Shown: positions 1 to 64,000 of the stretch, in pieces | Layout: every line of letters starts with the position of its first letter | Numbering within the stretch: the stretch's first letter is position 1 | Source: an uncultured Dehalococcoidia bacterium | GTDB taxonomy: Bacteria > Chloroflexota > Dehalococcoidia > Lucifugimonadales > UBA3495 | Reading direction: 5' to 3' | NCBI GenBank assembly: GCA_951812625.1 | Contig: CATOSP010000001.1 | Location: forward strand, 473,378 to 537,377 | Length of the DNA stretch: 64,000 bases | Made by a program: the position numbers and the translations under genes | The notes under the pieces: generated by a model | Told to the model about the DNA's origin: nothing | What the model saw: only the letters and a program-made list of their open reading frames with translations | Database searches by the model: none

Positions 1-145
1 CCACGCTGGGGCCGTACTCGGCCATTGACATGAGGCTGGGGTGGTCCTTGTACGAGGGGTCCCGGTTCAGCCAGGATGAGACGCCGTCGACGTCGAATCC
101 CAGCATGGCAACGCATTGAATGTCTCCGGGCCAGATTCCGGCCAT
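1..145 (-). CDS. Polysaccharide deacetylase, N-terminal part (runs off the window)
   Basis: Too short for the ORF track. Reading the minus strand from an ATG at 145 gives 48 codons open to the window edge, including MLGFDVDGVSSWLNRDPS and LMSMAEYGPSV. This start is typical of NodB-like polysaccharide deacetylases of the allantoinase (PuuE-like) subgroup, where the FDVDG aspartates begin the metal site. A GGAGG Shine-Dalgarno lies 7 nt before the ATG (153-157), which fixes the start. The enzyme would be a metal-dependent hydrolase acting on an N-acetyl or related C-N bond; the substrate cannot be told from this fragment. It is the last gene of a minus-strand run that begins with serS. The catalytic His and C-terminal half lie outside the window. 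Confidence 0.72.
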   Translation of the reverse strand, partial: MAGIWPGDIQCVAMLGFDVDGVSSWLNRDPSYKDHPSLMSMAEYGPSV

Positions 146-178
146 AACGGGGCCTCCATTGTTCAGGATGTGACGGAG

Positions 179-748
179 TTATGCAGTAGGAGGGGTAGGA
201 GTGCTTGCCCCGGCAATCTTCGTGACCTTTCGAGAGTGACTGACATCGTGGCCGGTTACCGGGCGCGCCTGCGACGCAAGGACTGTGGCTACAGCCGCAG
301 TGTAAATGTCCAGGGTTAAGAACTCCACTATAAAGGCTTCCTCCGGGTCAATCATGTGGACGATTGTGCCAACGTCTCCGGCCTTCAAGTCCCCACCGTC
401 AATGTCTGCGGTAACGTCCGCGGTAAGTACGACGCGGTCGAGTTCCTTGAGCATCTGCTGTTTTGCGTCCTGAAAAGGAACTGGCAAGGATTTCTCCTCA
501 GCCGTTATTCCAGCCCGGCAATCCAACTCGATTTTCCGTGCATGTTTGACGTCGTAGCCGGTCCCCGGACGCGCCTGCGACGCCAGTACCGTGGCCACCG
601 CAAGCGAGCTGCCGTCCAGAGCCGAAAATTCCACTTCAAAGGCTTCTTCCTGCCCATGAATATGGATGATGACGCCAACATCTCCAGCCTTCAACCCTTT
701 TCCCGGCATGTCCTCGGTGAGGACGATGTAGTCTTGCTCCTCCAGCAT
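179..748 (-). CDS. Two-domain DUF4926 protein
   Basis: 189 residues made of two copies of a small beta-rich domain that I recognise as DUF4926 (pattern VVLTEDxPxxGLKAGDVGTIVxxxGxxEAFEVEF). Copy one spans about residues 1-75 and copy two about 97-175. The second copy begins with MLKELDRVVL, as if it were once a separate gene start, so the protein looks like a fusion of two tandem genes. Function is unknown; the fold resembles small SH3-like barrels. The start lies 3 nt after the stop of the next DUF4926 gene with no clear ribosome site, suggesting translational coupling. The C-terminal tail (TPTPPTA) is low complexity. Confidence 0.75.
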   Translation of the reverse strand: MLEEQDYIVLTEDMPGKGLKAGDVGVIIHIHGQEEAFEVEFSALDGSSLAVATVLASQARPGTGYDVKHARKIELDCRAGITAEEKSLPVPFQDAKQQMLKELDRVVLTADVTADIDGGDLKAGDVGTIVHMIDPEEAFIVEFLTLDIYTAAVATVLASQARPVTGHDVSHSRKVTKIAGASTPTPPTA

Positions 749-751
749 TTG

Positions 752-1048
752 TTATTGCGTGTGTGAAAGGGTCGCGTCGAATGTGGGGTCGCGCCAAACA
801 ACCTTCGTGCGCCCCTGGACGTGATCGTATTCGTAGCGGACCACTGGGCGTACTTGAGAAGCTAAAACCGTAGTTACCGCCACTGTGTTGCCGCCCTGGT
901 CCGAAAACTCCACCTCAAATGCTTCGCCTTGCCCATGAACATAAACTATCGTGCCAGCGTCTCCGGCCTTCAACTTTTCCTGTTCTCCACCCGGTATATC
1001 CGCAGTAATGTCCTCAGTGAGAACGACGATGTCTATTTCCTTCAGCAT
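752..1048 (-). CDS. DUF4926 protein
   Basis: 98 residues with one DUF4926 domain (MLKEIDIVVLTEDI, then GTIVYVHGQGEAFEVEF). It is the closest relative of the two domains in the downstream gene, so three domain copies sit side by side. Start and stop are each separated from the neighbours by only 3 nt, so it is read with the DUF6883 gene upstream. In other genomes, from memory, DUF4926 genes often follow DUF6883 genes; whether the pair is a toxin-antitoxin or another small module is not known to me. No catalytic motif is visible. Confidence 0.72.
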   Translation of the reverse strand: MLKEIDIVVLTEDITADIPGGEQEKLKAGDAGTIVYVHGQGEAFEVEFSDQGGNTVAVTTVLASQVRPVVRYEYDHVQGRTKVVWRDPTFDATLSHTQ

Positions 1049-1051
1049 TCG

Positions 1052-1411
1052 TTACCTTTCTCTCGGATAAGCAGTGACAAATCTCGGAGTGTCGGAATCC
1101 TCCGGCAACATCCACACCGTCCACACTCGAGGATTACGGCCATCCGGCGTTTCAAGGAAACCATCCACCACGTACTTCATCCCGTATGGTGTTTCCTCAA
1201 TATCGACAACCTCGTTGGTAGCTGCGTGTACCACTAGTGCATCTGCGAAGACTCGCCATCGTGCAGGGGTAAATCCGAATCGAAGGAAGAAATCTGCTTT
1301 AGGCCCACCATATTCGTGCTCAGTGTCCAGCAGATAGTCCCGCGCTTTTTCGGGGGCTACCCTGGCCTGTTCCGCGTTGGGCAGCCGCGCCGGTATGCCT
1401 TCCGGGGGCAC
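1052..1411 (-). CDS. DUF6883 protein
   Basis: 119 residues, GTG start, beginning 9 nt after the serS stop. The order LPNAEQARVAPEKARDYLLD, then GGPKADFFLRFGF, then PRVWTVWMLPEDSDTPRFVT matches the DUF6883 family as I know it. That domain also occurs as a C-terminal piece in some polymorphic toxins and as a stand-alone gene beside DUF4926. No signal peptide. The spacing (9, 3 and 3 nt) makes serS, DUF6883, DUF4926 and double DUF4926 one likely transcript. Molecular function is not established; a toxin-like role is inference only. Confidence 0.7.
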   Translation of the reverse strand: MPPEGIPARLPNAEQARVAPEKARDYLLDTEHEYGGPKADFFLRFGFTPARWRVFADALVVHAATNEVVDIEETPYGMKYVVDGFLETPDGRNPRVWTVWMLPEDSDTPRFVTAYPRER

Positions 1412-1420
1412 TGGCGCCGG

Positions 1421-2710
1421 TCAGGCTGCCGGTATCAGGTCGAAGCCAGTATAGGGGCGCAGCACTTCCGGGATGACTACGGAACCGTCCGGTAGCTGGT
1501 AGTTCTCCAGTATGGCGATTATCACCCTGGGAAGGGCCAGGCCGGAGCCGTTCAGGGTGTGGGGCAACTGGGGACGGCCACGTTCCCCGGATGGCGATTG
1601 GGGACGGTAGCGGATGTTGGAGCGGCGCGCCTGGAAGTCGGTGCAGTTGGAGCAGGAGCTCACCTCCAGCCACTCCTGGCAACCCGCTGCCCAGACCTCG
1701 ATGTCGTATGTCTTGGCTGCGGCGAACCCCATGTCGCCGGTGCATAGCTGGATGATGCGGTAGACGAACCCCAACCGCTGGCAGACTTCCTCGGCGTCGG
1801 CAAGCAGCCGCTCAAGCTCGTTGTGGGATGTATCCGGCTCGACAAACTTGTACATTTCCACCTTGTTGAACTGGTGGACCCGCTTGATTCCGCGAGTGTC
1901 CCGGCCTGCTGCCGCCTTCTCGCGCCGGAAGCATGGCGTCTGGGCCACGTAGTACAGGGGCAGGCTGCCCGCCGGGATAATCTCGTCCCGGTACAGGTTG
2001 GTGATCGGCACCTCCGCCGTGGGGATGAGCCACAGGTCGTCCTCGTCGTCGTGGTACAGGTTGTCGGCGAACTTGGGCAGGTTGCCCGACCCTTCCATAA
2101 CGTCGCGTTTCACCACTGCCGGCAGAGCTATCTCAGTATAGCCGTGCTCGTTAGTGTGCAGGTCCAGCATCCAGGAAATCAGCGCCCGCTCCAGCTTGGC
2201 GGCGGGTCCTACCGTGGTGTAGAAACGGCTGCCGGCCAGCTTGGCGCCACGCTGGAAATCTATGATCCCAAGCTGTTCTCCGGTCTCCCAGTGGGGTCGC
2301 GGCGTGAAGTCGAGTTCCGGCGGCTCGCCGCTCTGCCGGACGATCAGGTTGCCCTCTTCGGTCAGTCCCCTGGGAACGTCCGGCAGGGGGATGTTGGGGA
2401 GTCCCAGCAGGATGGCATTAAGCTGTTCCTCGATGGAACGCGCTTCCTCTTCAAGGCGGCTGATGGTCTCCCCCACCTGCCGCATTTCCTGCACCACCTC
2501 CGGGGCAGGCTCCTGTCCGGAGCTGCGGGCCTGGCCCACCTCCCGGCTGACCTGGTTGCGGCGGGCGCGAAGCTCGTCGCTCTGGGTAACGGCCTGGCGG
2601 CGGCGCGCGTCGAGTTCCAGTATTTCATCCAGGGGATCATCCTCGCCGCGGGACTGGAGGGCCGCTTTCACCATGTCCGGGTCGCGGCGAATGAGTTCTA
2701 TCGAAAGCAT
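1421..2710 (-). CDS. serS: Serine--tRNA ligase
   Basis: 429 residues, the usual SerRS length. Residues about 1-110 form the coiled-coil tRNA-binding arm (rich in R, E and Q heptads). The class II catalytic core follows: motif 2 at CFRREKAAAGRDTRGIKRVH and motif 3 at NGSGLALPRVIIAILENYQ, with the TAEVPITNLY serine-site segment between. It charges tRNA-Ser, and tRNA-Sec if selenocysteine is used, which matters because of the selenoprotein candidate at 45256. First of a minus-strand run with the DUF6883/DUF4926 cassette. No T-box sequence was seen in the 160 nt upstream, only a GC-rich palindromic stretch (about 2735-2765). Confidence 0.97.
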   Translation of the reverse strand: MLSIELIRRDPDMVKAALQSRGEDDPLDEILELDARRRQAVTQSDELRARRNQVSREVGQARSSGQEPAPEVVQEMRQVGETISRLEEEARSIEEQLNAILLGLPNIPLPDVPRGLTEEGNLIVRQSGEPPELDFTPRPHWETGEQLGIIDFQRGAKLAGSRFYTTVGPAAKLERALISWMLDLHTNEHGYTEIALPAVVKRDVMEGSGNLPKFADNLYHDDEDDLWLIPTAEVPITNLYRDEIIPAGSLPLYYVAQTPCFRREKAAAGRDTRGIKRVHQFNKVEMYKFVEPDTSHNELERLLADAEEVCQRLGFVYRIIQLCTGDMGFAAAKTYDIEVWAAGCQEWLEVSSCSNCTDFQARRSNIRYRPQSPSGERGRPQLPHTLNGSGLALPRVIIAILENYQLPDGSVVIPEVLRPYTGFDLIPAA

Positions 2711-2873
2711 CTTGAGTCTCGGATCCTCAGCCCGCGTGCCGGCCGGTATGCCGGCGCGGGGCGACGTTGTCAGTGTCGTTTGCCCATCATGTTCCAGGGT
2801 GATAGAGTCAAGTATACCCCTTTTGTATGGCCTTTTGGCGCGGGCAGGCGCGGCTTGGGAATCAAGGAGGGAG

Positions 2874-3224
2874 ATGCTAACCCACGAACACGTTCAGACC
2901 GCACGGGACTTCCTGGAAGCCTCGGACCGGGAGTTCGCGGACGGAGACTATCTGCAAGCCTCGGAGAAGCTATGGGGCGCCGCCGCCCACGCGCTCATGG
3001 CGGCAATGCAGGAACGGGGTTGGTCCGGCACGTCCCACCGGTCATTGGCGTTCTCTGCCGAGCGGCTGACCAGGGAGTATGACGACCCTGCAATCAGGGC
3101 TGGGTTTGTAGCCGCCGACAGGTTTCACCGCAACTTTTGCCATGACTTCATGGAAGATTACGACTTTGATATGGGCCGCCCGATAGTCCGTGATTTCGTG
3201 GAGCGGGTGCTGGCGTTGGAGTAG
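2874..3224 (+). CDS. PaREP1/HEPN-like helical protein
   Basis: The ORF track starts far upstream, but AAGGAGG at 2864-2870 fixes an ATG at 2874, giving 116 residues. The protein is helical with the pattern ARDFLEASDREFADGDYLQA, SEKLWGAAAHALMAAMQERG and a later FHRNFCHDF. This is the PaREP1-like group related to HEPN folds. The typical HEPN R-x4-6-H motif is not obvious. Two further intact relatives occur in this window (41636-41995 and 48462-48833) plus a 3' fragment at 49425. Divergent from serS and convergent with lysS. Function unknown; HEPN relatives are often RNases or partners of nucleotidyltransferases. Confidence 0.78.
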   Translation: MLTHEHVQTARDFLEASDREFADGDYLQASEKLWGAAAHALMAAMQERGWSGTSHRSLAFSAERLTREYDDPAIRAGFVAADRFHRNFCHDFMEDYDFDMGRPIVRDFVERVLALE

Positions 3225-3237
3225 GAAAGCAATCTCC

Positions 3238-3275
3238 TCTCACCCCAGCCCTCTCCCTTAAGGAAGAGGGAGACC
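3238..3275. repeat. CCCTCTCCCTT/AAGG-AGAGGG inverted repeat between convergent genes
   Basis: Between the PaREP1-like gene and lysS lies the familiar ctcaccccagccctctcc type sequence with an almost perfect inverted repeat (3249-3271). It may act as a two-way terminator but has no T-run. Similar C-run/G-run hairpins recur at 13221, 44330 and 54671. Confidence 0.5.
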
Positions 3276-3277
3276 GG

Positions 3278-4852
3278 TCAGGGGAGGCGGCGCATCTGGG
3301 GGAACAGCACCACGTCGCGGATGGAGGGCTGGGACGTGAGCAGCATCACAAGGCGGTCAATCCCCATGCCTAGGCCGCCCGTGGGCGGCATACCGTACTC
3401 CATGGCAAGCAGGAAGTCCTCGTCGGTGCGGTCCACTTCCTCGTCCTCATATCGGGCGCGGACCTCTTCCTGGGCCTCGAACCGCGCCCGCTGCACCGCC
3501 GGGTCGTTCAGCTCCGTATAGGAGTTGGCAATTTCCATCCCGGCAGCGAAGGCCTCGAACCGTTCCACGTACCCCGGAGCTCCGGGCTTGGCCTTGGCCA
3601 GTGGAGACATTACCTCGGGGTAGTCCATCAGGAACGTCGGCTGGACCAGGTGCGGCTCCACGAAGGTGGACAGCAGCTTGTCGATCAGCCGCCCACGGCT
3701 CTCCAGGGGAGCGACCTCCAACCCCATCTCCCTGGCCTGCGCGGACAGAGAAGCGTCGTCGGGATAGTTGTCGATGTCGATTCCGCTGTGCTTCAGCAAC
3801 TCGTCCCGCAGTTGGACCCTGCTCCACGGCGGGGCAAAGTCGATTATGTCCTCTCCGTGGGGCACCCGGGTCGTGCCCAACACGTCCAGGGCAATCCCGG
3901 AGACCATCGACTCGACCATCTCCATCACGTCGTTGTAGTCGGCGTAAGCCTCGTAGCTTTCCAGCAGCGTGAACTCCGGGTTGTGGTCCTGGTCGATGCC
4001 CTCGTTGCGGAAGACCCGGCCCAACTCGTAGACCTTGTCGAACCCGCCGATGATCAGGCGCTTGAGGTAAAGCTCGGTGGCGATGCGCAGGTAAAGCTCC
4101 TCGTCCAAGGCGTTATGGTGGGTGAGGAACGGGCGGGCGTGAGCGCCCCCGGCCACCGGCACCAGCACCGGCGTATCCACCTCCAGAAACCCCCGGTTGT
4201 TGAGGAAGTTGCGGATGCTGCTGACAATGCGGCTCCGCTGGACGAACACCGGCATCACTTCAGGGTTGGCGATCATGTCCAGGTAACGCTGGCGGTACCG
4301 CATCTCCACATCCCGGAGGCCGTGGTACTTCTCCGGCAGCGGGCGCATCCCCTTGCAGGTGACGGTGAGGCTGTGCGCGTCGATGGTCACCTGTCCCGTG
4401 CGGGTGCGGATCATTGCCCCGGCGACGCCAAGGTGGTCGCCCAGGTCCAGGTCCTTGACGAGGTCGAAGCCCTCGCCCAGGTTGTTCTGGCGCAGCAGCG
4501 CCTGGACCGTTCCCGAAGCGTCCTGGAGGTCAAGGAACGCCGCCCGACCCATCACGCGCATGGACACGATGCGGCCAGCCAGGGAGAGGTTGGAGATATC
4601 GGTCTCGGGCTGCTCGCCGTGCTCCAATTGGGGACGGACCCCATCCGCCGCTTCCCCACCGTCATCGCCACCCTGGGACTGCCGCTCAGCGGCCTCGAAG
4701 GCCGCGATGGCAGCGGCCGCGTCACAGGTGCGGTGGTAACGGGGAGGATAGGGGTCTATATGCCGTTCCCGTAGCCGGTCGAGCTTGCTCTGGCGGCTGG
4801 TCAGCAGGTCGTCTTGTCTGTCGGACATGTCGTCTGGAGGGCCGCGCCGCAC
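3278..4852 (-). CDS. lysS: Lysine--tRNA ligase, class II
   Basis: 524 residues from a GTG that overlaps the greA stop (TAGTG); an ATG nine codons in (4828, MSDRQDDLLTSRQSKLDRLR) is an alternative start. N-terminal OB-fold domain about 100-195 (LAGRIVSMRVMGRAAFLDLQ), then the class II core with RYRQRYLDMIANPEV, motif 2 around FRNEGIDQDHNPEFT and motif 3 GGLGMGIDRLVMLLT. Catalyses Lys-tRNA-Lys formation in the cytoplasm. An unusual Gly/Asp/Glu-rich insertion (QGGDDGGEAADG) sits before the OB fold. Coupled to greA upstream, a common bacterial arrangement. Confidence 0.97.
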   Translation of the reverse strand: MRRGPPDDMSDRQDDLLTSRQSKLDRLRERHIDPYPPRYHRTCDAAAAIAAFEAAERQSQGGDDGGEAADGVRPQLEHGEQPETDISNLSLAGRIVSMRVMGRAAFLDLQDASGTVQALLRQNNLGEGFDLVKDLDLGDHLGVAGAMIRTRTGQVTIDAHSLTVTCKGMRPLPEKYHGLRDVEMRYRQRYLDMIANPEVMPVFVQRSRIVSSIRNFLNNRGFLEVDTPVLVPVAGGAHARPFLTHHNALDEELYLRIATELYLKRLIIGGFDKVYELGRVFRNEGIDQDHNPEFTLLESYEAYADYNDVMEMVESMVSGIALDVLGTTRVPHGEDIIDFAPPWSRVQLRDELLKHSGIDIDNYPDDASLSAQAREMGLEVAPLESRGRLIDKLLSTFVEPHLVQPTFLMDYPEVMSPLAKAKPGAPGYVERFEAFAAGMEIANSYTELNDPAVQRARFEAQEEVRARYEDEEVDRTDEDFLLAMEYGMPPTGGLGMGIDRLVMLLTSQPSIRDVVLFPQMRRLP

Positions 4853-5319
4853 TAGGCGATGCTGACGATCTGGAGTCGTATCTTGCCGGAGGGTATGTTT
4901 ACCTCGGTAACGTCGCCGATCTTCCTGCCAAGCAAGCCCTTTCCGATGGGAGAGACGTTGGAGATCTTCCCCTGGGATGGGTCCGCCTCGGCGCTCCCGG
5001 TAATGCTGTATTGCAGCGACTTGCCGTCCTGGTTTTCGACGGTCACCGTGGAGCCGACTTCCACAACCCCGGTCTGACCGTGGTTGTCGTCGATTATCAC
5101 GGCGGTGTTGATCATGTTGTCCAGAGTGAGGATGCGGCCTTCGGTACGGGCCATCTCGTTCTTGGCATCCTCGTACTCGGCGTTGTTGACCGTGCCTCCC
5201 CTCTCGCGGGACTGGTGAAGCTGCTCTGCAACGGCGCGTCGCTCCACGGTGCGGAGGTGCTCAAGCTCCGCCTTCCGCTTTTCAAACTCTTCTCTGGACA
5301 GGTACGTGGGTTGAGTCAT
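4852..5319 (-). CDS. greA: Transcription elongation factor GreA
   Basis: 155 residues from the ATG at 5319, chosen over the longer ORF because GGAGG precedes it by about 7 nt. N-terminal antiparallel coiled coil (about 1-75), including the tip region NAEYEDAKNEM that enters the polymerase secondary channel, then the C-terminal FKBP-like domain (VEVGSTVTVEN, then ISNVSPIGKGLLGRKIGD). It stimulates RNA cleavage in backtracked RNA polymerase. The stop overlaps the lysS start. The 190 nt upstream of the start hold no other gene. Confidence 0.95.
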   Translation of the reverse strand: MTQPTYLSREEFEKRKAELEHLRTVERRAVAEQLHQSRERGGTVNNAEYEDAKNEMARTEGRILTLDNMINTAVIIDDNHGQTGVVEVGSTVTVENQDGKSLQYSITGSAEADPSQGKISNVSPIGKGLLGRKIGDVTEVNIPSGKIRLQIVSIA

Positions 5320-5555
5320 GGCGGGTTCCTCCAGCCCTGCAAAGCACAATAGGGAAAATGCAATCCAGGCGGCTGCCCTTCCCTAACAAGATTGTATTCC
5401 TACGGTACGTCATTGTCCAGTTTTGCAGCAGCTAGTTGTTGGGCAGGTTGATTCCAAATCAAAAGACAAACGGGAGCTGCTCCCTTTATGCGATGCTGTA
5501 TCCAAGCTTTGGGCCTTGCCATCGGGCCTTTATGCCTTAGGCTGTGGAGATTAGA

Positions 5556-5915
5556 ATGAATATGCAACCACACAGAATCATCTCGGCTGACGGCAGGGAG
5601 CGGACCCTTTCCCGGCATATGCTGATTAGGCCCCATCAAGGGATAACCCCCAGACAGGTGGAGCACGTGTTGGACCATTGGGTTATCCGGGGTATAAAGA
5701 CCGACCAGGACGGGACCCAGAGCCGGATTTATCTGGGTTTTGTTCCTGGAGAACAGATAATGAGGAGAGTGGTCGTATCTATGGATAACAACACCATAGT
5801 GACGGCCTTCCACGACAGGAACGCCACCAGGAATTGGAACAGGGGCAATCGCGATTACTTCGCCGACCGATACACAGAATTGGAGGAGCGCAATGGAACT
5901 GCAGGGCCACTATGA
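5556..5915 (+). CDS. DUF4258-like small protein, possible toxin
   Basis: 119 residues from ATG 5556 with GGAGA at 5547-5551; the track starts at an upstream GTG. The pattern GITPRQVEHVLDHWVI, then SRIYLGFVPGEQIMRRVVV, then IVTAFHDRN resembles DUF4258-type proteins, which are small single-domain folds often paired with DUF2283. A second, shorter relative is at 10533. It overlaps the DUF2283-like gene by 23 nt, so the two are one unit. A toxin role for DUF4258 and antitoxin role for DUF2283 is a proposal from gene neighbourhoods, not shown here. Confidence 0.62.
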   Translation: MNMQPHRIISADGRERTLSRHMLIRPHQGITPRQVEHVLDHWVIRGIKTDQDGTQSRIYLGFVPGEQIMRRVVVSMDNNTIVTAFHDRNATRNWNRGNRDYFADRYTELEERNGTAGPL

Positions 5916-6270
5916 CAGGGAAGTAGACCTTCTGGCCATCTGGTCCGACCAGAAGGAAGCGACCGGGGCCACTGCGGATTGCGATGCACATCTGGCGGTG
6001 TTCGTCGGCACTGAGGATGAACACAACATTGTTGGATTTGAGGTTATAGGAGGCGGTGGAGCTTATTTGCGGATGGAAGAGGGGTATGACGCAGAAGCCG
6101 ACACGCTCACTATTGGAGAAACCGCCAGCGACCCGTCCCTGATTACGGAAAACGGAGACCTTGTCGCACACTGGCGATTGGACAAGACAGGCCAGAACAA
6201 TTTTATGGACCCTATTGGAGTTACCATGCGAAGGGCTAAGGATACCCTAACTCGGGTGAAGATACTCTGA
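5893..6270 (+). CDS. Double DUF2283-like protein, possible antitoxin
   Basis: 125 residues with two copies of a DUF2283-like unit: YDREVDLLAIWS...NIVGFEVIGG and YDAEADTLTIGE...FMDPIGVTMR. DUF2283 usually is a single domain of about 60 residues of the form YDxExDxLYI...GxVVGIEI, so this is a tandem duplication. It begins inside the end of the DUF4258-like gene. Its paralogue at 10303 is single-domain. Likely partner or neutraliser of the upstream protein; inference from pairing. Confidence 0.65.
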   Translation: MELQGHYDREVDLLAIWSDQKEATGATADCDAHLAVFVGTEDEHNIVGFEVIGGGGAYLRMEEGYDAEADTLTIGETASDPSLITENGDLVAHWRLDKTGQNNFMDPIGVTMRRAKDTLTRVKIL

Positions 6271-6369
6271 GTTTTCCAGGTCATTTTTCCAGGTCATATA
6301 GTAAAGGTCTGTGGTCCCGACCATTGCTGCCGCCGTTGACAAATTTCCCTGACCTGATTAAAGTCTCCA

Positions 6370-6432
6370 CTGAAAACGTCGCTCCATACCGCCGTGCCGG
6401 TCGGCGCGGCCTCTGAGGACCCGTCTCTCGAA
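6370..6432 (-). repeat. R1 interspersed element, copy in the phnD-side intergenic region
   Basis: On the minus strand this reads TTCGAGAGACGGGTCC ... GGTATGGAGCGACGTTTTCAG, matching the R1 family found also at 14102, 17288, 24610, 24716, 27559 and 29231. The surrounding gap 6271-6684 holds no convincing gene; a GC-rich stretch follows and a possible ribosome site (AAGGGA) precedes the next ATG. Confidence 0.55.
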
Positions 6433-6684
6433 GTGCTTACGAGCCTGCACATACCAGCCTTGGTCCCAGGCAAGGGCTTCACTTGAGCGGAGTCCTGTGG
6501 GGCCTTGAATGGTTGGCGGTCCCAGCGCGTCTTCTCCGGCTAACGCCGGACCCCCGCTGCCCGTAGCTCAATCCCCGGCCGCTTCCCTCTTTGCCCCCAG
6601 GTATGCCGTTGGAATGCCAAATCATTACCAGCGTTCGCCCATCCGTGCGGCGTCCGGCTATTGGGGCAAGAAGGGAACTACTGC

Positions 6685-7581
6685 ATGTTTCGACTACCGG
6701 CCTTTATCGCATTGGCCCTCGGGGCCATCCTGCTGCTGGCGCTTCCGGCAATTGCCTGCTCCTCTGCTGAAGAGACCTCAACCCTCAAAATCGGCGGCAT
6801 TCCCGACCAGGACATCGCCCGCCTGGCCCGGCGGTATGCCGTGTTCGCCGAGTATATGACCACGGAGCTGGGCGTGCCGGTGGAGTACGTGCCCAGCGTT
6901 GACTATGCCGCGGTTGTCACCTCATTCACCCAAGGGGAGATTCACCTGGCGTTCTTCGGCGGTTTGACGGGGATCCAGGCCCGGTTGCAGAACCCCGGGG
7001 CACAGGCCATCGTGCAGCGGGAGTACGACGGGAGTTTTCATTCCAAGCTCGTGCGCCGCGCCGACCTCGACATCAACTCGCTGGGAGACCTGAAGGCCCA
7101 GGCCGGAGACCTGACCATCACATTCGGCAGTGAAAACTCCACATCCGGCCACCTGATGCCCCGGCACTTCCTGGTTGCGGCCGACATCGACCCGGACGAG
7201 GACTTCCGGAGTCTTCCCAACTTTTCCGGTTCTCACGACCTGACCTGGAAACTGGTCGAGGACGGGTCCTTCGACGTGGGCGCCCTCAGCGACGTTGTGT
7301 GGGACCGGGCGGTGGGCGAGGGCAAGGCCGATGAGTCCCGGGTGCAGGAGTTCTACACCACCCCGGCCTATTTCAACTACAACTGGACCGTTCGCCCGGA
7401 CCTGGATGAGACATACGGGGAGGGATTCACGGCCAAGGTACAGCAGGCGCTTCTGAATCTGAACCCGGATGAGCACGGGGAGATCCTGGACCTCTTCAGC
7501 ACCGAGAAGTTCATTGTGACCAATAACGAGAATTACCAGCCACTGGAGGATGTAGCCCGCAGCCTGGGGATGTTCCGGTGA
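6685..7581 (+). CDS. PhnD-family substrate-binding lipoprotein (putative selenate/oxyanion ABC importer)
   Basis: 298 residues from ATG 6685 (AAGGGA upstream); the track start is a TTG 24 nt earlier. Signal peptide with lipobox LPAIAC, lipidated Cys about 25. The mature part shows IGGIPDQDIARLARRYAVFA, VEYVPSVDYAAVVTSF and LAFFGGLTGIQARLQNPGAQ, then FGSENSTSGHLMPRHFL. This IPDQD/FGGLTGVQARLQ pattern is that of the PhnD-like group named putative selenate ABC transporter periplasmic protein. The ligand is not proven and could be another oxyanion or phosphonate. It overlaps the ATPase gene by 4 nt (GTGA), heading a four-gene operon. Confidence 0.85.
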   Translation: MFRLPAFIALALGAILLLALPAIACSSAEETSTLKIGGIPDQDIARLARRYAVFAEYMTTELGVPVEYVPSVDYAAVVTSFTQGEIHLAFFGGLTGIQARLQNPGAQAIVQREYDGSFHSKLVRRADLDINSLGDLKAQAGDLTITFGSENSTSGHLMPRHFLVAADIDPDEDFRSLPNFSGSHDLTWKLVEDGSFDVGALSDVVWDRAVGEGKADESRVQEFYTTPAYFNYNWTVRPDLDETYGEGFTAKVQQALLNLNPDEHGEILDLFSTEKFIVTNNENYQPLEDVARSLGMFR

Positions 7582-8444
7582 TTGGCAGGAACGGCAAGAA
7601 CCCCCAAGCCGAGGGGCGGATTCCACTGCCACAAGCCAGCCGGGAAGATGGCCTGGGGCCGGACCCCGCGATCGTGGTGGCTGAGGGCATCTGCAAGAGC
7701 TACCCTAGTATAAGGGCCCTGTCGCCCCTGAGCTTCAACATCCTGCCGGGGGAGAAGGTCGCCCTGGTGGGACCCAGCGGCAGCGGCAAGACCACCCTGC
7801 TGTACCTGCTGGCCGGGATTCTCCAGCCCGATGAAGGCGTACTGTCCATCGACGGGCGCCCGATGACGTCGGTGCGGCCGGGCAGGGAACTGTCGCAGCT
7901 TGTCGGGCTGGTCCACCAGCAATACGACCTGGTGCCCCACCTGTCGGTTCTGCACAACGTCCTGGCGGGCCGGCTGGGCCAGTGGGGGCTGCTGCGGTCG
8001 GTCATTTCCCTGGTCTGGCCGAGAGACAGGCAGATGGCGGAAGAGGCGCTGGCCCAGATGGGGATCGGCGACAAGGTGAACGAGCGCACGTCCCATCTCT
8101 CCGGCGGGGAGTTGCAGCGGGTGGCCATTGCCCGGCTGATGATGCAGTCGTCCCGGATAATCCTGGCGGACGAGCCGGTGTCGTCCCTGGACCCGGCCCG
8201 CGCCGAGGGTCTTCTGGGGCTGCTGACCGACCTGGTCCGCGGGTCTGACGGGAATGATGGAAAGACGCTGATAGCCAGTATGCACTCGCCCTACCTGATA
8301 CGGAAATACTTCTCCAGGGTGATTGGGCTGCGCGAGGGCGTTCTCCAGTTCGACATGCCCTCGTCGGAGATGACCGATGAGGTATCGGACCGGCTGTATG
8401 ACCTGGAGCAGCCGGAACCGGCGTTATGGGGAGTGGGTAACTGA
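7578..8444 (+). CDS. PhnC-type ABC transporter ATPase
   Basis: 288 residues, GTG start overlapping the binding-protein stop. Walker A GPSGSGKT at about 65-72, Q-loop VHQQYDLVPHLSV, signature LSGGELQRVAIARL, Walker B IILADEPVSSLD and switch His in ASMHSP. It powers import through the two downstream permeases. The N-terminal 35 residues are low complexity, and in-frame starts further in are possible. A hairpin (8441-8495) begins at its stop codon, separating it from the permease genes. Confidence 0.9.
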   Translation: MIGRNGKNPQAEGRIPLPQASREDGLGPDPAIVVAEGICKSYPSIRALSPLSFNILPGEKVALVGPSGSGKTTLLYLLAGILQPDEGVLSIDGRPMTSVRPGRELSQLVGLVHQQYDLVPHLSVLHNVLAGRLGQWGLLRSVISLVWPRDRQMAEEALAQMGIGDKVNERTSHLSGGELQRVAIARLMMQSSRIILADEPVSSLDPARAEGLLGLLTDLVRGSDGNDGKTLIASMHSPYLIRKYFSRVIGLREGVLQFDMPSSEMTDEVSDRLYDLEQPEPALWGVGN

Positions 8445-8495
8445 GAACGCCACCCCAACGTCTGTGGGGCCGTGGTCCAATACCGGCGTTCTCAG
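8441..8495. repeat. Perfect 11-bp inverted repeat spanning the ATPase stop codon
   Basis: CTGAGAACGCC (8441-8451) and GGCGTTCTCAG (8485-8495) are exact reverse complements; inside is a second hairpin CCCCA/TGGGG. The arms equal the 3' end of the R1 family, so this looks like two R1 ends head to head. It has no T-run but could modulate expression between the ATPase and permease genes. The gap 8445-8592 also carries a partial R2-like match (8555-8578). Confidence 0.6.
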
Positions 8496-8592
8496 CACGA
8501 GAGCGGGGGTCCCATCCTCCCCTCTCCTTCCTCCCCATCATCTTCGCGCCAACATGCCGGCCGGAACGTTGGTCTAAAGGCAGTCCTGGGTG

Positions 8593-9375
8593 ATGAGGGT
8601 CCTGGAGAGCAGGCGTCTGCTGACCCTGATACTGTTCGCCGCCTTCGCCTGGAGCCTGTCCGGGGTTGACTGGCTCGGGCCGATGGTGCACACGGGCGGC
8701 CCGCAATCGCTTCTCCGGTTCATCCAGGCACTGTTTCCCCCGGAACTGTCCCCCGCTTTCCTGAAGCTGACCCTGGCCGCCTCCTTCCAGACCCTGGCCT
8801 ACTCGGTGGCCGCCATCACCGTAGCCGTCCTGGTCGCCGTGCCCATGGGACTGCTGGCATCGGGCGTCGCGGCCCGGTCGGCCAGGACCGGGTTGCCCGC
8901 AGCGGTGGCTGCCCGGTTTCTGCTGGGCGCGATCCGGTCCGTTCACGAACTGGTCTGGGCGGTGCTGTTCGTTTACGCGCTGGGGCTCTCCTCAGCGACG
9001 GCGATTCTGGCCCTGGCCCTGCCCTATGCCGGAATCCTGGGCCGGATATATGCCGACCTGCTGAACGACGTTCCCGAGGAGCCGTTGCGGGCGCTCCGTG
9101 CCTCCGGGGCGTCACCCTTCCAGGTGTTCCTCTTCGGGCGGCTGCCGATGGCCTTCCCCGACATGCTCAGCTACTCCTTCTACCGCTTCGAGTGCGCCAT
9201 CCGGTCGGCGGCTATCCTTGGGTTTGTGGGTATTCCGGGACTGGGGTATCAGATACAGCTTTCCCTGCACGACATCCTGTTCGACCAAGTATGGACGCTG
9301 CTGGTTGCCCTGGTGTTCCTGGTGGTGGCCGTGGACCTGTGGAGCACCCGTGTCCGCCGGGACCTTGTATCGTGA
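8593..9375 (+). CDS. PhnE-type ABC transporter permease (first)
   Basis: 260 residues from ATG 8593 (a GTG directly precedes it). About six hydrophobic segments; the cytoplasmic EAA-type loop is EEPLRALRASGASPFQVFLF, the ATPase contact of PhnE permeases. Also SVHELVWAVLFVYALGLSSA, typical of the family. Membrane part of the importer encoded at 6685-10253. Its stop overlaps the next permease start (GTGA). Confidence 0.88.
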   Translation: MRVLESRRLLTLILFAAFAWSLSGVDWLGPMVHTGGPQSLLRFIQALFPPELSPAFLKLTLAASFQTLAYSVAAITVAVLVAVPMGLLASGVAARSARTGLPAAVAARFLLGAIRSVHELVWAVLFVYALGLSSATAILALALPYAGILGRIYADLLNDVPEEPLRALRASGASPFQVFLFGRLPMAFPDMLSYSFYRFECAIRSAAILGFVGIPGLGYQIQLSLHDILFDQVWTLLVALVFLVVAVDLWSTRVRRDLVS

Positions 9376-10253
9376 CCGGCGTACCGGGCATAACAAGGTC
9401 CGGACAGGCGGCGCGCAGGCCGGTTGGTTTTGCCCGCTGGTCCATGTACGGGTTCCTCGCACTGGTTGTGCTGTCATGGGGGTACATCTTCGGGTGGACG
9501 GACAGCGGGGTGGGAGACCTGCTGTCGGCGGATAGCTGGAGCGACTCGGGCAGGTTCCTCCGCCAGCTTGCGGGACAGGAGTCGGATGCCGTTCCGGCCT
9601 TTGCCAGGGCCGACCGGTGGCTGGAGACTGCCAAACTGGCCTATGACACCCTGGTCATGAGCGTTCTCGCCATCGGCCTGACTGGGCTGGCCGCCTTCCC
9701 CACCTTCGTGTTCGGCGCGCGCAACGTGAGCAGCGGCGAACTGGGGGGCGCGCCGTCGAAGTCCGGCGTCGCGCTGTTCTACGCGGTCAGGCTGACGTTC
9801 GCCGTCACCAGGGCGGTGCCGGAGCTGGTGTGGGCGATGATAATAGTGTTTTTCCTCTCGCCGGGCGTGGTGCCCGGAGCGGTGGCGCTTGCGCTGCACA
9901 ACTACGGGGTGATCGGCAAGCTGTCGTCGGAAGTGGTGGAGAACCTGGACCCCGGCCCCGCCCGCGCGCTGCGCGCATCGGGGGCGGGCAACCTGCAAAT
10001 GCTGCTCTATGGCGTGCTGCCCCAGGCGCTTCCCTCGTTCCTGACCTACCTGCTCTACCGCTGGGAGGTGATCATCCGGACCACGGTGGTGGTGGGATTT
10101 GTTGCCGCAGGCGGGCTGGGACGGGAGTTCCGGTTGAGCATCAGCCTGTTCCACTACACGGACGTGGCGCTGATAATCGCCTGGTACCTGATACTGGTAG
10201 TGGCGGTGGACCTGGCAAGCGCGGGGCTAAGACGGCTGGTCTCGGGGGATTGA
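9372..10253 (+). CDS. PhnE-type ABC transporter permease (second)
   Basis: 293 residues from GTG 9372, which overlaps the TGA of the first permease; the track ORF starts upstream in frame. EAA-type loop PGPARALRASGAGNLQMLLY and the VPELVWAMIIVFFLSPGVVPG stretch mirror the first permease, so the two form a heterodimeric channel. The first 30 residues are Arg/Gly rich and cytoplasmic; the region about 55-85 between the first two membrane segments is hydrophilic. Last gene of the importer operon. Confidence 0.88.
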   Translation: MTGVPGITRSGQAARRPVGFARWSMYGFLALVVLSWGYIFGWTDSGVGDLLSADSWSDSGRFLRQLAGQESDAVPAFARADRWLETAKLAYDTLVMSVLAIGLTGLAAFPTFVFGARNVSSGELGGAPSKSGVALFYAVRLTFAVTRAVPELVWAMIIVFFLSPGVVPGAVALALHNYGVIGKLSSEVVENLDPGPARALRASGAGNLQMLLYGVLPQALPSFLTYLLYRWEVIIRTTVVVGFVAAGGLGREFRLSISLFHYTDVALIIAWYLILVVAVDLASAGLRRLVSGD

Positions 10254-10302
10254 TGGGGAGTGCCCAAAGACTGGCGGGGATTATGGGGACGGGTAAGACC
10301 GG

Positions 10303-10536
10303 CTACGATTCAGGGAACAAGTAGGGCCGAAGCAGCTTGGCCGCGTGCTCCAATACCATGCCCGTTACCTCTCCCTCAGCATTTGACTTTGCGACGAGGT
10401 CCCTGGCAACGTTTTCCCCGTAGGGACCAGGGCAGTCGGTCGTGAGCACCAAGGTATCGGTGTCCTGGTAATAGCGGATTCGGAGTTCCGGGTCTGGTCC
10501 CAACGTCCTGGGGTCTTGTTCCAGTTTTTCAGTCAT
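10303..10536 (-). CDS. DUF2283-like protein, possible antitoxin
   Basis: 77 residues from ATG 10536, which overlaps the upstream stop (ATGA); the track begins at an earlier GTG. Core LRIRYYQDTDTLVLTT and NAEGEVTGMVLEHAAKLLRP fit DUF2283. Single-domain relative of the double protein at 5893. Coupled to the DUF4258-like frame just upstream (10533-10763), repeating the pairing seen at 5556-6270. Confidence 0.65.
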   Translation of the reverse strand: MTEKLEQDPRTLGPDPELRIRYYQDTDTLVLTTDCPGPYGENVARDLVAKSNAEGEVTGMVLEHAAKLLRPYLFPES

Positions 10537-10763
10537 TCCGGCAACCCCCACCGAATTATCAGACGTCTGTCCAGATAGGCTGTATGAAGCTGGTCATCTT
10601 CAACAACGACCCGAATCCATGCCTGCATTTCGGGAACTGCGCCGAAATATAGTTCTCTCCCGTCCAAGTCCGTTTCCTGGTGATATGGTCCAGCTATCGT
10701 CCGTTCAATCCATGCGCAGTGCTCGCCACCATTGACTCCCTCTGCGCTACGAACCGTTACGAA
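10533..10763 (-). pseudogene. DUF4258-like frame without a normal start codon, possible 5'-truncated toxin
   Basis: Absent from the ORF track because no ATG, GTG or TTG opens it before an internal ATG. The open frame reads EHCAWIERTIAGPYHQETDL, ELYFGAVPEMQAWIRVVVED and LHTAYLDRR, clearly a relative of the protein at 5556 (VEHVLDHWVI..., IYLGFVPGEQIMRRVVV, TAFHDR). Its stop overlaps the DUF2283-like start (ATGA). The frame is closed upstream by a TGA inside the end of the S41-like gene, so the N-terminal part seems to have been lost when that gene came to lie next to it. It may still be translated from a rare start. Confidence 0.5.
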
Positions 10764-12781
10764 TCAAGGGAGTCTATCGCAGTTTCGACAAGCATTTGAT
10801 GGTACTCCCGGTAGTTCTGGCGAGAAACAGGGAGATAGATGTCGGGTTGCGCAGGGTTTCCCTCCAGGACTGCACCGTTGGGGCGTATCGTGTGCCCGAT
10901 ACTCCACATGAAGCGGATCACGGGTTGAGATGTGCCGGGGAAATGGAGCACTTCCAGTCCCTCCCAAGTGTTGCTGTAACCTCCAGTGGGAACGCCCAAG
11001 AATGTAGCCAAGTCGTTGTCCACAAACATCGCCACGAATTGGTCCAAGTGCGAACCGCCCTGAGTCCTGGCATTGACGATAACTATGTCGCCCCTGAAGT
11101 GGACAGGAGCCGGTCGCAAGATGCCGTCAGAATCCTTGGGCAGGTGAGCAAGTTTGAAGGGGACCGGTGCTGTAAACTCGTTGCCTCGGTCGATTGCTTT
11201 CTCACCGTCTGTGCGCGCCCAATCGTATAACCAACTACGGCTTAAATTAAGGCCGAATATTTCGGGTGCATTGCTGTCCGGAGTTCTGTTGCTATAGCGG
11301 TTGACTAGCTCCTGGCCAAGGTCACTCAGCCGGACATTGCCGAATGTAGACCGGAACGGTCGGTCAACCAGCCTTTGTATCGCGTAGGCACCGCCTGAGC
11401 CTCCACCGGTCCAAGTAACGTCAATGACTATGTCGTAGTCAAGGAGTCCCTCCTCCTCAGCATATTCCATCATGGCGGGGATGTCATGGATCAGGTCGTC
11501 ACGCTCGAAATCCAGCCATTCCAACAAAACTAGCTTCCGGCTGTTATCAACCAAGACGTTGAAGTTCACCCGCTCCATCACCCGTACGAATCCCGGGTAA
11601 GGGTCAGCTAGACGCAATATCTGGGAGAAACTGCGGCAGTCGTCACCGTAAGGAAGCGAAACGTCGTACCGCTCGCCGGACGACCGCTCCAAGGTGAGGT
11701 AAAGGCGCTCGGAATAGAGGTTCAAAGGAAAACTGTGAAGCCGCCTAGGTAAATGACGTGCGATCTCCCAATAGAGGCCGGGCAAAGTTGAATGACGTAT
11801 GAAAGGGACGAATTCTTCGATGTGCTCTTTCATGGACCGGCCGTTGACGCCCAGGATGACGTCGCCAACTTGGGGCGACGTAACCCCTCCTTCAACAGAG
11901 GCAATAAAGAAAGTGGGATTTCGAATGTCCAGTATTTCCGGAAGCACCCGAATAGGCGCGGAGACGCATGGTCGCCGTTCTGGAGGCTTCAGGCCACCGT
12001 CAACGGGGATTACCGCCAGATGAGTGTCCCTCCGGGCGTTGCTGAGTTTCACCAGCGCAAACCAGAGGTCAAGTTCCGTTTCGGCGGCAAGGAACTCCTG
12101 CCGGAGTGCCCTCATGTCCCCAATGGCGGAGAAACGTATGTTTTTCTCCTTGATTTCCGAGAAAGCTTCCCGCCGCTCGGTCTTGGTAATGATCTCGTCA
12201 AACAGTGTCTCCAGGTTGACTTCGCCTAATGGTTTCGACTCCGGCAAGGGAAGAGGTGAAGGAGGGGTCGGCGTAGGCGCGGCAGTTGGGACCGGCGTGG
12301 GGGTCGGCGTAGGCGCGGCAGTTGGGACCGGTGTGGGGGTCGGCGTAGGCGCGGCGGTTGGGACCGGCGTGGGGGTCGGCGTAGGCGCGGCGGTTGGGAC
12401 CGGTGTGGGGGTCGGCGTAGGCGCGGCGGTTGGGACCGGTGTGGGGGTCGGCGTAGGCGCGGCGGTTGGGACCGGCGTGGGGGTCGGCGTAGGCGCGGCG
12501 GTTGGGACCGGCGTGGGGGTCGGCGTAGGCGCGGCGGTTGGGACCGGCGTGGGGGTCGGTGTAGGCGCGGCAGTTGGGACGATTGACGAGGTGGTAGCAA
12601 GATTCCGAGGGTCAGTCGGCGATGGGTCGCCGCCCAACGATACTGGTGCAGCCGTCGCGGTGGGCCTTTGTCGTGCCGTCCGGTCTGTTTCCTCACTGCA
12701 ACCCGCGACTACCATGGGAAGGACTGTCAGCATTAGGAACACACACCAGAATCTGCTCTTCTTCACAATGCTGCGATTCAT
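10757..12781 (-). CDS. PT-stalk lipoprotein with S41 peptidase-like domain
   Basis: 674 residues. Signal peptide with lipobox VVAGC (Cys about 28), then a Pro/Thr-rich stalk with nine PTAAPTPTPTPV-type repeats (about 68-175), then a globular part. A PDZ-like stretch is VEGGVTSPQVGDVILGVNGR; the C-terminal half has the S41 (C-terminal processing peptidase) look with IVIVNARTQGGSHLDQFVAM, where the Ser of GGSH would be the nucleophile, and ATFLGVPTGGYSNTW. The stalk would hold the enzyme away from the membrane or wall. The stop overlaps the DUF4258-like frame. The assignment to S41 is moderate. Confidence 0.72.
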   Translation of the reverse strand: MNRSIVKKSRFWCVFLMLTVLPMVVAGCSEETDRTARQRPTATAAPVSLGGDPSPTDPRNLATTSSIVPTAAPTPTPTPVPTAAPTPTPTPVPTAAPTPTPTPVPTAAPTPTPTPVPTAAPTPTPTPVPTAAPTPTPTPVPTAAPTPTPTPVPTAAPTPTPTPVPTAAPTPTPPSPLPLPESKPLGEVNLETLFDEIITKTERREAFSEIKEKNIRFSAIGDMRALRQEFLAAETELDLWFALVKLSNARRDTHLAVIPVDGGLKPPERRPCVSAPIRVLPEILDIRNPTFFIASVEGGVTSPQVGDVILGVNGRSMKEHIEEFVPFIRHSTLPGLYWEIARHLPRRLHSFPLNLYSERLYLTLERSSGERYDVSLPYGDDCRSFSQILRLADPYPGFVRVMERVNFNVLVDNSRKLVLLEWLDFERDDLIHDIPAMMEYAEEEGLLDYDIVIDVTWTGGGSGGAYAIQRLVDRPFRSTFGNVRLSDLGQELVNRYSNRTPDSNAPEIFGLNLSRSWLYDWARTDGEKAIDRGNEFTAPVPFKLAHLPKDSDGILRPAPVHFRGDIVIVNARTQGGSHLDQFVAMFVDNDLATFLGVPTGGYSNTWEGLEVLHFPGTSQPVIRFMWSIGHTIRPNGAVLEGNPAQPDIYLPVSRQNYREYHQMLVETAIDSLDS
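12267..12580. repeat. 36-bp tandem repeat, nine copies, encoding the PT stalk
   Basis: Units of 36 bp (gcggttgggaccggcgtggg core, seen from the plus strand) repeat about nine times with few differences, mainly c/t and a/g variation. They encode PTAAPTPTPTPV on the minus strand. The near identity suggests recent slippage or recombination. The plus-strand GVGVGVGAAVGT reading frame is only its mirror. Confidence 0.9.
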
Positions 12782-12795
12782 CGGATTTCCTTACA

Positions 12796-13163
12796 TCAGA
12801 GCAAGAGTCGATGCCGACGTCGGTACCAGAACAGGGCGCACGCCAACTGAATCAGTCCAATGTAGTTGGGCACTTTCTTGTCGTATCGGACCAAGATCGC
12901 CCGGCGCTTGGATAGCCAAGCCAAGGTGCGCTCCACCACCGTCTAGCAGGAGGCTCCGCTTGCTGCCTTGCCCCGGTCCGTGGGATTGCGGCCTACTGAA
13001 TCCCCCCCAAAACGGGCTTTGCCCATGGCACAATCAGCAGCCTGCCATTACCACTCCACCACTCCCAGTTCCTCACACTCTTCGATCAACATCAACCAGA
13101 TCCGCTCCAGCACCCCCAGTTCCACCCAGCGCTGGAAAGTCCTGTGAATGGTGCTGTCGTCTC
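12796..13163 (-). pseudogene. IS5-family transposase remnant (broken)
   Basis: Minus-strand frames give DSTIHRTFQRWVELGVLERI, then EECEELGVVEW, an in-frame TAA, then WQAADCAMGKARFGG, a frame change, SKRSLL, another frame change and TVVERTLAWLSKRRAILVRY with NYIGLIQLACALFWYRR. This is the order of an IS5-type DDE transposase, without its N-terminal part. At least one stop and two frame changes make it dead. No terminal inverted repeats were found. It ends 14 nt before the start of the S41-like gene. Confidence 0.85.
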
Positions 13164-13220
13164 CTGAGAAACGATCTCAAATCTCACGAATCTGCCAGTG
13201 TGGGGAGAAATCGCCCTCAG

Positions 13221-13251
13221 TCCCCCTTTGAGAAAGGGGGAGGTACTGGAC
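13221..13251. repeat. CCCCCTTT/AAAGGGGG hairpin element
   Basis: tccccctttgagaaagggggag forms a short hairpin of the same kind as those at 44330 and 54671. It lies between the IS5 remnant and the DUF3800 gene, with no T-run. The rest of the gap (13164-13275) shows nothing recognisable. Confidence 0.45.
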
Positions 13252-13275
13252 TGGACACAGTTTTGAGATAGTCTC

Positions 13276-14043
13276 CTAGAACTGGACGGGGTATATGACC
13301 TGGACCACCTTGCCGTCGCGCAACGCTTCGAAGTAGGGGTGGGGCCTGGAGGGGTCCTGGAGCCAGCGCCGGGTGAAGTAGGCGCACATGTTGGAAAGCT
13401 GGATTCCAACCGAGTGCTCCGGCCCGACAAAGGAGAGGTTGTTGATCACCGCCGTGGTGTCCTGCCCCTCATCCGTCTGGAGAAACTGGGTGATGGAGCC
13501 AGGGGCGACCGATCCATCATCTCTTGCCACGACCATCGTGAAGTCGGCAACGGGCCAGGCGGACTCCATCAACTGGTCGCTGTTCAGGCTTGACATGTTC
13601 ATCTCGTCGACGAACATGTTGAGGGCCAGCAGGAACCGGTCGATGGTAATGGCGGACGGGTCGCTCCAGAGGGAGTCCGGGCTTTCGCCCCGCTCCTTGA
13701 CGTCGGCAAATTCCTGCTTGTTCACGTATGCTGTGAGCAGCGGAGCTTCACGCCGTATAAGGATGCTCAGGCAGTCCTGGATCAAGTCGCCCCGCCTGTC
13801 CGGTTTCCAGGAAGAGAAGGGCCCGCTGCCCTGGTATACGTCGGCAGGACGCAACTCCCTGGGGGTCCCGGGTTCTCCGAGGGAGCTGCCAAAGTGGCGG
13901 CGGCAGAGGGCGTTGAATTCGCCGGACACGGACATCATCTGGGACTCGTGGAAGACCAGTCCCGTGTGGACGTGGTGGGGCTGGTTTGGGTCTCCCAGAC
14001 TGACGCCGGTGTTTCCCGATTCACCCAGAAATACCACGTACAT
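13276..14043 (-). CDS. DUF3800 protein
   Basis: 255 residues from ATG 14043 with GGAGG 8 nt upstream. The N-terminal YVVFLGESGNTGVSLG and HVHTGLVF, plus LIRREAPLLTAYVNK and the late MCAYFTRRW, fit DUF3800, an RNase H-like fold group common in phages and accessory regions. In most members the first motif is DESGD; here it reads GESGN, so two acidic residues expected at the metal site are replaced. It may be inactive or a divergent branch. A second DUF3800 gene is at 18287. Confidence 0.7.
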   Translation of the reverse strand: MYVVFLGESGNTGVSLGDPNQPHHVHTGLVFHESQMMSVSGEFNALCRRHFGSSLGEPGTPRELRPADVYQGSGPFSSWKPDRRGDLIQDCLSILIRREAPLLTAYVNKQEFADVKERGESPDSLWSDPSAITIDRFLLALNMFVDEMNMSSLNSDQLMESAWPVADFTMVVARDDGSVAPGSITQFLQTDEGQDTTAVINNLSFVGPEHSVGIQLSNMCAYFTRRWLQDPSRPHPYFEALRDGKVVQVIYPVQF

Positions 14044-14101
14044 GGGACGGCCTCCAATTCGACATCGGGGGACGGATGCTCAACCACCATTCCGGTCCCG
14101 C

Positions 14102-14172
14102 ACACTGAGAAGCGGACCCTCAGCGGTCTGTCCGGCCTTGCACCGGGTATGTAGGGCGACGTTTCTCAGTGT
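14102..14172 (+). repeat. R1 interspersed element bounded by a 10-bp inverted repeat
   Basis: ACACTGAGAA (14102-14111) and TTCTCAGTGT (14163-14172) are exact reverse complements. The right half, CACCGGGTATGTAGGGCGAC then GTTTCTCAG, is the conserved R1 end. The gap 14044-14296 between the DUF3800 gene and rplY holds this element and no gene. Confidence 0.6.
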
Positions 14173-14296
14173 ATGGGTCGATGTTCCCTGGCCGTGCAGG
14201 CTACGGCAAGACTCGGGTCACGGTCCTGGCTCCACCAGGCGTGCGTCAATCCCACTGCGCCCGGTTGCCGGCCTGAGAAGGGATCCTTTTCCGCTG

Positions 14297-14938
14297 CTAG
14301 CCGCTCCCCTCTTCGGAATCCTCTTCCTCCTCGGCAGCCATCTCGCCGGCGGAGACCCGTTCCTCATCGCCTGCCCTGGGCAAGTCGATGCGCGCCACGA
14401 CTTCCTCGGGGTCACTCACGAGTGTGACGCCGGCCGCAAGCTGGAAATCGCCGGTCCGGAATACCGAATCAACCTCGGTCAGTACAGACAGGTCAGCCTC
14501 CAGCTCGTTGGGCATCTCCAGCGGCAGAGCCTCGATGCTGACCTCGCGGAGCTGCTGCACGACCGTCCCACCCGCGGCACGCGCTCCGGGAGAGTCGCCC
14601 AACAGGACCACGGGGACCTGTGCAGCTACCGGGCGGGACGCCTCCACGACCACCAGGTCGACGTGGAGAATGTCGTCCCGCGTGGGGTGTCTCTGGATTT
14701 CCCTGGCGAAGACCAGATGAGTCCCATCTTCCCCATGGACCGAGATGGTAATCGGCGTGGTTGCCCCGGCCCTGGCCAGCGCATCGGCCAAGACTGGAGT
14801 CTCGCACTGGAGGGCGCGGGACTCGACAGTGGGGCCATAGAGGTGGACCGGCATGATGCCGGTGCGCCGCAACTGGCTCACTTTCTTTCCTAGTACCGCC
14901 CTGGGAGCAAGCTCCAGGGTAATTGCCTGGGTGGTCAT
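14297..14938 (-). CDS. rplY: Large ribosomal subunit protein bL25 (CTC form)
   Basis: 213 residues from ATG 14938 (AGGAGA upstream); the ORF track adds 21 residues. The N-terminal L25 domain (about 1-90: LELAPRAVLGKKVSQLRRTG, IMPVHLYGP, REIQRHPTRDDILHVDLVVV) binds 5S rRNA, and the C-terminal beta domain (about 95-190) is the general stress/TL5 extension. The tail is acidic (EEEEDSEEGSG), as often in this family. Single gene with R1 downstream and an R2 element upstream. Genus-level function is secure. Confidence 0.93.
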   Translation of the reverse strand: MTTQAITLELAPRAVLGKKVSQLRRTGIMPVHLYGPTVESRALQCETPVLADALARAGATTPITISVHGEDGTHLVFAREIQRHPTRDDILHVDLVVVEASRPVAAQVPVVLLGDSPGARAAGGTVVQQLREVSIEALPLEMPNELEADLSVLTEVDSVFRTGDFQLAAGVTLVSDPEEVVARIDLPRAGDEERVSAGEMAAEEEEDSEEGSG

Positions 14939-15057
14939 TGCGTACCGTTTCTCCTGGGTAGACGAGGCTTGGGCTGCCCGGCGGATACCCCCGGTCTTCA
15001 AATCACGCGGTTGGCCCAGCCGCCTAATAATAGCACCGCATGGATATAGTGGCCAGT

Positions 15058-15172
15058 GGCCCGCGCCTGGCGGCAGGGGCCCGTTGGCCTGAAATCCCGG
15101 GAGTTGAGGGACCGGGGCGGGGAAAATTCAATTTCCCCCCAATTCCGCTCATTGCCGCTCACTTTTACGAAG
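15058..15172 (+). repeat. R2 interspersed element
   Basis: GGCCCGCGCCTGGCGGCAGG, GTTGGCCTGAAATCCCGGGA, then GCGGGGAAAATTCAATTT and three spaced CCGCTCA-like words. The first half matches 16622-16705 closely; the second half matches 40451-40508 and, reversed, 29151-29212. It fills the 310-nt gap upstream of rplY (15002-15312), where no gene was seen. Confidence 0.55.
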
Positions 15173-15312
15173 CCTGGCAGTCCGTTGCCGACTGGCCGGC
15201 GCATTGTCCGGGTTCCTGGTGAGGGCGCGGGCAGGGCGGTCCCGTTTGGTATCAGGGTATGGCAATTCCTGCCAGCATGGGGGTTCTCCGTTTTGCCCAC
15301 TGCCCGCCTGTC

Positions 15313-16383
15313 TCAATAACTGCACCGGCATGACACATGCCCATGCCCGCAATGCCCGCCACCAGCCGTAGCTGCCGCGACATCATCTTTCTCGATGTTA
15401 TCAGCCCGGTTCTTAGCCATGCTGTCACCTCTCGCAGACCACGCCGTCACCATCCCCGTCCCACTCTGACGGAACCATCGACGCAGGGAATCCCCTCCTG
15501 GTCCCAATTGGCCCTTGAACCGCTCCTCACCAGCCTCCTCTGCCTCATCGCACGATCCATACGTCTTTTCCGATGGGAAGAGCATCCAGTTTGGGATAGC
15601 AGTGGGTGGAAATGATGGCTTTGGGCCTATTGTGCTGGTCGGCCGTGGAGTTGGAGTTGAGGTTGCATCTGGCGTGACCGTTGGGTCTACCTTGAAGCTT
15701 GACCCGACCCCATTCCAGGAACAGTCATTGGCATCCATATACCCGACCATTGTTAGCGTGTTTTCTCCTCCATCCTGGTACTCCAAGATGAAGTCCATCT
15801 GCACTACGTGGTCAAGGGAGTAACTCATACCGCCTGTTGCGGTGGGGTAGCGACGCTGGACATTTTCTTCCATCTGGAAGGACTCTGGCACTGCTGACAA
15901 AGACTGGATGCGACCAGGATACTGACCAGCATTTTGGTACAACCTTACCACTCGCTCTGTGAATTGGTTATGCACGTCAGGGCACGGCAGTATCCGGCCA
16001 GTCGCATCGGTGCCGATCTTGCTCTTGCAGTAATTGACCAGTTGCTCGCCCGAGGCGTACATGGTGATAGCGGCTGCGATAGATGTGGTTCTCCCGCTTG
16101 TTCTCATGCCCATCGACATATAATCCCACCTAGCGCGGTGTAGAGCTTGGCAGGCAAGCCCAATTTCTTCATCGGTAGGGCGTGGGGCCATCATTTCCAC
16201 GTTATCCTTGACGGCCTCGTCGATACTTGTACCATCGAACGGGGGGATGGTTGGCAGAGAACTATTGTCTGAAGCAATGGCTGGAGGTCTAGGAAGGTCT
16301 GAAGAATTAGAGGCGCCACACCCCATCCACAGTATGCTGGTTATGGGGATGAGCAACAGAAGACCCATTCTGGCAGATGGCAT
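15313..16383 (-). CDS. Lipoprotein with frameshifted C-terminal excalibur domain
   Basis: ATG 16383 with AAGGGGG upstream; lipobox ILWMGC (Cys about 22). A helical middle (about 60-220) has no known match, followed by a short PT-rich linker. The end of the frame, YGSCDEAEEAGEERFKGQLG, starts an excalibur calcium-binding domain, but then runs into unrelated sequence. Shifting by one base at the G-run GGAGGGGAT restores FPASMVPSEWDGDGDGVVCE and a stop at 15425, the expected DxDxDG end. So one G is probably missing, either a real mutation or a read error. Predicted envelope protein of unknown role. Confidence 0.75.
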   Translation of the reverse strand: MPSARMGLLLLIPITSILWMGCGASNSSDLPRPPAIASDNSSLPTIPPFDGTSIDEAVKDNVEMMAPRPTDEEIGLACQALHRARWDYMSMGMRTSGRTTSIAAAITMYASGEQLVNYCKSKIGTDATGRILPCPDVHNQFTERVVRLYQNAGQYPGRIQSLSAVPESFQMEENVQRRYPTATGGMSYSLDHVVQMDFILEYQDGGENTLTMVGYMDANDCSWNGVGSSFKVDPTVTPDATSTPTPRPTSTIGPKPSFPPTAIPNWMLFPSEKTYGSCDEAEEAGEERFKGQLGPGGDSLRRWFRQSGTGMVTAWSARGDSMAKNRADNIEKDDVAAATAGGGHCGHGHVSCRCSY

Positions 16384-16621
16384 AAGGAAACCCCCTTGCG
16401 CGGCCTCGGATAGGAACTCTTGCCAGAGCGGCCAATAATTGTATGAAGGTCAACAATGGGGTACGAAGCGGTCTTCCTATCAGAGTGCAGGATGTCGCCA
16501 TGCAGGCATCCCCACAAAAGGGAAACGAGTAAACTTGCTCTGGCACCGTGAGTCTATCACAGGCAAGGAAGGGGGCTCCAATTCCCAAAAGAAAAGCCCC
16601 CTCCGCCAACCAAAGCAAACG

Positions 16622-16705
16622 GGCCGGCGTCTGGCGGTAGGGAACGTTGGTCTGAAATACCGGGAGCTGAGGGGCGGGGTAGGTAAATTTCAGTTTCGCC
16701 GCGAC
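16622..16705 (+). repeat. R2 interspersed element
   Basis: GGCCGGCGTCTGGCGGTAGG, GTTGGTCTGAAATACCGGGA and a diverged AAATTTCAGTTT end match 15058-15150 over about 85 bp. Lies in the 397-nt gap (16384-16780) upstream of the 16781 gene; the remainder of the gap holds no convincing ORF. Confidence 0.55.
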
Positions 16706-16780
16706 GCAGCCCAGGTTGACCCCTAACCTATCTCGAAAATATCATCGAACTCCAACACCACGGCAGGAGGTCGGAAGCCT

Positions 16781-17071
16781 ATGACCGCCAATCCTGAAAC
16801 ACTCGAGAAGATTGTCAACATCATCCGCTCCGAGGCGCCCAAGTACCTGCCCTCCGAGTTCGTCGTCAACGACGTGACGGCGGAAAACCTGCCCGGCCCA
16901 GACGAAGAGGACTACGTCCACATCAGGGTCATCCTCGAAGACGACCACCCGAAACTGGACACACAAGTCCTGCTGCGGTTCCGCGGCGATATGGGCACCC
17001 TCTTCGAACAATCGGGAATTCCACATAACCCGAACATTTCCTACACCAACCGGAGCGACCTGGGCCTATGA
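16781..17071 (+). CDS. Small acidic protein, first gene of a HEPN-type pair
   Basis: 96 residues; AGGAGG lies 10 nt before the ATG. MTANPETLEKIVNIIRSEAP then VHIRVILEDDHPKLDTQVLL and PNISYTNRSDLGL. I remember similar short proteins placed directly before HEPN-domain proteins, but know no name or function. The stop overlaps the next start (ATGA), so the second gene was translationally coupled; that gene is truncated. A role as antitoxin or nucleotidyltransferase-like partner is inference. Confidence 0.55.
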   Translation: MTANPETLEKIVNIIRSEAPKYLPSEFVVNDVTAENLPGPDEEDYVHIRVILEDDHPKLDTQVLLRFRGDMGTLFEQSGIPHNPNISYTNRSDLGL

Positions 17072-17144
17072 CCACACCCGCCAGCCCGACGCCAGCCCCC
17101 ATTGAATGGGCCAACCTCATCCAGGGGGGACGAGACCTACTCTT

Positions 17145-17197
17145 AACAAGGCAGGATAGGGAAGGGGAACCGGGGTTGGATAGGGGCAAATGTCAGT
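17145..17197 (+). repeat. R4 repeat, copy 1
   Basis: CCGGGGTTGGATAGGGGCAA then ATGTCAGT, preceded by ACAAGGCAGGATAGGG; it matches 40567-40620 (CCGGGGTTGGAAAGGGGCAA) with few differences. It marks the point where the HEPN-like gene is broken. Confidence 0.5.
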
Positions 17198-17287
17198 GGC
17201 GTGGAGTCCTGAAGGCGTGTCGTGTGCCGGGCGGTTACCTTGACAACCGGGTTATTATGAGGGTGTTTTCTGCCCTATTGCGAATTC

Positions 17288-17346
17288 CAGAATGCGGGCC
17301 CCATACCCGGCCTATAGCCGTGGCAATGGCGGGGCCCGTCCCTTGA
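17288..17346 (-). repeat. R1 interspersed element upstream of the alpha/beta hydrolase
   Basis: On the minus strand TCAAGGGACGGGCCCCGCC ... CCGGGTATGGGGCCCGCATT, an R1 copy. It contains the 8-bp inverted repeat CGGGCCCC/GGGGCCCG and ends 15 nt before the next ATG, so it would form a hairpin in that leader. Confidence 0.5.
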
Positions 17347-17361
17347 CGGGGAGGTTGATAC

Positions 17362-18264
17362 ATGGCGTCACACCAGTTGGGACTATCGCTTCACGACGCG
17401 GCGCGGGGCATGGGTGTTGTCTTCACCCAGGAGAACGAGCCGGTCGACAGGAATGTCCAGGTAAACGGCATGAACTTCCATTACCTGGAGTGGGGCGATG
17501 CCGCCAACCCCACGGTGCTGATGCTGCACGGCAATTCGCAACAGGGGCATAGCTGGGACTTCGCCAGCCTGCCCCTCTCCGAGCACTACCACATCATTGC
17601 CCTGGACCAGCGGGGGCACGGCGACACCGACTGGGCGCCGGACGGTGACTACTCACTGGACGCCCAGGTCCGCGATATCGACGGGTTTGTCGAGGTCATG
17701 GGGCTGGACAACTTCACGCTGATCGGACATTCGATGGGGGGCCGCAACTCCTACGTCTGGGCGTCGCGCAACTCCCACAAGCTCCGGGGGCTGGTTATCG
17801 TGGACACCGGCCCGCAGACCGCCCGCCGCGGTTCCGACCGCATCCGCCGCTTCCGGGAACTGCCCGACGAACTGGACTCCTTCGAGGAGTTCGCCCAAAG
17901 GGTGATGGAGTATACCGGGCGCACCAGGGAACAGGTGCTGGGGGCGCTGAAGTACAGCATCCGTGAGCGCGCCGACGGGAAGTGGACCTGGAAGTACGAC
18001 AAGGTGATGCGCACTCCCGAGCACCGGCCCGCGTCCTGGGCCTCTGAACAGCTCTGGGAAGCGGTGGCCAAAATCAGCTGCCCGACCCTGGTAGTCCGGG
18101 GCGACCGCAGCGACCTGTTCACCGAGGAGACGATGCAGCGGATGCAGGAAGTCATCCCCGACTGCGCCACCGTCACCATCGCCAACGCCGGACACCTGGT
18201 GCAGGGGGACAACCCCCCGGACTTCAACGCAGCGGTCCTGGACCTGCTCCGCCGCATCCACTAG
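17362..18264 (+). CDS. Alpha/beta hydrolase
   Basis: 300 residues; GGGGAGG before the ATG. Residues about 30-300 form the alpha/beta hydrolase fold: oxyanion strand VLMLHGNSQQGHSWD, DQRGHGDTD, nucleophile elbow IGHSMGGRNS (Ser), acid in VVRGDRSDLFTE and catalytic His in IANAGHLVQGDNP. The class includes esterases, C-C hydrolases and haloperoxidase-like enzymes; the substrate cannot be assigned. Soluble. Followed by DUF3800 22 nt later on the same strand. Confidence 0.9.
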   Translation: MASHQLGLSLHDAARGMGVVFTQENEPVDRNVQVNGMNFHYLEWGDAANPTVLMLHGNSQQGHSWDFASLPLSEHYHIIALDQRGHGDTDWAPDGDYSLDAQVRDIDGFVEVMGLDNFTLIGHSMGGRNSYVWASRNSHKLRGLVIVDTGPQTARRGSDRIRRFRELPDELDSFEEFAQRVMEYTGRTREQVLGALKYSIRERADGKWTWKYDKVMRTPEHRPASWASEQLWEAVAKISCPTLVVRGDRSDLFTEETMQRMQEVIPDCATVTIANAGHLVQGDNPPDFNAAVLDLLRRIH

Positions 18265-18286
18265 GGCGCGGCGGAAACGCCAGCGT

Positions 18287-19096
18287 ATGGACATTGCCCC
18301 AGCCTTCATAGACGAGACGGGCATACTGCGCGGCAGTCTTTCACGAAACCCGGTGTATGGCATCGGGCTGCTGGTGGTCAATGACCCTGCGGGGCTGACC
18401 GACAGCCTTTACCAACTCCATTTCAGCTTCAAGGCGGAGAGGTCCGATAAACGGAGGCAGCTTCGCCGCTCCCTGATACGCGAGGACCGCTCCCCCTCCG
18501 CCGAAGAACTTGACCGCCTCTTCTGGAGCACCAGGCATCACGAGTACAGGTTCTCGGAGCTGAATCCCCACAACCTCCAGGAGTATGTGGACCTCCTCAA
18601 CCTGTTCTTTACCTACAGGGACGTAGAATTCCACGCGCTGCTGCTGGACCGCACACAACCAGGGTTCAACCTGGAGCCGTGGGGCTTCGATGAGTGGGCG
18701 GCTTACGTCGAGCTAACCTGCGAGCTGATGGAGCAAAGCCTCACAAGGGACGTGTTCGCAATCCTCGATATGCAGGAGCAGCCGAAAAGCGCTTCCTTCC
18801 GTATGGAGGACAGGATATGCGCGGTGCCGCAGGTGGCAGGCTGCCTGCGGGCCACCTCGGAAATGTCGGTCTTCCTGCAAATCGTGGACGTGCTTTTGGG
18901 ATGCGTCCAATTCGACTGGAGGGACCAGCAGGGACTCTACGAGAGCGAGTCCAGGCGGGCGGTGGCGAAGAGGAATCTGACCGCTCTCATCAAGAGCAGG
19001 ACCAACCTGGAACCGGGGGAACCGATCCTGTCACAAGAAACGGGCTTCCGCCGAATAACCAGCCCGTTTCCATTCACGGTCCGCCTGCGCAAATAA
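18287..19096 (+). CDS. DUF3800 protein
   Basis: 269 residues. APAFIDETGILRGSLSRNPV at the N-terminus carries the IDExG motif of DUF3800, followed by YGIGLLVVND and the late LQIVDVLLGCVQFDW, where an Asp would close the RNase H-like metal site. Compared with the paralogue at 13276, the first acidic pair is kept, so this copy is the better candidate for activity. Role unknown; DUF3800 genes are frequent in mobile and defence regions. Confidence 0.72.
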   Translation: MDIAPAFIDETGILRGSLSRNPVYGIGLLVVNDPAGLTDSLYQLHFSFKAERSDKRRQLRRSLIREDRSPSAEELDRLFWSTRHHEYRFSELNPHNLQEYVDLLNLFFTYRDVEFHALLLDRTQPGFNLEPWGFDEWAAYVELTCELMEQSLTRDVFAILDMQEQPKSASFRMEDRICAVPQVAGCLRATSEMSVFLQIVDVLLGCVQFDWRDQQGLYESESRRAVAKRNLTALIKSRTNLEPGEPILSQETGFRRITSPFPFTVRLRK

Positions 19097-19188
19097 ACCC
19101 CGGCTATGACTGGCGCCCCTGCCGCTCCGCGGGAAGTTCGTACTCCAGCCACTCCGGGGGCTGTCTCAATTTTAGGTCCAGGGCTTGA

Positions 19189-19204
19189 CCAGCGTCAACG
19201 CTGG
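19189..19204. promoter_or_regulatory. 16-bp palindrome CCAGCGT-CA-ACGCTGG
   Basis: A perfect 7-bp inverted repeat with a 2-nt centre, in the 361-nt gap between the DUF3800 gene and the MaoC-like gene. It has the size of a repressor operator but is about 250 nt from the next start. Nothing else was recognised in 19097-19457 apart from a minus-strand reading frame of uncertain nature. Confidence 0.3.
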
Positions 19205-19457
19205 CCGGAGCGTGTCGGCGACCCGCGACCAATCGCGCAACCACCGGGCACCGGAGCGCGCCGATTGTCCCTTGCCTGTGCCAGCCGATCCCAAACCCTG
19301 GGCCAAAACGCCGCTCCAGCACGAGCTAACGGGCGGCGTTCCCGCACCTGCCAACTCCCAGGGCAGTCCGCTTTGAGCCGCGACGGGTTTGGAGTAAGAT
19401 AGGCCCAGCCAGACCGGAACGGACACCCGGTACTAAATCCCGAAAGGCGGAATTGAA

Positions 19458-20453
19458 ATGGTGCAGGAAAAGGAAAAGCTGTGGGTCTACGACGCCGTTG
19501 AGGCAGGGCAGCAGGGCCGCCCCAGCGTCGTAACCCTTACCCCCGATGACATTGCCCGGTACGCCAAGGTATCCCTGAACCTCGACCCGCGTTACCAACT
19601 GCCCCAGGCGAACCCGGCCTCGATGCGCCCCATGCCGACGATGCTGCTGACCTACGCTCCCCTGATGCGGGAGGACATCGCCGACGCCAACGGCTTCACC
19701 GCGCTGGAACGCTCAACCACCGCCCGCCGCCAGACCCCGTTCGCCAAGTGCGAGGCCCGGTGGTGGGAACCGGTCCAGGCCGGGGACACGCTGACCGGCA
19801 CGCGCCGGGTGCTGGAAAAGTACGAGCGCCGGGGGAGCAGGTTCGTCACATTCCGGGTGGAGGCGGCCAACCAGCACGGCCGGACCGTGGCCCGGTACGA
19901 CTACACCTGCATATTCGACTACTCCCAGGGACAGCGGGAGGTCCCCGAGGAACGCAGCGTTGCCTCAGCCCCTGCGCCGGAGCAGACCCGGCCCACACCG
20001 GCTCAGGTCAACCCCGTCCACCCGTCCTTCGACGACCTGAACGTGGGAGACAAGCTCGCCACCCTGTCCATCACCGAGAGCCAGGAGATCATCAACCGCA
20101 AGAACGACTTCCGCATGTTCGGGCCGCCCAGCGAGAGCAACATCCACACCGACCCGGAGTTCGCCCGGCAGGGGCTGTTCGGCGGCACGGTCAACAGCGG
20201 CCCCGCCACCCTGTCCTACGTGGACCAGACCCTTGAGCAGTCCTTCCCCCTGTCGGCCTTCTACAACGGCGGGGGCCTGCTGATGCGGGCCATCGAACCT
20301 TTCCGCGCCGGGGATACGGTGACCTTCGAGCCGGAGGTGACGGCGAAGACAGTGGAGGAGGGCCGCAAGATAGTGGAGTGCCGCGTCCGGGGCGTCAACC
20401 AGCGGGGGGATTTGGTGAGTCTGTCCGACGCGAGGCTGGTGTTGACAGGGTAA
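19458..20453 (+). CDS. MaoC-like dehydratase with two hot-dog domains
   Basis: 331 residues, AAGGCGG before the ATG. N-terminal hot-dog half (about 10-150) of the FAS1-like dehydratase type; C-terminal half (about 190-330) with the hydratase-2 style segment ESNIHTDPEFARQGLFGGTV, in which Asp and His would act on an enoyl thioester. Predicted to hydrate or dehydrate acyl-CoA substrates. It is unlinked to the two single hot-dog genes at 46201-47048, which probably form the heteromeric version of the same architecture. Confidence 0.85.
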   Translation: MVQEKEKLWVYDAVEAGQQGRPSVVTLTPDDIARYAKVSLNLDPRYQLPQANPASMRPMPTMLLTYAPLMREDIADANGFTALERSTTARRQTPFAKCEARWWEPVQAGDTLTGTRRVLEKYERRGSRFVTFRVEAANQHGRTVARYDYTCIFDYSQGQREVPEERSVASAPAPEQTRPTPAQVNPVHPSFDDLNVGDKLATLSITESQEIINRKNDFRMFGPPSESNIHTDPEFARQGLFGGTVNSGPATLSYVDQTLEQSFPLSAFYNGGGLLMRAIEPFRAGDTVTFEPEVTAKTVEEGRKIVECRVRGVNQRGDLVSLSDARLVLTG

Positions 20454-20471
20454 CGGCAGGGCGATGCGCTT

Positions 20472-20477
20472 TATAAT
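20472..20477 (+). promoter_or_regulatory. TATAAT -10 box of the Uma2 gene
   Basis: cgctttataataccg lies 35 nt before the ATG at 20512. Because transcription would begin around 20484, it argues against the ORF-track start at 20464. No convincing -35 was seen. Confidence 0.5.
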
Positions 20478-20511
20478 ACCGACAAGCCTATCTCAGCACA
20501 CGAGGCTCGCC

Positions 20512-21231
20512 ATGACCACCACGGGTGAAAAATACCGTCTTCCGCCTCCCGGTGACCCTTCGGACAATACCTTCCCGGAATTGGCCCCCAGGGACGATAT
20601 GCAGAACCCCATCCACCTGTACGACCCTGGCCACCCCCCGGCCTTGCGCCGGCACCTGGGTTCACCGGAGACCACTATAGTCCTGGGAGAAATTCCGTTG
20701 GGCTGGCGACACAACCAGGGGACGGGGTTGCTGAAACCCGACCTGCTCATCGCCTTCAACATAGACCGCGGCGGCGTCATTGCCCAGGAGGGCTACTCCA
20801 TCGAGGAACGGGGCAAGCCTCCGGACTTTGTGCTGGAAGTCGCCTCCAAGACCACCGGGCGCAACGACTATACATCCAAGCGGGAAGGCTACGCCAATTA
20901 CGGTGTGCCCGAATACTGGCGATTCGACCCCAGCGGCGGCCGGTATTACCCGGAAGGGCTGGCCGGAGACCGCCTGGTTGACGGAGTTTATATCCCCATG
21001 ACCGTGGAGGAAGTTACCCATGCCCGCAATTGGGGTTACAGCGAGGTATTGGGACTGCACCTGTGCTGGGAATACGGGCATCTCCGCTGGTACGACCCGG
21101 CAGCCCGGCGCTATCTCCGCACTCACGACCAGGAAGCCGAAGACCGCATCGCCGCCGAAGCGCAGCGCGATGTCGCCGAAGCCCGTGTCCAGGAACTGGA
21201 AGCGCAACTGAGACGCCTGCAAAACCCCTAG
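20512..21231 (+). CDS. Uma2-family (DUF820) putative endonuclease
   Basis: 239 residues from ATG 20512 (CGAGG 6 nt upstream; -10 box 35 nt upstream). Pattern KPDLLIAFNIDRGG, KPPDFVLEVASKTTGRNDYT, KREGYANYGVPEYWRFDPS is that of Uma2/DUF820, a PD-(D/E)XK-type nuclease fold. A C-terminal coiled coil (EAQRDVAEARVQELEAQLRR) is added, as in the copies at 29306 and 56680. The family is expanded in cyanobacteria and Chloroflexota; its biological role is unsettled. Its leader and N-terminus closely resemble those of the gene at 56680. Confidence 0.85.
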   Translation: MTTTGEKYRLPPPGDPSDNTFPELAPRDDMQNPIHLYDPGHPPALRRHLGSPETTIVLGEIPLGWRHNQGTGLLKPDLLIAFNIDRGGVIAQEGYSIEERGKPPDFVLEVASKTTGRNDYTSKREGYANYGVPEYWRFDPSGGRYYPEGLAGDRLVDGVYIPMTVEEVTHARNWGYSEVLGLHLCWEYGHLRWYDPAARRYLRTHDQEAEDRIAAEAQRDVAEARVQELEAQLRRLQNP

Positions 21232-21347
21232 CTGCCAACCACGCTGCCCGTAAAGTCCGGCAATGACAACCCAGGCAGCCCACTATAACTAAATGTCAAC
21301 ACAGCCCGATTCAAACACCGCCATGCAAAGCCCTATTCGAGGAGCTT

Positions 21348-23576
21348 ATGCAGATGTTGAAGAGCGCGTCCGGCGCCGTCCTGGTATTGACATTATCGTT
21401 GCTGGGTGTTCTGGCATGTGCCGAAGAAGCGGTGCCGCCGACGGCAGCGCCAACTGCCGCGCAAGCAATAACCCAGGCTCCCACTGCAACAACTCCACCA
21501 CCCACGGAAGCCCCGACGCCAACCGACTTACCTGCGCCTGAACCAACCGCAACCACTTCCCCGACGCCGACTCCCACTGTCGAGCCGACGGCAACGCCCA
21601 CACTTGTCCCTTCGGTCATACCGGCACCAACCAGCACACCTGAACCCACCGCTACCCCGCATCCAACAGCAACGTCCGTTCCGACGACCGCGCCCACCCC
21701 CACAGCGGCGCCCACGCCAACCGCAACGCTATCCCCGACGCGTGCTCCGACTCCCACGCCGCGACCTACTTTCACACCATCGCCAACTCCTACGCCGAAG
21801 CCAAGGCCCAAACCTACCGGATACATCCCTGTGATAGACGCACGTGTCACGGACATGCGGTTCTACGAAAAAGGGAAGGGTTCCACAGCGCCTCGTGAAG
21901 AGAGAGTGTACCGCACAACCTTAGCGCACCAGACTACTCGATACGTGATCTGGGAACTGAACTTGGTCCATCCACCGCCTGACCAACGAACCGATTATGT
22001 GATAGAAGCCACATGGCACCGTCCTGACGGCTCAACTATGTCCCCGCAAACCGCAGAGTCTTATGTTGACACTGGCTGGCGCAATAGTAGGCGTGGCAAA
22101 GGGCGCGGCTGGGCCGACCCTGGCAAATGGAAGGTGGGCACATACAGGGTCGACCTTTCGGTGGATGGCAAACTCGTCGCGTCCGAGGAGTTCGAGATAG
22201 TCGATAGACCAATACTGTCAGACGATGCGTTCCAAGCCATAAGGGACAGCCTGCCGTGGGCTTCAACCCCATTGTCCCATGATCAGACAAGCGATCTGAC
22301 GGCGCTGTCCTCCATGATGGAGCTTGACGCCGACCTCGCATCATCTATTGCATCTTTCTCGTGGGTGCAGCAGGGTCCCACTCCGGAGAATCGCTGGGTG
22401 CTCCAGCTATTGGATGTCCTCTCCGAGGCGGACGTGGGCCTGGCCAAGGGGTTAGCGGGAGCTTCCTGGTTGTCCGACGACGTGACTACCGATGAGCGGC
22501 AGGTGCTCAGGTCAATCGCTCTTCTGTCTACCGAGGATCTTCCGTTGGCGACTCATCTAGCAACTTCACCCTTCCTGCAGTCCTCCCTCAGGTCGCGAGA
22601 CAGGTACGCAATCCAGTCCATCCGGTTCCTCCAAGACAGATACCCCGATCTGCTCGCGGATATGGTCGAGCAGGACTGGTTCGCAGACGGGTTGAGCGAC
22701 GATGAGGCGGCACTGGTCACAATTTTTGGCAACGAGGGCACATATCTCACGCTCAACGACTTACGTCCGTTCCTGGCCGATCACCGCCTGGAGTCTCACA
22801 CCGTAATGTTCCCACTGCGCGGCGAGGTACTGGCCACCGACATTCAGTCAACTCGGGGCAGGTCCAAGCAAGACATAACATCGATAATCGAGGAGGCAGC
22901 GTTAGAGATTGAGACCTTCATTGGTATTCCGTTCCCACAAAACGATCTGATTCTGCTCTTTGCGAGTTGCAGGTTCTCTTCATCCCGCGGGTCCGATGAT
23001 GCCTGCAATATAGCGGGTGTCCACCGGGGCAGCCACATAGCAGTAGACCCCTTACTTGGCACCAAGGATGCCAGGGGAACTCTCATACATGAAGTAGCGC
23101 ATTATTATTGGACCAACTGGTCGCCGGTGAAGGTCCCTGTTTGGTTTTACGAAGGCGGCGCAGACTTCCTCGATTCCTACGTGCAGATTCAATTGTATGG
23201 AGAGACCCTGGTATCCCGGCAACGCCGTGTCGAAGATCGCGCGCGTTGGTGTGTTCCGCAGGGTATGAAATCAGTGCAGGATGTAGTGGACAGGCTCGCT
23301 GACTTGGGCCGCGAGAAATTCCGCGAGTTCGAGCTGCACTTCTGCTACTACTACTATGGCGAAGCCCTGTTCCTGCATCTCTATGAGGCCATGGGCGAGG
23401 ACGCTTTCCGCAGCGCATGGCAGGACATCTATGAGATTACCCAGACTTCTGAGGACCGGGGGGACATGACCGAGCAGGAGATTTACCAGGCTTTCCTGAA
23501 CCATGTGCCAGCGGACAAGCTGGAGGCATTCAAGGACGTTTACAAGAAGTGGCACGGTGGAGACTTCGTGCAATGA
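21348..23576 (+). CDS. PT-stalk lipoprotein with HEXXH zinc metalloprotease domain
   Basis: 742 residues; GAGGAG just before two ATGs (21348 and 21354). Lipobox LLGVLAC, then a 140-residue Pro/Thr/Ala-rich stalk, a beta domain (about 160-280; YVIEATWHRPDGST), a helical region and a catalytic segment TLIHEVAHYYWTNW with HEVAH at about 581-585 and a downstream PVWFYEGGADFLDSY glutamate. That HEXXH plus distant E arrangement is of the gluzincin kind. Predicted zinc endopeptidase exposed on the cell surface; substrate unknown. I could not place it in a named peptidase family. Confidence 0.75.
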   Translation: MQMLKSASGAVLVLTLSLLGVLACAEEAVPPTAAPTAAQAITQAPTATTPPPTEAPTPTDLPAPEPTATTSPTPTPTVEPTATPTLVPSVIPAPTSTPEPTATPHPTATSVPTTAPTPTAAPTPTATLSPTRAPTPTPRPTFTPSPTPTPKPRPKPTGYIPVIDARVTDMRFYEKGKGSTAPREERVYRTTLAHQTTRYVIWELNLVHPPPDQRTDYVIEATWHRPDGSTMSPQTAESYVDTGWRNSRRGKGRGWADPGKWKVGTYRVDLSVDGKLVASEEFEIVDRPILSDDAFQAIRDSLPWASTPLSHDQTSDLTALSSMMELDADLASSIASFSWVQQGPTPENRWVLQLLDVLSEADVGLAKGLAGASWLSDDVTTDERQVLRSIALLSTEDLPLATHLATSPFLQSSLRSRDRYAIQSIRFLQDRYPDLLADMVEQDWFADGLSDDEAALVTIFGNEGTYLTLNDLRPFLADHRLESHTVMFPLRGEVLATDIQSTRGRSKQDITSIIEEAALEIETFIGIPFPQNDLILLFASCRFSSSRGSDDACNIAGVHRGSHIAVDPLLGTKDARGTLIHEVAHYYWTNWSPVKVPVWFYEGGADFLDSYVQIQLYGETLVSRQRRVEDRARWCVPQGMKSVQDVVDRLADLGREKFREFELHFCYYYYGEALFLHLYEAMGEDAFRSAWQDIYEITQTSEDRGDMTEQEIYQAFLNHVPADKLEAFKDVYKKWHGGDFVQ

Positions 23577-23625
23577 TAGCCCGCCGCACCGTTGCCATAC
23601 CTACAGCATCCCCGGAGGAGCCTGC

Positions 23626-24438
23626 ATGACCATGCAACTCAAACCGCTGGGCGCTACGGGCGTTATGGTGCCGGAGGTTGGGCTGGGGACGTGGAAGTAC
23701 CGGGGCGGGCCGGAGCCTTTGCGCCGGGGCATTGCCCTGGGGGCGAACCTTGTGGACACAGCCGAGATGTACCGCAACGAGGTTGAGGTCGGGAAGGCCA
23801 TAGCGCCGGTGCGGGAGCAGGTGTTCCTCGCCACCAAGGTCCTGGGCAACCACCTGCGCTACGACGAGGTGCTGCGGGCCGCCGAGGACAGCCTGCGCAA
23901 GCTGAACGTGGACGTTGTCGACCTCTACCAGGTCCACTGGCCCAACAGCCGCGTCCCAATCGCCGAGACCATGCGGGCGATGGAGGAGCTGGCCGACCGG
24001 GGAATGGTGCGCTACATCGGGGTCAGCAACTTCTCAAGGGCCGAGTTGCAGGAGGCCCAGCGGGCCATGACCCGCCATCCCATAGTGTCAAACCAGGTCC
24101 TCTACAGCCTGAAGGCTAGGGAGATAGAGGCCCAGTTGCTCCCCTACTGCCAGGAAAACGACGTCACGATCATCGCCTACACGCCGCTGGCCGACGGTTC
24201 GCTGGCGGTGAAGTCGCGCCTGCGCCCAGACCGGCGGTTCCGGGAACTGGAGCAGGTGGCGCGGGAGGCGGGCAAGACCCCGGCCCAGGTTGCCCTGAAC
24301 TGGGTCACGTCCAGGGACGGCGTGATCACCATCCCCAAGACCAACAGCGTGGCACGCACGGAGGAGAACTGCGCCGCCTCGGGGTGGCGTCTCTCGCCGG
24401 AGCACGTCCGCAGGTTGGAAGAGGCGTATCCGGCCTGA
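23626..24438 (+). CDS. Aldo/keto reductase
   Basis: 270 residues from ATG 23626 (GGAGGAG 5 nt upstream); the ORF track starts too early, inside the metalloprotease gene. Beta/alpha barrel with the AKR tetrad visible: Asp and Tyr in LVDTAEMYRN, Lys in FLATKVLG and His in LYQVHWPNS. NADPH-site residues around IPKTNSVARTEENC. Reduces aldehydes or ketones, or 2,5-diketogluconate-type substrates; the exact one is not deducible. It follows the metalloprotease by 49 nt. Confidence 0.92.
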   Translation: MTMQLKPLGATGVMVPEVGLGTWKYRGGPEPLRRGIALGANLVDTAEMYRNEVEVGKAIAPVREQVFLATKVLGNHLRYDEVLRAAEDSLRKLNVDVVDLYQVHWPNSRVPIAETMRAMEELADRGMVRYIGVSNFSRAELQEAQRAMTRHPIVSNQVLYSLKAREIEAQLLPYCQENDVTIIAYTPLADGSLAVKSRLRPDRRFRELEQVAREAGKTPAQVALNWVTSRDGVITIPKTNSVARTEENCAASGWRLSPEHVRRLEEAYPA

Positions 24439-24609
24439 GCCGTTCACTCGTAACCTCCACGTCCGCTACCGGGGAATGGAGCTTTCGGCCCCTCTATGGC
24501 CCCATCTCCGTCAGGGTTGACAAACCTATCCTGCCGTCATAGGGTAAACGGGCCGTGTGACCAGCCCGAATGTGACGATAATCAACCATGAGCAACGGGT
24601 TTTCACTCA

Positions 24610-24672
24610 TTCGAGGGATGTATCCTGTCCGGCGCTCTCCGGCCGGCACCACGGCATGGAGCAACGTTCTCA
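24610..24672 (+). repeat. R1 interspersed element, first of two upstream of proV
   Basis: TTCGAGGGATGTATCC ... CACGGCATGGAGCAACGTTC TCAG. Lies in the 385-nt gap 24439-24823, which has no gene. Confidence 0.6.
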
Positions 24673-24715
24673 GTCTGAAACACGGAATCACCCCGCGGCC
24701 TCACAGGCTGCCAAC

Positions 24716-24772
24716 CGTCGAGAGGCGGGTCTCATCCGCCGCTCCCCGGCAGGCACGGAGCAACGTTCTTGA
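24716..24772 (+). repeat. R1 interspersed element, second of two upstream of proV
   Basis: GTCGAGAGGCGGGTCTCATC then CACGGAGCAACGTTCTTGA. The stem GAGaGGCGG/CCGCCgCTC is formed. Immediately after it come short direct repeats (caggtgtgactatca, caggtgtgattatca, caggtgcgacta) leading to the proV ATG, possibly regulatory. Confidence 0.6.
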
Positions 24773-24823
24773 CCAGGTGTGACTATCAAGAGTAACTATC
24801 AGGTGTGATTATCAGGTGCGACT

Positions 24824-26140
24824 ATGGCCAATGAAAGCCTGGCCCCGACCAGGGGTGCAGTCCCTGGCGCAAGCAACGGGGCCCAATCTCCGTTCATCAG
24901 CGTTGATTCGGTATGGAAGGTCTTCGGCAAGAACCCGGAACGGGTGCTGGAGCCTCTATACGCCGAGATGGACAAGTCTTTCATCCAAAGCGAACTCGGC
25001 AATGTAATCGGACTCCAGGATGTCTCCTTCAGCGTTGAGCAGGGGGAGACTTTCGTTATTATGGGGTTGTCCGGCAGCGGCAAGTCCACCATGGTCCGCT
25101 GCCTCATCCGGCTCATCGAACCCACCGCAGGGTCCATCGTAATCGACGGGGACGACATCACCGCGATGTCGGACAAGGACCTCATCGAGTTCCGCCGCAG
25201 CAAGATTGCAATGGTGTTCCAGCACTACGGCCTGATGCCCCACCGCAGCGTCATCGACAACGCCTCGTGGGGACTGGAGGTCCAGGGAGTTGACCAGGCC
25301 ACGCGCTACGAGCGTACCCGCGAGATCCTCGACCTGGTCGGCCTCACCGGCTGGGAGGACGCATACCCCCGCCAGTTGTCCGGCGGTATGCAGCAACGGG
25401 TGGGACTGGCCCGGGCCTTGGCCGTCGATACCGGCGTGCTGCTCATGGACGAACCGTTCAGCGGCCTGGACCCCCTGATCCGCCGTCAGATGCAGGACGA
25501 GCTGGTCCGGCTGCAGGACGAGCTTCACAAGACAATCGTGTTCATCACCCACGACCTGAACGAGGCCCTGAAACTGGGCGACCGCATCGCCATCATGCAT
25601 GATGGAAAGGTGGCCCAGATTGGCTCGCCTGAAGACATCGTGCTGCGGCCGGAAGACTCCTACGTGGGAGACTTCACGCAGGACGTGCGCATCGAGAGCA
25701 TCCTGACCGCGCGCAAGGTGATGGTCCCGCCCATGGTGACCTTCCCCGGCCACCTGAACCCGCGCGCGGCCCTCGATGCCTTTGGCCGGGCCAACCGCTT
25801 CCTCGGCTGGGTGGTGGACGAAGTGGGCCGGTACATCGGCGCACTGTCCCACTCCGCCGCCGAGCGCGCTTCGCGGTCGGGAGCAGCCCGGCTCGACCAG
25901 GTCCAGGAATGCCTTGACCAGGAATATCCCGTCCTGACCCCGGCCACCAACTTCGACGAGATTATCCCCGTGGCGATGGGCGTGGACCACGCGCTTCCGG
26001 TAGTCGACGACGACCGGCTGCTCGTGGGTGAGGTGCATCGCACCGACGTGGCCGAGGCCCTGGCCATCGCTTCAGCCAGTTCCCCGGACTACGAAGCAAA
26101 CGCCGCCGAGAACGCGGCCCAGGACACCGACAAGTCTTGA
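24824..26140 (+). CDS. proV: Glycine betaine/proline ABC transporter ATPase with CBS domains
   Basis: 438 residues. Walker A GLSGSGKST (about 85), Q-loop VFQHYGLMPHRSV, signature LSGGMQQRVGLARAL, Walker B LLMDEPFSGLDPL, switch HDL. The characteristic ProV/OpuAA N-terminal helix precedes it (VFGKNPERVLEPLYAEMDKS). The C-terminal region (about 290-425) is CBS-like, the ionic-strength sensor in OpuA. First gene of proVWX; R1 elements and short direct repeats in its leader. Confidence 0.93.
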   Translation: MANESLAPTRGAVPGASNGAQSPFISVDSVWKVFGKNPERVLEPLYAEMDKSFIQSELGNVIGLQDVSFSVEQGETFVIMGLSGSGKSTMVRCLIRLIEPTAGSIVIDGDDITAMSDKDLIEFRRSKIAMVFQHYGLMPHRSVIDNASWGLEVQGVDQATRYERTREILDLVGLTGWEDAYPRQLSGGMQQRVGLARALAVDTGVLLMDEPFSGLDPLIRRQMQDELVRLQDELHKTIVFITHDLNEALKLGDRIAIMHDGKVAQIGSPEDIVLRPEDSYVGDFTQDVRIESILTARKVMVPPMVTFPGHLNPRAALDAFGRANRFLGWVVDEVGRYIGALSHSAAERASRSGAARLDQVQECLDQEYPVLTPATNFDEIIPVAMGVDHALPVVDDDRLLVGEVHRTDVAEALAIASASSPDYEANAAENAAQDTDKS

Positions 26141-26233
26141 ACAGACATCCCGGTTGACTGGGTATCCTCCAATTATCGGCCTATTCCGCCACTCGGCTAC
26201 ACTCACCAACCGGTTTCGTCACTGGAGGCACAG

Positions 26234-27316
26234 GTGGCAACGATAACCAGCGATCAGCCAGACCCACAGACTTCTTCCTCCCAGACTGATACCGAAATTA
26301 CCCCCCAGCAACAGCCGATTTACCGTCGAAGTCTGCCAGTCATTTACCGTTGGGCAATCGCCCTGGCCACGACCCTCGTGGTGCTGCTCATATGCGTAAT
26401 CGTCTGGGAACCAAATATGGACTTCCCGAGCGAAGTAAGCCAGCAGCAGGATGACGGCAGCACAAAGCAGGTCGAAATCGGCCGGCTGATTGCAAGTGAG
26501 ATCAAGACCGCTACCACGTGGCTAGTACGCAACTGGGGTGGAATGTTCGACGGCATCGATTACCTGATTACCTACGCGATGGTATGGATAGAAGACGGGC
26601 TCCGGTGGATACCCTGGCCGGCAACATTTGTAGCGGTGGGAGCGTTGTCCCTAATTCTGGGGACATGGCGGTTGTCGCTGTTCTCGTTGGTCAGCCTGGT
26701 ATTTATTGGCGTTATGAACCGCTGGGACAGCGCGGTTGAGACCATCGCAATCATCCTGTTCTCGGTGTCCGTGTCCATACTTATCGCTCTTCCCCTGGGG
26801 ATCATCGGGGCCAAGTCAAACAGGTTCGATGCGTTCATGCGCCCGGTCCTTGACGGAATGCAGACCATGCCCAGCTACGTATACCTTGTGCCGGGCATCC
26901 TCTTCTTCGGTCTGGGCTACACCCCGGCGGTGATTGCCACGGTAATCTACGCCGTTCCCCCTGCCATCAGGCTGACCAACCTGGGAATCCGGCAGGTATC
27001 CGCCGAGACCGTGGAGGCGGCCCGTTCCTTCGGCACATCTCCGGCACAATTGCTGACCAAGGTCCAGATGCCCATGGCGATGCCGACGATCATGGCCGGT
27101 ATCAATCAGACCACCATGCTCGCCCTTTCGATGGTTGTGATCGCATCTCTGGTTGGGGCCAGCGGACTTGGCGAGGACGTGTTCCGCGCGCTGCAGCAAC
27201 AGGACCCCGGCAACAGCGTCATCGCCGGCATGTCCATTGTGCTGATTGCCATCGTCATCGACCGCTTGACCCAGGCCGCCGCCCGCCGCCGCCAGGAAAT
27301 ACTCTCAGACAATTAG
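26234..27316 (+). CDS. proW: Glycine betaine/proline ABC transporter permease
   Basis: 360 residues, GTG start with GGAGG 5 nt before. Hydrophilic N-terminal 35 residues, then about seven membrane segments. The BPD-type loop ETVEAARSFGTSPAQLLTKV is the ATPase-contact EAA motif, and MQTMPSYVYLVPGILFFGLG is typical of ProW/OpuAB. Imports osmoprotectant with ProV and ProX. 93 nt after proV. Confidence 0.93.
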   Translation: MATITSDQPDPQTSSSQTDTEITPQQQPIYRRSLPVIYRWAIALATTLVVLLICVIVWEPNMDFPSEVSQQQDDGSTKQVEIGRLIASEIKTATTWLVRNWGGMFDGIDYLITYAMVWIEDGLRWIPWPATFVAVGALSLILGTWRLSLFSLVSLVFIGVMNRWDSAVETIAIILFSVSVSILIALPLGIIGAKSNRFDAFMRPVLDGMQTMPSYVYLVPGILFFGLGYTPAVIATVIYAVPPAIRLTNLGIRQVSAETVEAARSFGTSPAQLLTKVQMPMAMPTIMAGINQTTMLALSMVVIASLVGASGLGEDVFRALQQQDPGNSVIAGMSIVLIAIVIDRLTQAAARRRQEILSDN

Positions 27317-27464
27317 CGGCGCATTCCCCTATATGGCCGGCCGTTTGCCAGGGTCTGCACGTTGGAGACGGCGCTTAAGGACTCGCGTCGGAAAGCGGTT
27401 ACAATGTTATGGAAACCAGCGTTCCGCAGTCGACTGATCGCGCGCTTCTATAGCTGTGTAAATG

Positions 27465-27491
27465 TTGACGGGTGGCTTGCCGTAGTATAGG
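27465..27491 (+). promoter_or_regulatory. Candidate promoter upstream of proX
   Basis: TTGACG (27465-27470), 15-nt spacer, TATAGG (27486-27491). The spacer is short, so it is only a candidate. It would allow extra proX transcription, which is common because binding protein is needed in excess. The 329-nt gap 27317-27645 otherwise holds an R1 copy. Confidence 0.35.
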
Positions 27492-27558
27492 CTACGAAGT
27501 TGCAAACTACTCATGCTCAGAATCCTCAACTTGGGGAAACGGTCCATAGAGTAGCTTT

Positions 27559-27614
27559 CATCCAGGGACGGACCCTATATCCATGTCCTGGCGGGTATGG
27601 GGCGGCGTCCTCAG
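27559..27614 (+). repeat. R1 interspersed element upstream of proX
   Basis: ATCCAGGGACGGACCC ... GGGTATGGGGCGGCGTCCTC AG. The stem arms are CCAGG-GAC and GTC-CTGG, differing from the GAGGGAC/GTCCCTC arms at 29231 by paired changes. It ends about 30 nt before the proX start. Confidence 0.6.
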
Positions 27615-27645
27615 CGAATCTTAGATTTGGCCCGGAGGTTAAGAC

Positions 27646-28893
27646 GTGGCAACTGGCAATAGACTCATCAAGCTGGGAGTGTTTCTTTGTCTCTCCTTAG
27701 CTATCTTCGCCGTCATAGGCGCATGTGGCTCGCCCGCGACGGAGATCCAGACAGTTGAGGTAATCAAAGAGGTCCCAGTCGAGAAGGAAGTCGTCAAAGA
27801 GGTAGTCAAGGAAGTACCTGTTGAAGTCGTCAAGGAAGTTCCCAAAGAAGTCATCGTCACCCAGGAAGTGATCAAGGAAGTTCCCAAAGAGGTAATCGTC
27901 GAGAAAGAGGTCATCAAGGAAGTCGAAGTCGTCAGAGAGGTCATGATGGAGGCCGGTCCGAAGGACACCATCGTCTTCTCGGACCTGAACTGGACCAGCG
28001 CGCAGGTACAGAACAGGATTGCCCAATACATCGTGGAACACGGCTACGGCTATCCCACCGACCTGGTGTTCGGCGGCACGTTGCCACTATTCCAGGGGCT
28101 GAAGGCCGGTGACACCCACGTCACCATGGAAATATGGCTGCCCAACCAGTCCATCGGCTGGACGGAGGCCGTGGAACTCGGTGAGGTCGTCTCCGTGGGC
28201 AAGAGCCTGGTCGGAGACTGGCAGAGCACCTTCGTAATTCCCGCCTACGTCGCGGACGCGAACCCTGACCTCAAGACCCCCCAGGACCTGATGAAGCCCG
28301 AGTACCAGGAACTGTTTTCCACTACTGACAGCCGCGGCAAAGCCCGGCTGGTGGCCTGTGTGCCCGGATGGTCCTGCGAGTTGGTAAACGACGCCCAAAT
28401 CGATGCGTATGGCCTGGGTGACAGCCTTCACGTCATCAAGCCTGGTTCTCAGGACGCCATGTTCTCAGAGATTTACGGCGCATTCGAGAAGGAAGAACCG
28501 TGGCTCGGTTACATGTGGGGTACGGGAGACCCGGCCCTCAAGCTGGACCTGGTCCGGCTGGAAGAACCTCCCTACTCCAAGGAGTGCTGGGACGCAGACA
28601 AGGCGTGCGCTTTTGACAACTCGCTGGTCCTGGTAGCAGTCAACAAGGAACTGCTCCCCCGCGCTCCCGATGTAATCGCGTTCCTGCAGGAGTGGGAGTT
28701 CACCATCGACATCTACAAGGGCATCTTCCAGTGGATCGATGCGAACGAGGACTCCACCCCGGGTGAAGCCGCAATAGAGTGGCTGAACAACAACGAGGAC
28801 ATCTGGACCGGCTGGGTCACTGAAGACGCAGCGGCCAAGATCAAGGCTGCCCTGGCCGAGGGCAAGGAAGCCGAGGGTTGGCCCGACGCATAG
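27646..28893 (+). CDS. proX: Glycine betaine ABC transporter substrate-binding lipoprotein
   Basis: 415 residues, GTG with GGAGG 7 nt upstream. Lipobox AVIGAC (Cys about 27), then a Val/Glu/Lys stalk of repeats VEVIKEVPVEKEVVKEVV (about 37-97), seen in many Chloroflexota binding proteins. OpuAC-like domain from about 100: VFSDLNWTSAQVQNRIAQYI, HVTMEIWLPNQ, LVACVPGWSCE, and Trp/Tyr residues suited to a quaternary-amine cage. Works with ProV and ProW. A perfect terminator hairpin follows at 28933. Confidence 0.93.
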   Translation: MATGNRLIKLGVFLCLSLAIFAVIGACGSPATEIQTVEVIKEVPVEKEVVKEVVKEVPVEVVKEVPKEVIVTQEVIKEVPKEVIVEKEVIKEVEVVREVMMEAGPKDTIVFSDLNWTSAQVQNRIAQYIVEHGYGYPTDLVFGGTLPLFQGLKAGDTHVTMEIWLPNQSIGWTEAVELGEVVSVGKSLVGDWQSTFVIPAYVADANPDLKTPQDLMKPEYQELFSTTDSRGKARLVACVPGWSCELVNDAQIDAYGLGDSLHVIKPGSQDAMFSEIYGAFEKEEPWLGYMWGTGDPALKLDLVRLEEPPYSKECWDADKACAFDNSLVLVAVNKELLPRAPDVIAFLQEWEFTIDIYKGIFQWIDANEDSTPGEAAIEWLNNNEDIWTGWVTEDAAAKIKAALAEGKEAEGWPDA

Positions 28894-28932
28894 CCCGGTC
28901 ATCTCAAGACCTACCAAGAGAAGGACCACATC

Positions 28933-28975
28933 ATCGGCGGCCTCAGTGTTGAGGCCGCCGATTGCTTTCCCTTTC
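28933..28975 (+). terminator. Intrinsic terminator after proX
   Basis: ATCGGCGGCCTCA and TGAGGCCGCCGAT form a perfect 13-bp stem with a 4-nt loop, followed by the T-rich tgctttccctttc. It ends the proVWX transcript. Confidence 0.9.
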
Positions 28976-29150
28976 AGGTGGTCTTGTTTACTGACACCCA
29001 GCCCCTTTCCAGGCCCGGACGTACTGGTCTATCATACCTTTTACGGGAGACGGTTGGAGTGATGGCAACTCAGGCGGAATGTGCCTCGCCCGCAACCCGG
29101 CCAATGCGCCGGAATGGGTGAGAGCCTGCCCCTGCCCCGGTCGGGAAGGA

Positions 29151-29212
29151 CCAGAAATGTCCGGTTTTGACCGGATTTGACCGGAAAATCCAATTTTTCC
29201 CTTTATCTGCCG
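29151..29212 (-). repeat. R2 interspersed element, reversed copy
   Basis: On the minus strand GGGAAAAATTGGATTTTCCG, then GTCAAATCCGGTCAAAACCGGACATTT. It matches 40451-40508. Part of the 412-nt gap 28894-29305 with the terminator and an R1 copy. Confidence 0.55.
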
Positions 29213-29230
29213 GGGCACGGTCCCTGCGAT

Positions 29231-29292
29231 CATCGAGGGACGGGTCCCGTGCGTGCCGTCCCTCTACCGGGCATGGGGCGGCGTTCTCAAGA
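29231..29292 (+). repeat. R1 interspersed element upstream of Uma2
   Basis: ATCGAGGGACGGGTCC ... ACCGGGCATGGGGCGGCGTT CTCAAG, with a perfect 9-bp stem GAGGGACGG/CCGTCCCTC. It is the best-formed copy and ends 14 nt before the Uma2 ATG. Confidence 0.65.
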
Positions 29293-29305
29293 GGAATGAC
29301 TCACT

Positions 29306-30061
29306 ATGACTATCAGCAAGAAAGAGTTGCGCCGCATCAGCCTGGAAGCCAACGGCCTGCTGGAACACCCTCCCAGGATCATGCCCCCGGGGCCGAACGC
29401 CGCTCCCGACATAGAAGAACCGTTGCCGGATGCCATGTATCAAGATCCCCACTACACCCGGACTCTCGAGATAGTCCGGACGCATTTCCTGCTATACCCC
29501 CGCACCCTGGTCTATGGCAACTCGCCCATCTATTACGAGGACGACCAGGGACGTACCCGGTGGGTGCTGCCGGACTGCTACGTTGCCTTCGACGTTGACG
29601 CCGAGGCCATCCAGCTTCGCAACGGTTATTTCATGCGCGAGGTGGGCCGGGCTCCGGACTTTGCATTGGAAATCGCCTCGGTAAGCACCTACCGCAACGA
29701 CCTCGGCCCCAAGCGTGAGCTTTACGCCCGGCTCGGCATCGACGAGTACTGGCGGTTCGACGGCACCGGCGGCCGTCACTACGGGGAACCCCTGGTGGGA
29801 GAGACACTGGTGGACGGGGAATACCAGCGGCTCGAAATCCACCGGGAGAGCGACACCCTGGTGTGGGGCCACAGCCCCGTCCTCGGCCTGGACCTCTGCT
29901 GGTTTCCCGACCGTCTGCGCTTCTTCAACCCGGAAACCGGGGAGTACCTGCTGGACCACGCCGAGCTAGCGACCGCCCTCCAGTCCGCCGAAGCTCGCGC
30001 CAATGCCGCCCAGACGGAGTTGTCAGACCTTCGGGAGCAACTGCGCCGGTTGCAGGGATAA
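29306..30061 (+). CDS. Uma2-family (DUF820) putative endonuclease
   Basis: 251 residues. VLPDCYVAFDVDAEAIQLRN, APDFALEIASVSTYRNDLGP, KRELYARLGIDEYWRFDGTG identify Uma2/DUF820; the acidic pairs in LPDC and LEIAS would be the nuclease-type residues. Long form with C-terminal coiled coil (ATALQSAEARANAAQTELSD). An AGAGGA lies 10 nt before the start, right after R1. Convergent with the MFS gene (6 nt between stops). Role unknown. Confidence 0.85.
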   Translation: MTISKKELRRISLEANGLLEHPPRIMPPGPNAAPDIEEPLPDAMYQDPHYTRTLEIVRTHFLLYPRTLVYGNSPIYYEDDQGRTRWVLPDCYVAFDVDAEAIQLRNGYFMREVGRAPDFALEIASVSTYRNDLGPKRELYARLGIDEYWRFDGTGGRHYGEPLVGETLVDGEYQRLEIHRESDTLVWGHSPVLGLDLCWFPDRLRFFNPETGEYLLDHAELATALQSAEARANAAQTELSDLREQLRRLQG

Positions 30062-30066
30062 CCGCC

Positions 30067-31557
30067 TCACCCTTCCACCTCCGCTCGATTCCTCCTCCGC
30101 CTCATCGCCAGGGCCGGGGCAATGGCCAGCAGGGCCGCTCCGGCAGAGACCCGGAAGAAGTCATGGAACAGTGTCAGACCCGCGCCGGTGAGTTGGCCGC
30201 TGTACTCAGCCTGCCGCGCCGCAAACTCCGCCGCAGGCTCGTCCATCCGGGCAATGGGAAACTCCAGCCCAGCGGTCAATGCCTGGAAGTGCCCGATACC
30301 CCACGCGCTCAGCGCCGCCAGCCCCAGCGTCATCCCCAGCATACGGGACACCACCACCAGCGACGCCGCGGTGGCCCGGTAGTCCTCGCCCACCGAGTCC
30401 AGAGCGTGGGCCACGATGGGCGTGAGCACCAGCCCGAACCCGGACCCGGCCAGCGCCAGGTGCAGCGTCAACTCCAGGTCGGACACCTCCAGGTCCCACC
30501 GGGTGGCCAGCAGCATCCCGGCGACCACCATCGCCAGCCCAGCCAGCGTCACCGGCCTCACTCCAACCCGGCCCAGCAACAACCCGCCAACCACCGCTCC
30601 AACCGGGACCGCCGCCGTCATCCGCAGCAGCCACATCGCCCCGGTCAGCGGGTCCTTTCCCATGACGGTATGGGCCAGCAAGGGCACCGTCACCATTGCC
30701 ACCACCAGCGATATCCCCACCAGGAGCTGCGTTGCGTTGGCCGACACGAAACCCAGGGAGCGGAACATCACGGGGGTCAACAGCGGTTGCCGGGTCCGGG
30801 ACTCCAGCAGGGCCAAGACCGCCAGCAACCCCAACGCACCGGCGAGGGCCAGGAATGGGAAGGGAGACGTTAGCTGGAACAGGCTCTGCCGGGACAATGC
30901 CAGGGACAGGACCAGCAGCGCGGCCACCAGCAGGCACCCGCCCAGGTAGTCCACCCTGGGGGAGGGACCCGCCCCTCCAGCGGAACGGTTGGGGAGCCAC
31001 ATCAGCCCCAGGAACAACGCCGCCGCCTGCGGTACGTTGAGCCAGAATATCCACCGCCAGTCCAGCCACTCGATGATTGCCCCGCCGTAGGCCGGACCCA
31101 GCATCGACCCGGCCTCCGCCGACGCACCCACCACGCCCAGGGCGAGCCCCTGCTGACGGCGGGACAGCGACCCGGCGGCGATGGCCATCCCGATGGGTAC
31201 TGTCGCACCCCCTCCCACGGCCTGTACGACCCGGGCCCCGACGATCCACTCGAAGTTGGGGGACACCGCAACCAGGCACGTGCCAACGGTGAAGACCACC
31301 AGCGACGCCTTGTAAGTCCGGGAGTAGCCGTACACGTCGGCAATGCGGGCGACCACAGGCATGGCAACGGTGTAACCAAGCAGGTAGGCGGTGACAATCC
31401 AGGACGCGCGGTCAAGCTCCACCAGCGGGATTCGCAGGTCGAGCATCACGCTGGGCAGGGCCGTCACCACGACCGTCTGGTCGAGCGCGGTCACAAACGC
31501 GCCCAGCCCAACAAGGGCCAGCGCCGCGTATGGGGGAAGAACTGCCGGGCGGCCCAT
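30067..31557 (-). CDS. MFS exporter of the DHA2 (EmrB/QacA) type
   Basis: 496 residues from ATG 31557 (GTG 31560 is possible). About fourteen membrane segments. FVTALDQTVVVTALPSVMLD is the DHA2 motif D1 and GRVVQAVGGGATVPIGMAIA-type sequence (GARVVQAVGGGATV) is motif C-like; RIADVYGYSRTY matches motif A. Proton-driven export of drugs or metabolites; substrate unknown. No adjacent regulator is seen, and the neighbours are Uma2 and small unknown genes. Confidence 0.9.
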   Translation of the reverse strand: MGRPAVLPPYAALALVGLGAFVTALDQTVVVTALPSVMLDLRIPLVELDRASWIVTAYLLGYTVAMPVVARIADVYGYSRTYKASLVVFTVGTCLVAVSPNFEWIVGARVVQAVGGGATVPIGMAIAAGSLSRRQQGLALGVVGASAEAGSMLGPAYGGAIIEWLDWRWIFWLNVPQAAALFLGLMWLPNRSAGGAGPSPRVDYLGGCLLVAALLVLSLALSRQSLFQLTSPFPFLALAGALGLLAVLALLESRTRQPLLTPVMFRSLGFVSANATQLLVGISLVVAMVTVPLLAHTVMGKDPLTGAMWLLRMTAAVPVGAVVGGLLLGRVGVRPVTLAGLAMVVAGMLLATRWDLEVSDLELTLHLALAGSGFGLVLTPIVAHALDSVGEDYRATAASLVVVSRMLGMTLGLAALSAWGIGHFQALTAGLEFPIARMDEPAAEFAARQAEYSGQLTGAGLTLFHDFFRVSAGAALLAIAPALAMRRRRNRAEVEG

Positions 31558-31666
31558 CACTGCGCCGCCTACTACGGGATAGGAGTGTGGTCAGGATGCT
31601 TCAAAGCAGGAGATGATGTTCGATCCCCGTTGGGGGGATCGACTTCTCATGTACAGGATCGAGCGG

Positions 31667-31993
31667 CTACAATTCAAGACCCTTAGCCAGTTTTTCCAAG
31701 GTAGAGTCAACGTTAAGCGCTTGACGGCGAGCCAACACATAGAGACGTGCCAATAGTTCGTCCTGGCCTGGACTCATATCCCGGAAACTAAGCGACTCAA
31801 CAGTTTCTCCCGATTCATCAAGTATGTCGAGACGGAAACGATTAGACCCCGGATAATCCTGCTCTATAATCACGACTGAGATTGCATCCACGGAGGTGAC
31901 GAATCGATCATTTTCAACGGCCCGACTCCATTTCAATCTGCCTTCCTCAGTTCGTCGAATCAATCCTGACAGGATTTGCCCCAACTCGACCAT
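31667..31993 (-). CDS. Hypothetical protein, second of a two-gene unit
   Basis: 108 residues from ATG 31993 with AAGGAGA upstream (the track starts at the preceding GTG). LIRRTEEGRLKWSRAVENDR and ISVVIIEQDYPGSNRFRLDI suggest a small alpha/beta protein; I have no family name. It starts 11 nt after the stop of the membrane protein at 32005, so they are co-transcribed. Lower GC than the surroundings, suggesting acquisition. The short gap downstream has a CGATCCCC/GGGGATCG hairpin at about 31620-31643. Confidence 0.55.
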   Translation of the reverse strand: MVELGQILSGLIRRTEEGRLKWSRAVENDRFVTSVDAISVVIIEQDYPGSNRFRLDILDESGETVESLSFRDMSPGQDELLARLYVLARRQALNVDSTLEKLAKGLEL

Positions 31994-32004
31994 CACGTCT
32001 CTCC

Positions 32005-32484
32005 TTACGAATTGCCAAACCCGACATTACTCGCTAGTTCTTCCAAATCACTTTGGATCGCATTCAAACTCTCGTTCAATTGGGACCGGTCGTGCTCGCG
32101 GATAGCTCCGCTATCGTAACCGCGAACGAAGTTTTCAATGTCGCGGACGATTGTTCTCGCAGTCGCCAATTTCGCACGCACATCGGACTGGTCTTCAGGA
32201 GAACGGGCTATGACGTCCGAGAGCATCGCCCTCAACGTTTGGTAATGCTCCGTGGAAGCCTCCCACCGATCATTGTCGTGCAAGGTCTTGACTTGCTCGA
32301 TCAACGCAATTGCACGTTGCAAATCTACAGTCTGCAAGTGGTGGGCTATCTGGTCTCTGGTCTCTCTCGCCGCAGATCTTGCACCACGGGCCACGATGAT
32401 AGCCCAAGCGAGGCCGACCAATGAGACGATGATCCCAACTACTGTAGCAATATCGCCCCAAGTGACCGACCAGAACTCCACCAT
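32005..32484 (-). CDS. Membrane-anchored helical protein
   Basis: 159 residues: one N-terminal membrane segment (about 10-33, IATVVGIIVSLVGLAWAIIV) followed by a positive ARGARSAARETRD and a helical cytoplasmic domain (about 45-155). No enzyme motif. It overlaps nothing but precedes the 31667 gene by 11 nt. Such short membrane-plus-helix proteins sometimes serve as sensors in accessory pairs; inference only. Lower GC than neighbours. Confidence 0.6.
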   Translation of the reverse strand: MVEFWSVTWGDIATVVGIIVSLVGLAWAIIVARGARSAARETRDQIAHHLQTVDLQRAIALIEQVKTLHDNDRWEASTEHYQTLRAMLSDVIARSPEDQSDVRAKLATARTIVRDIENFVRGYDSGAIREHDRSQLNESLNAIQSDLEELASNVGFGNS

Positions 32485-32596
32485 ATACTGCGATTATATC
32501 CCTTTTCCTACCAGAGGCGTGTGCAATTAGTCCCGTCAGTGGTCGGGCCATTCCCACCCTCCCATAGTGAACCATCACTTGTCTTGGCCGGCTGGC

Positions 32597-33391
32597 CTAG
32601 TTGGGGCGGGTGATCGTAACCGGGGCGTCGATGCCGCCCAGGCGCAGCACGCGTACCGTCTCCGGCAGGTCGGTGTCCACCACCTGCCCGGCGATCCTGG
32701 CCTGTTTCAGCATCCCCGTTTCCACGTCCAGCCAGAGCCGCAGGTCCACCGGATAACCTGTTCCGGCCCCCGGCGCGAGACCCCTCAGGTCGTCGGAGGT
32801 TACCCTGCCCTCGACCAGGTGGGTCCGCGCCCCGTCCAGGTCTACCGTGCCCGCCCAGCGCGGGGAGTCTATGGCGTTGAGTATCTCCACCAGCGTATTC
32901 CCAAGGTCGGACAGCGTTATCGGGACCATCATGGCAGGCACCGCCCGCCACTGGCCTGAGACCAAGTCCGTCATGTACGCTTCGCCGTCGATGGTGATAA
33001 TCTCCACTTCGACGAATGCCCCCTGCAGGGCTGCCACAGCGTCAACCTTGAACTGCGACCTGGTAGGCATCTCCACCACGCCTGCCGCACGGCTCATCTC
33101 CAGCCCCGGAAACAGGACCGTGACCCCCTCCTCATGCTCGAGGGAAAACTCGGCGGTCTTGATTGCCAGCAGCCCGTCCGCCGCACGGCGCAGCAGCGAA
33201 CGCGGGTCCGGCAACGGGGTCGGAGTGGGGGTGGGACTGGGAGTAGGAGGCGGCTCAGTCGGTGTTGCAGTGGGCAGCTCGCCGCAAGCGGACAGTGTCA
33301 CGGCCAGCAGCAGCGCCGCCAGCATCCCGGCAAGGGACCGTCCCATCCCTGCCAGGAGAAGGCCCCGGGACGTGAACTGCGCAGGCGTCAA
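32597..33391 (-). CDS. LppX/LprG-like lipoprotein
   Basis: 264 residues from a TTG that overlaps the previous stop (TTGA); ATG 33346 is an alternative start. Lipobox TLSAC, a short PT-rich linker (about 40-60), then a beta half-barrel domain: AADGLLAIKTAEFSLEHEEG, GVVEMPTRSQFKVDA, DLRLWLDVETGMLKQARIAG. That is the LppX_LprAFG fold, a lipid-carrier-like domain. Likely envelope lipid or glycolipid binding. Translationally coupled to the beta-propeller gene upstream. Confidence 0.78.
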   Translation of the reverse strand: MTPAQFTSRGLLLAGMGRSLAGMLAALLLAVTLSACGELPTATPTEPPPTPSPTPTPTPLPDPRSLLRRAADGLLAIKTAEFSLEHEEGVTVLFPGLEMSRAAGVVEMPTRSQFKVDAVAALQGAFVEVEIITIDGEAYMTDLVSGQWRAVPAMMVPITLSDLGNTLVEILNAIDSPRWAGTVDLDGARTHLVEGRVTSDDLRGLAPGAGTGYPVDLRLWLDVETGMLKQARIAGQVVDTDLPETVRVLRLGGIDAPVTITRPN

Positions 33392-34779
33392 TTCCAGGAC
33401 CAGAAACCCAGCTTGCCCGCCGCCAGTTCCTTCACTTCGCCACTTCCAACGTCAAGAACGAAGATGCGGTCGCTTCGCGGCCCGTGCCCGTTGACGCTCC
33501 CCGCCGAGATGGGTTCCCTTCCGGCGAAGACAAGCCGTGTCCCATCGGGAGACCAGGGGGAATGAGAGTAACCGTACTGGTCGAAGAACCACAGCATGAT
33601 ACCCGTATCCGACGACGGGCGGAAACTGAACAACTGTACCGGGTCCGAACCGGCCCCCGTCTCCACCCACCATCTCGCCCGCTCCCCTGAATCGTCCAGA
33701 TCGAGCCACGCCAGCTTGTCCCCCGTCGGCGACCAGTAGAAGCACACGATCGGCCCCATCTGCAACCCGGAGACTCCACTGCCGCTCTCCGTGGGTAGGG
33801 TCCGGCCCTCGCTGGCAACGTCCCGCACCGTGTTCCCGTCGCTGGACACGACCCGCAGCCGCTCGAACCCGGAGACCCCCGTCTCCCGTCCATCGACTAC
33901 GGCCAGTTCGCCTCCTGCGGGCGACCAGGCGAAGGCCGAGGACTTCCCCACATCTGCCACCGGGCGGGGTTCCGAGCCGTCCCGCGACCGGGCCAGGTAC
34001 AGCGAGTCGGCCCCTTCCCTGCTTTCCGCGTAGGCCAACAGTTGCCTGTCCGGGGACAGTGCCGGCACACGGAACCCTATCAGGTCCGACGCCAGTACCG
34101 GCATGGGCACCTGGTACGGCCTCCGGGCAACCATCAGGTCGCCGCCCACATGGATGGCCAACATTTCCCCGCCGGAACTCCAATGAAAGTACAACGGTGC
34201 GCCCGTAGTGACCTGCACCGGCCCCGAGTCGCCCTCCGCGTCGACTACCCACAGGTCCAGCCCGCCCTGGCCGCCTGCCAGTACTCCCAGGGCCGTGCTG
34301 TCCGGAGACCAGTACAGGTAGTGGGGAGCGCCCTGAGCCACCAGGGCAGGGCTTTCGTTCCTGAAGACTGTCCTCGACTGGCCCGTTGCCACCTCGATTA
34401 GCTCAACCGTCACCACCGCCTGCCCATCGGCAACGGCAACGTGGGACGCCGCAATTCGCGTCCCGTCGGGGGACCATGTCGGCCATGTGTACAGATTGTC
34501 CCGCTGCGCCGGACTCGACAGCAGCCCCGAGGCCCTTCCCGAGGATGCCGCCCCAGTGCCGGTCAGCCTTAACTGCTCCGTGCCATCGGCATTGATGGTG
34601 AAGATGTCCCCATCGCCGTCTACGTATACGATCCGGTCTACTGACAAACCATCATTTCTCGAGGATTCAACCACGCCTTCCACTCCTCCTCCTGTGGCAT
34701 TATTCGTCGCACAGGCAACACCTGCCAGGACTATGAACAGTCCCAGCCATCTCCAATTGCCTGTCCAATGCGAAGCCAC
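33388..34779 (-). CDS. TolB-like beta-propeller lipoprotein
   Basis: 463 residues with a lipobox-like LAGVAC near residue 22. The body is made of WD40/PD40-type blades: YVDGDGDIFTINADGTEQLR, PTWSPDGTRIAAS, YWSPDSTALGVLAG, AFAWSPAGGELAVVDGRE, FYWSPTGDKLAWLDLDD, SPWSPDGTRLVFAGRE. Probably a six-bladed propeller in the envelope acting in binding, not catalysis. Upstream and coupled to the LppX-like gene, so the two may act together. Confidence 0.8.
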   Translation of the reverse strand: MASHWTGNWRWLGLFIVLAGVACATNNATGGGVEGVVESSRNDGLSVDRIVYVDGDGDIFTINADGTEQLRLTGTGAASSGRASGLLSSPAQRDNLYTWPTWSPDGTRIAASHVAVADGQAVVTVELIEVATGQSRTVFRNESPALVAQGAPHYLYWSPDSTALGVLAGGQGGLDLWVVDAEGDSGPVQVTTGAPLYFHWSSGGEMLAIHVGGDLMVARRPYQVPMPVLASDLIGFRVPALSPDRQLLAYAESREGADSLYLARSRDGSEPRPVADVGKSSAFAWSPAGGELAVVDGRETGVSGFERLRVVSSDGNTVRDVASEGRTLPTESGSGVSGLQMGPIVCFYWSPTGDKLAWLDLDDSGERARWWVETGAGSDPVQLFSFRPSSDTGIMLWFFDQYGYSHSPWSPDGTRLVFAGREPISAGSVNGHGPRSDRIFVLDVGSGEVKELAAGKLGFWSWN

Positions 34780-35149
34780 CAGTCGACTTGCCCGCTTGCG
34801 AGAACCGGATTACAGATAATGAAGCCATGCCCTATGACGACACAGAATAGCACCGGCCACAGACCCTAGCAAACGGCGTGTACCAATGCCCCGGAATCTT
34901 GGACTTCCCGGCACTTATCCTTGATAACTACAGGACCAACAGGCAGGGTTGGAACCCGTCCGTTCACCCTCCTTGCCCGGACTTTGACCACCACCCCCGT
35001 AGTGTGGGAACATCTTCAGCCGGTCTGTCTTTCTCCCACATCCGGTGCAGGACCGCCCACATCACTTACCCCCACGGCCATGTTAAAATACCGTTCATCA
35101 ACTACTCAACCACGACTACGGGGCTCGAAGTATCCACACGGTCAACACC

Positions 35150-35155
35150 TATACT
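35150..35155 (+). promoter_or_regulatory. TATACT -10 box upstream of obgE
   Basis: ggtcaacacctatactgtta puts a -10 24 nt before the obgE ATG, giving a leader of about 17 nt without a clear Shine-Dalgarno. The gap 34780-35178 (399 nt) separates divergent genes and shows no other feature I could recognise. Confidence 0.4.
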
Positions 35156-35178
35156 GTTACTACCGTTCTATACATCAA

Positions 35179-36462
35179 ATGATAGATAGCGTCAGACTAG
35201 ATATAAAAGCCGGTAACGGGGGTAACGGGTGCACAAGCTTCCTCCGGCAAAAGTACCACGCACGCGGGGGCCCTGACGGGGGAGATGGCGGGCATGGGGG
35301 CAGCGCCTTCCTCCAGGGGGACGCGTCCTACAACACTCTGCTGCACCTGAGATTCACCAGCACCATCTATGTAGACCGCGGCGTCCACGGGAAGGGAAAG
35401 GACCAGACAGGCCGCAACGGCCAGGACCAGACCCTGAAAGTCCCCCTGGGTACGCAGGTCTGGCGGCGGGACCGGGACGGGACCCGGACGCTGCTGGCAG
35501 ACATCTGCGATGAAACTCCCGTCATGGTCGCCCAGGGCGGTCTTGGGGGGTGGGGCAACGCGCGGTTCGTCTCGGCCACGAACCAGGAGCCGGTACTGTC
35601 CCAGCGGGGCGGCGAAGGGGAACGGGTGACACTGTTCCTCGAGCTGAAGCTGCTGGCGGACGTTGCGTTGGTGGCCCGGCCGAACGCCGGGAAGTCGACC
35701 CTTGTAGCCCGGAGCACAGGCGCGAAGCCCAAGGTAGCCGATTACCCCTTTACGACCGTTGAGCCAGTCCTGGGAGTGGTGTACGTCCACGACAGGGACT
35801 TCGTACTCATGGAGATTCCCGGGCTGCTGGAGGGCGCGCACCAGGGGATCGGCCTCGGGCACCAGTTTCTGCGGCACGCGGAAAGGGCGCGGCTGTATGT
35901 CCACCTGGTCGATGGCCTGTCCGACGACCCCCTGGCTGATCTCGACATGATCAACGAGGAACTCCGGCAGTTCAGCCCGGAGTTGACCGACAAGCCGCAG
36001 ATCGTTGCAGTCAACAAGCTTGACGTGACCGAGGTTAGGCAAAGGCAGAACGAGCTTCGTGAGGCCATCCTGAAGCGGCCCGCACACAGTGGCGTCAGGC
36101 CCCAGGTGTTCTTCATCTCTGCGGTTACCGGCGAGGGCGTGGACGCCCTGATGTCGGCGGTGCTGCAGATGCTGGACACGCTGCCCAAGGACGTTGCCGA
36201 AACCGTGGTCACCGCCGAGGCCCCGCGCGGCAGGCGTCGAATGGACCGGAGCAGCTCGGTAACCGTGGAGGACGGGGTGTACGTCGTCCACTCGGAGAGG
36301 CTGGAGAGGCTAGTTGCCCTGGCCGATACCCGCGACACCCGGGTCCTGCTGCAGCTCTGGCGCGAGATGGGACGGGACGGGATAGCCACCCGGCTCGAGC
36401 AGGCGGGCATAGAGGCGGGGGACACCATTCGCATCGGGCGGGCCGAAGTCGAGTGGTTCTAG
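35179..36462 (+). CDS. obgE: Obg-family GTPase (CgtA)
   Basis: 427 residues from ATG 35179 (MIDSVRLDIKAGNGGNGCTS); the track extends it upstream in frame. N-terminal glycine-rich Obg fold (about 1-158), G domain with G1 ARPNAGKST, G3 EIPGLLEGAHQG, G4 NKLD and G5 SAVTG, and a C-terminal OCT domain ending VEWF. Acts in 50S assembly and stress control. Two oddities: the usual GxPNVGKST is ARPNAGKST, and the G3 Asp (DIPG) is Glu. nadD follows 16 nt later. Annotation secure. Confidence 0.95.
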   Translation: MIDSVRLDIKAGNGGNGCTSFLRQKYHARGGPDGGDGGHGGSAFLQGDASYNTLLHLRFTSTIYVDRGVHGKGKDQTGRNGQDQTLKVPLGTQVWRRDRDGTRTLLADICDETPVMVAQGGLGGWGNARFVSATNQEPVLSQRGGEGERVTLFLELKLLADVALVARPNAGKSTLVARSTGAKPKVADYPFTTVEPVLGVVYVHDRDFVLMEIPGLLEGAHQGIGLGHQFLRHAERARLYVHLVDGLSDDPLADLDMINEELRQFSPELTDKPQIVAVNKLDVTEVRQRQNELREAILKRPAHSGVRPQVFFISAVTGEGVDALMSAVLQMLDTLPKDVAETVVTAEAPRGRRRMDRSSSVTVEDGVYVVHSERLERLVALADTRDTRVLLQLWREMGRDGIATRLEQAGIEAGDTIRIGRAEVEWF

Positions 36463-36478
36463 GCCGGTTGTTTCTGCC

Positions 36479-37087
36479 ATGAAGCTGGGCATCATGGGCG
36501 GTACTTTCGACCCCGTCCACATGGGGCACCTGCTCATAGCCGAGAACGCCCGCTGCGCCCTGTCCCTTGATCAGGTGTTGTTCGTACCGGCAGGGCGTCC
36601 CTGGCTGCGGGGCGACGCCAAAGTTTCCGAAGGCCATCATCGGCTGCGCATGGTCGAGCTTGCCATTGCGGGGAACCCCGGGTTCAGCGCGACAGACATC
36701 GAGATAGACAGGCCCGGCCCCACCTACACGGTGGACACCCTTGAAACCCTGAAGGGAGAATATGGTGAGGCTACGGAGTTCTTCTTCATCATTGGGTCGG
36801 ATGCCCTGGTAAACATGGACCGGTGGAGGTCCCCGGCCCGCCTCTTCGAGCTTTGCACCCTGGCAGTCTTCGGCAGAAGCGACGGTGAGGACTCGCTGGT
36901 ATTGACCTACCGCCTCACGCACCAGTTCCCCCAGATCGTAGATGCGGTGGTGTGGATGGGCCGCAGCCTTACCAGCATCAGTAGCACCGACATCCGCCGC
37001 CGCCTCGCCGCCGCCGAGCCTGTGCGCTACATGGTCCCGGACAGCGTCGAGCAATACATCCGGGAACATGGGCTGTACTTATCCTGA
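36479..37087 (+). CDS. nadD: Nicotinate-nucleotide adenylyltransferase
   Basis: 202 residues. Rossmann-like nucleotidyltransferase with GIMGGTFDPVHMGHLLIAE (HxGH ATP site) at the N-terminus and the late SISSTDIRRRLA motif. Makes nicotinate adenine dinucleotide from nicotinate mononucleotide and ATP in NAD synthesis. The obgE-nadD order is widespread. Ends 82 nt before pyrE. Confidence 0.95.
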   Translation: MKLGIMGGTFDPVHMGHLLIAENARCALSLDQVLFVPAGRPWLRGDAKVSEGHHRLRMVELAIAGNPGFSATDIEIDRPGPTYTVDTLETLKGEYGEATEFFFIIGSDALVNMDRWRSPARLFELCTLAVFGRSDGEDSLVLTYRLTHQFPQIVDAVVWMGRSLTSISSTDIRRRLAAAEPVRYMVPDSVEQYIREHGLYLS

Positions 37088-37169
37088 CTAGGGTCGTCCC
37101 TGGAAGTCCCCGGTAGGGCGAGGGAATGGTGTATCATCCCTGCTAACATTCTCGGAGGGGGTTACCACT

Positions 37170-37736
37170 GTGGCAGGACACGCTGACCGGCTTCTTGAAC
37201 TGGCGACCGAGATAGGTGCTTTGACCTATGGGGACTACACCCTGTCCTGGGGGGGCAAGTCAAAGTTCTACTTTGACGGCCGGTTGCTAAGCCTGGAACC
37301 CGAGGGCGCGTACATCATAGGGCAGGCCCTCTTGCCCTATGTTACCGGCGCGGGGGCGACTGCGGTGGGCGGGCCGACCCTGGGAGCAGACCCGATGGTC
37401 GCTGCCATTGCGATGACTAGCCACATGGCAGGTGAACGCATCAGCGGCTTCATCGTGCGCAAGGAGACCAAGGGTCACGGGACCGGCAAGCTCATAGAGG
37501 GGCCGCTGACCCCCGGCAGCAAGGTTGCCATCGTGGACGATACTTGCTCCACCGGCGGGTCCCTGTTCCAGGCGATTGCCGCCGCCGAGGACGCAGGCTG
37601 CCAGGTGGTAAAGGTGCTATCGGTCCTGGACCGCCGCGAAGGAGGGTCGGAGAAACTCCGGGAGCGGGGCTACGACTTTTCCTCCCTGCTGATAGCCACC
37701 CCGGAAGGCGAGATCATGGTTGCCGAAGGCGCGTAG
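37170..37736 (+). CDS. pyrE: Orotate phosphoribosyltransferase
   Basis: 188 residues, GTG with GGAGGGGG upstream; TAACAT at about 37143 may be the -10. PRPP-binding motif VAIVDDTCSTGGSLFQAI (about 113-130) and the flexible-loop lysines in VRKETKGHGTG are those of PyrE. Converts orotate and PRPP to OMP in pyrimidine synthesis. Shorter than the E. coli enzyme by about 25 residues, as is common in this type. Convergent with the gene at 37759. Confidence 0.93.
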   Translation: MAGHADRLLELATEIGALTYGDYTLSWGGKSKFYFDGRLLSLEPEGAYIIGQALLPYVTGAGATAVGGPTLGADPMVAAIAMTSHMAGERISGFIVRKETKGHGTGKLIEGPLTPGSKVAIVDDTCSTGGSLFQAIAAAEDAGCQVVKVLSVLDRREGGSEKLRERGYDFSSLLIATPEGEIMVAEGA

Positions 37737-37758
37737 CTGTTCTCTCTGGGGGATGTGT

Positions 37759-38385
37759 CTATCCCTGGCCTCTCCTGCGCGCGTACATTGCGGCTCCAGC
37801 GGTTAAAACTGCCACTGCCGCGATTATTGCCAGGATGATCGTCCGCGTCATGTTCGTCCCGGTGTCCGCGGGTTGCCCGGGGGGTGCTGCGGCCGTCCCG
37901 CCCTGGGGTGCATACCCTTCGCCAAAGGCGTCAACGTCTTCTTGCGCTTCCCCTAGCAGGGCCGTGCGGCTGCAGATGTTCGCGCTAAGTCCGGACTCAT
38001 CCCCGGTCGGCTTGTGGGCATAGACGACGTACTCCTCGCCTTCGACAAAGGCAAAGCCGCAGCTTCCGCCCGTCGGCGGGGTGGTGACCGTGGCGGCTTC
38101 ATCGACGCTGCCCTTCCAGACGGTGCTTACCGTGAAGCCCACGGTGGTAAGGTCACCCGGTGAGAAGGATGCGGCATTGGGGTCGAAGGAATGCTGGACT
38201 GTCAGGACTCTCCCGGTGAATACGGCGTCGAATTTCTCCATTTCGTCGGACGGGGTGCCGGGCACCACGCACTTGCAGGCGTATGCCTGCTCCGTATTGC
38301 CGACGAGCCACAGGACGGCGAACATTACTGCAAGGGCCAAGCCTCCTATGTACAGGGAGACGGGGAGACTCCTATTCCTGCGCAA
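37759..38385 (-). CDS. Exported NTR/TIMP-like domain protein with C-terminal membrane anchor
   Basis: 208 residues, apparent TTG start 8 nt after the ygfZ stop. Signal peptide ending around ACKC; the mature protein begins CKCVVPGTPSDEMEKFDAVF, the CxC start of netrin/TIMP-like OB-fold domains, continuing FTGRVLTVQHS, SCGFAFVEGEEYVVYAH and ICSRTALLG with paired cysteines. A Pro/Gly linker, a membrane helix (TIILAIIAAVAVLTAGAAMY) and RRRGQG end it. Extracellular binding or protease-inhibitor-like role is inference. Possibly co-transcribed with ygfZ. Confidence 0.75.
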   Translation of the reverse strand: MRRNRSLPVSLYIGGLALAVMFAVLWLVGNTEQAYACKCVVPGTPSDEMEKFDAVFTGRVLTVQHSFDPNAASFSPGDLTTVGFTVSTVWKGSVDEAATVTTPPTGGSCGFAFVEGEEYVVYAHKPTGDESGLSANICSRTALLGEAQEDVDAFGEGYAPQGGTAAAPPGQPADTGTNMTRTIILAIIAAVAVLTAGAAMYARRRGQG

Positions 38386-38393
38386 AGCCTGTC

Positions 38394-39452
38394 CTAGCCC
38401 TCGCCCGGGCCGAACAGTTGCGGCAGGTCCTGTATCTCCGCTGAACCCTGGGCCGGGGCCTCCAGTTCCAGGGTAACGCCCGGCTCCGCGCTGGCCTTTC
38501 TGACGTAGGCCATGCCGATGGCCCCGTCAGCGCCGGGCAGGCGGGTGACTGATGTGACCGTACCTGCCGGTTTGCCGTCTCTGAGCAATGCGGCACCCGG
38601 CTCCGCCTGGGCGCCGGGGGAGAAGTTCAGACGCACCAGGTACTTCTGTACCCGCTGGTAGGTGTCCAGCCTTGCGATAACCTCCTGGCCGATGTAGCAG
38701 CCCTTGGTGAAGTCGATGGAGCCGATCAGCCCTGCCTCCAGCGGGTTGTAGGGTTCGCCCATCTCGCTGCCGTGGGCCGGAACGGCGTACCGGACCCTGG
38801 CGGCTTCGACGGCGTCGCGCCCTGCCGGGACAATGCCCTGGCTTACCAGGGACTGCCAGACTGCCGGGGCGGCATCCGTTGATACCAGGACATCGAAGCT
38901 GGGGAGATCTCCCATGGGGCGGCAGACGATGCGGACCTCTTCTCCGGCTATCATCGCCGGGACGTTATGGTAAGTGGCCAGCCCTTCCAGCGAGCCACCG
39001 GCGGCTTCCTGCAGAGCCGCGCCGCTGCCGGGGCCGATGACCGAGAGCATGGCCGAAGTGGGGGTCACGTCCTCCACTTCCAAGTCTTCCATGATGGTGT
39101 ACTTGTCCAGGAAGTCGATGACCTGATCCTGCGCGCCGGGGCTGGTGATCAGCAGCACGTCCTCCCCCCGGTTGACCACGCCGATGAGGTCGAGGATGCG
39201 GCCCCGGTCGGTGGTCAGGATGGTCGGCGCGCCCTGCCCCGGCTCCAGGTCGATGACCTGGTTGGTGGAGAGGCGGTTGAGCAGGTCCAGCGCGTCGTCG
39301 CCGGTGGCCTTGAGACGGCCCACGTATGAGGAGTCATGGATGGCGGCGGCGGTGGTGATGGCGGCGTACTCGGCGGCGATGCCGGAGTAGACCGCGGGGG
39401 TCGCGCCGGTGGCGGCCCCGGCGTCGTGGGGGGCAGAGCGTTGCGTGGTCAT
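38394..39452 (-). CDS. ygfZ: Folate-binding YgfZ/GcvT-like protein
   Basis: 352 residues from ATG 39452 (GGAGG 7 nt upstream); the track adds 12 residues. Aminomethyltransferase-like fold, with the YgfZ signature KGCYIGQEVIAR (about 276-287) containing the key Cys. YgfZ-type proteins use folate to support assembly or repair of some Fe-S enzymes. True GcvT lacks the KGCYxGQE motif, so the YgfZ call is preferred. Fits with the adjacent A-type Fe-S carrier upstream, although a terminator lies between them. Confidence 0.88.
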   Translation of the reverse strand: MTTQRSAPHDAGAATGATPAVYSGIAAEYAAITTAAAIHDSSYVGRLKATGDDALDLLNRLSTNQVIDLEPGQGAPTILTTDRGRILDLIGVVNRGEDVLLITSPGAQDQVIDFLDKYTIMEDLEVEDVTPTSAMLSVIGPGSGAALQEAAGGSLEGLATYHNVPAMIAGEEVRIVCRPMGDLPSFDVLVSTDAAPAVWQSLVSQGIVPAGRDAVEAARVRYAVPAHGSEMGEPYNPLEAGLIGSIDFTKGCYIGQEVIARLDTYQRVQKYLVRLNFSPGAQAEPGAALLRDGKPAGTVTSVTRLPGADGAIGMAYVRKASAEPGVTLELEAPAQGSAEIQDLPQLFGPGEG

Positions 39453-39486
39453 GGTGGCCTCCGTGAAGGGGTGTGTTGGGGGATAC

Positions 39487-39521
39487 AAAAAGCGCCGCCT
39501 TCAACGTTGCAAAGGCGGCGC
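39487..39521 (-). terminator. Intrinsic terminator after the A-type carrier gene
   Basis: On the minus strand GCGCCGCCTT and AAGGCGGCGC form a 10-bp stem followed by TTTTT. It lies 25 nt past the stop of the gene at 39545 and directly upstream of ygfZ, so ygfZ needs its own promoter or readthrough. Confidence 0.85.
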
Positions 39522-39544
39522 GTCGCTGACAGGTGTGCGGGCGG

Positions 39545-39901
39545 TTATACGCCGAACGACGTACCGCAGCCGCAGGTCTTCTTGGCGTTGGGGTTGGTGA
39601 AGACGAACCCCTTGCCGTTCAGCCCGTCGGAGAACTCCAACTCGGTGCCGACGAGGTAGATGTAGCTCTTCTTGTCCACCATGACCTTGATGCCGTACTG
39701 TTCGACCACCTTGTCGGTCTCAAGCACCTCGTCGGTGATCTTCAGGTCGTAGGTCAGGCCGGAGCAGCCGCCGCCCTTGACGGCGACGCGAAGCCCCACG
39801 TCTTCCCCGATACCATCCTTAGCGGCGAAGTACCTGATCTTCTCGGCGGCCTTCTCGCTGATCGACACCCCTAGCTCAATGCCATCCATCGTGATAGCCA
39901 T
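39545..39901 (-). CDS. A-type iron-sulfur carrier (IscA/ErpA-like)
   Basis: 118 residues from ATG 39901 with GGAGG upstream. ISEKAAEKIRYFAAKDGIGE, VAVKGGGCSGLTYDLKI and the C-terminal TCGCGTSF give the three conserved cysteines (C-x(n)-C-G-C) that hold Fe-S clusters. Delivers clusters to apoproteins in the cytoplasm. IscA, ErpA and SufA cannot be told apart here. Ends at a strong terminator; its neighbour ygfZ has a related role. Confidence 0.92.
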   Translation of the reverse strand: MAITMDGIELGVSISEKAAEKIRYFAAKDGIGEDVGLRVAVKGGGCSGLTYDLKITDEVLETDKVVEQYGIKVMVDKKSYIYLVGTELEFSDGLNGKGFVFTNPNAKKTCGCGTSFGV

Positions 39902-40003
39902 CTGGCCCTCCTGCGGCAAAAACTCCCACGGGCAAGCGGCCCGAAACGCTGCCGGTAATTAAGCTCATTCTATGAGAATGGAGCCTCCCGCGTCAAGCGC
40001 GGC

Positions 40004-40360
40004 TTAGTATCGCCTGGCAACTACCGGTATTAGCGCATTGTTCACCGGGTCCACGGCGAGCAGGGCGTCTTCCAGGGAGATTACGCCCAGCAGGCTGGGT
40101 TCTCCCTCCTCAGCGAATATCACCGTGGTGATGAACTCCCTGCCCCCCAGCCTGATGGTGGTCTGTCCTATGTCCACCGTCTGCAAGCTGCCATCGGCCA
40201 ACCGTGATTGCACGGCCCTGTTGACCGGCACTCCCAATGCCTGCAGAATTCCCCGGGGCAGGGCCGTGTAGGTAGACCCGGTGTCCACTTCCACCTCCAC
40301 TCTCTGGAGATTCCGTCCTTGGGGGTCTCCCACTTCTATTGTCGTGATTACGGTCCCCAT
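40004..40360 (-). CDS. Retropepsin-like aspartic protease family protein
   Basis: 118 residues from ATG 40360. VEVEVDTGSTYTALPRGILQ carries the DTGS motif of clan AA aspartic proteases, followed by a hydrophobic LGGREFITTVIF and LLGVISLEDALLAV, the second psi-loop-like region. A single-domain protein of this size would act as a homodimer, like retropepsins. Substrate and role unknown. The ORF track extends it upstream through an R2 repeat, which I exclude. Confidence 0.75.
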   Translation of the reverse strand: MGTVITTIEVGDPQGRNLQRVEVEVDTGSTYTALPRGILQALGVPVNRAVQSRLADGSLQTVDIGQTTIRLGGREFITTVIFAEEGEPSLLGVISLEDALLAVDPVNNALIPVVARRY

Positions 40361-40450
40361 TTCACACCGGCCTGCGCCTGTACCCTCTTCTCCTGGCAGG
40401 AGTTTTGCAATTGTCTGGCCCCTGGGACCGCCCGCCTGTCTTCCATAGGG

Positions 40451-40508
40451 TTGGCGGGGAAAATTGCATTTTTGCGGACAGATCCGGACAATTCCGGACA
40501 TTTTCACC
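40451..40508 (+). repeat. R2 interspersed element with three CCGGACA-type words
   Basis: GCGGGGAAAATTGCATTTTT, then gcggacagatccggacaatt and ccggacatttt. The words CGGACA, CCGGACA, CCGGACA recur every 10-11 nt. Reversed match at 29151 and diverged match at 15118. In the gap 40361-40857 with no gene. Confidence 0.55.
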
Positions 40509-40566
40509 ATGTCGGCCCGTCAGCGGGGGTGAGGTCCGTTCAGGACGGCGGGCTAGGACTGGCGCG

Positions 40567-40620
40567 TACAAGACATGATAGGGGAGTACAGCCGGGGTTG
40601 GAAAGGGGCAAGTGTCAGTA
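40567..40620 (+). repeat. R4 repeat, copy 2
   Basis: ACAAGACATGATAGGGGA, then CCGGGGTTGGAAAGGGGCAA and GTGTCAGT, matching 17145-17197. Sixty nucleotides downstream of an R2 element. Confidence 0.5.
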
Positions 40621-40857
40621 AGCCAGACCAGCTAAGCCGGAACGTTACCCGCTCTGGTGGAGGGAAGTGCAAAACTCTTCCCGGTGGCATCCTCGATAGC
40701 TGCGATACACCACGCGCCCCTCAGGGTTCGATTCACTACAAGCGAACAGAGCCGGAAGGTTCCTCCTCGCGCCATGCAGGATCTGGCCCGAGGGGAACTG
40801 TCTGGAACCTGGTGGTTGTGTCGTAAAGGGGTGTCTCAGTGGGGATCGGGGCACCGG

Positions 40858-41082
40858 CTACTTCCCTTCGATGGAAGCCATCGCATCCGCCAGTGTCTCG
40901 TGTTCCGAAACCTGCTGGTCGTCCTTGTACGTTATGTATTTCCCGGAGACCAGCGCAGGTGGTCCCGATAAACCCGAACTCAAGGGTGCTTCCAAAAGGA
41001 ACCACATAATCCGGTAATTGGAGCCGTCATCTCCCTGCCCTTCCCTGACCACGTATCCGCGGCCAACCCAGTTCACTTTCAT
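40858..41082 (-). CDS. Hypothetical small protein
   Basis: 74 residues from ATG 41082 (AAGGGG upstream). KVNWVGRGYVVREGQGDDGS and LVSGKYITYKDDQQVSEHET suggest a small beta-rich domain. I do not recognise the family. It lies 28 nt after the small membrane protein at 41111 on the same strand, so they may be co-transcribed. Confidence 0.5.
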   Translation of the reverse strand: MKVNWVGRGYVVREGQGDDGSNYRIMWFLLEAPLSSGLSGPPALVSGKYITYKDDQQVSEHETLADAMASIEGK

Positions 41083-41110
41083 GTCTTTACCCCTTCCGCG
41101 GTTGTCCACT

Positions 41111-41449
41111 TCATGTCGAGTTCGACCGGCGTGCAAGCAAGTTCTCTTCCTTCCGTTGGCCCCAAAAGGCGTATCCCAAGAGAAGTGCAGATGCTATCCC
41201 CGTGAAAATGGTGGTTGCCAAGTAAAACTGGGAATGAGGCGTGCATTCGGAAGGAACAACCAGCAACGCAAGGAGAGGGACAAACATACCCAAACAGGCG
41301 ACACCGGCGGTGGTGAGGTGGTTGTAAACACCTCTAATCCGTAGTTGAGCCGGTGATAACGCGATTAACTGCCTACTCTCTGGTGGAACTTCAATTGGCG
41401 ATGTGACCGATAGAGCATCGCTACTTAGTGGTGAGTCATCCATTCCCAT
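41111..41449 (-). CDS. Small membrane protein with two helices
   Basis: 112 residues: soluble N-terminal 50 residues (SLTSPIEVPPESRQLIALSP-like), then two hydrophobic segments (AGVACLGMFVPLLALLVVP and YLATTIFTGIASALLLGYAF) and a basic tail RRSNST. No family recognised. Upstream of the small hypothetical gene at 40858. A short frame overlapping its start (41425-41538) was not accepted as a gene. Confidence 0.5.
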   Translation of the reverse strand: MGMDDSPLSSDALSVTSPIEVPPESRQLIALSPAQLRIRGVYNHLTTAGVACLGMFVPLLALLVVPSECTPHSQFYLATTIFTGIASALLLGYAFWGQRKEENLLARRSNST

Positions 41450-41635
41450 GTTTGTTGGCTGTGACCATCCGGCAATGCTACCTTGGATACGAAGTCATTG
41501 TATTCAATGAGCTCGATCGATGTCCACCTGGGATCCATGCGGGAGGAAGTGCGAAACTCTGTGGCAAGGAGAAGCCCCGGTGGTGGTCGCCGGGGCCTTG
41601 CAATTCTGACGCTCCGACCTTCGATCGTCCGGGGC

Positions 41636-41995
41636 TTACATCGACAATAGCCGCTCAACCTTGGCTACGAATTGCTCGACCCTATGGAGACGGCTTTCTA
41701 TACCTTCCCGGTCCAGGGTGTCCTCGTAGAAGTTCTGGTGGAGGATGGAGGCCGCATCGAATAGGGCGTCCATCTCATCGTCTCCGGTTTCCCGGGCCAA
41801 CTGCTGCGCCACGAGCAGGATGGACCGATGAGGGCGGTGCTCTATGCCCCTACTGTCGGCCACGGCTTTGACCATCTGCGACGCCGCGCCCCAGCCTTTC
41901 TCAGCAGCCTGAGTCAGGTCCCCGGCCTCCAATTCCTGGAAGGCCTTGGCCAGGTATTCCCTGCTCCGTTCCTGGTATGTCTGGGTTGGTTGCAT
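41636..41995 (-). CDS. PaREP1/HEPN-like helical protein
   Basis: 119 residues, helical, YQERSREYLAKAFQELEAGD, LTQAAEKGWGAASQMVKAVA, then SILHQNFYEDTLDREGIESR. Same family as 2874-3224 and 48462-48833. An R-x-H-like combination (RPHR) occurs mid-protein. No partner gene is adjacent. Function unknown; some HEPN relatives are ribonucleases. Confidence 0.78.
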   Translation of the reverse strand: MQPTQTYQERSREYLAKAFQELEAGDLTQAAEKGWGAASQMVKAVADSRGIEHRPHRSILLVAQQLARETGDDEMDALFDAASILHQNFYEDTLDREGIESRLHRVEQFVAKVERLLSM

Positions 41996-42222
41996 CGGTT
42001 TCTCTATTCGTACCTTAGTATGTCAGCGGTGGTGTCGTGGGGTGATGCTAGGGGATGGGTACTTCCGCCGTCAAGCGGGGCATACCTACCCGGGAGAGGC
42101 AGGCCTTAATTCTCACGAAAGCAGAATCTTAGGATGCGTAACCAGTAGAATCCCACCGACCCATTCAACCCAACCACCCGGTATGGTGACAGTACAACCC
42201 CTGATTGCGATGGCTTGGAGAG

Positions 42223-42228
42223 TATAAT
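42223..42228 (+). promoter_or_regulatory. TATAAT -10 box upstream of the Mrr-like gene
   Basis: gagagtataattgc about 45 nt before the start of the 42273 gene. No good -35 was seen at 16-18 nt. The 277-nt gap 41996-42272 has no other feature. Confidence 0.4.
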
Positions 42229-42272
42229 TGCATTAGTCCGCTTAGTGAACCAAGACTACTATCTGAGGAAAC

Positions 42273-43211
42273 GTGGAAATGCAAGTCGGAGTTGACGAGA
42301 AAGGTCTTGTAATTGATGCAATAGCCACTCTGGCATACAGCAAATCCGACATGGTGAATTTCATTTTGAACCCGGCGGGCGTGCCGAAGGAAATCTACCA
42401 GCCTCTTTTGCGGCGACGAGATGATATTACTGGCCGACCAATGACCAAGAGGAACATAGCGCCATTGATTCTTAACGCTCTAGAAGAGAGGGACGACTAT
42501 CGAGATATTGTCAAAAACATTGCCACGATAGCTGCGGGCTGGGACAGAATTGAACTCTCCAACGATGAGGTAATGGCTTTAGGTGTCAAAGCCAAGGCCC
42601 AAGAAATCTTGGAGAGGCATCAACAATTCGAGGCCGAAGAAGCTGCTCGTGAGGAGGCCGCTAGGCAGGAGCAAGACAGAGAGCATTTGTTGGCAAGGAA
42701 AAAGGAGCTAGAGCTTCTTCTAATGATGTTCGATGAATGGACCCGCCAAGACCAAAATGCTCAGGCCAGAGGCTATCTTCTCCAAGACCTGATGAACAGG
42801 CTCTTCGCTGCGTTTGAAATCCCCGTGCATAAGAGTTTTACCCGTAACGAGGGTGCTGAGCAGATTGATGGCGCTTTTGAAATTGATGGGCGGGTCTACC
42901 TTATGGAGTGCCGCTGGCGTCAGCGACTAAGCGATACGAGGGAAGTGGACGGTCTCGCAGGGCAAATTTTGAGGTCTGGGGGTCAGCCGCTGGGATTATT
43001 TCTCTCGGTCAACGGGTGGTCGGAGCACGTCCCCGAATCGCTAAAACAAAACCCCCATAAGGTGATCATCCTTATGCAGGGTTTTGACCTGCGTACGATT
43101 TTGTCTGAGGAAGTCGACCTACGTGACTACATCCGAGCCATAGTCATAAACCTTAGCCTAAAAGCGGAGCCATATCTAGGGATTAGGGAGTATCTGGGTC
43201 GAAAGGCTTAG
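42273..43211 (+). CDS. Mrr-like PD-(D/E)XK restriction endonuclease-like protein
   Basis: 312 residues; GTG 42273 or ATG 42279 after GAGGAAA. N-terminal helical domain (about 1-110), a long charged helix (about 115-155, AEEAAREEAARQEQDREHLL) and a C-terminal nuclease-like domain. The core reads GAEQIDGAFEIDGRVYLMEC RW, in which Asp and Glu take the PD-ExK places but the usual Lys is Arg; close relatives I remember also have EARW. GQPLGLFLSVNGWSEHVPES follows, as in Mrr-type domains. Clearly lower GC than its surroundings, so probably acquired. A defence role as an orphan DNA-cleaving effector is inference. Confidence 0.68.
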   Translation: MEMQVGVDEKGLVIDAIATLAYSKSDMVNFILNPAGVPKEIYQPLLRRRDDITGRPMTKRNIAPLILNALEERDDYRDIVKNIATIAAGWDRIELSNDEVMALGVKAKAQEILERHQQFEAEEAAREEAARQEQDREHLLARKKELELLLMMFDEWTRQDQNAQARGYLLQDLMNRLFAAFEIPVHKSFTRNEGAEQIDGAFEIDGRVYLMECRWRQRLSDTREVDGLAGQILRSGGQPLGLFLSVNGWSEHVPESLKQNPHKVIILMQGFDLRTILSEEVDLRDYIRAIVINLSLKAEPYLGIREYLGRKA

Positions 43212-43276
43212 GACAGAGTGCGGAACACTACCGCACCTGCCTAGTAGTGCATAGCGGCGAGCCATCACCAACCGCC

Positions 43277-44299
43277 CTAAAGCAAAGCGTCTAGGGCAGC
43301 CACATCCAAGTGCTGCTGCACCTGCTCCGCGAACCGCCTGACCTTTGCGGCGCTGTGGGCGGTGGCCTTGTCCAGGAGGCCCGCCAGGGACTCGGCGGTG
43401 GGGATGGTGTCCTGCTCGACGCGAATGAGGGGGACGCTGCGCTGCATGGCCTCGGCCTTGATGTACTCCGTGGGGTCGCCGCGGCCCGTGAGGACGAGGC
43501 AAGTGGTGTCCTCCATGAGGCTGGCAAGCTGGATGTCGGGGCGTTCGGTGCGGACGATCACGGCCTGGTTGGCGTAGCGGCCGTAGTAGGTCGCGCCGGA
43601 GTCGAGGATGTTGCCGCCAATCAGGAACCGCTCGATGAGGGAGTCGGTGTTTTCCGGTTCCTGCACCCATGCGCCGCCGAGGTGGTCGGCCACCTGCTCA
43701 ACGGTCACCGCCAGCATGGCGCGGTCTTCGGGGATTGCGCCCAGCACGGGAATCCCCGCCGCCGCGAGTTCGGCCATGAAACCCTGGGCCGTCTCCCTGG
43801 CGCGGTAGCTCGTGACGCCGTTGACGGCCACTCCCGAAAGCCGGTCCCGCAGATGCCCGATGTCGGCAAGGAATGTGGCGGATGAAAGCCGGCCTCTGAA
43901 TCCCACCACCAGGACTATCCGGCAGTCCAGCGCCTCGGCGGTCAGCCCCGGAAGCCGCCACGCCTGACCCGCTGGCGATGCCAGGTCGGGGCCCTCGACA
44001 ATGACCGTGCCGGTGGCGGCAAGACCGGCCATTGTTGCCAGTTGACTGGAGAGAGGCTCGGCCTGGGCCGGTCCGGCGTCCGCTGGCAGCGGCGTCGGGG
44101 AAGACGCGGGAGCGCCATCCTGCCCTGCGAGGAGGGTTTCCGATACAAAGGCAGCGTCGGGGTCTGCCCCCTGGGACGTGGTGAAGGGCTTGTAGTAACG
44201 GGGGGTGCGTCCCAGGGACGCGGCCCGGAGTAGAAGCGCGCCCGCGAGGCTCGTCTTGCCCACGCCGGGGCGGTCGCCTGAGACCTGTATCGCTGGCAC
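43277..44299 (-). CDS. DRTGG-domain, dethiobiotin synthetase-like ATPase (phosphotransacetylase N-terminal-like)
   Basis: 340 residues, GTG with GGGGAG upstream. Residues 1-200 form a P-loop domain: VSGDRPGVGKTSLAGALLLR, KPFTT, VIVEGPDL, VVGFRGRLSSATFL, VNGVTSYRA. The C-terminal half (about 210-325) is a DRTGG domain (IGGNILDSGATYYGRYANQA, CLVLTGRGDPTEYIKAEAMQ). The same pair forms the N-terminus of long phosphotransacetylases, where it senses ligands; here it stands alone. Regulatory or acyl-phosphate-related role is inference. Confidence 0.82.
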   Translation of the reverse strand: MPAIQVSGDRPGVGKTSLAGALLLRAASLGRTPRYYKPFTTSQGADPDAAFVSETLLAGQDGAPASSPTPLPADAGPAQAEPLSSQLATMAGLAATGTVIVEGPDLASPAGQAWRLPGLTAEALDCRIVLVVGFRGRLSSATFLADIGHLRDRLSGVAVNGVTSYRARETAQGFMAELAAAGIPVLGAIPEDRAMLAVTVEQVADHLGGAWVQEPENTDSLIERFLIGGNILDSGATYYGRYANQAVIVRTERPDIQLASLMEDTTCLVLTGRGDPTEYIKAEAMQRSVPLIRVEQDTIPTAESLAGLLDKATAHSAAKVRRFAEQVQQHLDVAALDALL

Positions 44300-44329
44300 C
44301 GGACTCCCCTATGTACCAGTACGCACGAA

Positions 44330-44402
44330 AATCCCCCTTAATCCCCCTTCACGAAAAGGGGAGACAGCGGGCGCCTCCCGCTGAAAAGGAGGGTTGGGGG
44401 AA
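44330..44402. repeat. CCCCCTT/AAGGGG hairpin-rich element
   Basis: aatcccccttaatcccccttcacgaaaagg then a second hairpin and gggttgggggaatcgcc. Same family as 13221 and 54671. Lies between the DRTGG gene and the pentapeptide gene. Confidence 0.45.
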
Positions 44403-44436
44403 TCGCCGTAGAGGGCTGCTGACGAGGGCACCGGGG

Positions 44437-45138
44437 TTACTCCGTAACGTCCTTGAAGCCCGTGTTGAGAGGGTCGAAGCCCTTGGGGAAGCGGGTGGTG
44501 TCGTCCCACTTTGCCATGCTCAGGTCGGAGCGGTGGAGGCTGGCCTGATCGAAATTCGCCCTGCGCATGTCGGTGCCAGTCCACATGGAGTCGCGGATCA
44601 TCGCCTTGGTGAAGTCCGCGTCGGTCATGATGGCCCGGTCGAGGTCCGCGCCGTTCATGTTGGCGGCGTGGAAGCTTGCGCCGGTGAGGTTGGCGTTGCG
44701 CAGGTCCACCTCCAGCATGGTGGCGGAACTGAGGTTGGCCCCGGTCAGGTCGGCGAACAGGAAGCAGGCGCGCACCGGGCGGCTGCCGCTGAAGTTGGCC
44801 CCGTTGAGGCAGGTCCGCTTGAAGTCGGCCCAGTAGAGGTTCGCGCCGGAAAGGTTCGCGCCGCTGAGGTCGGCCCCGGTGAGGGTGGCCCGGCCCATGT
44901 CGGCGGAGGAAAGGTCTGCGCCGGTCAGGTTGGCCCCGGCGAGGCTGGCCCGGAAGAGGTTGGCGTAGGAGAGGTTTGCGCCGCGCAGGTCGGCCTTGCG
45001 GATCCGGCAACGGCGCAGGTCCGCATTCGACAGGTCGGCCCCCTCCAGGTCAAGGGAGGCGTCCGGGTTTTCCTCGCGCCACCGGGCGAATACCTCAGGG
45101 CCGGATGTTACTACTGATAAGTGCTCTGGGTTTGCCAC
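44437..45138 (-). CDS. Pentapeptide repeat protein
   Basis: About 233 residues from GTG 45138 with GGAG 8 nt upstream (TTG 45144 is the track start). About residues 35-215 are A(D/N)Lxx pentapeptides, for example LEGADLSNADLRRCRIRKAD and LSGANLSGANLYWADFKRTC, forming a quadrilateral beta-helix. No signal peptide. Function unknown; some family members mimic DNA and protect gyrase (Qnr), but nothing here indicates that role. Lies downstream of the selenoprotein candidate on the same strand. Confidence 0.88.
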   Translation of the reverse strand: MANPEHLSVVTSGPEVFARWREENPDASLDLEGADLSNADLRRCRIRKADLRGANLSYANLFRASLAGANLTGADLSSADMGRATLTGADLSGANLSGANLYWADFKRTCLNGANFSGSRPVRACFLFADLTGANLSSATMLEVDLRNANLTGASFHAANMNGADLDRAIMTDADFTKAMIRDSMWTGTDMRRANFDQASLHRSDLSMAKWDDTTRFPKGFDPLNTGFKDVTE

Positions 45139-45255
45139 TATCAACGCTCCGTGCTTGTGTCTGGCACATGAAGATACAGTCCCATGCGATTGCTCTCGGG
45201 AGGGACTGCACGGTTGACCCGCCGTGCTGTTCGGGCTGCGGGTCCGGGGAAGCCG

Positions 45256-45555
45256 CTAATCGCTGGTGAGCGCGGCGTCGAAGTCATAGACTTTCTCGGC
45301 CACGATCATCTTCAACTCGTTAACCTTGGGCCAGTTGGGATACCCGCCCTCGTCTTCCTTGCGGTCGAAGATCTTCTCGCCGTCCAGGAATACCTCAAGC
45401 CTGCCCGCTCCCTGGGGGGTCATCTTGATGGCCACGTCTCCCGCGTTCTGGGAGGACCACAGCTCGGTCGCCAGCCACGAGGCGACAGGGTAGTAGCCTC
45501 AAGGCACGCAGTAGACGATATCGACTTCAACTTTACCGAATTCAGGCGCTGGCAT
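45256..45555 (-). CDS. Rdx/SelW-like selenoprotein with in-frame TGA (CxxU)
   Basis: Missed by the ORF track because of a TGA at 45501-45499. Reading it as selenocysteine gives 99 residues: MPAPEFGKVEVDIVYCVPUG, YYPVASWLATELW, DVAIKMTPQGAGRLEVFLDG, IFDRKEDEGGYPNWPKVNEL, ending at TAG 45256. AAGGAG lies 5 nt before the ATG. This is the Rdx family (SelW, SelT, SelH and bacterial SelW-like): thioredoxin-like fold with N-terminal CxxC/CxxU, a GxFEV/LEVFLDG strand and a GGxP motif. U19 falls exactly on the second redox position after C16. Both flanks are in one frame with normal coding character. A SECIS-like hairpin follows the TGA. Expected role: thiol redox. Confidence 0.85.
45467..45486 (-). 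promoter_or_regulatory. Candidate bacterial SECIS hairpin
   Basis: On the minus strand, 12 nt after the UGA, GUCGCC and GGCGAC form a perfect 6-bp stem with loop UCGUGGCU. The distance from UGA is close to that of the E. coli fdhF element (11 nt). Bacterial SECIS elements vary strongly, so this supports but does not prove Sec insertion. Confidence 0.55.
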
Positions 45556-45753
45556 ATCACTCCTTCCGGCCAACCCGCCCCAGACCTTTTGCACGCGGGA
45601 AGACACGTATGGCATCCGTCCCTTGATGGAAATAATGGGGATTAGGGGAAGTGTAATGAATCAAGCTGGCGGTTGCAACCGGGGCAGACGCTGAGGGCTG
45701 GGGGAGCCGCGGGTTGCAACAAAACGCGTTCTTCCGAGTCGGGGTGTAGGCCC

Positions 45754-46184
45754 CTAGTCCTTCAGCAGGGTGGTGATGAAAAGCACGCCGTTGGCCGTTG
45801 CCAGTCCGATGAGAGCATAGAGTAACTTGTCTATGCTCTGGTTCATGCGGTCGAATTTTTGGTCGATGCTGTCAAATCGCCTGATTATCTCGGACCGAGA
45901 CACCTGATGTTCTTGCTGCAACTGGTCGATGCGAGTGTTTACTTGGTCAAGGCGGGACGTGGACTGCCGCTCCATCTGATCGAAGCGTGAACTGCTCTCC
46001 TGCTGCAACTGGTCAAGGCGGGAGGTGAACTGCTGCTCCATCCGGTCGAAGCGGGTGTTCATCTCTGTGCGCAGGTCGCGGATGTTTATCTCCACCCGGT
46101 CCAGCCGGGTGGCTATCCGGGCGGAGGAGTCTTCGAGGGGTCTTCCATGTTGGCGATGCGTTCTTCGACCGTTGGGGTGGGCAT
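45754..46184 (-). CDS. Coiled-coil protein with C-terminal membrane helix, frameshifted N-terminus
   Basis: The track gives 113 residues from a GTG at 46095: coiled coil of RFDxMxxQ/LDQLQQE heptads, then YALIGLATANGVLFITTLL near the C-terminus. Upstream, ATG 46184 (AAGGG before it) begins PTPTVEERIANMEDP in another frame; one extra C in the run at about 46134-46138 would join it as MEDPLEDSSARIATRLDRVE. So the natural gene is probably 45754-46184 with one base lost. Such proteins are common in Chloroflexota; role unknown. Confidence 0.65.
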
Positions 46185-46200
46185 TGACCCTTCAGGCCCG

Positions 46201-46629
46201 TTAGCCCTTGGGCACCACCGCCGTCCCCATGCCCACGGCCGTCCTGTTCCGGTCCTGGTTCTCGCAGAAGATGTCCACGCTCACCAGCGTGCCCTCCGGC
46301 GTCTCCTCCTGGTGGACGACCGAGCCGCTGACGGTGATGGTGTCGCCGTCCTTGACCGGGCGCAGGAACTTCAGGTTCACCACGCCGCTGTGGTTGAAGA
46401 CCTCCGGGCCGAAGAAGCGCCGCAGCGACTCCGAGGCAAAGGCGACGGACATCCGGCCCGAGGCGAGGGTGTAGGTCGTGCCCAGCCGACGCTGCGCCAG
46501 GTCGGGGCTGTTGTGGATGTTCTCCAGGTCCAGGATGCCGCAGGACTCGAACTGGAGGATGCTGTCTTCGGTGATGGACTTGGTCACCGAGGGAATCTGT
46601 GCGCCAACGCTTATGCTTGCGGATGCCAT
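46201..46629 (-). CDS. MaoC-like hot-dog protein (hydratase subunit)
   Basis: 142 residues, single hot-dog fold: ENIHNSPDLAQRRLGTTYTL carries the hydratase-type Asn/His/Asp region, followed by FLRPVKDGDTITVSGSVVHQ and a late NRTAVGMGTAVV. It overlaps the next upstream gene by 19 nt, so the pair forms a two-subunit version of the double hot-dog protein at 19458. Predicted enoyl-thioester hydratase or dehydratase. Shows no signal sequence. Confidence 0.82.
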   Translation of the reverse strand: MASASISVGAQIPSVTKSITEDSILQFESCGILDLENIHNSPDLAQRRLGTTYTLASGRMSVAFASESLRRFFGPEVFNHSGVVNLKFLRPVKDGDTITVSGSVVHQEETPEGTLVSVDIFCENQDRNRTAVGMGTAVVPKG

Positions 46630-47048
46630 TTCTTGCCCACCTCGTCCGGTTTCTTCATCTGGTACGTGCGCAGCTTCTCGAGCAGCCGCCCGTCCTCGTC
46701 CGTGGCGGTCGCCTCGATCACCAGGTAGGGCTTGTCGCGGCGCAGGTACTTGTCCGCGACCCGGCCCTTGACGAAAATCCGCTTCCCCGGGATGGGGGGA
46801 TTGAAGAATTCCACCTCGTTGCCGGCGTTGACCCCGCCTGTGGTGTCGTCGTAGACCATTGCGAGGGCGGTGGCGTCGTGCTTGACCGCCAGGGTGGGAA
46901 AGGACGCCTCCGGGTCGTCTATGGAGGCCCGGAAATTGTCCAGCATCTCCTGGGTCAGCACGTAGTCATAAGACCCCAATTCCTCCCCGATCTCCACCTG
47001 GTCATAAGCGAACTCTTTCAAGCCTTCATCCCTGTTATGAGTGGCCAT
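46611..47048 (-). CDS. MaoC-like hot-dog protein (partner subunit)
   Basis: 145 residues: FAYDQVEIGEELGSYDYVLT, then FFNPPIPGKRIFVKGRVADK and LRTYQMKKPDEVGKKWHPQA. N-terminal-type hot-dog of the FAS1-like dehydratase group without the clear catalytic segment; its partner at 46201 supplies it. Overlapping reading frames suggest a heterodimer. ATG 47048 starts it. Acyl-CoA metabolism is inferred from the family and from the CoA-transferase genes in the window. Confidence 0.8.
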   Translation of the reverse strand: MATHNRDEGLKEFAYDQVEIGEELGSYDYVLTQEMLDNFRASIDDPEASFPTLAVKHDATALAMVYDDTTGGVNAGNEVEFFNPPIPGKRIFVKGRVADKYLRRDKPYLVIEATATDEDGRLLEKLRTYQMKKPDEVGKKWHPQA

Positions 47049-47195
47049 AACCCGACTCCAACGCGAGGGTGTTTGGGGAATCCAGCCTCATTCTAACACG
47101 TAACCCCTGCGTCAACGCGGGAATGGGGGGACACCGGCGAGTCGCCTCCGGGACTGCGGCAACCTCCCGTTATAGTACGCTGAAACCCCATGCCC

Positions 47196-47201
47196 TATAA
47201 T
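47196..47201 (+). promoter_or_regulatory. TATAAT -10 box and repeat-rich leader of the 47302 gene
   Basis: gccctataatgaag lies about 100 nt before ATG 47302. The leader contains short direct repeats (cgatgtaaac-cac twice; caacgtattgcc twice) that may bind a regulator. No clear -35. Confidence 0.45.
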
Positions 47202-47301
47202 GAAGTAAACCTGCGATGTAAACTCACGGTGCAAACCCACGATGTAAACCCACAATGAATTGCCCAACGTATTGCCCAACGTATTGCCATCCGGGAGAAT
47301 C

Positions 47302-48093
47302 ATGGACCTCACCTTCGAGCTAGGCGATTCCCAACAACCCAAGGGCCACGCAATCATCTACTTCCGGGTCAACACCGAGCCGGACAAGGTGTATGCCACC
47401 TACGCAATAACCCTGCCGATCAAGGCCGACCTGGGAAAGTACGTCCCGCCCTTCCTGGCGTCGCACCTTGGCAACATGCCCCTGGCCAACTTCTCCGCCT
47501 TCGCCATGCCTCCCCTGCCCGAGGCGGTGGAGGGCTACGATCGACTGGAGCGCCTCTGCCGGATGCGCGACGACGACCTCATCTACGCCGACAGCATGTT
47601 CTCCTTCGATCTGCCCCGGATGATGGAGGCCGTCACCGAGGCTGTCCAGGCCTACTCCGAGCTCTGCGAGCGCAGGTTTGGCGAGGCCATCGCCACCGCG
47701 CCGGAGCTGGAGGCGCAGCCGCAGCCTGCTCCCACTCCCTCCGACACGGAGGAGGACCGCTCGTACTCCGTGAACGAAGTGCTCTTCAGCCTGATGAGCG
47801 AGAAGGACAAGCTGGCCGAGCTTGCGCGCCTGCTGGGCCGTATGCGGTTCGCCGTGGAAGGCTTTGACGCTCCCACGGTCAACGAGGTGTCCGAGGAGAT
47901 AAGCGTCCTGGCGCGACACCTGCCGGAGAACTTCCTGGTCCCCAACCTGCTGGCCGTGGCCAAGGACTCGTCGCAGCGCGGCTCCACCCTGGCCCAGCTA
48001 TACCTCGACCGCTGCTTCCGCCTCTCCGACGGCGACTTCTCCACCGCCCAGACCCTGGACGACCAGATAAGGACGCTGGAGGAGGGGGCGTAG
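47302..48093 (+). CDS. Hypothetical protein, Chloroflexota-type
   Basis: 263 residues from ATG 47302 (GGGAGA 5 nt upstream); the track adds 14. Two parts: an N-terminal domain (about 1-150; PKGHAIIYFRVNTEPDKVYA, KYVPPFLASHLGNM) and a helical C-terminal part (about 155-260; LFSLMSEKDKLAELARLLGR), joined by a Pro/Gln-rich linker. No motif I can name. The next gene starts 3 nt after it, so they are one unit. Confidence 0.6.
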   Translation: MDLTFELGDSQQPKGHAIIYFRVNTEPDKVYATYAITLPIKADLGKYVPPFLASHLGNMPLANFSAFAMPPLPEAVEGYDRLERLCRMRDDDLIYADSMFSFDLPRMMEAVTEAVQAYSELCERRFGEAIATAPELEAQPQPAPTPSDTEEDRSYSVNEVLFSLMSEKDKLAELARLLGRMRFAVEGFDAPTVNEVSEEISVLARHLPENFLVPNLLAVAKDSSQRGSTLAQLYLDRCFRLSDGDFSTAQTLDDQIRTLEEGA

Positions 48094-48096
48094 GAA

Positions 48097-48408
48097 TTGA
48101 CTGAAAAGCAGCAAGCTCAGCTTGCTGCACTGGAAGCCGTCCCCGATGACCAGATAGATACCTCGGACATCCCCGAGACACTGGACTGGTCCGGCGGAAT
48201 CCGCGGCGCTTTCTACCGCCCTGTGCTGAGAGAAGTTACGCTGAAGCTGGACGAAAGTGTAGTTGACTGGTTCAAGACAAACACCCCTGATGGCAAGGAC
48301 TATCAGGAGACCATCAATCAAGTCCTCCAAGTCCTCGTGGAGCATATGTGGCAAGCCCGGCGCAGGCCTCTAACTGCCGGTAGTGAAGTGGAAGAGGAGG
48401 GGGCTTAG
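48097..48408 (+). CDS. BrnA-like (DUF4415) antitoxin family protein
   Basis: 103 residues, TTG start 3 nt after the previous stop. DDQIDTSDIPETLDWSGGIR GAFYRPV then VTLKLDESVVDWFKTN and a YQETINQVLQVLV helix: this is the BrnA/COG3514 pattern, a ribbon-helix-helix DNA-binding antitoxin. No BrnT toxin is next to it, so it is an orphan antitoxin or pairs with the 47302 protein. It would repress its own promoter if it behaves like BrnA. Confidence 0.75.
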   Translation: MTEKQQAQLAALEAVPDDQIDTSDIPETLDWSGGIRGAFYRPVLREVTLKLDESVVDWFKTNTPDGKDYQETINQVLQVLVEHMWQARRRPLTAGSEVEEEGA

Positions 48409-48461
48409 GGTTGGGTTGGTGAAACCACCCGGGCATTCATCCAGCCATACCGGGGAGTAAC

Positions 48462-48833
48462 ATGCAGAGTATCGAGTCCCTGCCTGAGAAACACACCCGT
48501 CTGGCTTATCAGATGCTTGATGATGCCAGGGCCGAGATAGCGAATGGGGATACGGTCCAGGGCGGTGAAAAGCTGTGGGGCGCGGCCAGCCATGCCATCA
48601 AGGCATACTGCGCCAGCCTGGGGACGCCCCACAGCAGGTACGCCCAGCGCAGGCAGGCCCTCCGGGAACTCGCCGACCGCCTCGGCAACCCTTCCCTGCG
48701 GGAACACTTCGGCATAGCCCTGAGTTGCCACGCCAACTTCTACAACGACTGGCTGGAACAGGAAGACCTGGCCGAGTACGTGGGTTATATCGAGGAACTG
48801 GTCAACATCGTCCTCGGCCAAAGAGCCGAATAG
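48462..48833 (+). CDS. PaREP1/HEPN-like helical protein
   Basis: 123 residues, GGGGAG 5 nt before the ATG. HTRLAYQMLDDARAEIANGD, GGEKLWGAASHAIKAYCASL, then CHANFYNDWLEQEDLAEYVG. Third intact family member in the window. Its last 153 bp are repeated almost exactly at 49425-49577, beyond the DinJ-YafQ pair. Possible RNA-binding or toxin role by fold; inference. Confidence 0.78.
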   Translation: MQSIESLPEKHTRLAYQMLDDARAEIANGDTVQGGEKLWGAASHAIKAYCASLGTPHSRYAQRRQALRELADRLGNPSLREHFGIALSCHANFYNDWLEQEDLAEYVGYIEELVNIVLGQRAE

Positions 48834-48853
48834 CCTGCTCAGGAGACCGGTAT

Positions 48854-49117
48854 ATGGGCACCACCGTTTTCACCGCTGACGTCGATTCGGACACGCTGGC
48901 CCAAGCCAGGGAAGTGCTGGCCAAGGAAGGCATCACTCTGTCCGACGCCCTCCGGCAGATGTTGGACTATATCGTGGTTGAAGGGCGGATGCCCCACTTC
49001 CAATGCTTTGAGCCCAATGAGGAGACCCTTGCGGCAATGGCGGAAGCTGAAAGAGTCAACCTGGTCTCCATCGGTGGCGTGGATGACTTGATGGCCGAAC
49101 TTAATGAGGACGATTAG
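48854..49117 (+). CDS. dinJ: RelB/DinJ-family antitoxin
   Basis: 87 residues from ATG 48854 with GGAGA upstream; the track ORF starts too early inside the HEPN gene. TVFTADVDSDTLAQAREVLA KEGITLSDALRQMLDYIV is the ribbon-helix-helix N-terminus of RelB/DinJ antitoxins, and the acidic C-terminal half would wrap the toxin. It overlaps the toxin gene by 14 nt. Expected to repress its own operon. Confidence 0.85.
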   Translation: MGTTVFTADVDSDTLAQAREVLAKEGITLSDALRQMLDYIVVEGRMPHFQCFEPNEETLAAMAEAERVNLVSIGGVDDLMAELNEDD

Positions 49118-49385
49118 GCGGACCAACGTCTTCAAGCGCGACTACAGGCGGGAAAAACGCGGGCAGTATAGGCAAACCCTTGATGCGGAACTTCAACGAG
49201 TCCTAGAGCTATTGATCGTTGATGCAACTATGCCGGAGCGGTACCATGACCACCCCATGCGCGGCAACCGGGTGAGAGAGCGCAATTGTCACATAAGGCC
49301 GGACCTGATTCTCCTCTACCGCAAGCCGGACACCGAACACCTGGACCTGATACGTCTTGGTTCGCACAGCGAACTCGGAATCTGA
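49104..49385 (+). CDS. yafQ: YafQ-family mRNA interferase toxin
   Basis: 93 residues: NVFKRDYRREKRGQYRQTLD, MPERYHDHPMRGNRVRERNC HIRPDLILLYRKP and a terminal LIRLGSHSELG. The YxDHxLxG, CHIxPDLILxY and GSHSEL motifs are those of YafQ, a RelE-fold ribosome-dependent RNase, with the late His likely catalytic. Overlaps the antitoxin gene by 14 nt. The module sits between two copies of the HEPN gene 3' end. Confidence 0.9.
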   Translation: MRTIRRTNVFKRDYRREKRGQYRQTLDAELQRVLELLIVDATMPERYHDHPMRGNRVRERNCHIRPDLILLYRKPDTEHLDLIRLGSHSELGI

Positions 49386-49424
49386 TATCGGAGCAATCAG
49401 GCAGGTTAGGTTTCCCGATTACGG

Positions 49425-49577
49425 CTCGGCAACCCTTCCCTGCGGGAACACTTCGGCATAGCCCTGAGTTGCCACTCCAACTTCTACAACGACTGGCTGG
49501 AACAGGAAGACCTGGCCGAGTACGTGGGTTGTATCGAGGAACTGGTCAACATCGTTCTCGGCCAAAAGGCTGAGTAA
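49425..49577 (+). pseudogene. Duplicated 3' end of the PaREP1/HEPN-like gene
   Basis: A 153-bp segment, in frame and of identical length to 48681-48833, ending in its own stop (TAA instead of TAG). By eye it has about eight mismatches. It encodes LGNPSLREHFGIALSCHSNF YNDWLEQEDLAEYVG. No start codon precedes it. It lies 39 nt after the toxin gene, so DinJ-YafQ is bracketed by direct repeats. Confidence 0.92.
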
Positions 49578-49625
49578 CCCACTGTGCTAACATGAGCCAG
49601 TCAGGAGAATAGAGGGGAGACTGCC

Positions 49626-49904
49626 GTGGATGTGAAAGAGGCGGCGAAGTTGGCCAAGGAGTACGTGGCCGACCTTTTCGCCGAAGAAGGGATTGGCAAC
49701 GTCGGCTTAGAAGAGATAGAGCTTCGAGCTGACCAGTACTGGTACGTAACAGTCGGATTCTCACGACCCTGGGACCAGGGTGGATTGGCAACTATCACCC
49801 TCGGACAGAAAGGACTGAGGCGTTCTTTCAAAGTCCTTCGCATCGACAATGATAGCGGCAACGTTGAGTCGGTCAAAGACCGCATCCTGCGGGAGGCTGA
49901 GTGA
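49626..49904 (+). CDS. Small protein upstream of a PIN nuclease, possible antitoxin
   Basis: 92 residues from GTG 49626 (GAGGGGAG upstream; TGTGCTAACAT about 35 nt earlier may be the -10). KEAAKLAKEYVADLFAEEGI, YWYVTVGFSRPWDQGG and SFKVLRIDNDSGNVESVKDR. I have seen this FSRPWD...VLxID type beside PIN-domain genes, but it has no name known to me. Stop and PIN start lie within 11 nt. Not a ribbon-helix-helix or AbrB protein, so if it is the antitoxin, the pair is non-canonical. Confidence 0.6.
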   Translation: MDVKEAAKLAKEYVADLFAEEGIGNVGLEEIELRADQYWYVTVGFSRPWDQGGLATITLGQKGLRRSFKVLRIDNDSGNVESVKDRILREAE

Positions 49905-49914
49905 GGCGAAACCG

Positions 49915-50370
49915 TTGGCGGGGTATTTTCTCGACACAAACCTGTTCGTTTTGTTGGTTGTAGGCAGCGTAGGCCGGGACTTGATCTCCAAACACCGACG
50001 TTTGGAACACTACTCGCCCGAAGATTACGACATTCTGTCCGAACTTCTTGAAGACGCCGACCAACTGTTCGTAACCCCCAATACCCTCACTGAGACATCG
50101 AATTTGGTCAGCCAGCATGGAGAGCCTGAGCGGTCCCTTCTGATGAGGGGGTTGCAATACCTCATCCACGAAAGCCAGGAAATCGTAGTTGCCAGTACCG
50201 AGGCTTCATCCAATGCCAAATTTGAAAGGTTGGGTCTGACCGACGCCGCCCTGCTTGAAACCATCACCGCAGACACCCCGTTGCTGACAGTGGATTTCAG
50301 CCTGTACCTGGCAGCCATCGAGTCAGGCGAGGAAAGGGCGGTCAACTTCACCCGGTTTCGGAATCTGTAG
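49915..50370 (+). CDS. PIN-domain nuclease, VapC-like
   Basis: 151 residues from a TTG at 49915 (GAGG at 49903-49906); the track ORF uses an ATG inside the previous gene. Four acidic PIN residues are visible: GYFLDTNLFVLL (Asp), TPNTLTETSNLV (Glu), LGLTDAALLETI (Asp) and LLTVDFSLYLAA (Asp). Predicted metal-dependent RNase, probably a toxin, with the upstream 92-residue protein as partner. The start is uncertain. Confidence 0.8.
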   Translation: MAGYFLDTNLFVLLVVGSVGRDLISKHRRLEHYSPEDYDILSELLEDADQLFVTPNTLTETSNLVSQHGEPERSLLMRGLQYLIHESQEIVVASTEASSNAKFERLGLTDAALLETITADTPLLTVDFSLYLAAIESGEERAVNFTRFRNL

Positions 50371-50572
50371 TCGCCCGTTTGTTTGAGGTGAGGGCCGCCT
50401 CTGCGCCATAACCATTGAACACGCCAGCGAGCGCATGGCGATTCCCGCTTTCTCCTACGAGCAAGTCCCCGCATAGTCCGCACCGGCAACGCAATCTGCT
50501 GGTACAATGGCGCTGCACTGACGGCACCCGTGTGGTTGCCGGACTGCATCCCGGAAGACGAGGAAACACCAA

Positions 50573-50863
50573 ATGCTTCAACCTGTCGAAGTGAAGCCCT
50601 TGCCCGGATACCGGATTTGGATAGAGTACGACGATGGTCAGTGCGGCGAAGTCGATTTGTCGCACCTGGCGGGCGAGGGAGTATTCAAGGCATGGGACGA
50701 GCCGGGGTGTTTCGAGAAAGTGCGTATCACTCCCCACAGGTCCATCGCATGGAACGATGAGATCGAACTTTGCGCCGATGCACTGTACATGGAACTCACT
50801 GGCAAGCCTGTCGAGGAAGTTCTGCCCGGGATGAAGCGTATAGCGCACCGGGCCGATGCCTGA
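50573..50863 (+). CDS. DUF2442 protein
   Basis: 96 residues, GAGGAAA 8 nt before the ATG; TACAAT at about 50505 may be its -10. KPLPGYRIWIEYDDGQCGEV DLSHLAGEGVF and the late IAWNDEIELCADALYMELTG match DUF2442. It overlaps the DUF4160 gene by 8 nt. The DUF4160-DUF2442 pair is widespread and is suspected to be a toxin-antitoxin-like unit; I know no proof. The gap 50371-50572 holds no other gene I can name. Confidence 0.82.
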   Translation: MLQPVEVKPLPGYRIWIEYDDGQCGEVDLSHLAGEGVFKAWDEPGCFEKVRITPHRSIAWNDEIELCADALYMELTGKPVEEVLPGMKRIAHRADA

Positions 50864-51116
50864 ACTGTGCAGGTTCTATGGAATAAGCATCCGCATTTAC
50901 TTTCGTGACCATGGACCGCCTCACTTCCACGTGCTGTACAGTGGAGACGAAGCCCTCATCGATATAACTTTCCTGACCTTGGTGGAAGGCCGGATTCCCC
51001 CACGAGCCCGACGGCTCGTGATGGAATGGGCATCGTTGCACCGGGACGAGCTAATGGCAGCTTGGGAACGGGCGCAGCGCTCCGAACCTCCCGGTCAAAT
51101 CGAGCCGCTGGAGTAG
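50856..51116 (+). CDS. DUF4160 protein
   Basis: 86 residues: MPELCRFYGISIRIYFRDHG PPHFHVLYSGDEALIDI, then RIPPRARRLVMEWASLHRDE LMAAWERA. The DHxPPHFHV motif is diagnostic of DUF4160. Here it follows DUF2442 with an 8-nt overlap. Function unknown; the His-rich motif could hold a metal or be catalytic. Confidence 0.85.
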   Translation: MPELCRFYGISIRIYFRDHGPPHFHVLYSGDEALIDITFLTLVEGRIPPRARRLVMEWASLHRDELMAAWERAQRSEPPGQIEPLE

Positions 51117-51243
51117 GCCCTGCGCCAGATTGCGCTCCACCCACTGACAGAGGAGCGCGGGATGCGAACAATTCACCAGCAGATTCCACGGCCACCCCAA
51201 CCCGTCATTCCCGCGAAAGCGGTAATCCCTCAAACTGTCCTGG

Positions 51244-51456
51244 CTATCTGTTTGGCAATGCTCTCCCGGTGATGAAACCCGCTGCCCCGCCCAGGGCCGC
51301 TTTGACCATCAAGTCAGACAGGTTTACGAGGTGGTTCTGCGCCGGGGTAAGTTGTTCTTCTGTAACCGGCGAAAGCCAGACCAGTACCCCCATGCCCAGA
51401 GCGATGAGGCCAGCCAGGATTACCATGCCGCAGACTGTATTAAAGTGGTCGTTCAC
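51244..51456 (-). CDS. Small membrane protein, phage-type
   Basis: 70 residues, GTG start. Two hydrophobic segments (GMVILAGLIALGMGVLVWLS and VKAALGGAAGFITGRAL) around an acidic PVTEEQLTPAQNHLVNLSDL loop. Small two-helix proteins of this look occur near phage head genes, but function is unknown. Second gene of a minus-strand pair with the 37-residue protein upstream. The gap 51117-51243 shows nothing. Confidence 0.5.
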   Translation of the reverse strand: MNDHFNTVCGMVILAGLIALGMGVLVWLSPVTEEQLTPAQNHLVNLSDLMVKAALGGAAGFITGRALPNR

Positions 51457-51483
51457 AATCCAATGGTCCCGGGCTGGTCTGTC

Positions 51484-51597
51484 CTAGCTCTTAACGCGGG
51501 GCCAGAAGGAGTACATTAACCCCCCAACGCCTGCCAAAACCAAGATAGCCCCGGTGGACACCAGTATCATCCCCAGAATCGGAGCATAAGATTCCAT
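51484..51597 (-). CDS. 37-residue single-helix membrane protein
   Basis: Too short for the ORF track. ATG 51597 has AGGAGGAGGT 6 nt before it, an excellent ribosome site. MESYAPILGMILVSTGAILV LAGVGGLMYSFWPRVKS: one membrane helix and a basic tail. It precedes the 70-residue membrane protein by 27 nt. Function unknown; perhaps a phage-derived membrane peptide. Confidence 0.6.
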   Translation of the reverse strand: MESYAPILGMILVSTGAILVLAGVGGLMYSFWPRVKS

Positions 51598-51772
51598 TGC
51601 CTACCTCCTCCTGACCATCCAACACTTACCAGGAGTCGAAGTATCCTACTCCCTCAAACTTACCACCCGCACCTGCCCAATGACAACGCCGTAGTGTCAG
51701 CGGTCTGCACCGCAGCTGGATGGCCACAGACCAACTGCGGCCCGAGTTTCCCGCGCCACTGACATTTGCTCG

Positions 51773-51802
51773 TTGACAGGGCTGAGAGCGCTTCTGTAAC
51801 CT
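51773..51802 (+). promoter_or_regulatory. Candidate promoter for the leader transcript of the phage head genes
   Basis: TTGACA (51773-51778), 18-nt spacer, TAACCT (51797-51802). The -35 is a perfect consensus; the -10 is weak. It is the only good -35 in the gap 51598-51952. Confidence 0.45.
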
Positions 51803-51808
51803 GACCTC

Positions 51809-51895
51809 ACTGGAATTGGAGTTGTGACGGGCAAGACCGCCCGCACCTTCCATGACATTGAGGGGACGCACCCCGGCAAGGGTGCGTCCTTTTTT
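51809..51895 (+). ncRNA. Candidate short transcript ending in a strong terminator (small RNA or attenuated leader)
   Basis: From the candidate promoter a transcript of about 87 nt would end at the hairpin GGACGCACCC/GGGTGCGTCC followed by six T (51864-51895). A smaller GGGC/GCCC hairpin lies before it. The next gene on this strand starts at 51953, past the terminator, so this is either a free small RNA or a leader whose terminator must be read through to express the head genes. Confidence 0.45.
51864..51895 (+). terminator. Intrinsic terminator upstream of the prohead protease gene
   Basis: Perfect 10-bp stem GGACGCACCC - cggcaa - GGGTGCGTCC followed by TTTTTT. The ORF track runs the protease frame through it, which supports the later TTG start at 51953. 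Confidence 0.9.
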
Positions 51896-51952
51896 AATTG
51901 GGGCCTTCCCCGGTATGAAACGGACTGCCCGGCGCATTACAGGAGGTGGCGA

Positions 51953-52699
51953 TTGAATACACCCGTGAACACACCCGGCAACATGACTTGGCAGCGGGAG
52001 CGGCTGCTGGAAGCCCTGGACGCCTATACACGCGGCCTGGTCGACGCGCCCCTGCTGCGGAAGCGCACCGAGTCCCAGGCTCCCGGCGCAGGACCGGACC
52101 AGGCCTCCGGCCCGGTCCTCGATACCGTGGAGCGGATGACCTTTGCCATCTCCACCGAGGATGTGGACCGGCACGGCGACGTGCTCACCGCCAGCGGATG
52201 GAGGCTGGAGTCGTACCTGCAAAACCCCGTGTTCCTGTGGGCCCACGACTACGCCCGCCCCGTCATCGGGCGCGCCGCCCATGTCTGGAAGGGGGCGCGG
52301 GAACTGCTGGCGGAAATGGACTGGGCCCCCACCGAGTTCGCGCAGGAGGTGGCCATGCTCTACCGCTCCGGCTACCAGCGGGGCGTGTCCGTGGGGTTCA
52401 AGCCGGTCCGCTACGAGGAGCGGCGCGATGCCAGGACCGGTGCGTTCCTGGGCATCCGGTTCCTGGAGCAGGAGCTTCTGGAGGTCAGCGCAGTTCCCGT
52501 CCCGGCCAACGCCAGCGCCCTGCGCCGCGCCCTGGACGAAGCGCAACTCGCCGCGCCAAGGGTCGCGGAGTACCTGCGGAGCAGCGGAGTTACCGACTGG
52601 CCGGGTCCCACTGGGACTGAAGCGGCCGGGGCACCCTTGCCCGAACTGGCCCGGATCGTGGCCGCCATCCGGGAGGCACACCCCGGCGCAACTCACTGA
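51953..52699 (+). CDS. HK97-type prohead protease
   Basis: 248 residues from TTG 51953, fixed by AGGAGGT at 51941-51947. MTFAISTEDVDRHGDVLTAS GW, LQNPVFLWAHDYARPVIGRA, SGYQRGVSVGFKPVRYEE and LLEVSAVPVPANASAL match the peptidase U35/S78 family; His of WAHD and Ser of GVSVGF would be catalytic. It trims the scaffold part of the capsid protein. A pair with the capsid gene downstream. No portal or terminase gene lies upstream, as would be normal. Confidence 0.9.
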   Translation: MNTPVNTPGNMTWQRERLLEALDAYTRGLVDAPLLRKRTESQAPGAGPDQASGPVLDTVERMTFAISTEDVDRHGDVLTASGWRLESYLQNPVFLWAHDYARPVIGRAAHVWKGARELLAEMDWAPTEFAQEVAMLYRSGYQRGVSVGFKPVRYEERRDARTGAFLGIRFLEQELLEVSAVPVPANASALRRALDEAQLAAPRVAEYLRSSGVTDWPGPTGTEAAGAPLPELARIVAAIREAHPGATH

Positions 52700-52738
52700 C
52701 CACTGACTACCGGCAACCACGAAGATAAGGAGAACGAC

Positions 52739-54070
52739 ATGACCATCACCACCCAGGATATGGAGACCATCAAGCGGGAAATCGGCTCGATCCGGGAATA
52801 CTACCAGTCGCACATGGACGCCGAGATTCCTCCCCTCAAGGAAGAGGTGGCGCGTATTTCGTCCCAGCTTTCCCAGGCGCAGGACTCTTGGCGGGCCGGG
52901 GAAAAGCGGGCCATCCTGTCCAAGTTCGCCGGGGCAGACCGGCCCCGCGCCCTTCACGGCAAGTACGCCGGGCTGGACATGCTAGACCTGGCCTGCGTCC
53001 GCAGCCTGCTCGCCGCGCAGTTCCGCGATCCATCGGGGGTGAACCCCCGGATGCTGGAGGAGTGGCAGACCAACGTCAAGGCGGCGATGGACTCCACCAC
53101 CGCCGGGACCGGCGACGAGCTGGTGGACACCCAGGAGGCCCGCGCCCTGTGGGACGACGTGAACCTGGAGACCGCCGTCGCACCCCTGTTCAACACCATC
53201 CAGATGCCCAGCAACCCATTCCAGATACCCCTGCAGATGGGTGATGTGAACTGGTACCCGGGAACCGAAAACTCCGCAGTCACCAGCACCGCCCTATCCA
53301 CGGCGCGGCAGACCCTCACGGCCCACGAGTTGGTGGCCGAGGTGCCCTGGTCCTACGACCTGGACGAGGATGCGGTCATCGCCATGATGGAGGAACTGCG
53401 CCGGGGACTCCTGCGGAACGCGCGGGAGGTAATCGACGACGTGCTCCTGAACGCCGACACCACCACGACCAACAACATCAATGCCGACGGCGCGGCCATC
53501 ACCGCCAGCACTGCGGGCAAGGGCCACTGGCTGCTGGGGTTCGACGGCCTGCTCCACCTGCCCCTGGTGGACAACACCGGCCAGGCCAGCAACCACAACG
53601 GCGCGGTCTCCGAGGCCATGTTCAACGGCGTACGCGGGCAGCTGGGCAAGTACGGGGTGCGCCCCTCGGAGCTGGCCTACATCTGCGATGTGAACACCTT
53701 CATCAAGTCCCTGACCGTGGACAGCTTCCGCACCCTGGACAAGTTCGGCCCCCAGGCCACGGTGCTCACCGGCCAGCTTGGCGCGGTTGAGGGGATCCCG
53801 GTGATCGTGTCGGAGCTGATGAAGCTGGCCGACGCCGACGGCAAGGTAACCGGCGCGGGCAACACCACCAACACCGGCAGGCTCCTCATCGTCAACCGGA
53901 CCCAGTGGCGCGTGGGGTTCAAGCGGGAGTTGAACATCGAGACGGTGCGGGACGCCCAGAAGCGGCAGAACATCATGGTGGTGAGCTTCCGCATCGGTCT
54001 CCAGGAGGGCAGCGGTACCCGTTCCACCGCCACTCACACCGCCCTCAAGTACAACATTACCGGCGTCTAG
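52739..54070 (+). CDS. Phage major capsid protein, HK97 fold
   Basis: 443 residues, AAGGAGAA before the ATG. N-terminal coiled-coil scaffold or delta domain (about 1-90; MDAEIPPLKEEVARISSQLS QAQ), then the capsid fold: AMDSTTAGTGDELVDTQEAR, AVAPLFNTIQMPSNPFQIPL and a C-terminal RTQWRVGFKRELNIETVRDA QKR. Matches the phage_cap_HK97 family. Would self-assemble after cleavage by the protease upstream. No frame damage, so the product is probably made or recently was. Confidence 0.92.
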   Translation: MTITTQDMETIKREIGSIREYYQSHMDAEIPPLKEEVARISSQLSQAQDSWRAGEKRAILSKFAGADRPRALHGKYAGLDMLDLACVRSLLAAQFRDPSGVNPRMLEEWQTNVKAAMDSTTAGTGDELVDTQEARALWDDVNLETAVAPLFNTIQMPSNPFQIPLQMGDVNWYPGTENSAVTSTALSTARQTLTAHELVAEVPWSYDLDEDAVIAMMEELRRGLLRNAREVIDDVLLNADTTTTNNINADGAAITASTAGKGHWLLGFDGLLHLPLVDNTGQASNHNGAVSEAMFNGVRGQLGKYGVRPSELAYICDVNTFIKSLTVDSFRTLDKFGPQATVLTGQLGAVEGIPVIVSELMKLADADGKVTGAGNTTNTGRLLIVNRTQWRVGFKRELNIETVRDAQKRQNIMVVSFRIGLQEGSGTRSTATHTALKYNITGV

Positions 54071-54169
54071 GGGCACAGAAATACCCATCAACTCGACCCT
54101 GGCACTCCGGCCAGACAGGTAGCAACCAACCACCCGGATACCCGGGAAATTTCGAAAAGGAGAGCAAAC

Positions 54170-54661
54170 ATGACAACCATCAGCCAGTCTGATCCGACCT
54201 CTGAGGCGGTGAAAAAGATGGTGCCGCCTCCGCAACCGGGAGTTTCCTACGTGATGCGCCGGTGCATCGTAACCGAGTTGGCCCCGGCCAAGTCCGGGGA
54301 AAGCGCCTTCGTCGTCCAGAACCCGGAGCTGGTCGACTGCATCATCACCAACGTGACGGTGGACATCACCACCGCTGCGGACGCGGCCAAGGCGGCGCTG
54401 GACATAGACGTGGTCAGCGCCCCCGACTCCAGGGGGAACGGCATTATCGACGGTCTCTCCCTGGCCACAACGGGCACCTTCGACCGCTGTGCCGTCGCTG
54501 CCGGGAAAGCCGGGGGCAACCCCGTGAGCCACCCGGTGAGCAATCCCGTGAGATGGGACCGGCGGGACGGGGAAAACGACTTCATCACCGGCACGGTCAT
54601 GTCGGCCAACGCGCTCAACCTCGCCGGGCTGGTGGTCATCGAGTTCATTCCCCTGGGCTAG
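54170..54661 (+). CDS. Hypothetical phage structural protein
   Basis: 163 residues, AAAGGAGAG before the ATG. CIVTELAPAKSGESAFVVQN, ITNVTVDITTAADAAKAALD and VMSANALNLAGLVVIEFIPL suggest a beta-rich protein with a tail-like repeat of valines. In this position, directly after the capsid gene, phages often encode a head decoration protein; that is inference from position and size. Confidence 0.6.
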   Translation: MTTISQSDPTSEAVKKMVPPPQPGVSYVMRRCIVTELAPAKSGESAFVVQNPELVDCIITNVTVDITTAADAAKAALDIDVVSAPDSRGNGIIDGLSLATTGTFDRCAVAAGKAGGNPVSHPVSNPVRWDRRDGENDFITGTVMSANALNLAGLVVIEFIPLG

Positions 54662-54670
54662 AAGGCGAAT

Positions 54671-54693
54671 AGCCCCCTTGGGCAAAGGGGGCT
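54671..54693. repeat. Perfect AGCCCCCTT/AAGGGGGCT hairpin
   Basis: 9-bp stem with loop gggca just after the 54170 gene, followed by ggggggatttt. It may act as a weak terminator. Same type as at 13221 and 44330. Confidence 0.5.
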
Positions 54694-54749
54694 GGGGGGA
54701 TTTTCGAGCATGGCCACCGCCTGATCAGAACGGAAGCAGGAGGCACACC

Positions 54750-54959
54750 ATTATCACCAGGCTCAAGGAACTGGCCGCCGTGACCCGCCGGGACAGGACT
54801 CCCGGCGCGGGGACGGTGGTGCCCATCGTGGGTATCCTGGCCATCGCCGCGGTGGAGGGATATGCCCTGAACCAGGGCATCAACGGTACGGCGTTGACCG
54901 CTGCGCTCACCGCCATCGCGGCCCTGGGCGGCGCGGGCATCGGGAGGCTGCTGAAATGA
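54750..54959 (+). CDS. Small membrane protein of the phage module, apparent ATT start
   Basis: 69 residues: ITRLKELAAVTRRDRTPGAG, then VVPIVGILAIAAVEGYALNQ, GTALTAALTAIAALGGAGIG RLLK. AGGAGG at 54738-54743 lies 6 nt before an ATT, with no ATG, GTG or TTG in frame nearby; the ORF-track start is upstream of this ribosome site. Two hydrophobic segments; size would suit a holin, but other roles are possible. Overlaps the next gene (ATGA). Confidence 0.55.
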   Translation: MITRLKELAAVTRRDRTPGAGTVVPIVGILAIAAVEGYALNQGINGTALTAALTAIAALGGAGIGRLLK

Positions 54960-55369
54960 CCAGCGTCCGGTCGCGGCGGGCACACGCCCGCCGCCGTCCC
55001 TACGACGTGCTGTTCAACGCCCACGACACCAGCACGTCCACCCTCCGGGAGACCATCGCCCGGCCCGCCAGGGGGAAGCGCATCCGGGTATTGCGGGTGC
55101 GGGCGGTGCAGGAGACCTCCGAGGGCCGCTTCCTCTACGAAGTCTACTTCGGCGGGGGAGCGAACATCGACGCCGACCCGGAGAAGGCCGTGGATACCCT
55201 GGATATCCCGGAAGCGGGAGAGGCGTCCACCCGTACTTTCCCACGGGACGAAGGCCCCCGGGGGCTGCGGGACGAGGTCCTGAGCGGACGGTGGGCGGCA
55301 CAGCCGGGCTCCAACGCCGTGCCCACCGGCGTCCACAAGATCATCGTCGAGTACACGGAGGAAAGCTGA
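54956..55369 (+). CDS. Hypothetical phage module protein, tandem paralogue 1
   Basis: 137 residues; start overlaps the previous stop. TIARPARGKRIRVLRVRAVQ, GRFLYEVYFGGGANI, TRTFPRDEGPRGLRDEVLSG RW and HKIIVEYTEES. Clearly homologous to the next gene, so a tandem duplication. Beta-rich; function unknown. Such proteins between capsid and connector could be decoration or minor head proteins. Confidence 0.6.
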   Translation: MTSVRSRRAHARRRPYDVLFNAHDTSTSTLRETIARPARGKRIRVLRVRAVQETSEGRFLYEVYFGGGANIDADPEKAVDTLDIPEAGEASTRTFPRDEGPRGLRDEVLSGRWAAQPGSNAVPTGVHKIIVEYTEES

Positions 55370-55433
55370 TGACATCGTGGGACGGATCCCAAACGACATC
55401 CCTTGGCTGGCACAACAGTATAGGGGGCATTCT

Positions 55434-55808
55434 ATGACCGTCCGCAGGCGCCCCTACGTGCTGAAGGTGCGGGAGGTCAACTCCGCCGCCAACACCCGGC
55501 GTCAGACGCTGCTCACGCCGACCAAGGGCTACCGCATCCGGCTGGTGCGCGTCCGGGTGTTGCAGCCGGAGCGGGAGGGACGCCGCCTGTGGGAGCTCTA
55601 CTTCGGCAGCGCTCCGAACATCGTCACCGATCTGAAAAAGGGCATCGACATCCTGGCCGTGCCCAATGGCGGGTCGGACTCCACCCGCACCTATCCGAGG
55701 AACGAGGGGCCGCGCGGCCTGCGGGACGAACCTCTGAGCGGACGCTGGCGCGGCGTCGCCCCCTCGATCCCGCACCGCATCATCATTGAATACAGCGAGG
55801 AACCGTAG
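55434..55808 (+). CDS. Hypothetical phage module protein, tandem paralogue 2
   Basis: 124 residues from ATG 55434 (AGGGGG upstream; the track uses GTG 55377). TLLTPTKGYRIRLVRVRVLQ, RRLWELYFGSAPNI, TRTYPRNEGPRGLRDEPLSG RW, HRIIIEYSEEP parallel paralogue 1 segment by segment. Stop is 2 nt before the connector gene. Confidence 0.6.
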   Translation: MTVRRRPYVLKVREVNSAANTRRQTLLTPTKGYRIRLVRVRVLQPEREGRRLWELYFGSAPNIVTDLKKGIDILAVPNGGSDSTRTYPRNEGPRGLRDEPLSGRWRGVAPSIPHRIIIEYSEEP

Positions 55809-55810
55809 CC

Positions 55811-56635
55811 ATGGGCCGAGAGGCATACCGCTCCCTGTACGGGGACTTGACCAAACTGAAGGACGATACCCTGCTGAAGGACCCGGCGGCGGGCACGGCG
55901 GACGACGACGAGCTTTTCCAGTTGCTTCTGGCCATGTCGGACTGGACGGACCACCACTGCAACCGCCACTTCTACCCCCTGACCCGCACCATCCGTCTGG
56001 ACGGCTCGGGGTCGTCGCGGCTGATGCTGCCGGACCTGGTGTCGCTGGACCACGTTAAGGAGGACACGGCGGGGGACGGCAGCTTCGGGGAGACCTGGGC
56101 CGCCACCGACTACCTGCTGGAACCCTACAACGCCGCGCCGGAGCAGCACTGGGGATTGCCCCACACGGCGGTGCGGGCGCGCAGCGGCGGGACAAAAAGC
56201 GGGTTCAGCGCCGGGGAGCAGCGGTTCGAGCTTTCCGGGGTCTGGGGGTACCGGCAGTTCAGGGAGCACAGCGGAGCGGCGCTGAACGGCGCGGTGGGGT
56301 CTTCGGACATCCGGACGCTGACCGTCACCGCCGGGGCGCAGTTTCACGTTGGGCAGACGGTCATGGTGGGCCGGGAGCAGATGCTTGTCACCGCCATCAC
56401 CGACGATGTGCTGTCGGTGTCCCGTGGTCTGAACGGCACCGCGAGGGCGTCCCACGCCGACAGGGCGGTGGTGTACATCCTGCGCTGGCCCGCGTCGGTG
56501 GAGCGGGCGACGCTGATCCAGGCGGCCCGCATCTGGACCCGCGCCGCCGACTTCGAGCCCTTCTACGTAGACTCGGAGCTGGATACGGACGTGCGCCTGC
56601 TCCTGGAGCCCTACCGCAAGCTCGCCGGGGGTTAG
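55811..56635 (+). CDS. Phage gp6-like head-tail connector protein
   Basis: 274 residues. MSDWTDHHCNRHFYPLTRTI, LDGSGSSRLMLPDLVSLDHV, a beta insertion (FELSGVWGYRQFREHSGAAL, LTVTAGAQFHVGQTVMVGRE) and C-terminal helices ERATLIQAARIWTRAADFEP. This layout fits gp6-like connector proteins that join portal and tail. The last 115 bp are repeated at 57518-57632. No later tail genes follow, so the module stops here. Confidence 0.78.
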   Translation: MGREAYRSLYGDLTKLKDDTLLKDPAAGTADDDELFQLLLAMSDWTDHHCNRHFYPLTRTIRLDGSGSSRLMLPDLVSLDHVKEDTAGDGSFGETWAATDYLLEPYNAAPEQHWGLPHTAVRARSGGTKSGFSAGEQRFELSGVWGYRQFREHSGAALNGAVGSSDIRTLTVTAGAQFHVGQTVMVGREQMLVTAITDDVLSVSRGLNGTARASHADRAVVYILRWPASVERATLIQAARIWTRAADFEPFYVDSELDTDVRLLLEPYRKLAGG

Positions 56636-56679
56636 GGGGCGGGGGGAGAGGCTACTCGGGGGGCCGGTGCCGGAGATTA

Positions 56680-57390
56680 TCAGGTTCCCTGGCGGCGCTC
56701 CAGTTCTGCCTCGAGTTCGCGTATTCGGGCCTCGGCGGCCTGGGCGCGGGCCTCGGCTGCGACCCGGGCGTCATACTCTTCATCGAAGGTCAGTAAGTAA
56801 CTCCCGGTTGCCGGGTCCCACCACCTCAGACTCCCGTTTTCCCAGCACAGGTCCAGGTTTAGAACGTCGCTGTGTCCGTGGAAGTGGTCCGGGCCCATCC
56901 CCAGTATCTCGACGGGTTGGTACGTCCCCTCAACCAGCCGGTCGCCGCCCAGGGGTGCGCCGTGGTAGCGGCCACCCGATGGGTCAAACCGCCAGTATTC
57001 GGGGATACCGAAGGCGGCGTAGTCGATTCGCTTCCCAGTGTAATCTTCCAGTCCCGTGGTCGGAGAGGCTACTTCCAGCACGAAATCCGGAGGCTTGCCC
57101 TGGTCCCGGATCGAGTATCCGTTCTGATCGACCGCCAGCGGGAAGTCCGCATTGAAGGCGATGAGCAGGTCCGGGATACGGTGGCCTTCCCGCTGCCCAG
57201 GGGACCTTCGCACCGGGATTTCGCTTAGGACGATAATGGCGTCACCAACTCCGAAGTGGCGGCGAAGGGCTGCCTGGTGGGCTGGTGTGTCCAGGTGTAG
57301 GGAGTTCTGCATATCGTCCCTGGGCGGGAAGACGGGAAACTTCTCGAGTCTACCGGCGTCCGTGGTCTGCCGGGTCAGCTTGCTGGTCAT
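56680..57390 (-). CDS. Uma2-family (DUF820) putative endonuclease inside a direct repeat
   Basis: 236 residues from ATG 57390 (GAGG 7 nt upstream; TATAAT on the minus strand about 35 nt further). PDLLIAFNADFPLAVDQNGY, KPPDFVLEVASPTTGLEDYT, KRIDYAAFGIPEYWRFDPSG, plus a C-terminal coiled coil. Very similar in leader and N-terminus to the gene at 20512, so probably a recent relative. Lies opposite to the phage genes and between two copies of the connector gene 3' end. Confidence 0.87.
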   Translation of the reverse strand: MTSKLTRQTTDAGRLEKFPVFPPRDDMQNSLHLDTPAHQAALRRHFGVGDAIIVLSEIPVRRSPGQREGHRIPDLLIAFNADFPLAVDQNGYSIRDQGKPPDFVLEVASPTTGLEDYTGKRIDYAAFGIPEYWRFDPSGGRYHGAPLGGDRLVEGTYQPVEILGMGPDHFHGHSDVLNLDLCWENGSLRWWDPATGSYLLTFDEEYDARVAAEARAQAAEARIRELEAELERRQGT

Positions 57391-57517
57391 GGTGGTCCTC
57401 ATGTGCCGGCTGGGGCGGGAAGCGCTGTTGCCATTATAGGGCACCGGCGCGCCGTGATGAGCGTTCAGGAACGGGTTGCCAGACGGATGAGGCGGTGGGC
57501 CTGATGTGGCTTCGGGA

Positions 57518-57632
57518 GGCGGCCCGCATCTGTACCCGCGCCGCCGACTTCGAGCCCTTCTACGTAGACTCGGAGCTTGACACGGACGTGCGCCACCTGC
57601 TGGAACCCTACCGCAAGCTCGCCGGGGGTTAG
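57518..57632 (+). pseudogene. Duplicated 3' end of the connector gene
   Basis: 115 bp matching 56521-56635 with about seven mismatches and ending at the same stop. The match resumes at GAGAGGCTACTCGGGGGG (56646-56663 and 57657-57674) after a small length difference. Encodes TRAADFEPFYVDSELDTDV. No proper start. The segment between (about 56664-57517) is the Uma2 cargo. Confidence 0.92.
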
Positions 57633-57712
57633 GGGGAACTAGTGGCGAGGATAGAGGAGAGGCTACTCGGGGGGTGGCGCGTGTGGTAACGGTGCACTCC
57701 CACGGAAGGAGC

Positions 57713-58660
57713 CTATTCCTCAGTATATAAATCGCCCAGCAGTTGAAGCCAACTGTCCCTCCACATATCTTCGGTGTAGACCTTCAATTTTCTCTCCTCA
57801 TCGAATATCGGCTCAGTTAACCTAATGTACTGTTCTGAATCTCTTTTAATCCATTCTCTATAACTGCCATCGTCGTATGCTGTCTCGGGCAGCGGTGTCC
57901 ACCTGCGTGCCTTAAGCCATCGGTTTAACTCCTCCTCGTCAGAAAAAAACACTCTGTACGCCGTCTTAGTCAGGTCCTGGAATCGATGGAACACCGGATG
58001 GTTGGCAAGCAACACTTGTTGAATGGCATCGTCCTTATCCTTGCGCTCTTCGGTAAGAAACCGCACTAGTTGTTCGAGTGTTCCAGCTACTGACTTCATT
58101 TCCCCCAGAGCATTAATCTCCTGGAGGCGCTTTTGATCTTGGAGAAACCTTTGAAATAGACCTGCCCACTGACTTCTGAGGAATTCAACAATGTCGTACG
58201 CGGTTTGAAAGGAGGTAATGGGATTGTTTCTCGGGAGACTGTAGATCGACTCAATGAAGTTATAGATGCGAGGGTCATCCACAAATTGATATTTGATACC
58301 TGCAGTATCTTTGTTTATCGAGTAAGTACGGTATTCGGAATGCACGCTTTGTTCTATGAATATAAAGACTTGGACTTGGTTTTCTAAAGCAGTCTTCAGC
58401 TCCAACTGAGTTATAGAGGCTCCGGGCTGTTCTTGTGACTCGGTGCCATAGCGGCCTCCAATCACGCAGACAAGGATGTCACACATTTCTATTTCGCGAT
58501 GAACATACCCCTCTGGAGGGCTATCCTTGCCGTATGCGATGTCCCCCTCCTCGTGGAGGACAGCTTCGTAGCCCAACTCCGTAATAAACCTGTCGAGGTC
58601 TTCTCGGACTTGCCTCAAGTCATAAAATGTAGAGCTTACGAACACTCGTGGCTTGGCCAT
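57713..58660 (-). CDS. DUF4062 protein (TIR-like N-terminus)
   Basis: 315 residues, GGAGG 5 nt before ATG 58660. KPRVFVSSTFYDLRQVREDL DRFI, EMCDILVCVIGGRYGT and ASITQLELKTALENQVQVFI are the DUF4062 pattern, a STIR/TIR-like Rossmann fold found in signalling and defence proteins. The C-terminal half is helical without a known domain, so no effector such as an NTPase is attached. AT-richer than the flanks, suggesting acquisition. Direct evidence for a defence role is lacking. Confidence 0.85.
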   Translation of the reverse strand: MAKPRVFVSSTFYDLRQVREDLDRFITELGYEAVLHEEGDIAYGKDSPPEGYVHREIEMCDILVCVIGGRYGTESQEQPGASITQLELKTALENQVQVFIFIEQSVHSEYRTYSINKDTAGIKYQFVDDPRIYNFIESIYSLPRNNPITSFQTAYDIVEFLRSQWAGLFQRFLQDQKRLQEINALGEMKSVAGTLEQLVRFLTEERKDKDDAIQQVLLANHPVFHRFQDLTKTAYRVFFSDEEELNRWLKARRWTPLPETAYDDGSYREWIKRDSEQYIRLTEPIFDEERKLKVYTEDMWRDSWLQLLGDLYTEE

Positions 58661-58897
58661 TTCCGCCTCCAGACCAGCGCTTGTAGCGGATCACCACTAC
58701 TTTCGCCCCAATTAGCTGGAAAATCCGATATACGGAGATGATAGCACAATGCTCAGGCCCTACAATGTATACGGGGAGGGGAACAAACTTCCCCTGCGGA
58801 GCCTAATGGGTGATACTGGGCGTCTCCCGCCACTCCAGCCCTGTGCTAATATGAGACAAATGCCTGCCCTGAACCTACCCTGCCGGTGCAACGCTCC

Positions 58898-59455
58898 ATG
58901 ACTACGAAACCGAAACTGGTCACCGCCGAGGAGTTGCTGCGGATGCCCCGGGGGTACGGTCTTCGTTGCGAGCTTATCCGTGGGTCGGTAGTTTGGAGAA
59001 TGTGCTCGGAAGCCCCCCAGGCCGAAGCCATGACCAGGACTATGTTTGTGCTGGCCAGCTACGTATACGACCATAATTATGGCGATCTTAGCGCGGGGGA
59101 CCCGGGTTACCATCTGGAACACGATCCGGACACAGTGCGGGCGACTGACATCGCATGGTTCGCACCGGGACGCTTGACGGAGCGGGTTCAGGGTTACCCG
59201 GAGCTTGCTCCTGACCTTGCCGTGGAGGTGAAGTCTCCGAGCAATTCCGACCCGGAGATGGCGGACAAGGCTACGATGTGGCTCAGCTACGGGTCGCAGC
59301 AGGTGTGGGTGGAAGACCCGGAACGGGCCACCGTTACCGTGTTCCGTCCCAACATGGCCCCGGTCACCCTGGGTGAGGATGACGTGCTGGACGGCGGCGA
59401 TTTGCTCCCCGGTTTCAGCGCGCCCGTGTGGAGCCTGTTCCGGCGGCGCAGGTAG
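58898..59455 (+). CDS. Uma2-family (DUF820) putative endonuclease, short form
   Basis: 185 residues from ATG 58898. VTAEELLRMPRGYGLRCELI RGSVV, DTVRATDIAWFAPGR, LAPDLAVEVKSPSNSDPEMA. This compact form keeps a full PD-(D/E)XK-type set (Asp in DIAWF, Asp in PDLAVEVKS, Glu and Lys in EVKS), unlike the three long copies, where EVKS is EVAS or EIAS. TGTGCTAATAT at about 58842 may be the -10. Role unknown. Confidence 0.88.
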   Translation: MTTKPKLVTAEELLRMPRGYGLRCELIRGSVVWRMCSEAPQAEAMTRTMFVLASYVYDHNYGDLSAGDPGYHLEHDPDTVRATDIAWFAPGRLTERVQGYPELAPDLAVEVKSPSNSDPEMADKATMWLSYGSQQVWVEDPERATVTVFRPNMAPVTLGEDDVLDGGDLLPGFSAPVWSLFRRRR

Positions 59456-59651
59456 CATCTGGGGTTGGCTCCCTGACCCCTTCCCCTTGGTTTCCCTTCC
59501 TCATTTCCTGATCTCTCCACTGTTCCCGCTTTGTGTTCTCTGGGCGGAATCCATGCCCGTTGGAGATGGTCGCATCCGCTCTCCTGGGAGGCCGGGGATT
59601 CCCGCTACACCGGGAACGGCGGATACTGCCAATGACCCGCTGCCCCTGTTA

Positions 59652-59719
59652 GTGACAACACTTTTCCGTCACGGATATACTGGCGAAAAGCTGGCTGTGA
59701 GCTTTCTGTTCGGCTCACA
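59652..59719 (+). promoter_or_regulatory. Promoter with a downstream operator for the SMP-30 gene
   Basis: GTGACA (59652-59657), 18-nt spacer, TATACT (59676-59681), then an inverted repeat TGTGAGC-N10-GCTCACA (59696-59719), roughly +8 to +31 of the transcript. The ATG at 59746 has GGGAGG before it. This is a classic layout for repression by a dimeric regulator; the regulator is not in view. The rest of the gap 59456-59745 shows nothing. Confidence 0.6.
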
Positions 59720-59745
59720 TCATTCCGCTACGGGAGGGTTGTCCT

Positions 59746-60636
59746 ATGAGTTGGAACTTTGAGCTGGTGGCCGGGCCTCTGGGCGGGACCACCGAGGGTC
59801 CCGTCTGGGACGGGGAGGCGGTGCTTTACACCCATATCCCCGCCAGCCGGATCATGCGCTACAACCCGCGCACCGGCGAGAATTCCGAGTACTTCTACAT
59901 GACCCACAATACCAACGGGCTGTGCTTCGATGCCGAGGGCAACCTGTATGGCTGCCAGAGCGGGCGGCGGCGCATTGTGCGGTTCGAGAGGAACGGCATT
60001 ACCATCACCCCCGTCAGCTCGACCCTTGGCTCGCAGCGACACAACAACCCCAACGACCTGGCGGTGGACAGGCAGGGGCGAATCTGGTTCACTGACCCTT
60101 TCAACGGATCGGCGGGGGACCAGGAGCTTGACCACATGTCCGTGCTCCGGCTGGACCCGAAAGGGGACGACGACTGGGAGTTGACGCGGGCGACCTACGA
60201 CGTGAGCCGTCCCAACGGTGTCCTGATTTCCCGCGACCAGAGGACCCTGTACGTTGCCCAGAGCGACTATGATCCGTCGCAGCCCCGGGAGCTTCGCGCC
60301 TATCCGATAAACGACGACGGGTCGCTGGGCAGCTACGCCACGCTGCACACCTTCGGCATCGACCCCAGGGGCGTGCACCGGGGCGTTGACGGCATGACCC
60401 TGGACGTGGAGGGGAATATCATCGCCTGCGCCGGCTGGGAGGAGAGCGGCCCCGGCCCGATGATCTACGTGATCTCTCCGGCAGGGCGGGTGCTGGAGAC
60501 CCACCCGATCCGGGTGGACCGTCCCACCAACTGCTGCTTCGGGGACGCGGATATGCGGACGCTGTACGTGACCACTGGGGGCGGGCACCTGTTCCGCGCC
60601 CGCACGGACCACACCGGGTGGATAATGTGGCCGTGA
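59746..60636 (+). CDS. SMP-30/gluconolactonase-type beta-propeller hydrolase
   Basis: 296 residues. TTEGPVWDGEAVLYTHIPAS (Glu ligand), HNTNGLCFDAEGNLYGCQSG, HNNPNDLAVDRQGRIWFTDP (Asn-Asp metal ligands), VSRPNGVLISRDQRTLYVAQ (second metal Asn) and IYVISPAGRVLETHPIRVD. These are the calcium-site residues of SMP-30/gluconolactonase enzymes that open sugar lactones. Preceded by a clear promoter-operator. Likely inducible sugar-acid metabolism; exact lactone unknown. Confidence 0.92.
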   Translation: MSWNFELVAGPLGGTTEGPVWDGEAVLYTHIPASRIMRYNPRTGENSEYFYMTHNTNGLCFDAEGNLYGCQSGRRRIVRFERNGITITPVSSTLGSQRHNNPNDLAVDRQGRIWFTDPFNGSAGDQELDHMSVLRLDPKGDDDWELTRATYDVSRPNGVLISRDQRTLYVAQSDYDPSQPRELRAYPINDDGSLGSYATLHTFGIDPRGVHRGVDGMTLDVEGNIIACAGWEESGPGPMIYVISPAGRVLETHPIRVDRPTNCCFGDADMRTLYVTTGGGHLFRARTDHTGWIMWP

Positions 60637-60737
60637 CGAGCGGTTGGTGACGGGTTGGCGACAACCCAGGCTCCATGGCCGGGTCTATGCGGGTTCTGCG
60701 GGTTCTGCGGGTTCTATGGGTTCTGCGGGTTCTATGG

Positions 60738-61355
60738 ATGAAAACACCCTGCGGATATAACCTTGCGAACAGACCTCATGGCGCACCGCATACCGGGGTG
60801 CGATCGGACCTTGTGCAACAAGTATGGCAGCAACGGAAAGACCCAGTGGACGGGTCCACGAAACGGTATGGTGTTCACCGTCGCTTCAGGTATGAGGTCC
60901 ACGGGTCTAATGAAACCGCCAATGGCAGGGAGAATGCCCTGAAGAAGTGGTACCCGGCGTGGAAGACTGGGTTGATTGAGAAGGCCAATCCGTTATGGTC
61001 AGACCGGTATGATGAGATTCGTGTGGGGAGTGCCGACGGGTTGGATGGAGATGGATTCTTGCATTCGTACCTGTCTATACAAACGTACCCGTCTGGACAA
61101 ACGTACTCCTCTGCACAATCATATCTGTCTGGACAATTGTACCCATCTGCACAAATGAAACTGCATTCACAATCCTACTCGCTTAGACAAACGTACCCGC
61201 CTGGACAATTGTACCTATCCGGACAGACGTACCGGCCTTCACAAACGTACCGGTGCGGACAATCGTATCTAACCGGGCAGGAGGTAGGACAGCACCTCCA
61301 ATTCACCCACGACTTGCCCACCCTTGTACCGGTCGCAGCCAACTATGACATCTAG
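60738..61355 (+). pseudogene. Degenerate GIY-YIG nuclease gene with a repeat-built tail
   Basis: Frame from ATG 60738: KTPCGYNLANRPHGAPHTGV RSDLVQQVWQQ, DPVDGSTKRYGVHRRFRYEV, ENALKKWYPAWKTGLIEKAN PLWSDRYDE. This tracks the GIY-YIG family (normally YILAxxxxGTLYIGVTxDL...REKxLKxWxRxWKxxLIExxNPxWxDLYDE). The YI and LYIG residues are changed to YN and PHTG, so the nuclease tyrosines are lost. After residue 95 the frame is made of 18-bp repeats encoding SGQTYx-like units. The tract before the ATG is 9-bp repeats (gggttctgc). Probably decayed, perhaps still translated. Confidence 0.65.
61074..61271 (+). repeat. Eleven degenerate 18-bp tandem repeats
   Basis: Units such as TCTGGACAAACGTACTCC, TCTGGACAATTGTACCCA, CTTAGACAAACGTACCCG, consensus YCTGGACAANNGTACCYG, eleven in a row and in phase with the GIY-YIG-like frame (hexapeptides SGQTYP). 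They end about 70 bp before the CoA-transferase start. They could be a coding repeat or iteron-like protein-binding sites. Confidence 0.85.
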
Positions 61356-62568
61356 CCCGGCCTCCCCTCCATTCCTCCCCCTCTCCGGGCTGCGCGTGCT
61401 GGAAGTGGCCGCCATGGTTGCCGGTCCCTACTGCGGCAAGCTGCTGGCGTCCCTCGGCGCGGACGTGGTCAAGGTTGAACCGCCCGTGTCCGGCGACCCG
61501 GCAAGACGCCAGGGGCCGTTCCCCGGCGACGTGCCACACCCGGAACGCAGCGGCCTCTTCCTCTATATGAACACCGGCAAGCGCGGCGTCACCCTCAACC
61601 TCGAAGACCCCCACGGGCAAACGATTCTCGGACAGTTGGCCGCCAGCGCCGACGTCCTGGTCCACGACCGGCAGCCCGCAGCGCGTGACGCCGAGGGCCT
61701 GGACACGGACGCGCTGGCCAACTCCAACCCCGACCTGGTAGTGGCCTCGGTCACTCCCTTCGGCGGCTGGGGGCCGTATGCCGGTTACCGGGCCCACGAT
61801 GTCAACGTTTTCCACGCCGGGGGCGAGGGCTACCTGCTCCCCAACGGCCTTGCCCTGGACACCTTCCCCGACCGCGCTCCCATAGCCGCCGGAAGCCAGA
61901 TGGGGTCTTACCAGGGAGGCTTGACCGCCGCCCTCGGGGTGGCGGCCGCAGTCTACGCCCGCGCCAGCGGCGCGCCGGGACAGCCGGTCGACTGCTCGAT
62001 GCAGGAGGCCCAGTTGTCCCTCGGCTACGTGCCCATCCAGCGTCTCGAAGAGGAGGGCATCGTCGAGGACCGCTTCGCCCGCTACTTCCGCGTCGGCGGC
62101 GTGCTTCCCGCCCAGGACGGCTATGTGGAGATGCTGACCCTGGAGCCGGGCCAGTGGCAGGGTCTCTCCCGGATGCTCGATGGTCCCGAGTGGGCCACCA
62201 CCGAGAACTTCCAGAATCCCGGCGAGCAGCGGGAGGAGATCAACGCCCACCTGCGGGAGTGGTTTTCCGCCCACGCCAAGGAATGGCTCTACCGGGAAGC
62301 CCAGGCCCACGGCGTCCCCATCGCGCCCTACTACACCCCCGGCGAGGTCTTCCACAGCCAGCAGCAGCGGGGCCGCGACTTCTACTCAGAGGTCGACCAC
62401 CCCGCCGCAGGCCGCTACGAGTACGCCGGGCCGCCCTTCCGGGCTGTCGGCTCTCCATCAAGTCCGGGGCGCGCGCCGCTGCTTGGGGAGCACAACCGGC
62501 AGGTCTACGAAGAGATGGGTTACTCGCCACAGGACATCATCGCGCTGGCCCGCGCCGGAGTGATTTGA
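61345..62568 (+). CDS. CaiB/BaiF family CoA transferase, subunit lacking the catalytic Asp
   Basis: 407 residues from ATG 61345. LSGLRVLEVAAMVAGPYCGK LLASLGADVVKVEPPVSGDP is the class III CoA-transferase start; LFLYMNTGKRGVTLNLEDP follows. Where family members have an Asp nucleophile before a GG-helix, this protein reads GSQMGSYQGGLTAALGVAAA, i.e. Ser. The downstream paralogue has the Asp. Such Asp-plus and Asp-minus pairs form heteromeric CoA transferases. Stop lies 5 nt before the next ATG. Confidence 0.88.
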   Translation: MTSSPASPPFLPLSGLRVLEVAAMVAGPYCGKLLASLGADVVKVEPPVSGDPARRQGPFPGDVPHPERSGLFLYMNTGKRGVTLNLEDPHGQTILGQLAASADVLVHDRQPAARDAEGLDTDALANSNPDLVVASVTPFGGWGPYAGYRAHDVNVFHAGGEGYLLPNGLALDTFPDRAPIAAGSQMGSYQGGLTAALGVAAAVYARASGAPGQPVDCSMQEAQLSLGYVPIQRLEEEGIVEDRFARYFRVGGVLPAQDGYVEMLTLEPGQWQGLSRMLDGPEWATTENFQNPGEQREEINAHLREWFSAHAKEWLYREAQAHGVPIAPYYTPGEVFHSQQQRGRDFYSEVDHPAAGRYEYAGPPFRAVGSPSSPGRAPLLGEHNRQVYEEMGYSPQDIIALARAGVI

Positions 62569-62573
62569 CCGAT

Positions 62574-63902
62574 ATGACCGCAGACGCAGCACACAACTCT
62601 GCCGGAAAGAACAAGGGGCCGCTGTCCGGTGTCCGCGTAGCCGACTTCTCCGTCCACGCCGCCGGGCCCTTCGCCGGGCTGATGCTGGCCGAGCTTGGCG
62701 CGGAGGTCATCAAGATTGAAAGCTCGGCGCGGCTGGACATCACCCGCCGTCCCCACACCATGTACGGCAAGCCCCCCTCGGGCTTCGAGCAGGTCAACGC
62801 CAACAAGATGTCCATCACCCTGAACCTCAAGGAGCCGAAGGCGGTCGAGCTTGCCCTGGAGCTGGTCCGCCTCAGCGACATGGTCCTGGAGAACTTCCGC
62901 CCCGGCGTGCTGGAGCGGCTGGGCCTGGGATTCGAGCGGCTCCGTGAAGTCAAGCGCGACCTGCTCATGGTGTCCCTCTCGGCCAGCGGGCAGACCGGAC
63001 CGGAGCGGGGTTATTCGGGCTACGCTCCCATGTTCGCCGCCGCCGGAGGACTGGGCTTTCTCACCGGCTATCCCGACGGCCCGCCCGTGGAGCTTCGCCA
63101 CGCCATGGACCACACCGGCGGCGTGATGGGCGCGCTGTGCGCCGTCGCCGCCCTGTGCGGCCGTGCGCCCGGCCCCGTGTCCGCCAGGGAAGCATCCGGC
63201 GACGACGTCACGGGCCATGACCGGAGCCTCCACCTCGACGTATCGGTGCGGGACGTGGCCACCGCTTTCATCGGCCCTGCCCTCCTCGACTACGCCATGA
63301 ACGAGCGCGAGCAGGCCCCCCAGGGCAACGGCAACGGCGCTGCATCGCCCTGCGGAGTGTACCGGTGTGCGCCCGCCCCGGCGGGAGTGGGCCCGGAGGG
63401 TGGGCCATCGGGCGGCAGCGCCATTGATGATGACCAGTGGGTGAGCATCGCCGTCACCACCGACAGGGAATGGCAGGGGCTGTGCCGCGCCCTCGGCAAC
63501 CCGGCCTGGACCGAGGACGCCCGCTTCGGCGACGGCTACCAGCGCTGGCTCCACCGCGCCGAGTTGGACAATTGCCTGGAAGAATGGACCCGGCAGCATA
63601 CCTCTTGGGAAGTCACCGGAACCCTTCAGGCTGAGGGCGTCGCCGCCTTCCCATCGCTGTCCGCTGACCAGCTCATGGCCGACCCTCACCTGGCTGCCCG
63701 CAACTCCTTCCCGGAGGTGTCCCACCCGGATAGGGGCCGTCAGCGCGGCGTGGCCCCCCCGTGGCGGTTCGACCGTACCCCGGCCCGCCTCGACGGTTGG
63801 ACCCCCGAGCTGGGGGAGGACAACGACGCCATATTCCACGGCCTGATGGGAATCCCCATAGAAGAGGTAAGAGCGCTCCAGGAAGCCAGGGTCATCTGGT
63901 AG
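62574..63902 (+). CDS. CaiB/BaiF family CoA transferase, catalytic subunit
   Basis: 442 residues from ATG 62574; TTG 62565 overlapping the previous stop (TTGA) is an alternative. LSGVRVADFSVHAAGPFAGL MLAELGAEVIKIESSARLDI, VNANKMSITLNLKEPKAVEL, ENFRPGVLERLG, then RHAMDHTGGVMGALCAVAAL with the Asp nucleophile. A low-complexity insertion (CGRAPGPVSAREASGDDVTG) follows. Moves CoA between acyl groups, probably in carboxylic acid breakdown; the acid is unknown. Pairs with the gene before it. Confidence 0.9.
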   Translation: MTADAAHNSAGKNKGPLSGVRVADFSVHAAGPFAGLMLAELGAEVIKIESSARLDITRRPHTMYGKPPSGFEQVNANKMSITLNLKEPKAVELALELVRLSDMVLENFRPGVLERLGLGFERLREVKRDLLMVSLSASGQTGPERGYSGYAPMFAAAGGLGFLTGYPDGPPVELRHAMDHTGGVMGALCAVAALCGRAPGPVSAREASGDDVTGHDRSLHLDVSVRDVATAFIGPALLDYAMNEREQAPQGNGNGAASPCGVYRCAPAPAGVGPEGGPSGGSAIDDDQWVSIAVTTDREWQGLCRALGNPAWTEDARFGDGYQRWLHRAELDNCLEEWTRQHTSWEVTGTLQAEGVAAFPSLSADQLMADPHLAARNSFPEVSHPDRGRQRGVAPPWRFDRTPARLDGWTPELGEDNDAIFHGLMGIPIEEVRALQEARVIW

Positions 63903-63982
63903 GCTCAGGTAAGTCCGGGCCTGTGGCCACAAGCAAGGAAACTATGGCGAACCAGCGATGACCTGCGGACTGGAGAACCAGC

Positions 63983-64000
63983 ATGAGCGCAGCACGAAGA
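63983..64000 (+). CDS. Possible gene start cut by the window edge
   Basis: ATGAGCGCAGCACGAAGA, preceded by GGAG at 63972-63975 with 7-nt spacing, 80 nt after the CoA-transferase stop. Only six codons (MSAARR) are visible, so no function can be given. Confidence 0.3.

Follow-up and report, generated by a model that had tools for sequence, protein, structure and literature searches.

R1, a short high-copy repeat between genes and in frame within protein genes of SAR202-type Dehalococcoidia

R1 is a high-copy short repeat confined to one lineage of SAR202-type Dehalococcoidia, and copies of it are found in the 64-kb stretch of DNA analysed here (the window). It is very probably a non-autonomous mobile mini-element, present in about 100 copies that are tolerated in gaps between genes or at in-frame sites in coding sequences, and belonging to the class of the Rickettsia palindromic elements (RPEs) and intragenic REPs.

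The R1 unit and its distribution

The aligned copies define a unit of ~63 bp (~63–66 nt, equal to 21 codons) with sharp ends, of the common form TCGAGGGACGGATCCT...(variable centre)...GGTATGGGGCGACGTTCTCAG. Conservation drops off abruptly at either side, and the ends differ by 1–2 nt from copy to copy. Terminal inverted repeats of ~7–8 bp are present but imperfect (GAGGGACG versus GAGAACG), being better in a few copies, e.g. at 14102–14180 of the window, and GACG occurs internally near both ends and is not terminal. The mean column identity of the seed copies is ~60%, which argues that the expansion is not recent.

Two covariance models (R1 and R2) were built from the copies using sequence only, and thus have no structure built in. 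Searching the genome and its relatives with these models upheld the proposal of the initial annotation that the copies form a repeat family, which proved to be dispersed and of high copy number. In the host genome (4.03 Mb in 5 contigs), model R2 gives 95 matches at E<1e-4, rising to 106 when the threshold is relaxed to E<1e-3. Among 49 further genomes of the family, all outside the host's own genus, six carry R1, one copy each (E≤1e-3), and all six belong to genus g2; the remaining 43 have none. Across the 247 genomes of the order, R1 is found at E≤1e-4 only in the host genome and in three of g2, and scans of genome and viral collections with exact R1 patterns gave no match.

Table 1. Copies of R1 in the window, and interior in-frame copies in protein genes elsewhere in the genome
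Feature	Position in window or locus	Strand	Support
R1 copy between divergent seryl-tRNA synthetase and PaREP1-family genes	2720..2775	+	35.4 bits, E 3.6e-9; Pfam
R1 copy, antisense to neighbours, upstream of phosphonate-type binding protein gene at 6685	6368..6434	-	56.9 bits, E 7.2e-16; Pfam Phosphonate-bd
Partial R1 copy (first two thirds), abutting the 14107 copy, same orientation	14063..14103	+	model R2 19.9 bits, E 4e-4
R1 copy between minus-strand genes 13276-14043 and L25 14297-14938	14107..14170	+	36.8 bits, E 1.3e-9
R1 copy, core 24611-24674, upstream of ABC ATPase gene at 24824	24608..24674	+	model R1 52.3 bits, E 1.9e-14; model R2 51.8 bits
Shorter second R1 copy, between the first copy and the ABC ATPase gene, same orientation	24715..24772	+	35.8 bits, E 2.9e-9
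R1 copy, centre shortened, upstream of OpuAC-type binding protein gene at 27646	27557..27616	+	39.1 bits, E 2.5e-10; Pfam OpuAC
R1 copy, end ~15 nt 5´ of Uma2 gene at 29306	29230..29291	+	54.4 bits, E 4.2e-15; Pfam Uma2
Interior in-frame copy, ABC ATPase	L062		
Interior in-frame copy, M42 peptidase	L065		
Interior in-frame copy, Rieske oxygenase	L071		
Interior in-frame copy, NirA/sulfite reductase	L090		
Interior in-frame copy, RelA/SpoT	L105		
Interior in-frame copy, terminase-like	L107		family not identified by Pfam
Interior in-frame copy, PpoB2-type protein	L233		
Interior in-frame copy, CrtC-like lipocalin	L239		
Interior in-frame copy, MutS2	L244		
Interior in-frame copy, amidohydrolase	L247		

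Six of the eight window copies claimed by the initial annotation were recovered (E 7e-16 to 3e-9). The copy placed at 17288 is marginal, being matched only at 17298–17349 on the other strand (E 0.15), and the supposed head-to-head derivative at 8441 is no member, with no match at E≤1. Two copies had been missed, at 2720 (found with model R1) and the partial one at 14063 (model R2). The pattern GGCANGGAGCAACGTTCTCAG, with up to three mismatches allowed, has 3 matches in the window versus 0.00 expected. Close pairs in the same orientation (24611/24718 and 14063/14107 in the window; also at L069, L072 and L114) suggest local duplication besides dispersal. The frequent proximity to transporter genes, read from the window copies, is seen within the window, where R1 adjoins genes for a phosphonate-type binding protein, an ABC ATPase and OpuAC. 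Other window copies flank the Uma2 gene and those for seryl-tRNA synthetase and ribosomal protein L25, and elsewhere in the genome R1 flanks or enters genes of all sorts.

Other repeats were observed in the window. Four head-to-tail 13-nt units (CAGGTGTGACTAT-like; 24774–24825) lead from the second R1 copy to the start of the ABC ATPase gene, whose ATG is reached by the fourth unit. About twelve 36-nt tandem units with a near-identical mid-part lie at 12228–12659, inside the minus-strand gene 10757–12742, and degenerate repeats in the N-terminal part of the OpuAC-type gene (27765–27953) encode KEV-rich stretches. A PaREP1/PaREP8-family protein (2874–3224), of a Pfam family described as archaeal, adjoins the seryl-tRNA synthetase gene, with R1 between the two.

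Copies within protein genes and a filled and empty site

About 25 R1 copies overlap predicted genes, and ~10 of them, all outside the window, are interior and in frame (Table 1; gene families checked with Pfam, which placed all but the terminase-like one). In relatives, the orthologous M42, NirA, RelA/SpoT and ABC genes are without the R1 block. Against these orthologs, gapless DNA flanks surround exactly 21 codons in M42 and NirA and 22 in ABC; the size of the RelA/SpoT insert is uncertain because this copy lies in a variable loop. In solved homologs (PDB) of MutS2 and the amidohydrolase, 21 residues are missing at the R1 site, which in MutS2 precedes the Walker A motif by six residues, and PDB homologs of NirA and RelA agree with the missing block. 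Wherever an interior insert was compared with an ortholog or a solved homolog, its length is divisible by 3 and it contains no stop. The coding copies use both strands and several frames, and the antisense ones repeatedly give TENVAPY..AGRGAADRIRP. Further copies form N- or C-terminal extensions of proteins that, on reading their sequences, are putatively a CaiB-type transferase, a Der-type GTPase, RNase HII, a MoxR-type ATPase and cytochrome oxidase subunit II. The R1 inserts in genes would be translated and add 21–22 residues to proteins, and they are probably neutral passengers for the most part rather than useful peptides.

A site with and without R1 is available from genus g2, a sister genus, where the single copy is intergenic and precedes an lldD-like gene by ~12 nt. 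Two of the 12 orthologous loci are without R1 (L201 and L203). Comparison of the filled locus L195 with L203 reveals exactly 63 additional nt between CTCTACTC and AGGGAGG in the former, and no target duplication is visible beyond 0–1 nt. The locus L201 is sister to a filled locus and the gene tree needs at least two changes, so that R1 may have been lost precisely from the empty sites instead of having inserted at the filled ones. The 63-nt difference may stem from gain as well as from loss.

Mobility and relation to known repeats

R1 most likely spread by transposition, through an enzyme acting in trans. Neither a transposase nor an autonomous relative could be assigned to it, and a search for Y1_Tnp/RAYT (PF01797) gave no match in the host genome (95% complete) with positive controls. 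Target duplication shows no clear excess across boundary offsets in 65 copies, given the number of offsets tried. A larger repeated element was considered as the mover, since six related R1 units are found within its leader. This element is ~700 bp or more in length and ~90–95% identical between copies (at L080, L090, L092, L098, L101, L115 and L122–L134, with protein matches on C2, C3 and C4), several of which are followed by tandem repeats. It carries an ORF of 117–130 aa that has no Pfam or PHROGs match and is represented in the host genome by 12 near-identical copies, one at 56% and ~17 distant relatives of ~180 aa. It was not accepted as the mover because the R1 unit lies inside and not at its ends, and because some copies of the element have no R1.

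The closest parallel is with the RPEs (Ogata et al., 2000, 2002, as described in PMC2229807 and PMC10969869), palindromic units of 105–146 bp in intracellular Alphaproteobacteria (PMC2229807). Like R1, these are dispersed between genes and occur in frame in unrelated conserved protein genes, are lineage-restricted and behave like passengers. Unlike RPEs, as far as these are known from description, R1 is ~63 bp long, is recognised by blocks of sequence more than by a strong palindrome, has its own consensus and another site preference, uses both strands and several frames, and resides in a SAR202-type Chloroflexota host. REPs (Di Nocera et al., 2013; PMC3733652) are palindromes of 20–40 bp that carry GTAG or CGTC at one end, located mostly downstream of genes, between unidirectional or convergent ones; the GTAG types go with RAYT and have been reported from Chloroflexi (PMC3733652). 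They resemble R1 in being high-copy short repeats, some intragenic and some coding for 20–30 residues (PMC3733652), but R1 has a 63-bp unit, no terminal GTAG or CGTC, is rare in convergent gaps and has no RAYT found with it. ERIC, RU-2/YPAL and the 107-bp NEMIS are MITEs of ~100–200 bp, most of which have inverted repeats at their ends and a duplicated target (PMC2229807). MITEs with open frames are, like R1, non-autonomous and intergenic with occasional in-frame fusions (PMC2229807); unlike in these, the terminal repeats of R1 are weak and duplication is not detectable.

By analogy, R1 thus appears to work like an RPE (dispersed, lineage-specific and in frame), yet it is not filed as one. It fails the REP definition in tag, size and RAYT, lacks the target duplication usual in MITEs and differs from RPEs, so that it is better described as a variant kind. 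“REP-like”, one of two suggestions made in the initial annotation, was right in kind; the insertion in frame was beyond what that annotation could see. That R1 stands for an undescribed class of mobile DNA, one that leaves exact 21–22-codon blocks in conserved proteins (RelA/SpoT, MutS2, NirA) and no target duplication, is moved by a non-RAYT enzyme and has a unit size tuned to coding insertion, is a bolder reading that we consider unlikely.

Position, orientation and folding of the copies

The placement of R1 relative to genes was counted for 113 copies, in the stretches around them and with a home-made gene finder that favours open genes. Divergent gaps hold 27 copies, convergent gaps 4 of the 88 intergenic ones, and co-directional gaps 57, of which 30 are sense and 27 antisense to the genes; 25 overlap predicted genes (13 sense, 12 antisense). 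Many copies are located 10–30 nt 5´ of a start codon. Within 40 nt, 21 start codons are found near the 3´ end of R1 and 22 on the opposite strand near its 5´ end, compared to 6.0 ± 2.3 for random intergenic positions. R1 is thereby placed upstream of genes in both orientations, and this symmetry argues for position rather than an oriented leader. The expectation rises to 12.4 ± 3 when each copy stays in its own gap, and tight gaps thus account for part of the excess. Tight operon joints include trpA-3nt-R1-5nt-chorismate mutase and rplI-1nt-R1-18nt-dnaB. At these two and at ThiS-type/moaE, both neighbours are complete, and no split gene was found by Pfam at ten co-directional joints nearly filled by R1, with genes called by a finder biased to open ones. 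Intact genes at the joints are consistent with selection under which only intergenic and in-frame copies are retained; the same bias of the gene finder means that frame-breaking copies may exist elsewhere.

An accumulation near gene starts, together with the scarcity in convergent gaps, might mean that R1 is bound by a nucleoid protein or serves a global regulator as its operator or DNA-binding site. This is improbable: operators are seldom as long as the ~60 bp conserved in R1, the interior coding copies are clean insertions of 21–22 codons, and the excess of start codons shrinks when copies are kept within their own gaps. A regulatory use of some kind may have been acquired later.

The other suggestion of the initial annotation, a structured RNA with covarying stems, corresponds to a riboswitch-like leader or attenuator acting in cis before transporter and other operons. 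The conserved ends, the many copies shortly before start codons and a possible imperfect hairpin in the consensus, with 77.6% of cells paired versus 46–60% when slid, are in its favour. However, the stems reported as covarying are differing local hairpins in different copies with no single common helix. When letters were permuted within alignment columns, which destroys covariation and keeps composition, the mean minimum free energy was –22.37 ± 0.35 kcal/mol compared to –22.49 observed (z –0.3; 0.07 within subfamilies). The covariation score of the consensus hairpin is 0.130 versus 0.126 ± 0.005 shuffled, and 5 pairs have changed on both sides versus 6.1 by shuffling. Among all pairs of columns, the top-scoring ones reflect short-range subfamily linkage in the variable centre and are mostly not base pairs. 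Folding relative to shuffled copies gives a mean z of only –0.35 (–0.13 for flanking DNA), and an Rfam scan of the window returned no match. Absence of covariation above background and random orientation had been named beforehand as speaking against an RNA, and both were found. With start codons equally frequent on the two sides, copies inside genes on both strands and R1 absent from nearly all relatives, a structured RNA is highly improbable.

Mitochondrial translational bypassing elements (byps) provide a precedent for inserts that are skipped by the ribosome, and the short, possibly hairpin-forming inserts in conserved proteins, e.g. before the MutS2 Walker A motif, recall them; bypass or removal from the RNA is nevertheless highly improbable, as the compared interior inserts keep the frame without stops and their sequence has nothing requiring bypass, in genes whose calling is, however, biased towards open ones.

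The observations are best explained by R1 as a mobile mini-element. It would have expanded to ~100 copies in one SAR202-type Dehalococcoidia lineage by inserting in either orientation, with copies persisting where harm is small. Survivors would be those in intergenic gaps, often tight against a start codon or in an operon joint, and those in coding sequences that add a total length divisible by 3 and have a frame free of stops, such that the gene stays open with 21–22 extra residues.

Mobile repeats that insert in frame are known above all from the reduced genomes of intracellular bacteria such as Rickettsia, and ~100 copies of R1 in a 4-Mb Chloroflexota genome take the phenomenon well beyond that group, with clean insertions in genes for stress response, repair and assimilation. 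R1 makes it possible to test how much foreign peptide is tolerated by ordinary enzymes, whether selection acts on unit length, and which agent moves the element. For annotators, it is a warning that what looks like a leader motif, conserved ends included, can be a passenger brought in by transposition.

Follow-up and report, generated by a model that had tools for sequence, protein, structure and literature searches.

The window, by which we mean the whole 64,000-nucleotide stretch of DNA analysed here, contains a phage head-tail connector gene whose 3′ end is present twice, on either side of a single Uma2 gene. The features of this locus are listed below in window coordinates.

51824–55808, forward strand: rest of the phage head module, with an S78 protease (PF04586), an HK97-type major capsid protein (PF05065) and four small genes, kept with the connector in relatives
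55811–56635, forward strand: intact gene for the phage head-tail connector (274 aa), whose 3′ end is duplicated (phrog_442 head-tail adaptor, E=8.3e-11; 60–66% aa identity to relatives)
56520–56663, forward strand: repeat copy T, found by repeat search, with the connector 3′ end, its stop and an 18-mer at 56646–56663
56664–57516, no strand: inserted segment (cargo) between both repeat copies, 853 bp, 63.9% GC
56680–57402, reverse strand: Uma2 gene, the cargo gene, with a likely ATG at 57402 and a frame open to a GTG at 57444 (PF05685, E=2.8e-16)
57433–57438, reverse strand: TATAAT, −10-like box of the Uma2 gene, a perfect match read in the sequence, with no good −35 by eye
57517–57674, forward strand: repeat copy T′, found by repeat search, with the 5′-truncated connector 3′ end, a stop at 57632 and the 18-mer at 57657–57674

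Anatomy of the connector-Uma2 locus

A repeat search of positions 55000–60000 returned one direct-repeat family, in which 56520–56639 and 57517–57636 align over 120 nt at 94% identity, with 7 mismatches and a spacing of 997, a likeness that is not chance. Both copies of the connector end pass through the same TAG stop, at 56635 and 57632, and after a 14-nt length difference match again over the 18-mer GAGAGGCTACTCGGGGGG on the 3′ side of the stop. Because the exact 16-nt core of this 18-mer occurs at these two places only in the 4.03-Mb assembly searched, we count it in the repeated unit, which comprises the last ~116 nt of the connector gene, the stop and the 18-mer and measures 144 nt in T and 158 nt in T′, with the indel between. 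A repeated connector end with about seven mismatches, a common stop and a later rematch had been reported in the preliminary description and is recovered here, but its positions, 56521–56635 and 57518–57632, were off by one, the starts being 56520 and 57517.

T′ starts within the connector gene and has two amino-acid replacements, W to C and L to H, which, falling at mostly conserved positions, make it look non-functional; the seven differences between the copies amount to four synonymous and two nonsynonymous codons. Homology is confined to one side of the insert, where the cargo adjoins a gene end homologous to the target, while the ends joined at the opposite junction share none. Directly 3′ of T′, the DUF4062 gene region (57675–58740) has 48% GC within a 62% GC window, and is probably a separate acquisition given that difference.

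The Uma2 assignment lies above the curated Pfam cut-off (59.9 bits versus 27 for PF05685), and the product is predicted to be a small nuclease-like protein, whose closest paralogs within its own genome are found on contig C3 at 71–72% aa identity. The Pfam match, the antisense frame and the TATAAT at 57438–57433 bear out the earlier picture of a lone Uma2 gene lying between the repeats in the opposite orientation with its own −10 box.

The phage head and packaging genes are split between two contigs, with the protease, major capsid protein and connector at 51824–56635 of the window and TerL and portal at C3:38094-42334 (L116); each set is present in roughly half of the related genomes, with about one copy per genome at most. 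The major capsid protein shares ~80% aa identity with the relatives compared, several of which have the connector beside the same ABC operon, and two small paralogous genes, arranged in tandem between those for capsid and connector (54956–55369 and 55377–55808), are likewise conserved as a pair in relatives. The head and packaging set looks vertically kept and is perhaps gene-transfer-agent-like, and the single in-frame stop in several of the relatives' portal genes (L196, L197, L198, L195, L207 and L212) hints at its decay in some lineages. Elsewhere in the window, 12264–12580 consists of 36-bp units repeated in tandem, about eight or nine in number and 95–97% alike.

The connector locus in related genomes

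A whole-genome search found a connector match in 29 of 59 related genomes, none of which (0 of 29) carries a second 3′ fragment behind the gene, and the fragment was equally absent from 17 IMG/VR contigs, of which only seven span at least 1 kb downstream. Insertion-free connectors, which the preliminary description had proposed to seek in relatives, are thus present, and the independent phage gene copy to which it had allowed that the second fragment might belong was found in neither the 29 relatives nor the 17 contigs. Because the insert-free connectors are only 60–66% aa identical to the window connector, the empty-site junction is not alignable. The donor form, that is, a connector followed by this Uma2 gene but not by T′, did not appear among the relatives and IMG/VR contigs examined, a set that includes no same-genus genome.

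Downstream of the connector, G005, G013, G023, G026 and G031 carry a peptide ABC transporter operon, and an SMP-30 gene follows further downstream in G005, as it does in the window. In G013, the slot behind the connector is occupied by a gene that is Uma2-like by eye, which has no match to the window Uma2 at 1e-4 and no repeat around it. Detached connector 3′-end fragments were seen in two relatives. In G006, only a decayed 3′ remnant is left, flanked by HesB- and GGT-like genes and, on its other side, by the ABC operon; it looks like what is left of a decayed module, and we rejected it as a bracket. In G029, the end of one contig cuts the connector short, and another contig has the 3′ end behind unrelated upstream DNA (L044:12425-12625 and L045:8617-8835), the two overlapping exactly over ~70 bp, which may represent the same kind of scar or strain variation. 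In G039, a ~523-bp unit made of the capsid-gene 3′ end and the connector 5′ end occurs three times in tandem (L056:7600-9060).

Recurrence around unrelated genes

A scan of 2.1 Mb, made up of stretches of three contigs of this genome, G000 (C1, 464 kb; C3, 420 kb; C2, 400 kb), and of 400 kb from each of the relatives G013 and G033, gave ten cases of one intact and one truncated gene end, two in the window and eight elsewhere. All ten were selected by eye among the scan results, gene names without a Pfam call are readings of translations, and the counts describe three genomes within one Chloroflexota family, so that enrichment in the lineage is not inferable from them. The second case in the window is a 158-nt direct repeat (48678–48835 and 49422–49579, 94%) at a PaREP1 gene, with a toxin-antitoxin pair as cargo.

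48462–48833, forward strand: intact PaREP1 gene (PF05942, E=3.4e-15)
48678–48835, forward strand: repeat copy T, the PaREP1 3′ end, 158 nt, 94%
48854–49117, forward strand: cargo, RelB-type antitoxin (PF04221, E=4.2e-10)
49104–49385, forward strand: cargo, YafQ-type toxin (PF15738, E=2.6e-23)
49422–49579, forward strand: repeat copy T′, the truncated PaREP1 3′ end with its own TAA stop, from the repeat alignment

The truncated PaREP1 copy has TAA where the intact gene has TAG and LGQKAE where the latter has LGQRAE, and in these details reads like another allele and not like decaying DNA. The eight cases outside the window are as follows.

Enoyl-CoA hydratase gene end duplicated; cargo Spond_N-like
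RraA-like gene end duplicated, 120 bp, 100% identical; cargo a Schlafen/AlbA_2 gene
MFS transporter gene end duplicated; cargo a 321-aa protein with no Pfam match
gpsA gene end duplicated
Acetyl-CoA synthetase gene end duplicated
ClpB gene end duplicated
FAD oxidase gene end duplicated; cargo a toxin-antitoxin pair
Thiolase 5′ end duplicated, a mirrored case; cargo including a methyltransferase

Besides these ten, an RDD gene lies between ~81-bp repeats in the TerL-portal gap of this genome; in 15 relatives, TerL and portal are at most about 550 bp apart, too close for the RDD gene, which provides an empty site at the level of genes. An empty site for the AlbA_2 case was sought through the downstream gene, which the RraA-like gene does not precede in relatives.

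The scar is thus not specific to Uma2, as genes of other kinds bear it both in this genome and in relatives. It had been suggested that other Uma2 genes of the window, given as 20512, 29306 and 58898, might also have duplicated neighbour ends; the repeat scan found no bracketing repeats around those at 20464, 29306 and 58886, and within the stretches of this genome that were scanned, only one Uma2 gene out of 14 lies between such repeats. The earlier view of a Uma2 insertion bracketed by a duplicated gene end therefore holds for the anatomy, but its link to Uma2 is not supported, and we rejected Uma2-specific mobility in view of the 13 unbracketed genes, including the three others in the window.

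A direct repeat at the 3′ end of a gene resembles an attL/attR pair, and a mobile element, either integrating site-specifically at such ends or in the form of a Uma2-carrying transposon, might be invoked for this resemblance. However, the 853-bp insert encodes neither integrase nor transposase, the region searched has no terminal inverted repeats, the repeat sequence differs from case to case with no common att core, and GAGAGGCTACTCGGGGGG is unique to the connector locus, on which ground it was also rejected as a recombination site. Together with the 13 of 14 Uma2 genes that stand without repeats, these features make a mobile element extremely improbable.

An assembly artefact, in which two metagenome strains are falsely joined between the cargo and the second gene end, would yield the same arrangement; the genomes used all appear metagenome-assembled or incomplete, and a strain chimera would be expected to hold copies that diverge as alleles do. 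Yet the same scars are present in the single-contig genomes G013 and G033, the joined ends have no common sequence through which an assembler could overlap them, and Helicobacter genomes are known to show the pattern (PMC1643837), so we consider an artefact very unlikely.

Origin of the second copy

The connector-Uma2 data alone do not separate two origins of T′, namely a donor allele and a duplicate of the target. In strict insertion with long target duplication, a staggered break and its repair would copy ~100–250 bp of the target, and both copies would derive from the recipient and be identical at birth. The shape of the scar is the same, variable duplications of ~100 bp are reported at restriction-modification genes (PMC3874152, PMC1643837), the RraA-like case has two identical copies, and nothing at the connector locus by itself contradicts such an event; the seven differences there are no more than suggestive of a donor allele.

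The pooled cases point the other way. Across the ten, differences between copies fall 18/15/55 at codon positions 1/2/3, and the changed codons comprise 51 synonymous and 31 nonsynonymous ones, a synonymous share of 62% against 27.5% expected under neutrality and 39–43% expected if the truncated copy drifts beside a constrained intact gene (p 4e-4 to 1e-5). None of the truncated copies has a premature stop, which taken alone is not significant (0.09–0.16). In addition, of 25 pairs chosen by rule (isolated repeats of length 70–300, with an identity of 85% or more and a gap of 400 or more), 14 have a repeat edge no further than 10 bp from an ORF end, versus 15% expected by random placement (p=3e-6), a count inflated by the shared ends of some paralogous gene pairs in the set. 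Third-position bias and edges at gene ends both fit a donor allele homologous to the recipient only as far as the gene end, and both speak against a strict target duplication, as does the lack of any Ku match in this genome, which makes classical end joining unlikely and led us to reject Ku-dependent end joining. As the source of the duplicate, the pooled sequences favour a homologous donor allele over a fresh duplication of the target site, and strict target duplication appears unlikely.

Tandem duplication of a gene end together with its cargo, the second cargo then being lost, would leave a similar structure, and tandem duplication does occur in these genomes, as the three ~523-bp units of G039 attest. 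No trace of a second Uma2 gene follows T′, however, and in G013 the repeat is 94% identical whereas the adjoining toxin-antitoxin pairs are 58–68% identical; the HicA/HicB array in G033 shows a like contrast, its repeat being far more alike than the flanking modules. Simple tandem duplication of the unit would not produce these contrasts, and we regard this origin as very unlikely indeed.

A probable recombination scar and its known counterparts

Taking the donor-allele reading further, we propose that the connector-Uma2 arrangement is probably a recombination scar formed through a single block of homology with a donor fragment from a related strain; most likely, it reflects one-sided recombination with such DNA and not a self-moving Uma2 gene. 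The donor fragment would have joined a connector 3′ end to the Uma2 gene and would have entered the chromosome through that one block. Entry would have required either a single crossover, once the fragment had been closed into a circle by end joining, or homologous exchange at one of its ends combined with illegitimate joining at the other. The product would be an intact gene, the cargo, a 5′-truncated second gene end and the old downstream DNA, and we infer that the connector locus follows the pooled pattern. Positions of the differences along T, which bear on one-end illegitimate joining versus a single crossover, showed no clear trend (mean relative position 0.52). The ComEC and DprA families are present, which proves nothing since both are near-universal.

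The shape of the scar is already known as insertion with long target duplication, a term of Kobayashi's group that PMC3874152, PMC1643837 and PMC3154945 apply to restriction-modification genes of Helicobacter pylori (Nobusato et al. 2000; Furuta et al. 2010, as cited there) and that denotes direct repeats of the target of at least ~100 bp; the repeats at the connector-Uma2 insert measure 144 and 158 nt. As in the H. pylori cases, the cargo is enclosed by target-derived direct repeats, ~100 bp and variable in length, with no transposase. Unlike in those cases, most of the cargo here is of kinds other than restriction-modification, and the copies resemble diverged alleles with edges matching gene ends.

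The proposed route resembles homology-facilitated illegitimate recombination and the single crossover of end-joined linear DNA, for which one homologous block suffices (PMC3240628 and papers cited there); in E. coli conjugation experiments, single crossovers gave partial duplications of the homologous locus of 109–950 bp (PMC3240628). Those systems come from laboratory crosses, whereas ours is read from genome anatomy alone. Homology-facilitated illegitimate recombination has also been proposed for Vibrio effector-immunity arrays (PMC5361080), and in the type VI effector-immunity displacement of Vibrio cholerae an upstream homologous anchor is proposed to import a new module while the old one is pushed downstream, with which the two toxin-antitoxin pairs of G013 may be compared; the anchor there is part of the module, whereas here it would be any neighbouring gene.

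More broadly, we raise as a long shot that gene ends could be routine homology anchors in this Chloroflexota family, capturing toxin-antitoxin, Uma2 and Schlafen-like cargo from related strains and leaving scars, with delivery perhaps by the dispersed phage head genes conserved in about half of the genomes. The recombination reading itself gives long target duplications a testable explanation, in which the second copy may be an allele from a donor instead of a duplicate of the target site. If that holds, scars would record single gene-transfer events that one genome scan can find, and toxin-antitoxin and nuclease genes would settle beside housekeeping genes with no recombinase of their own.
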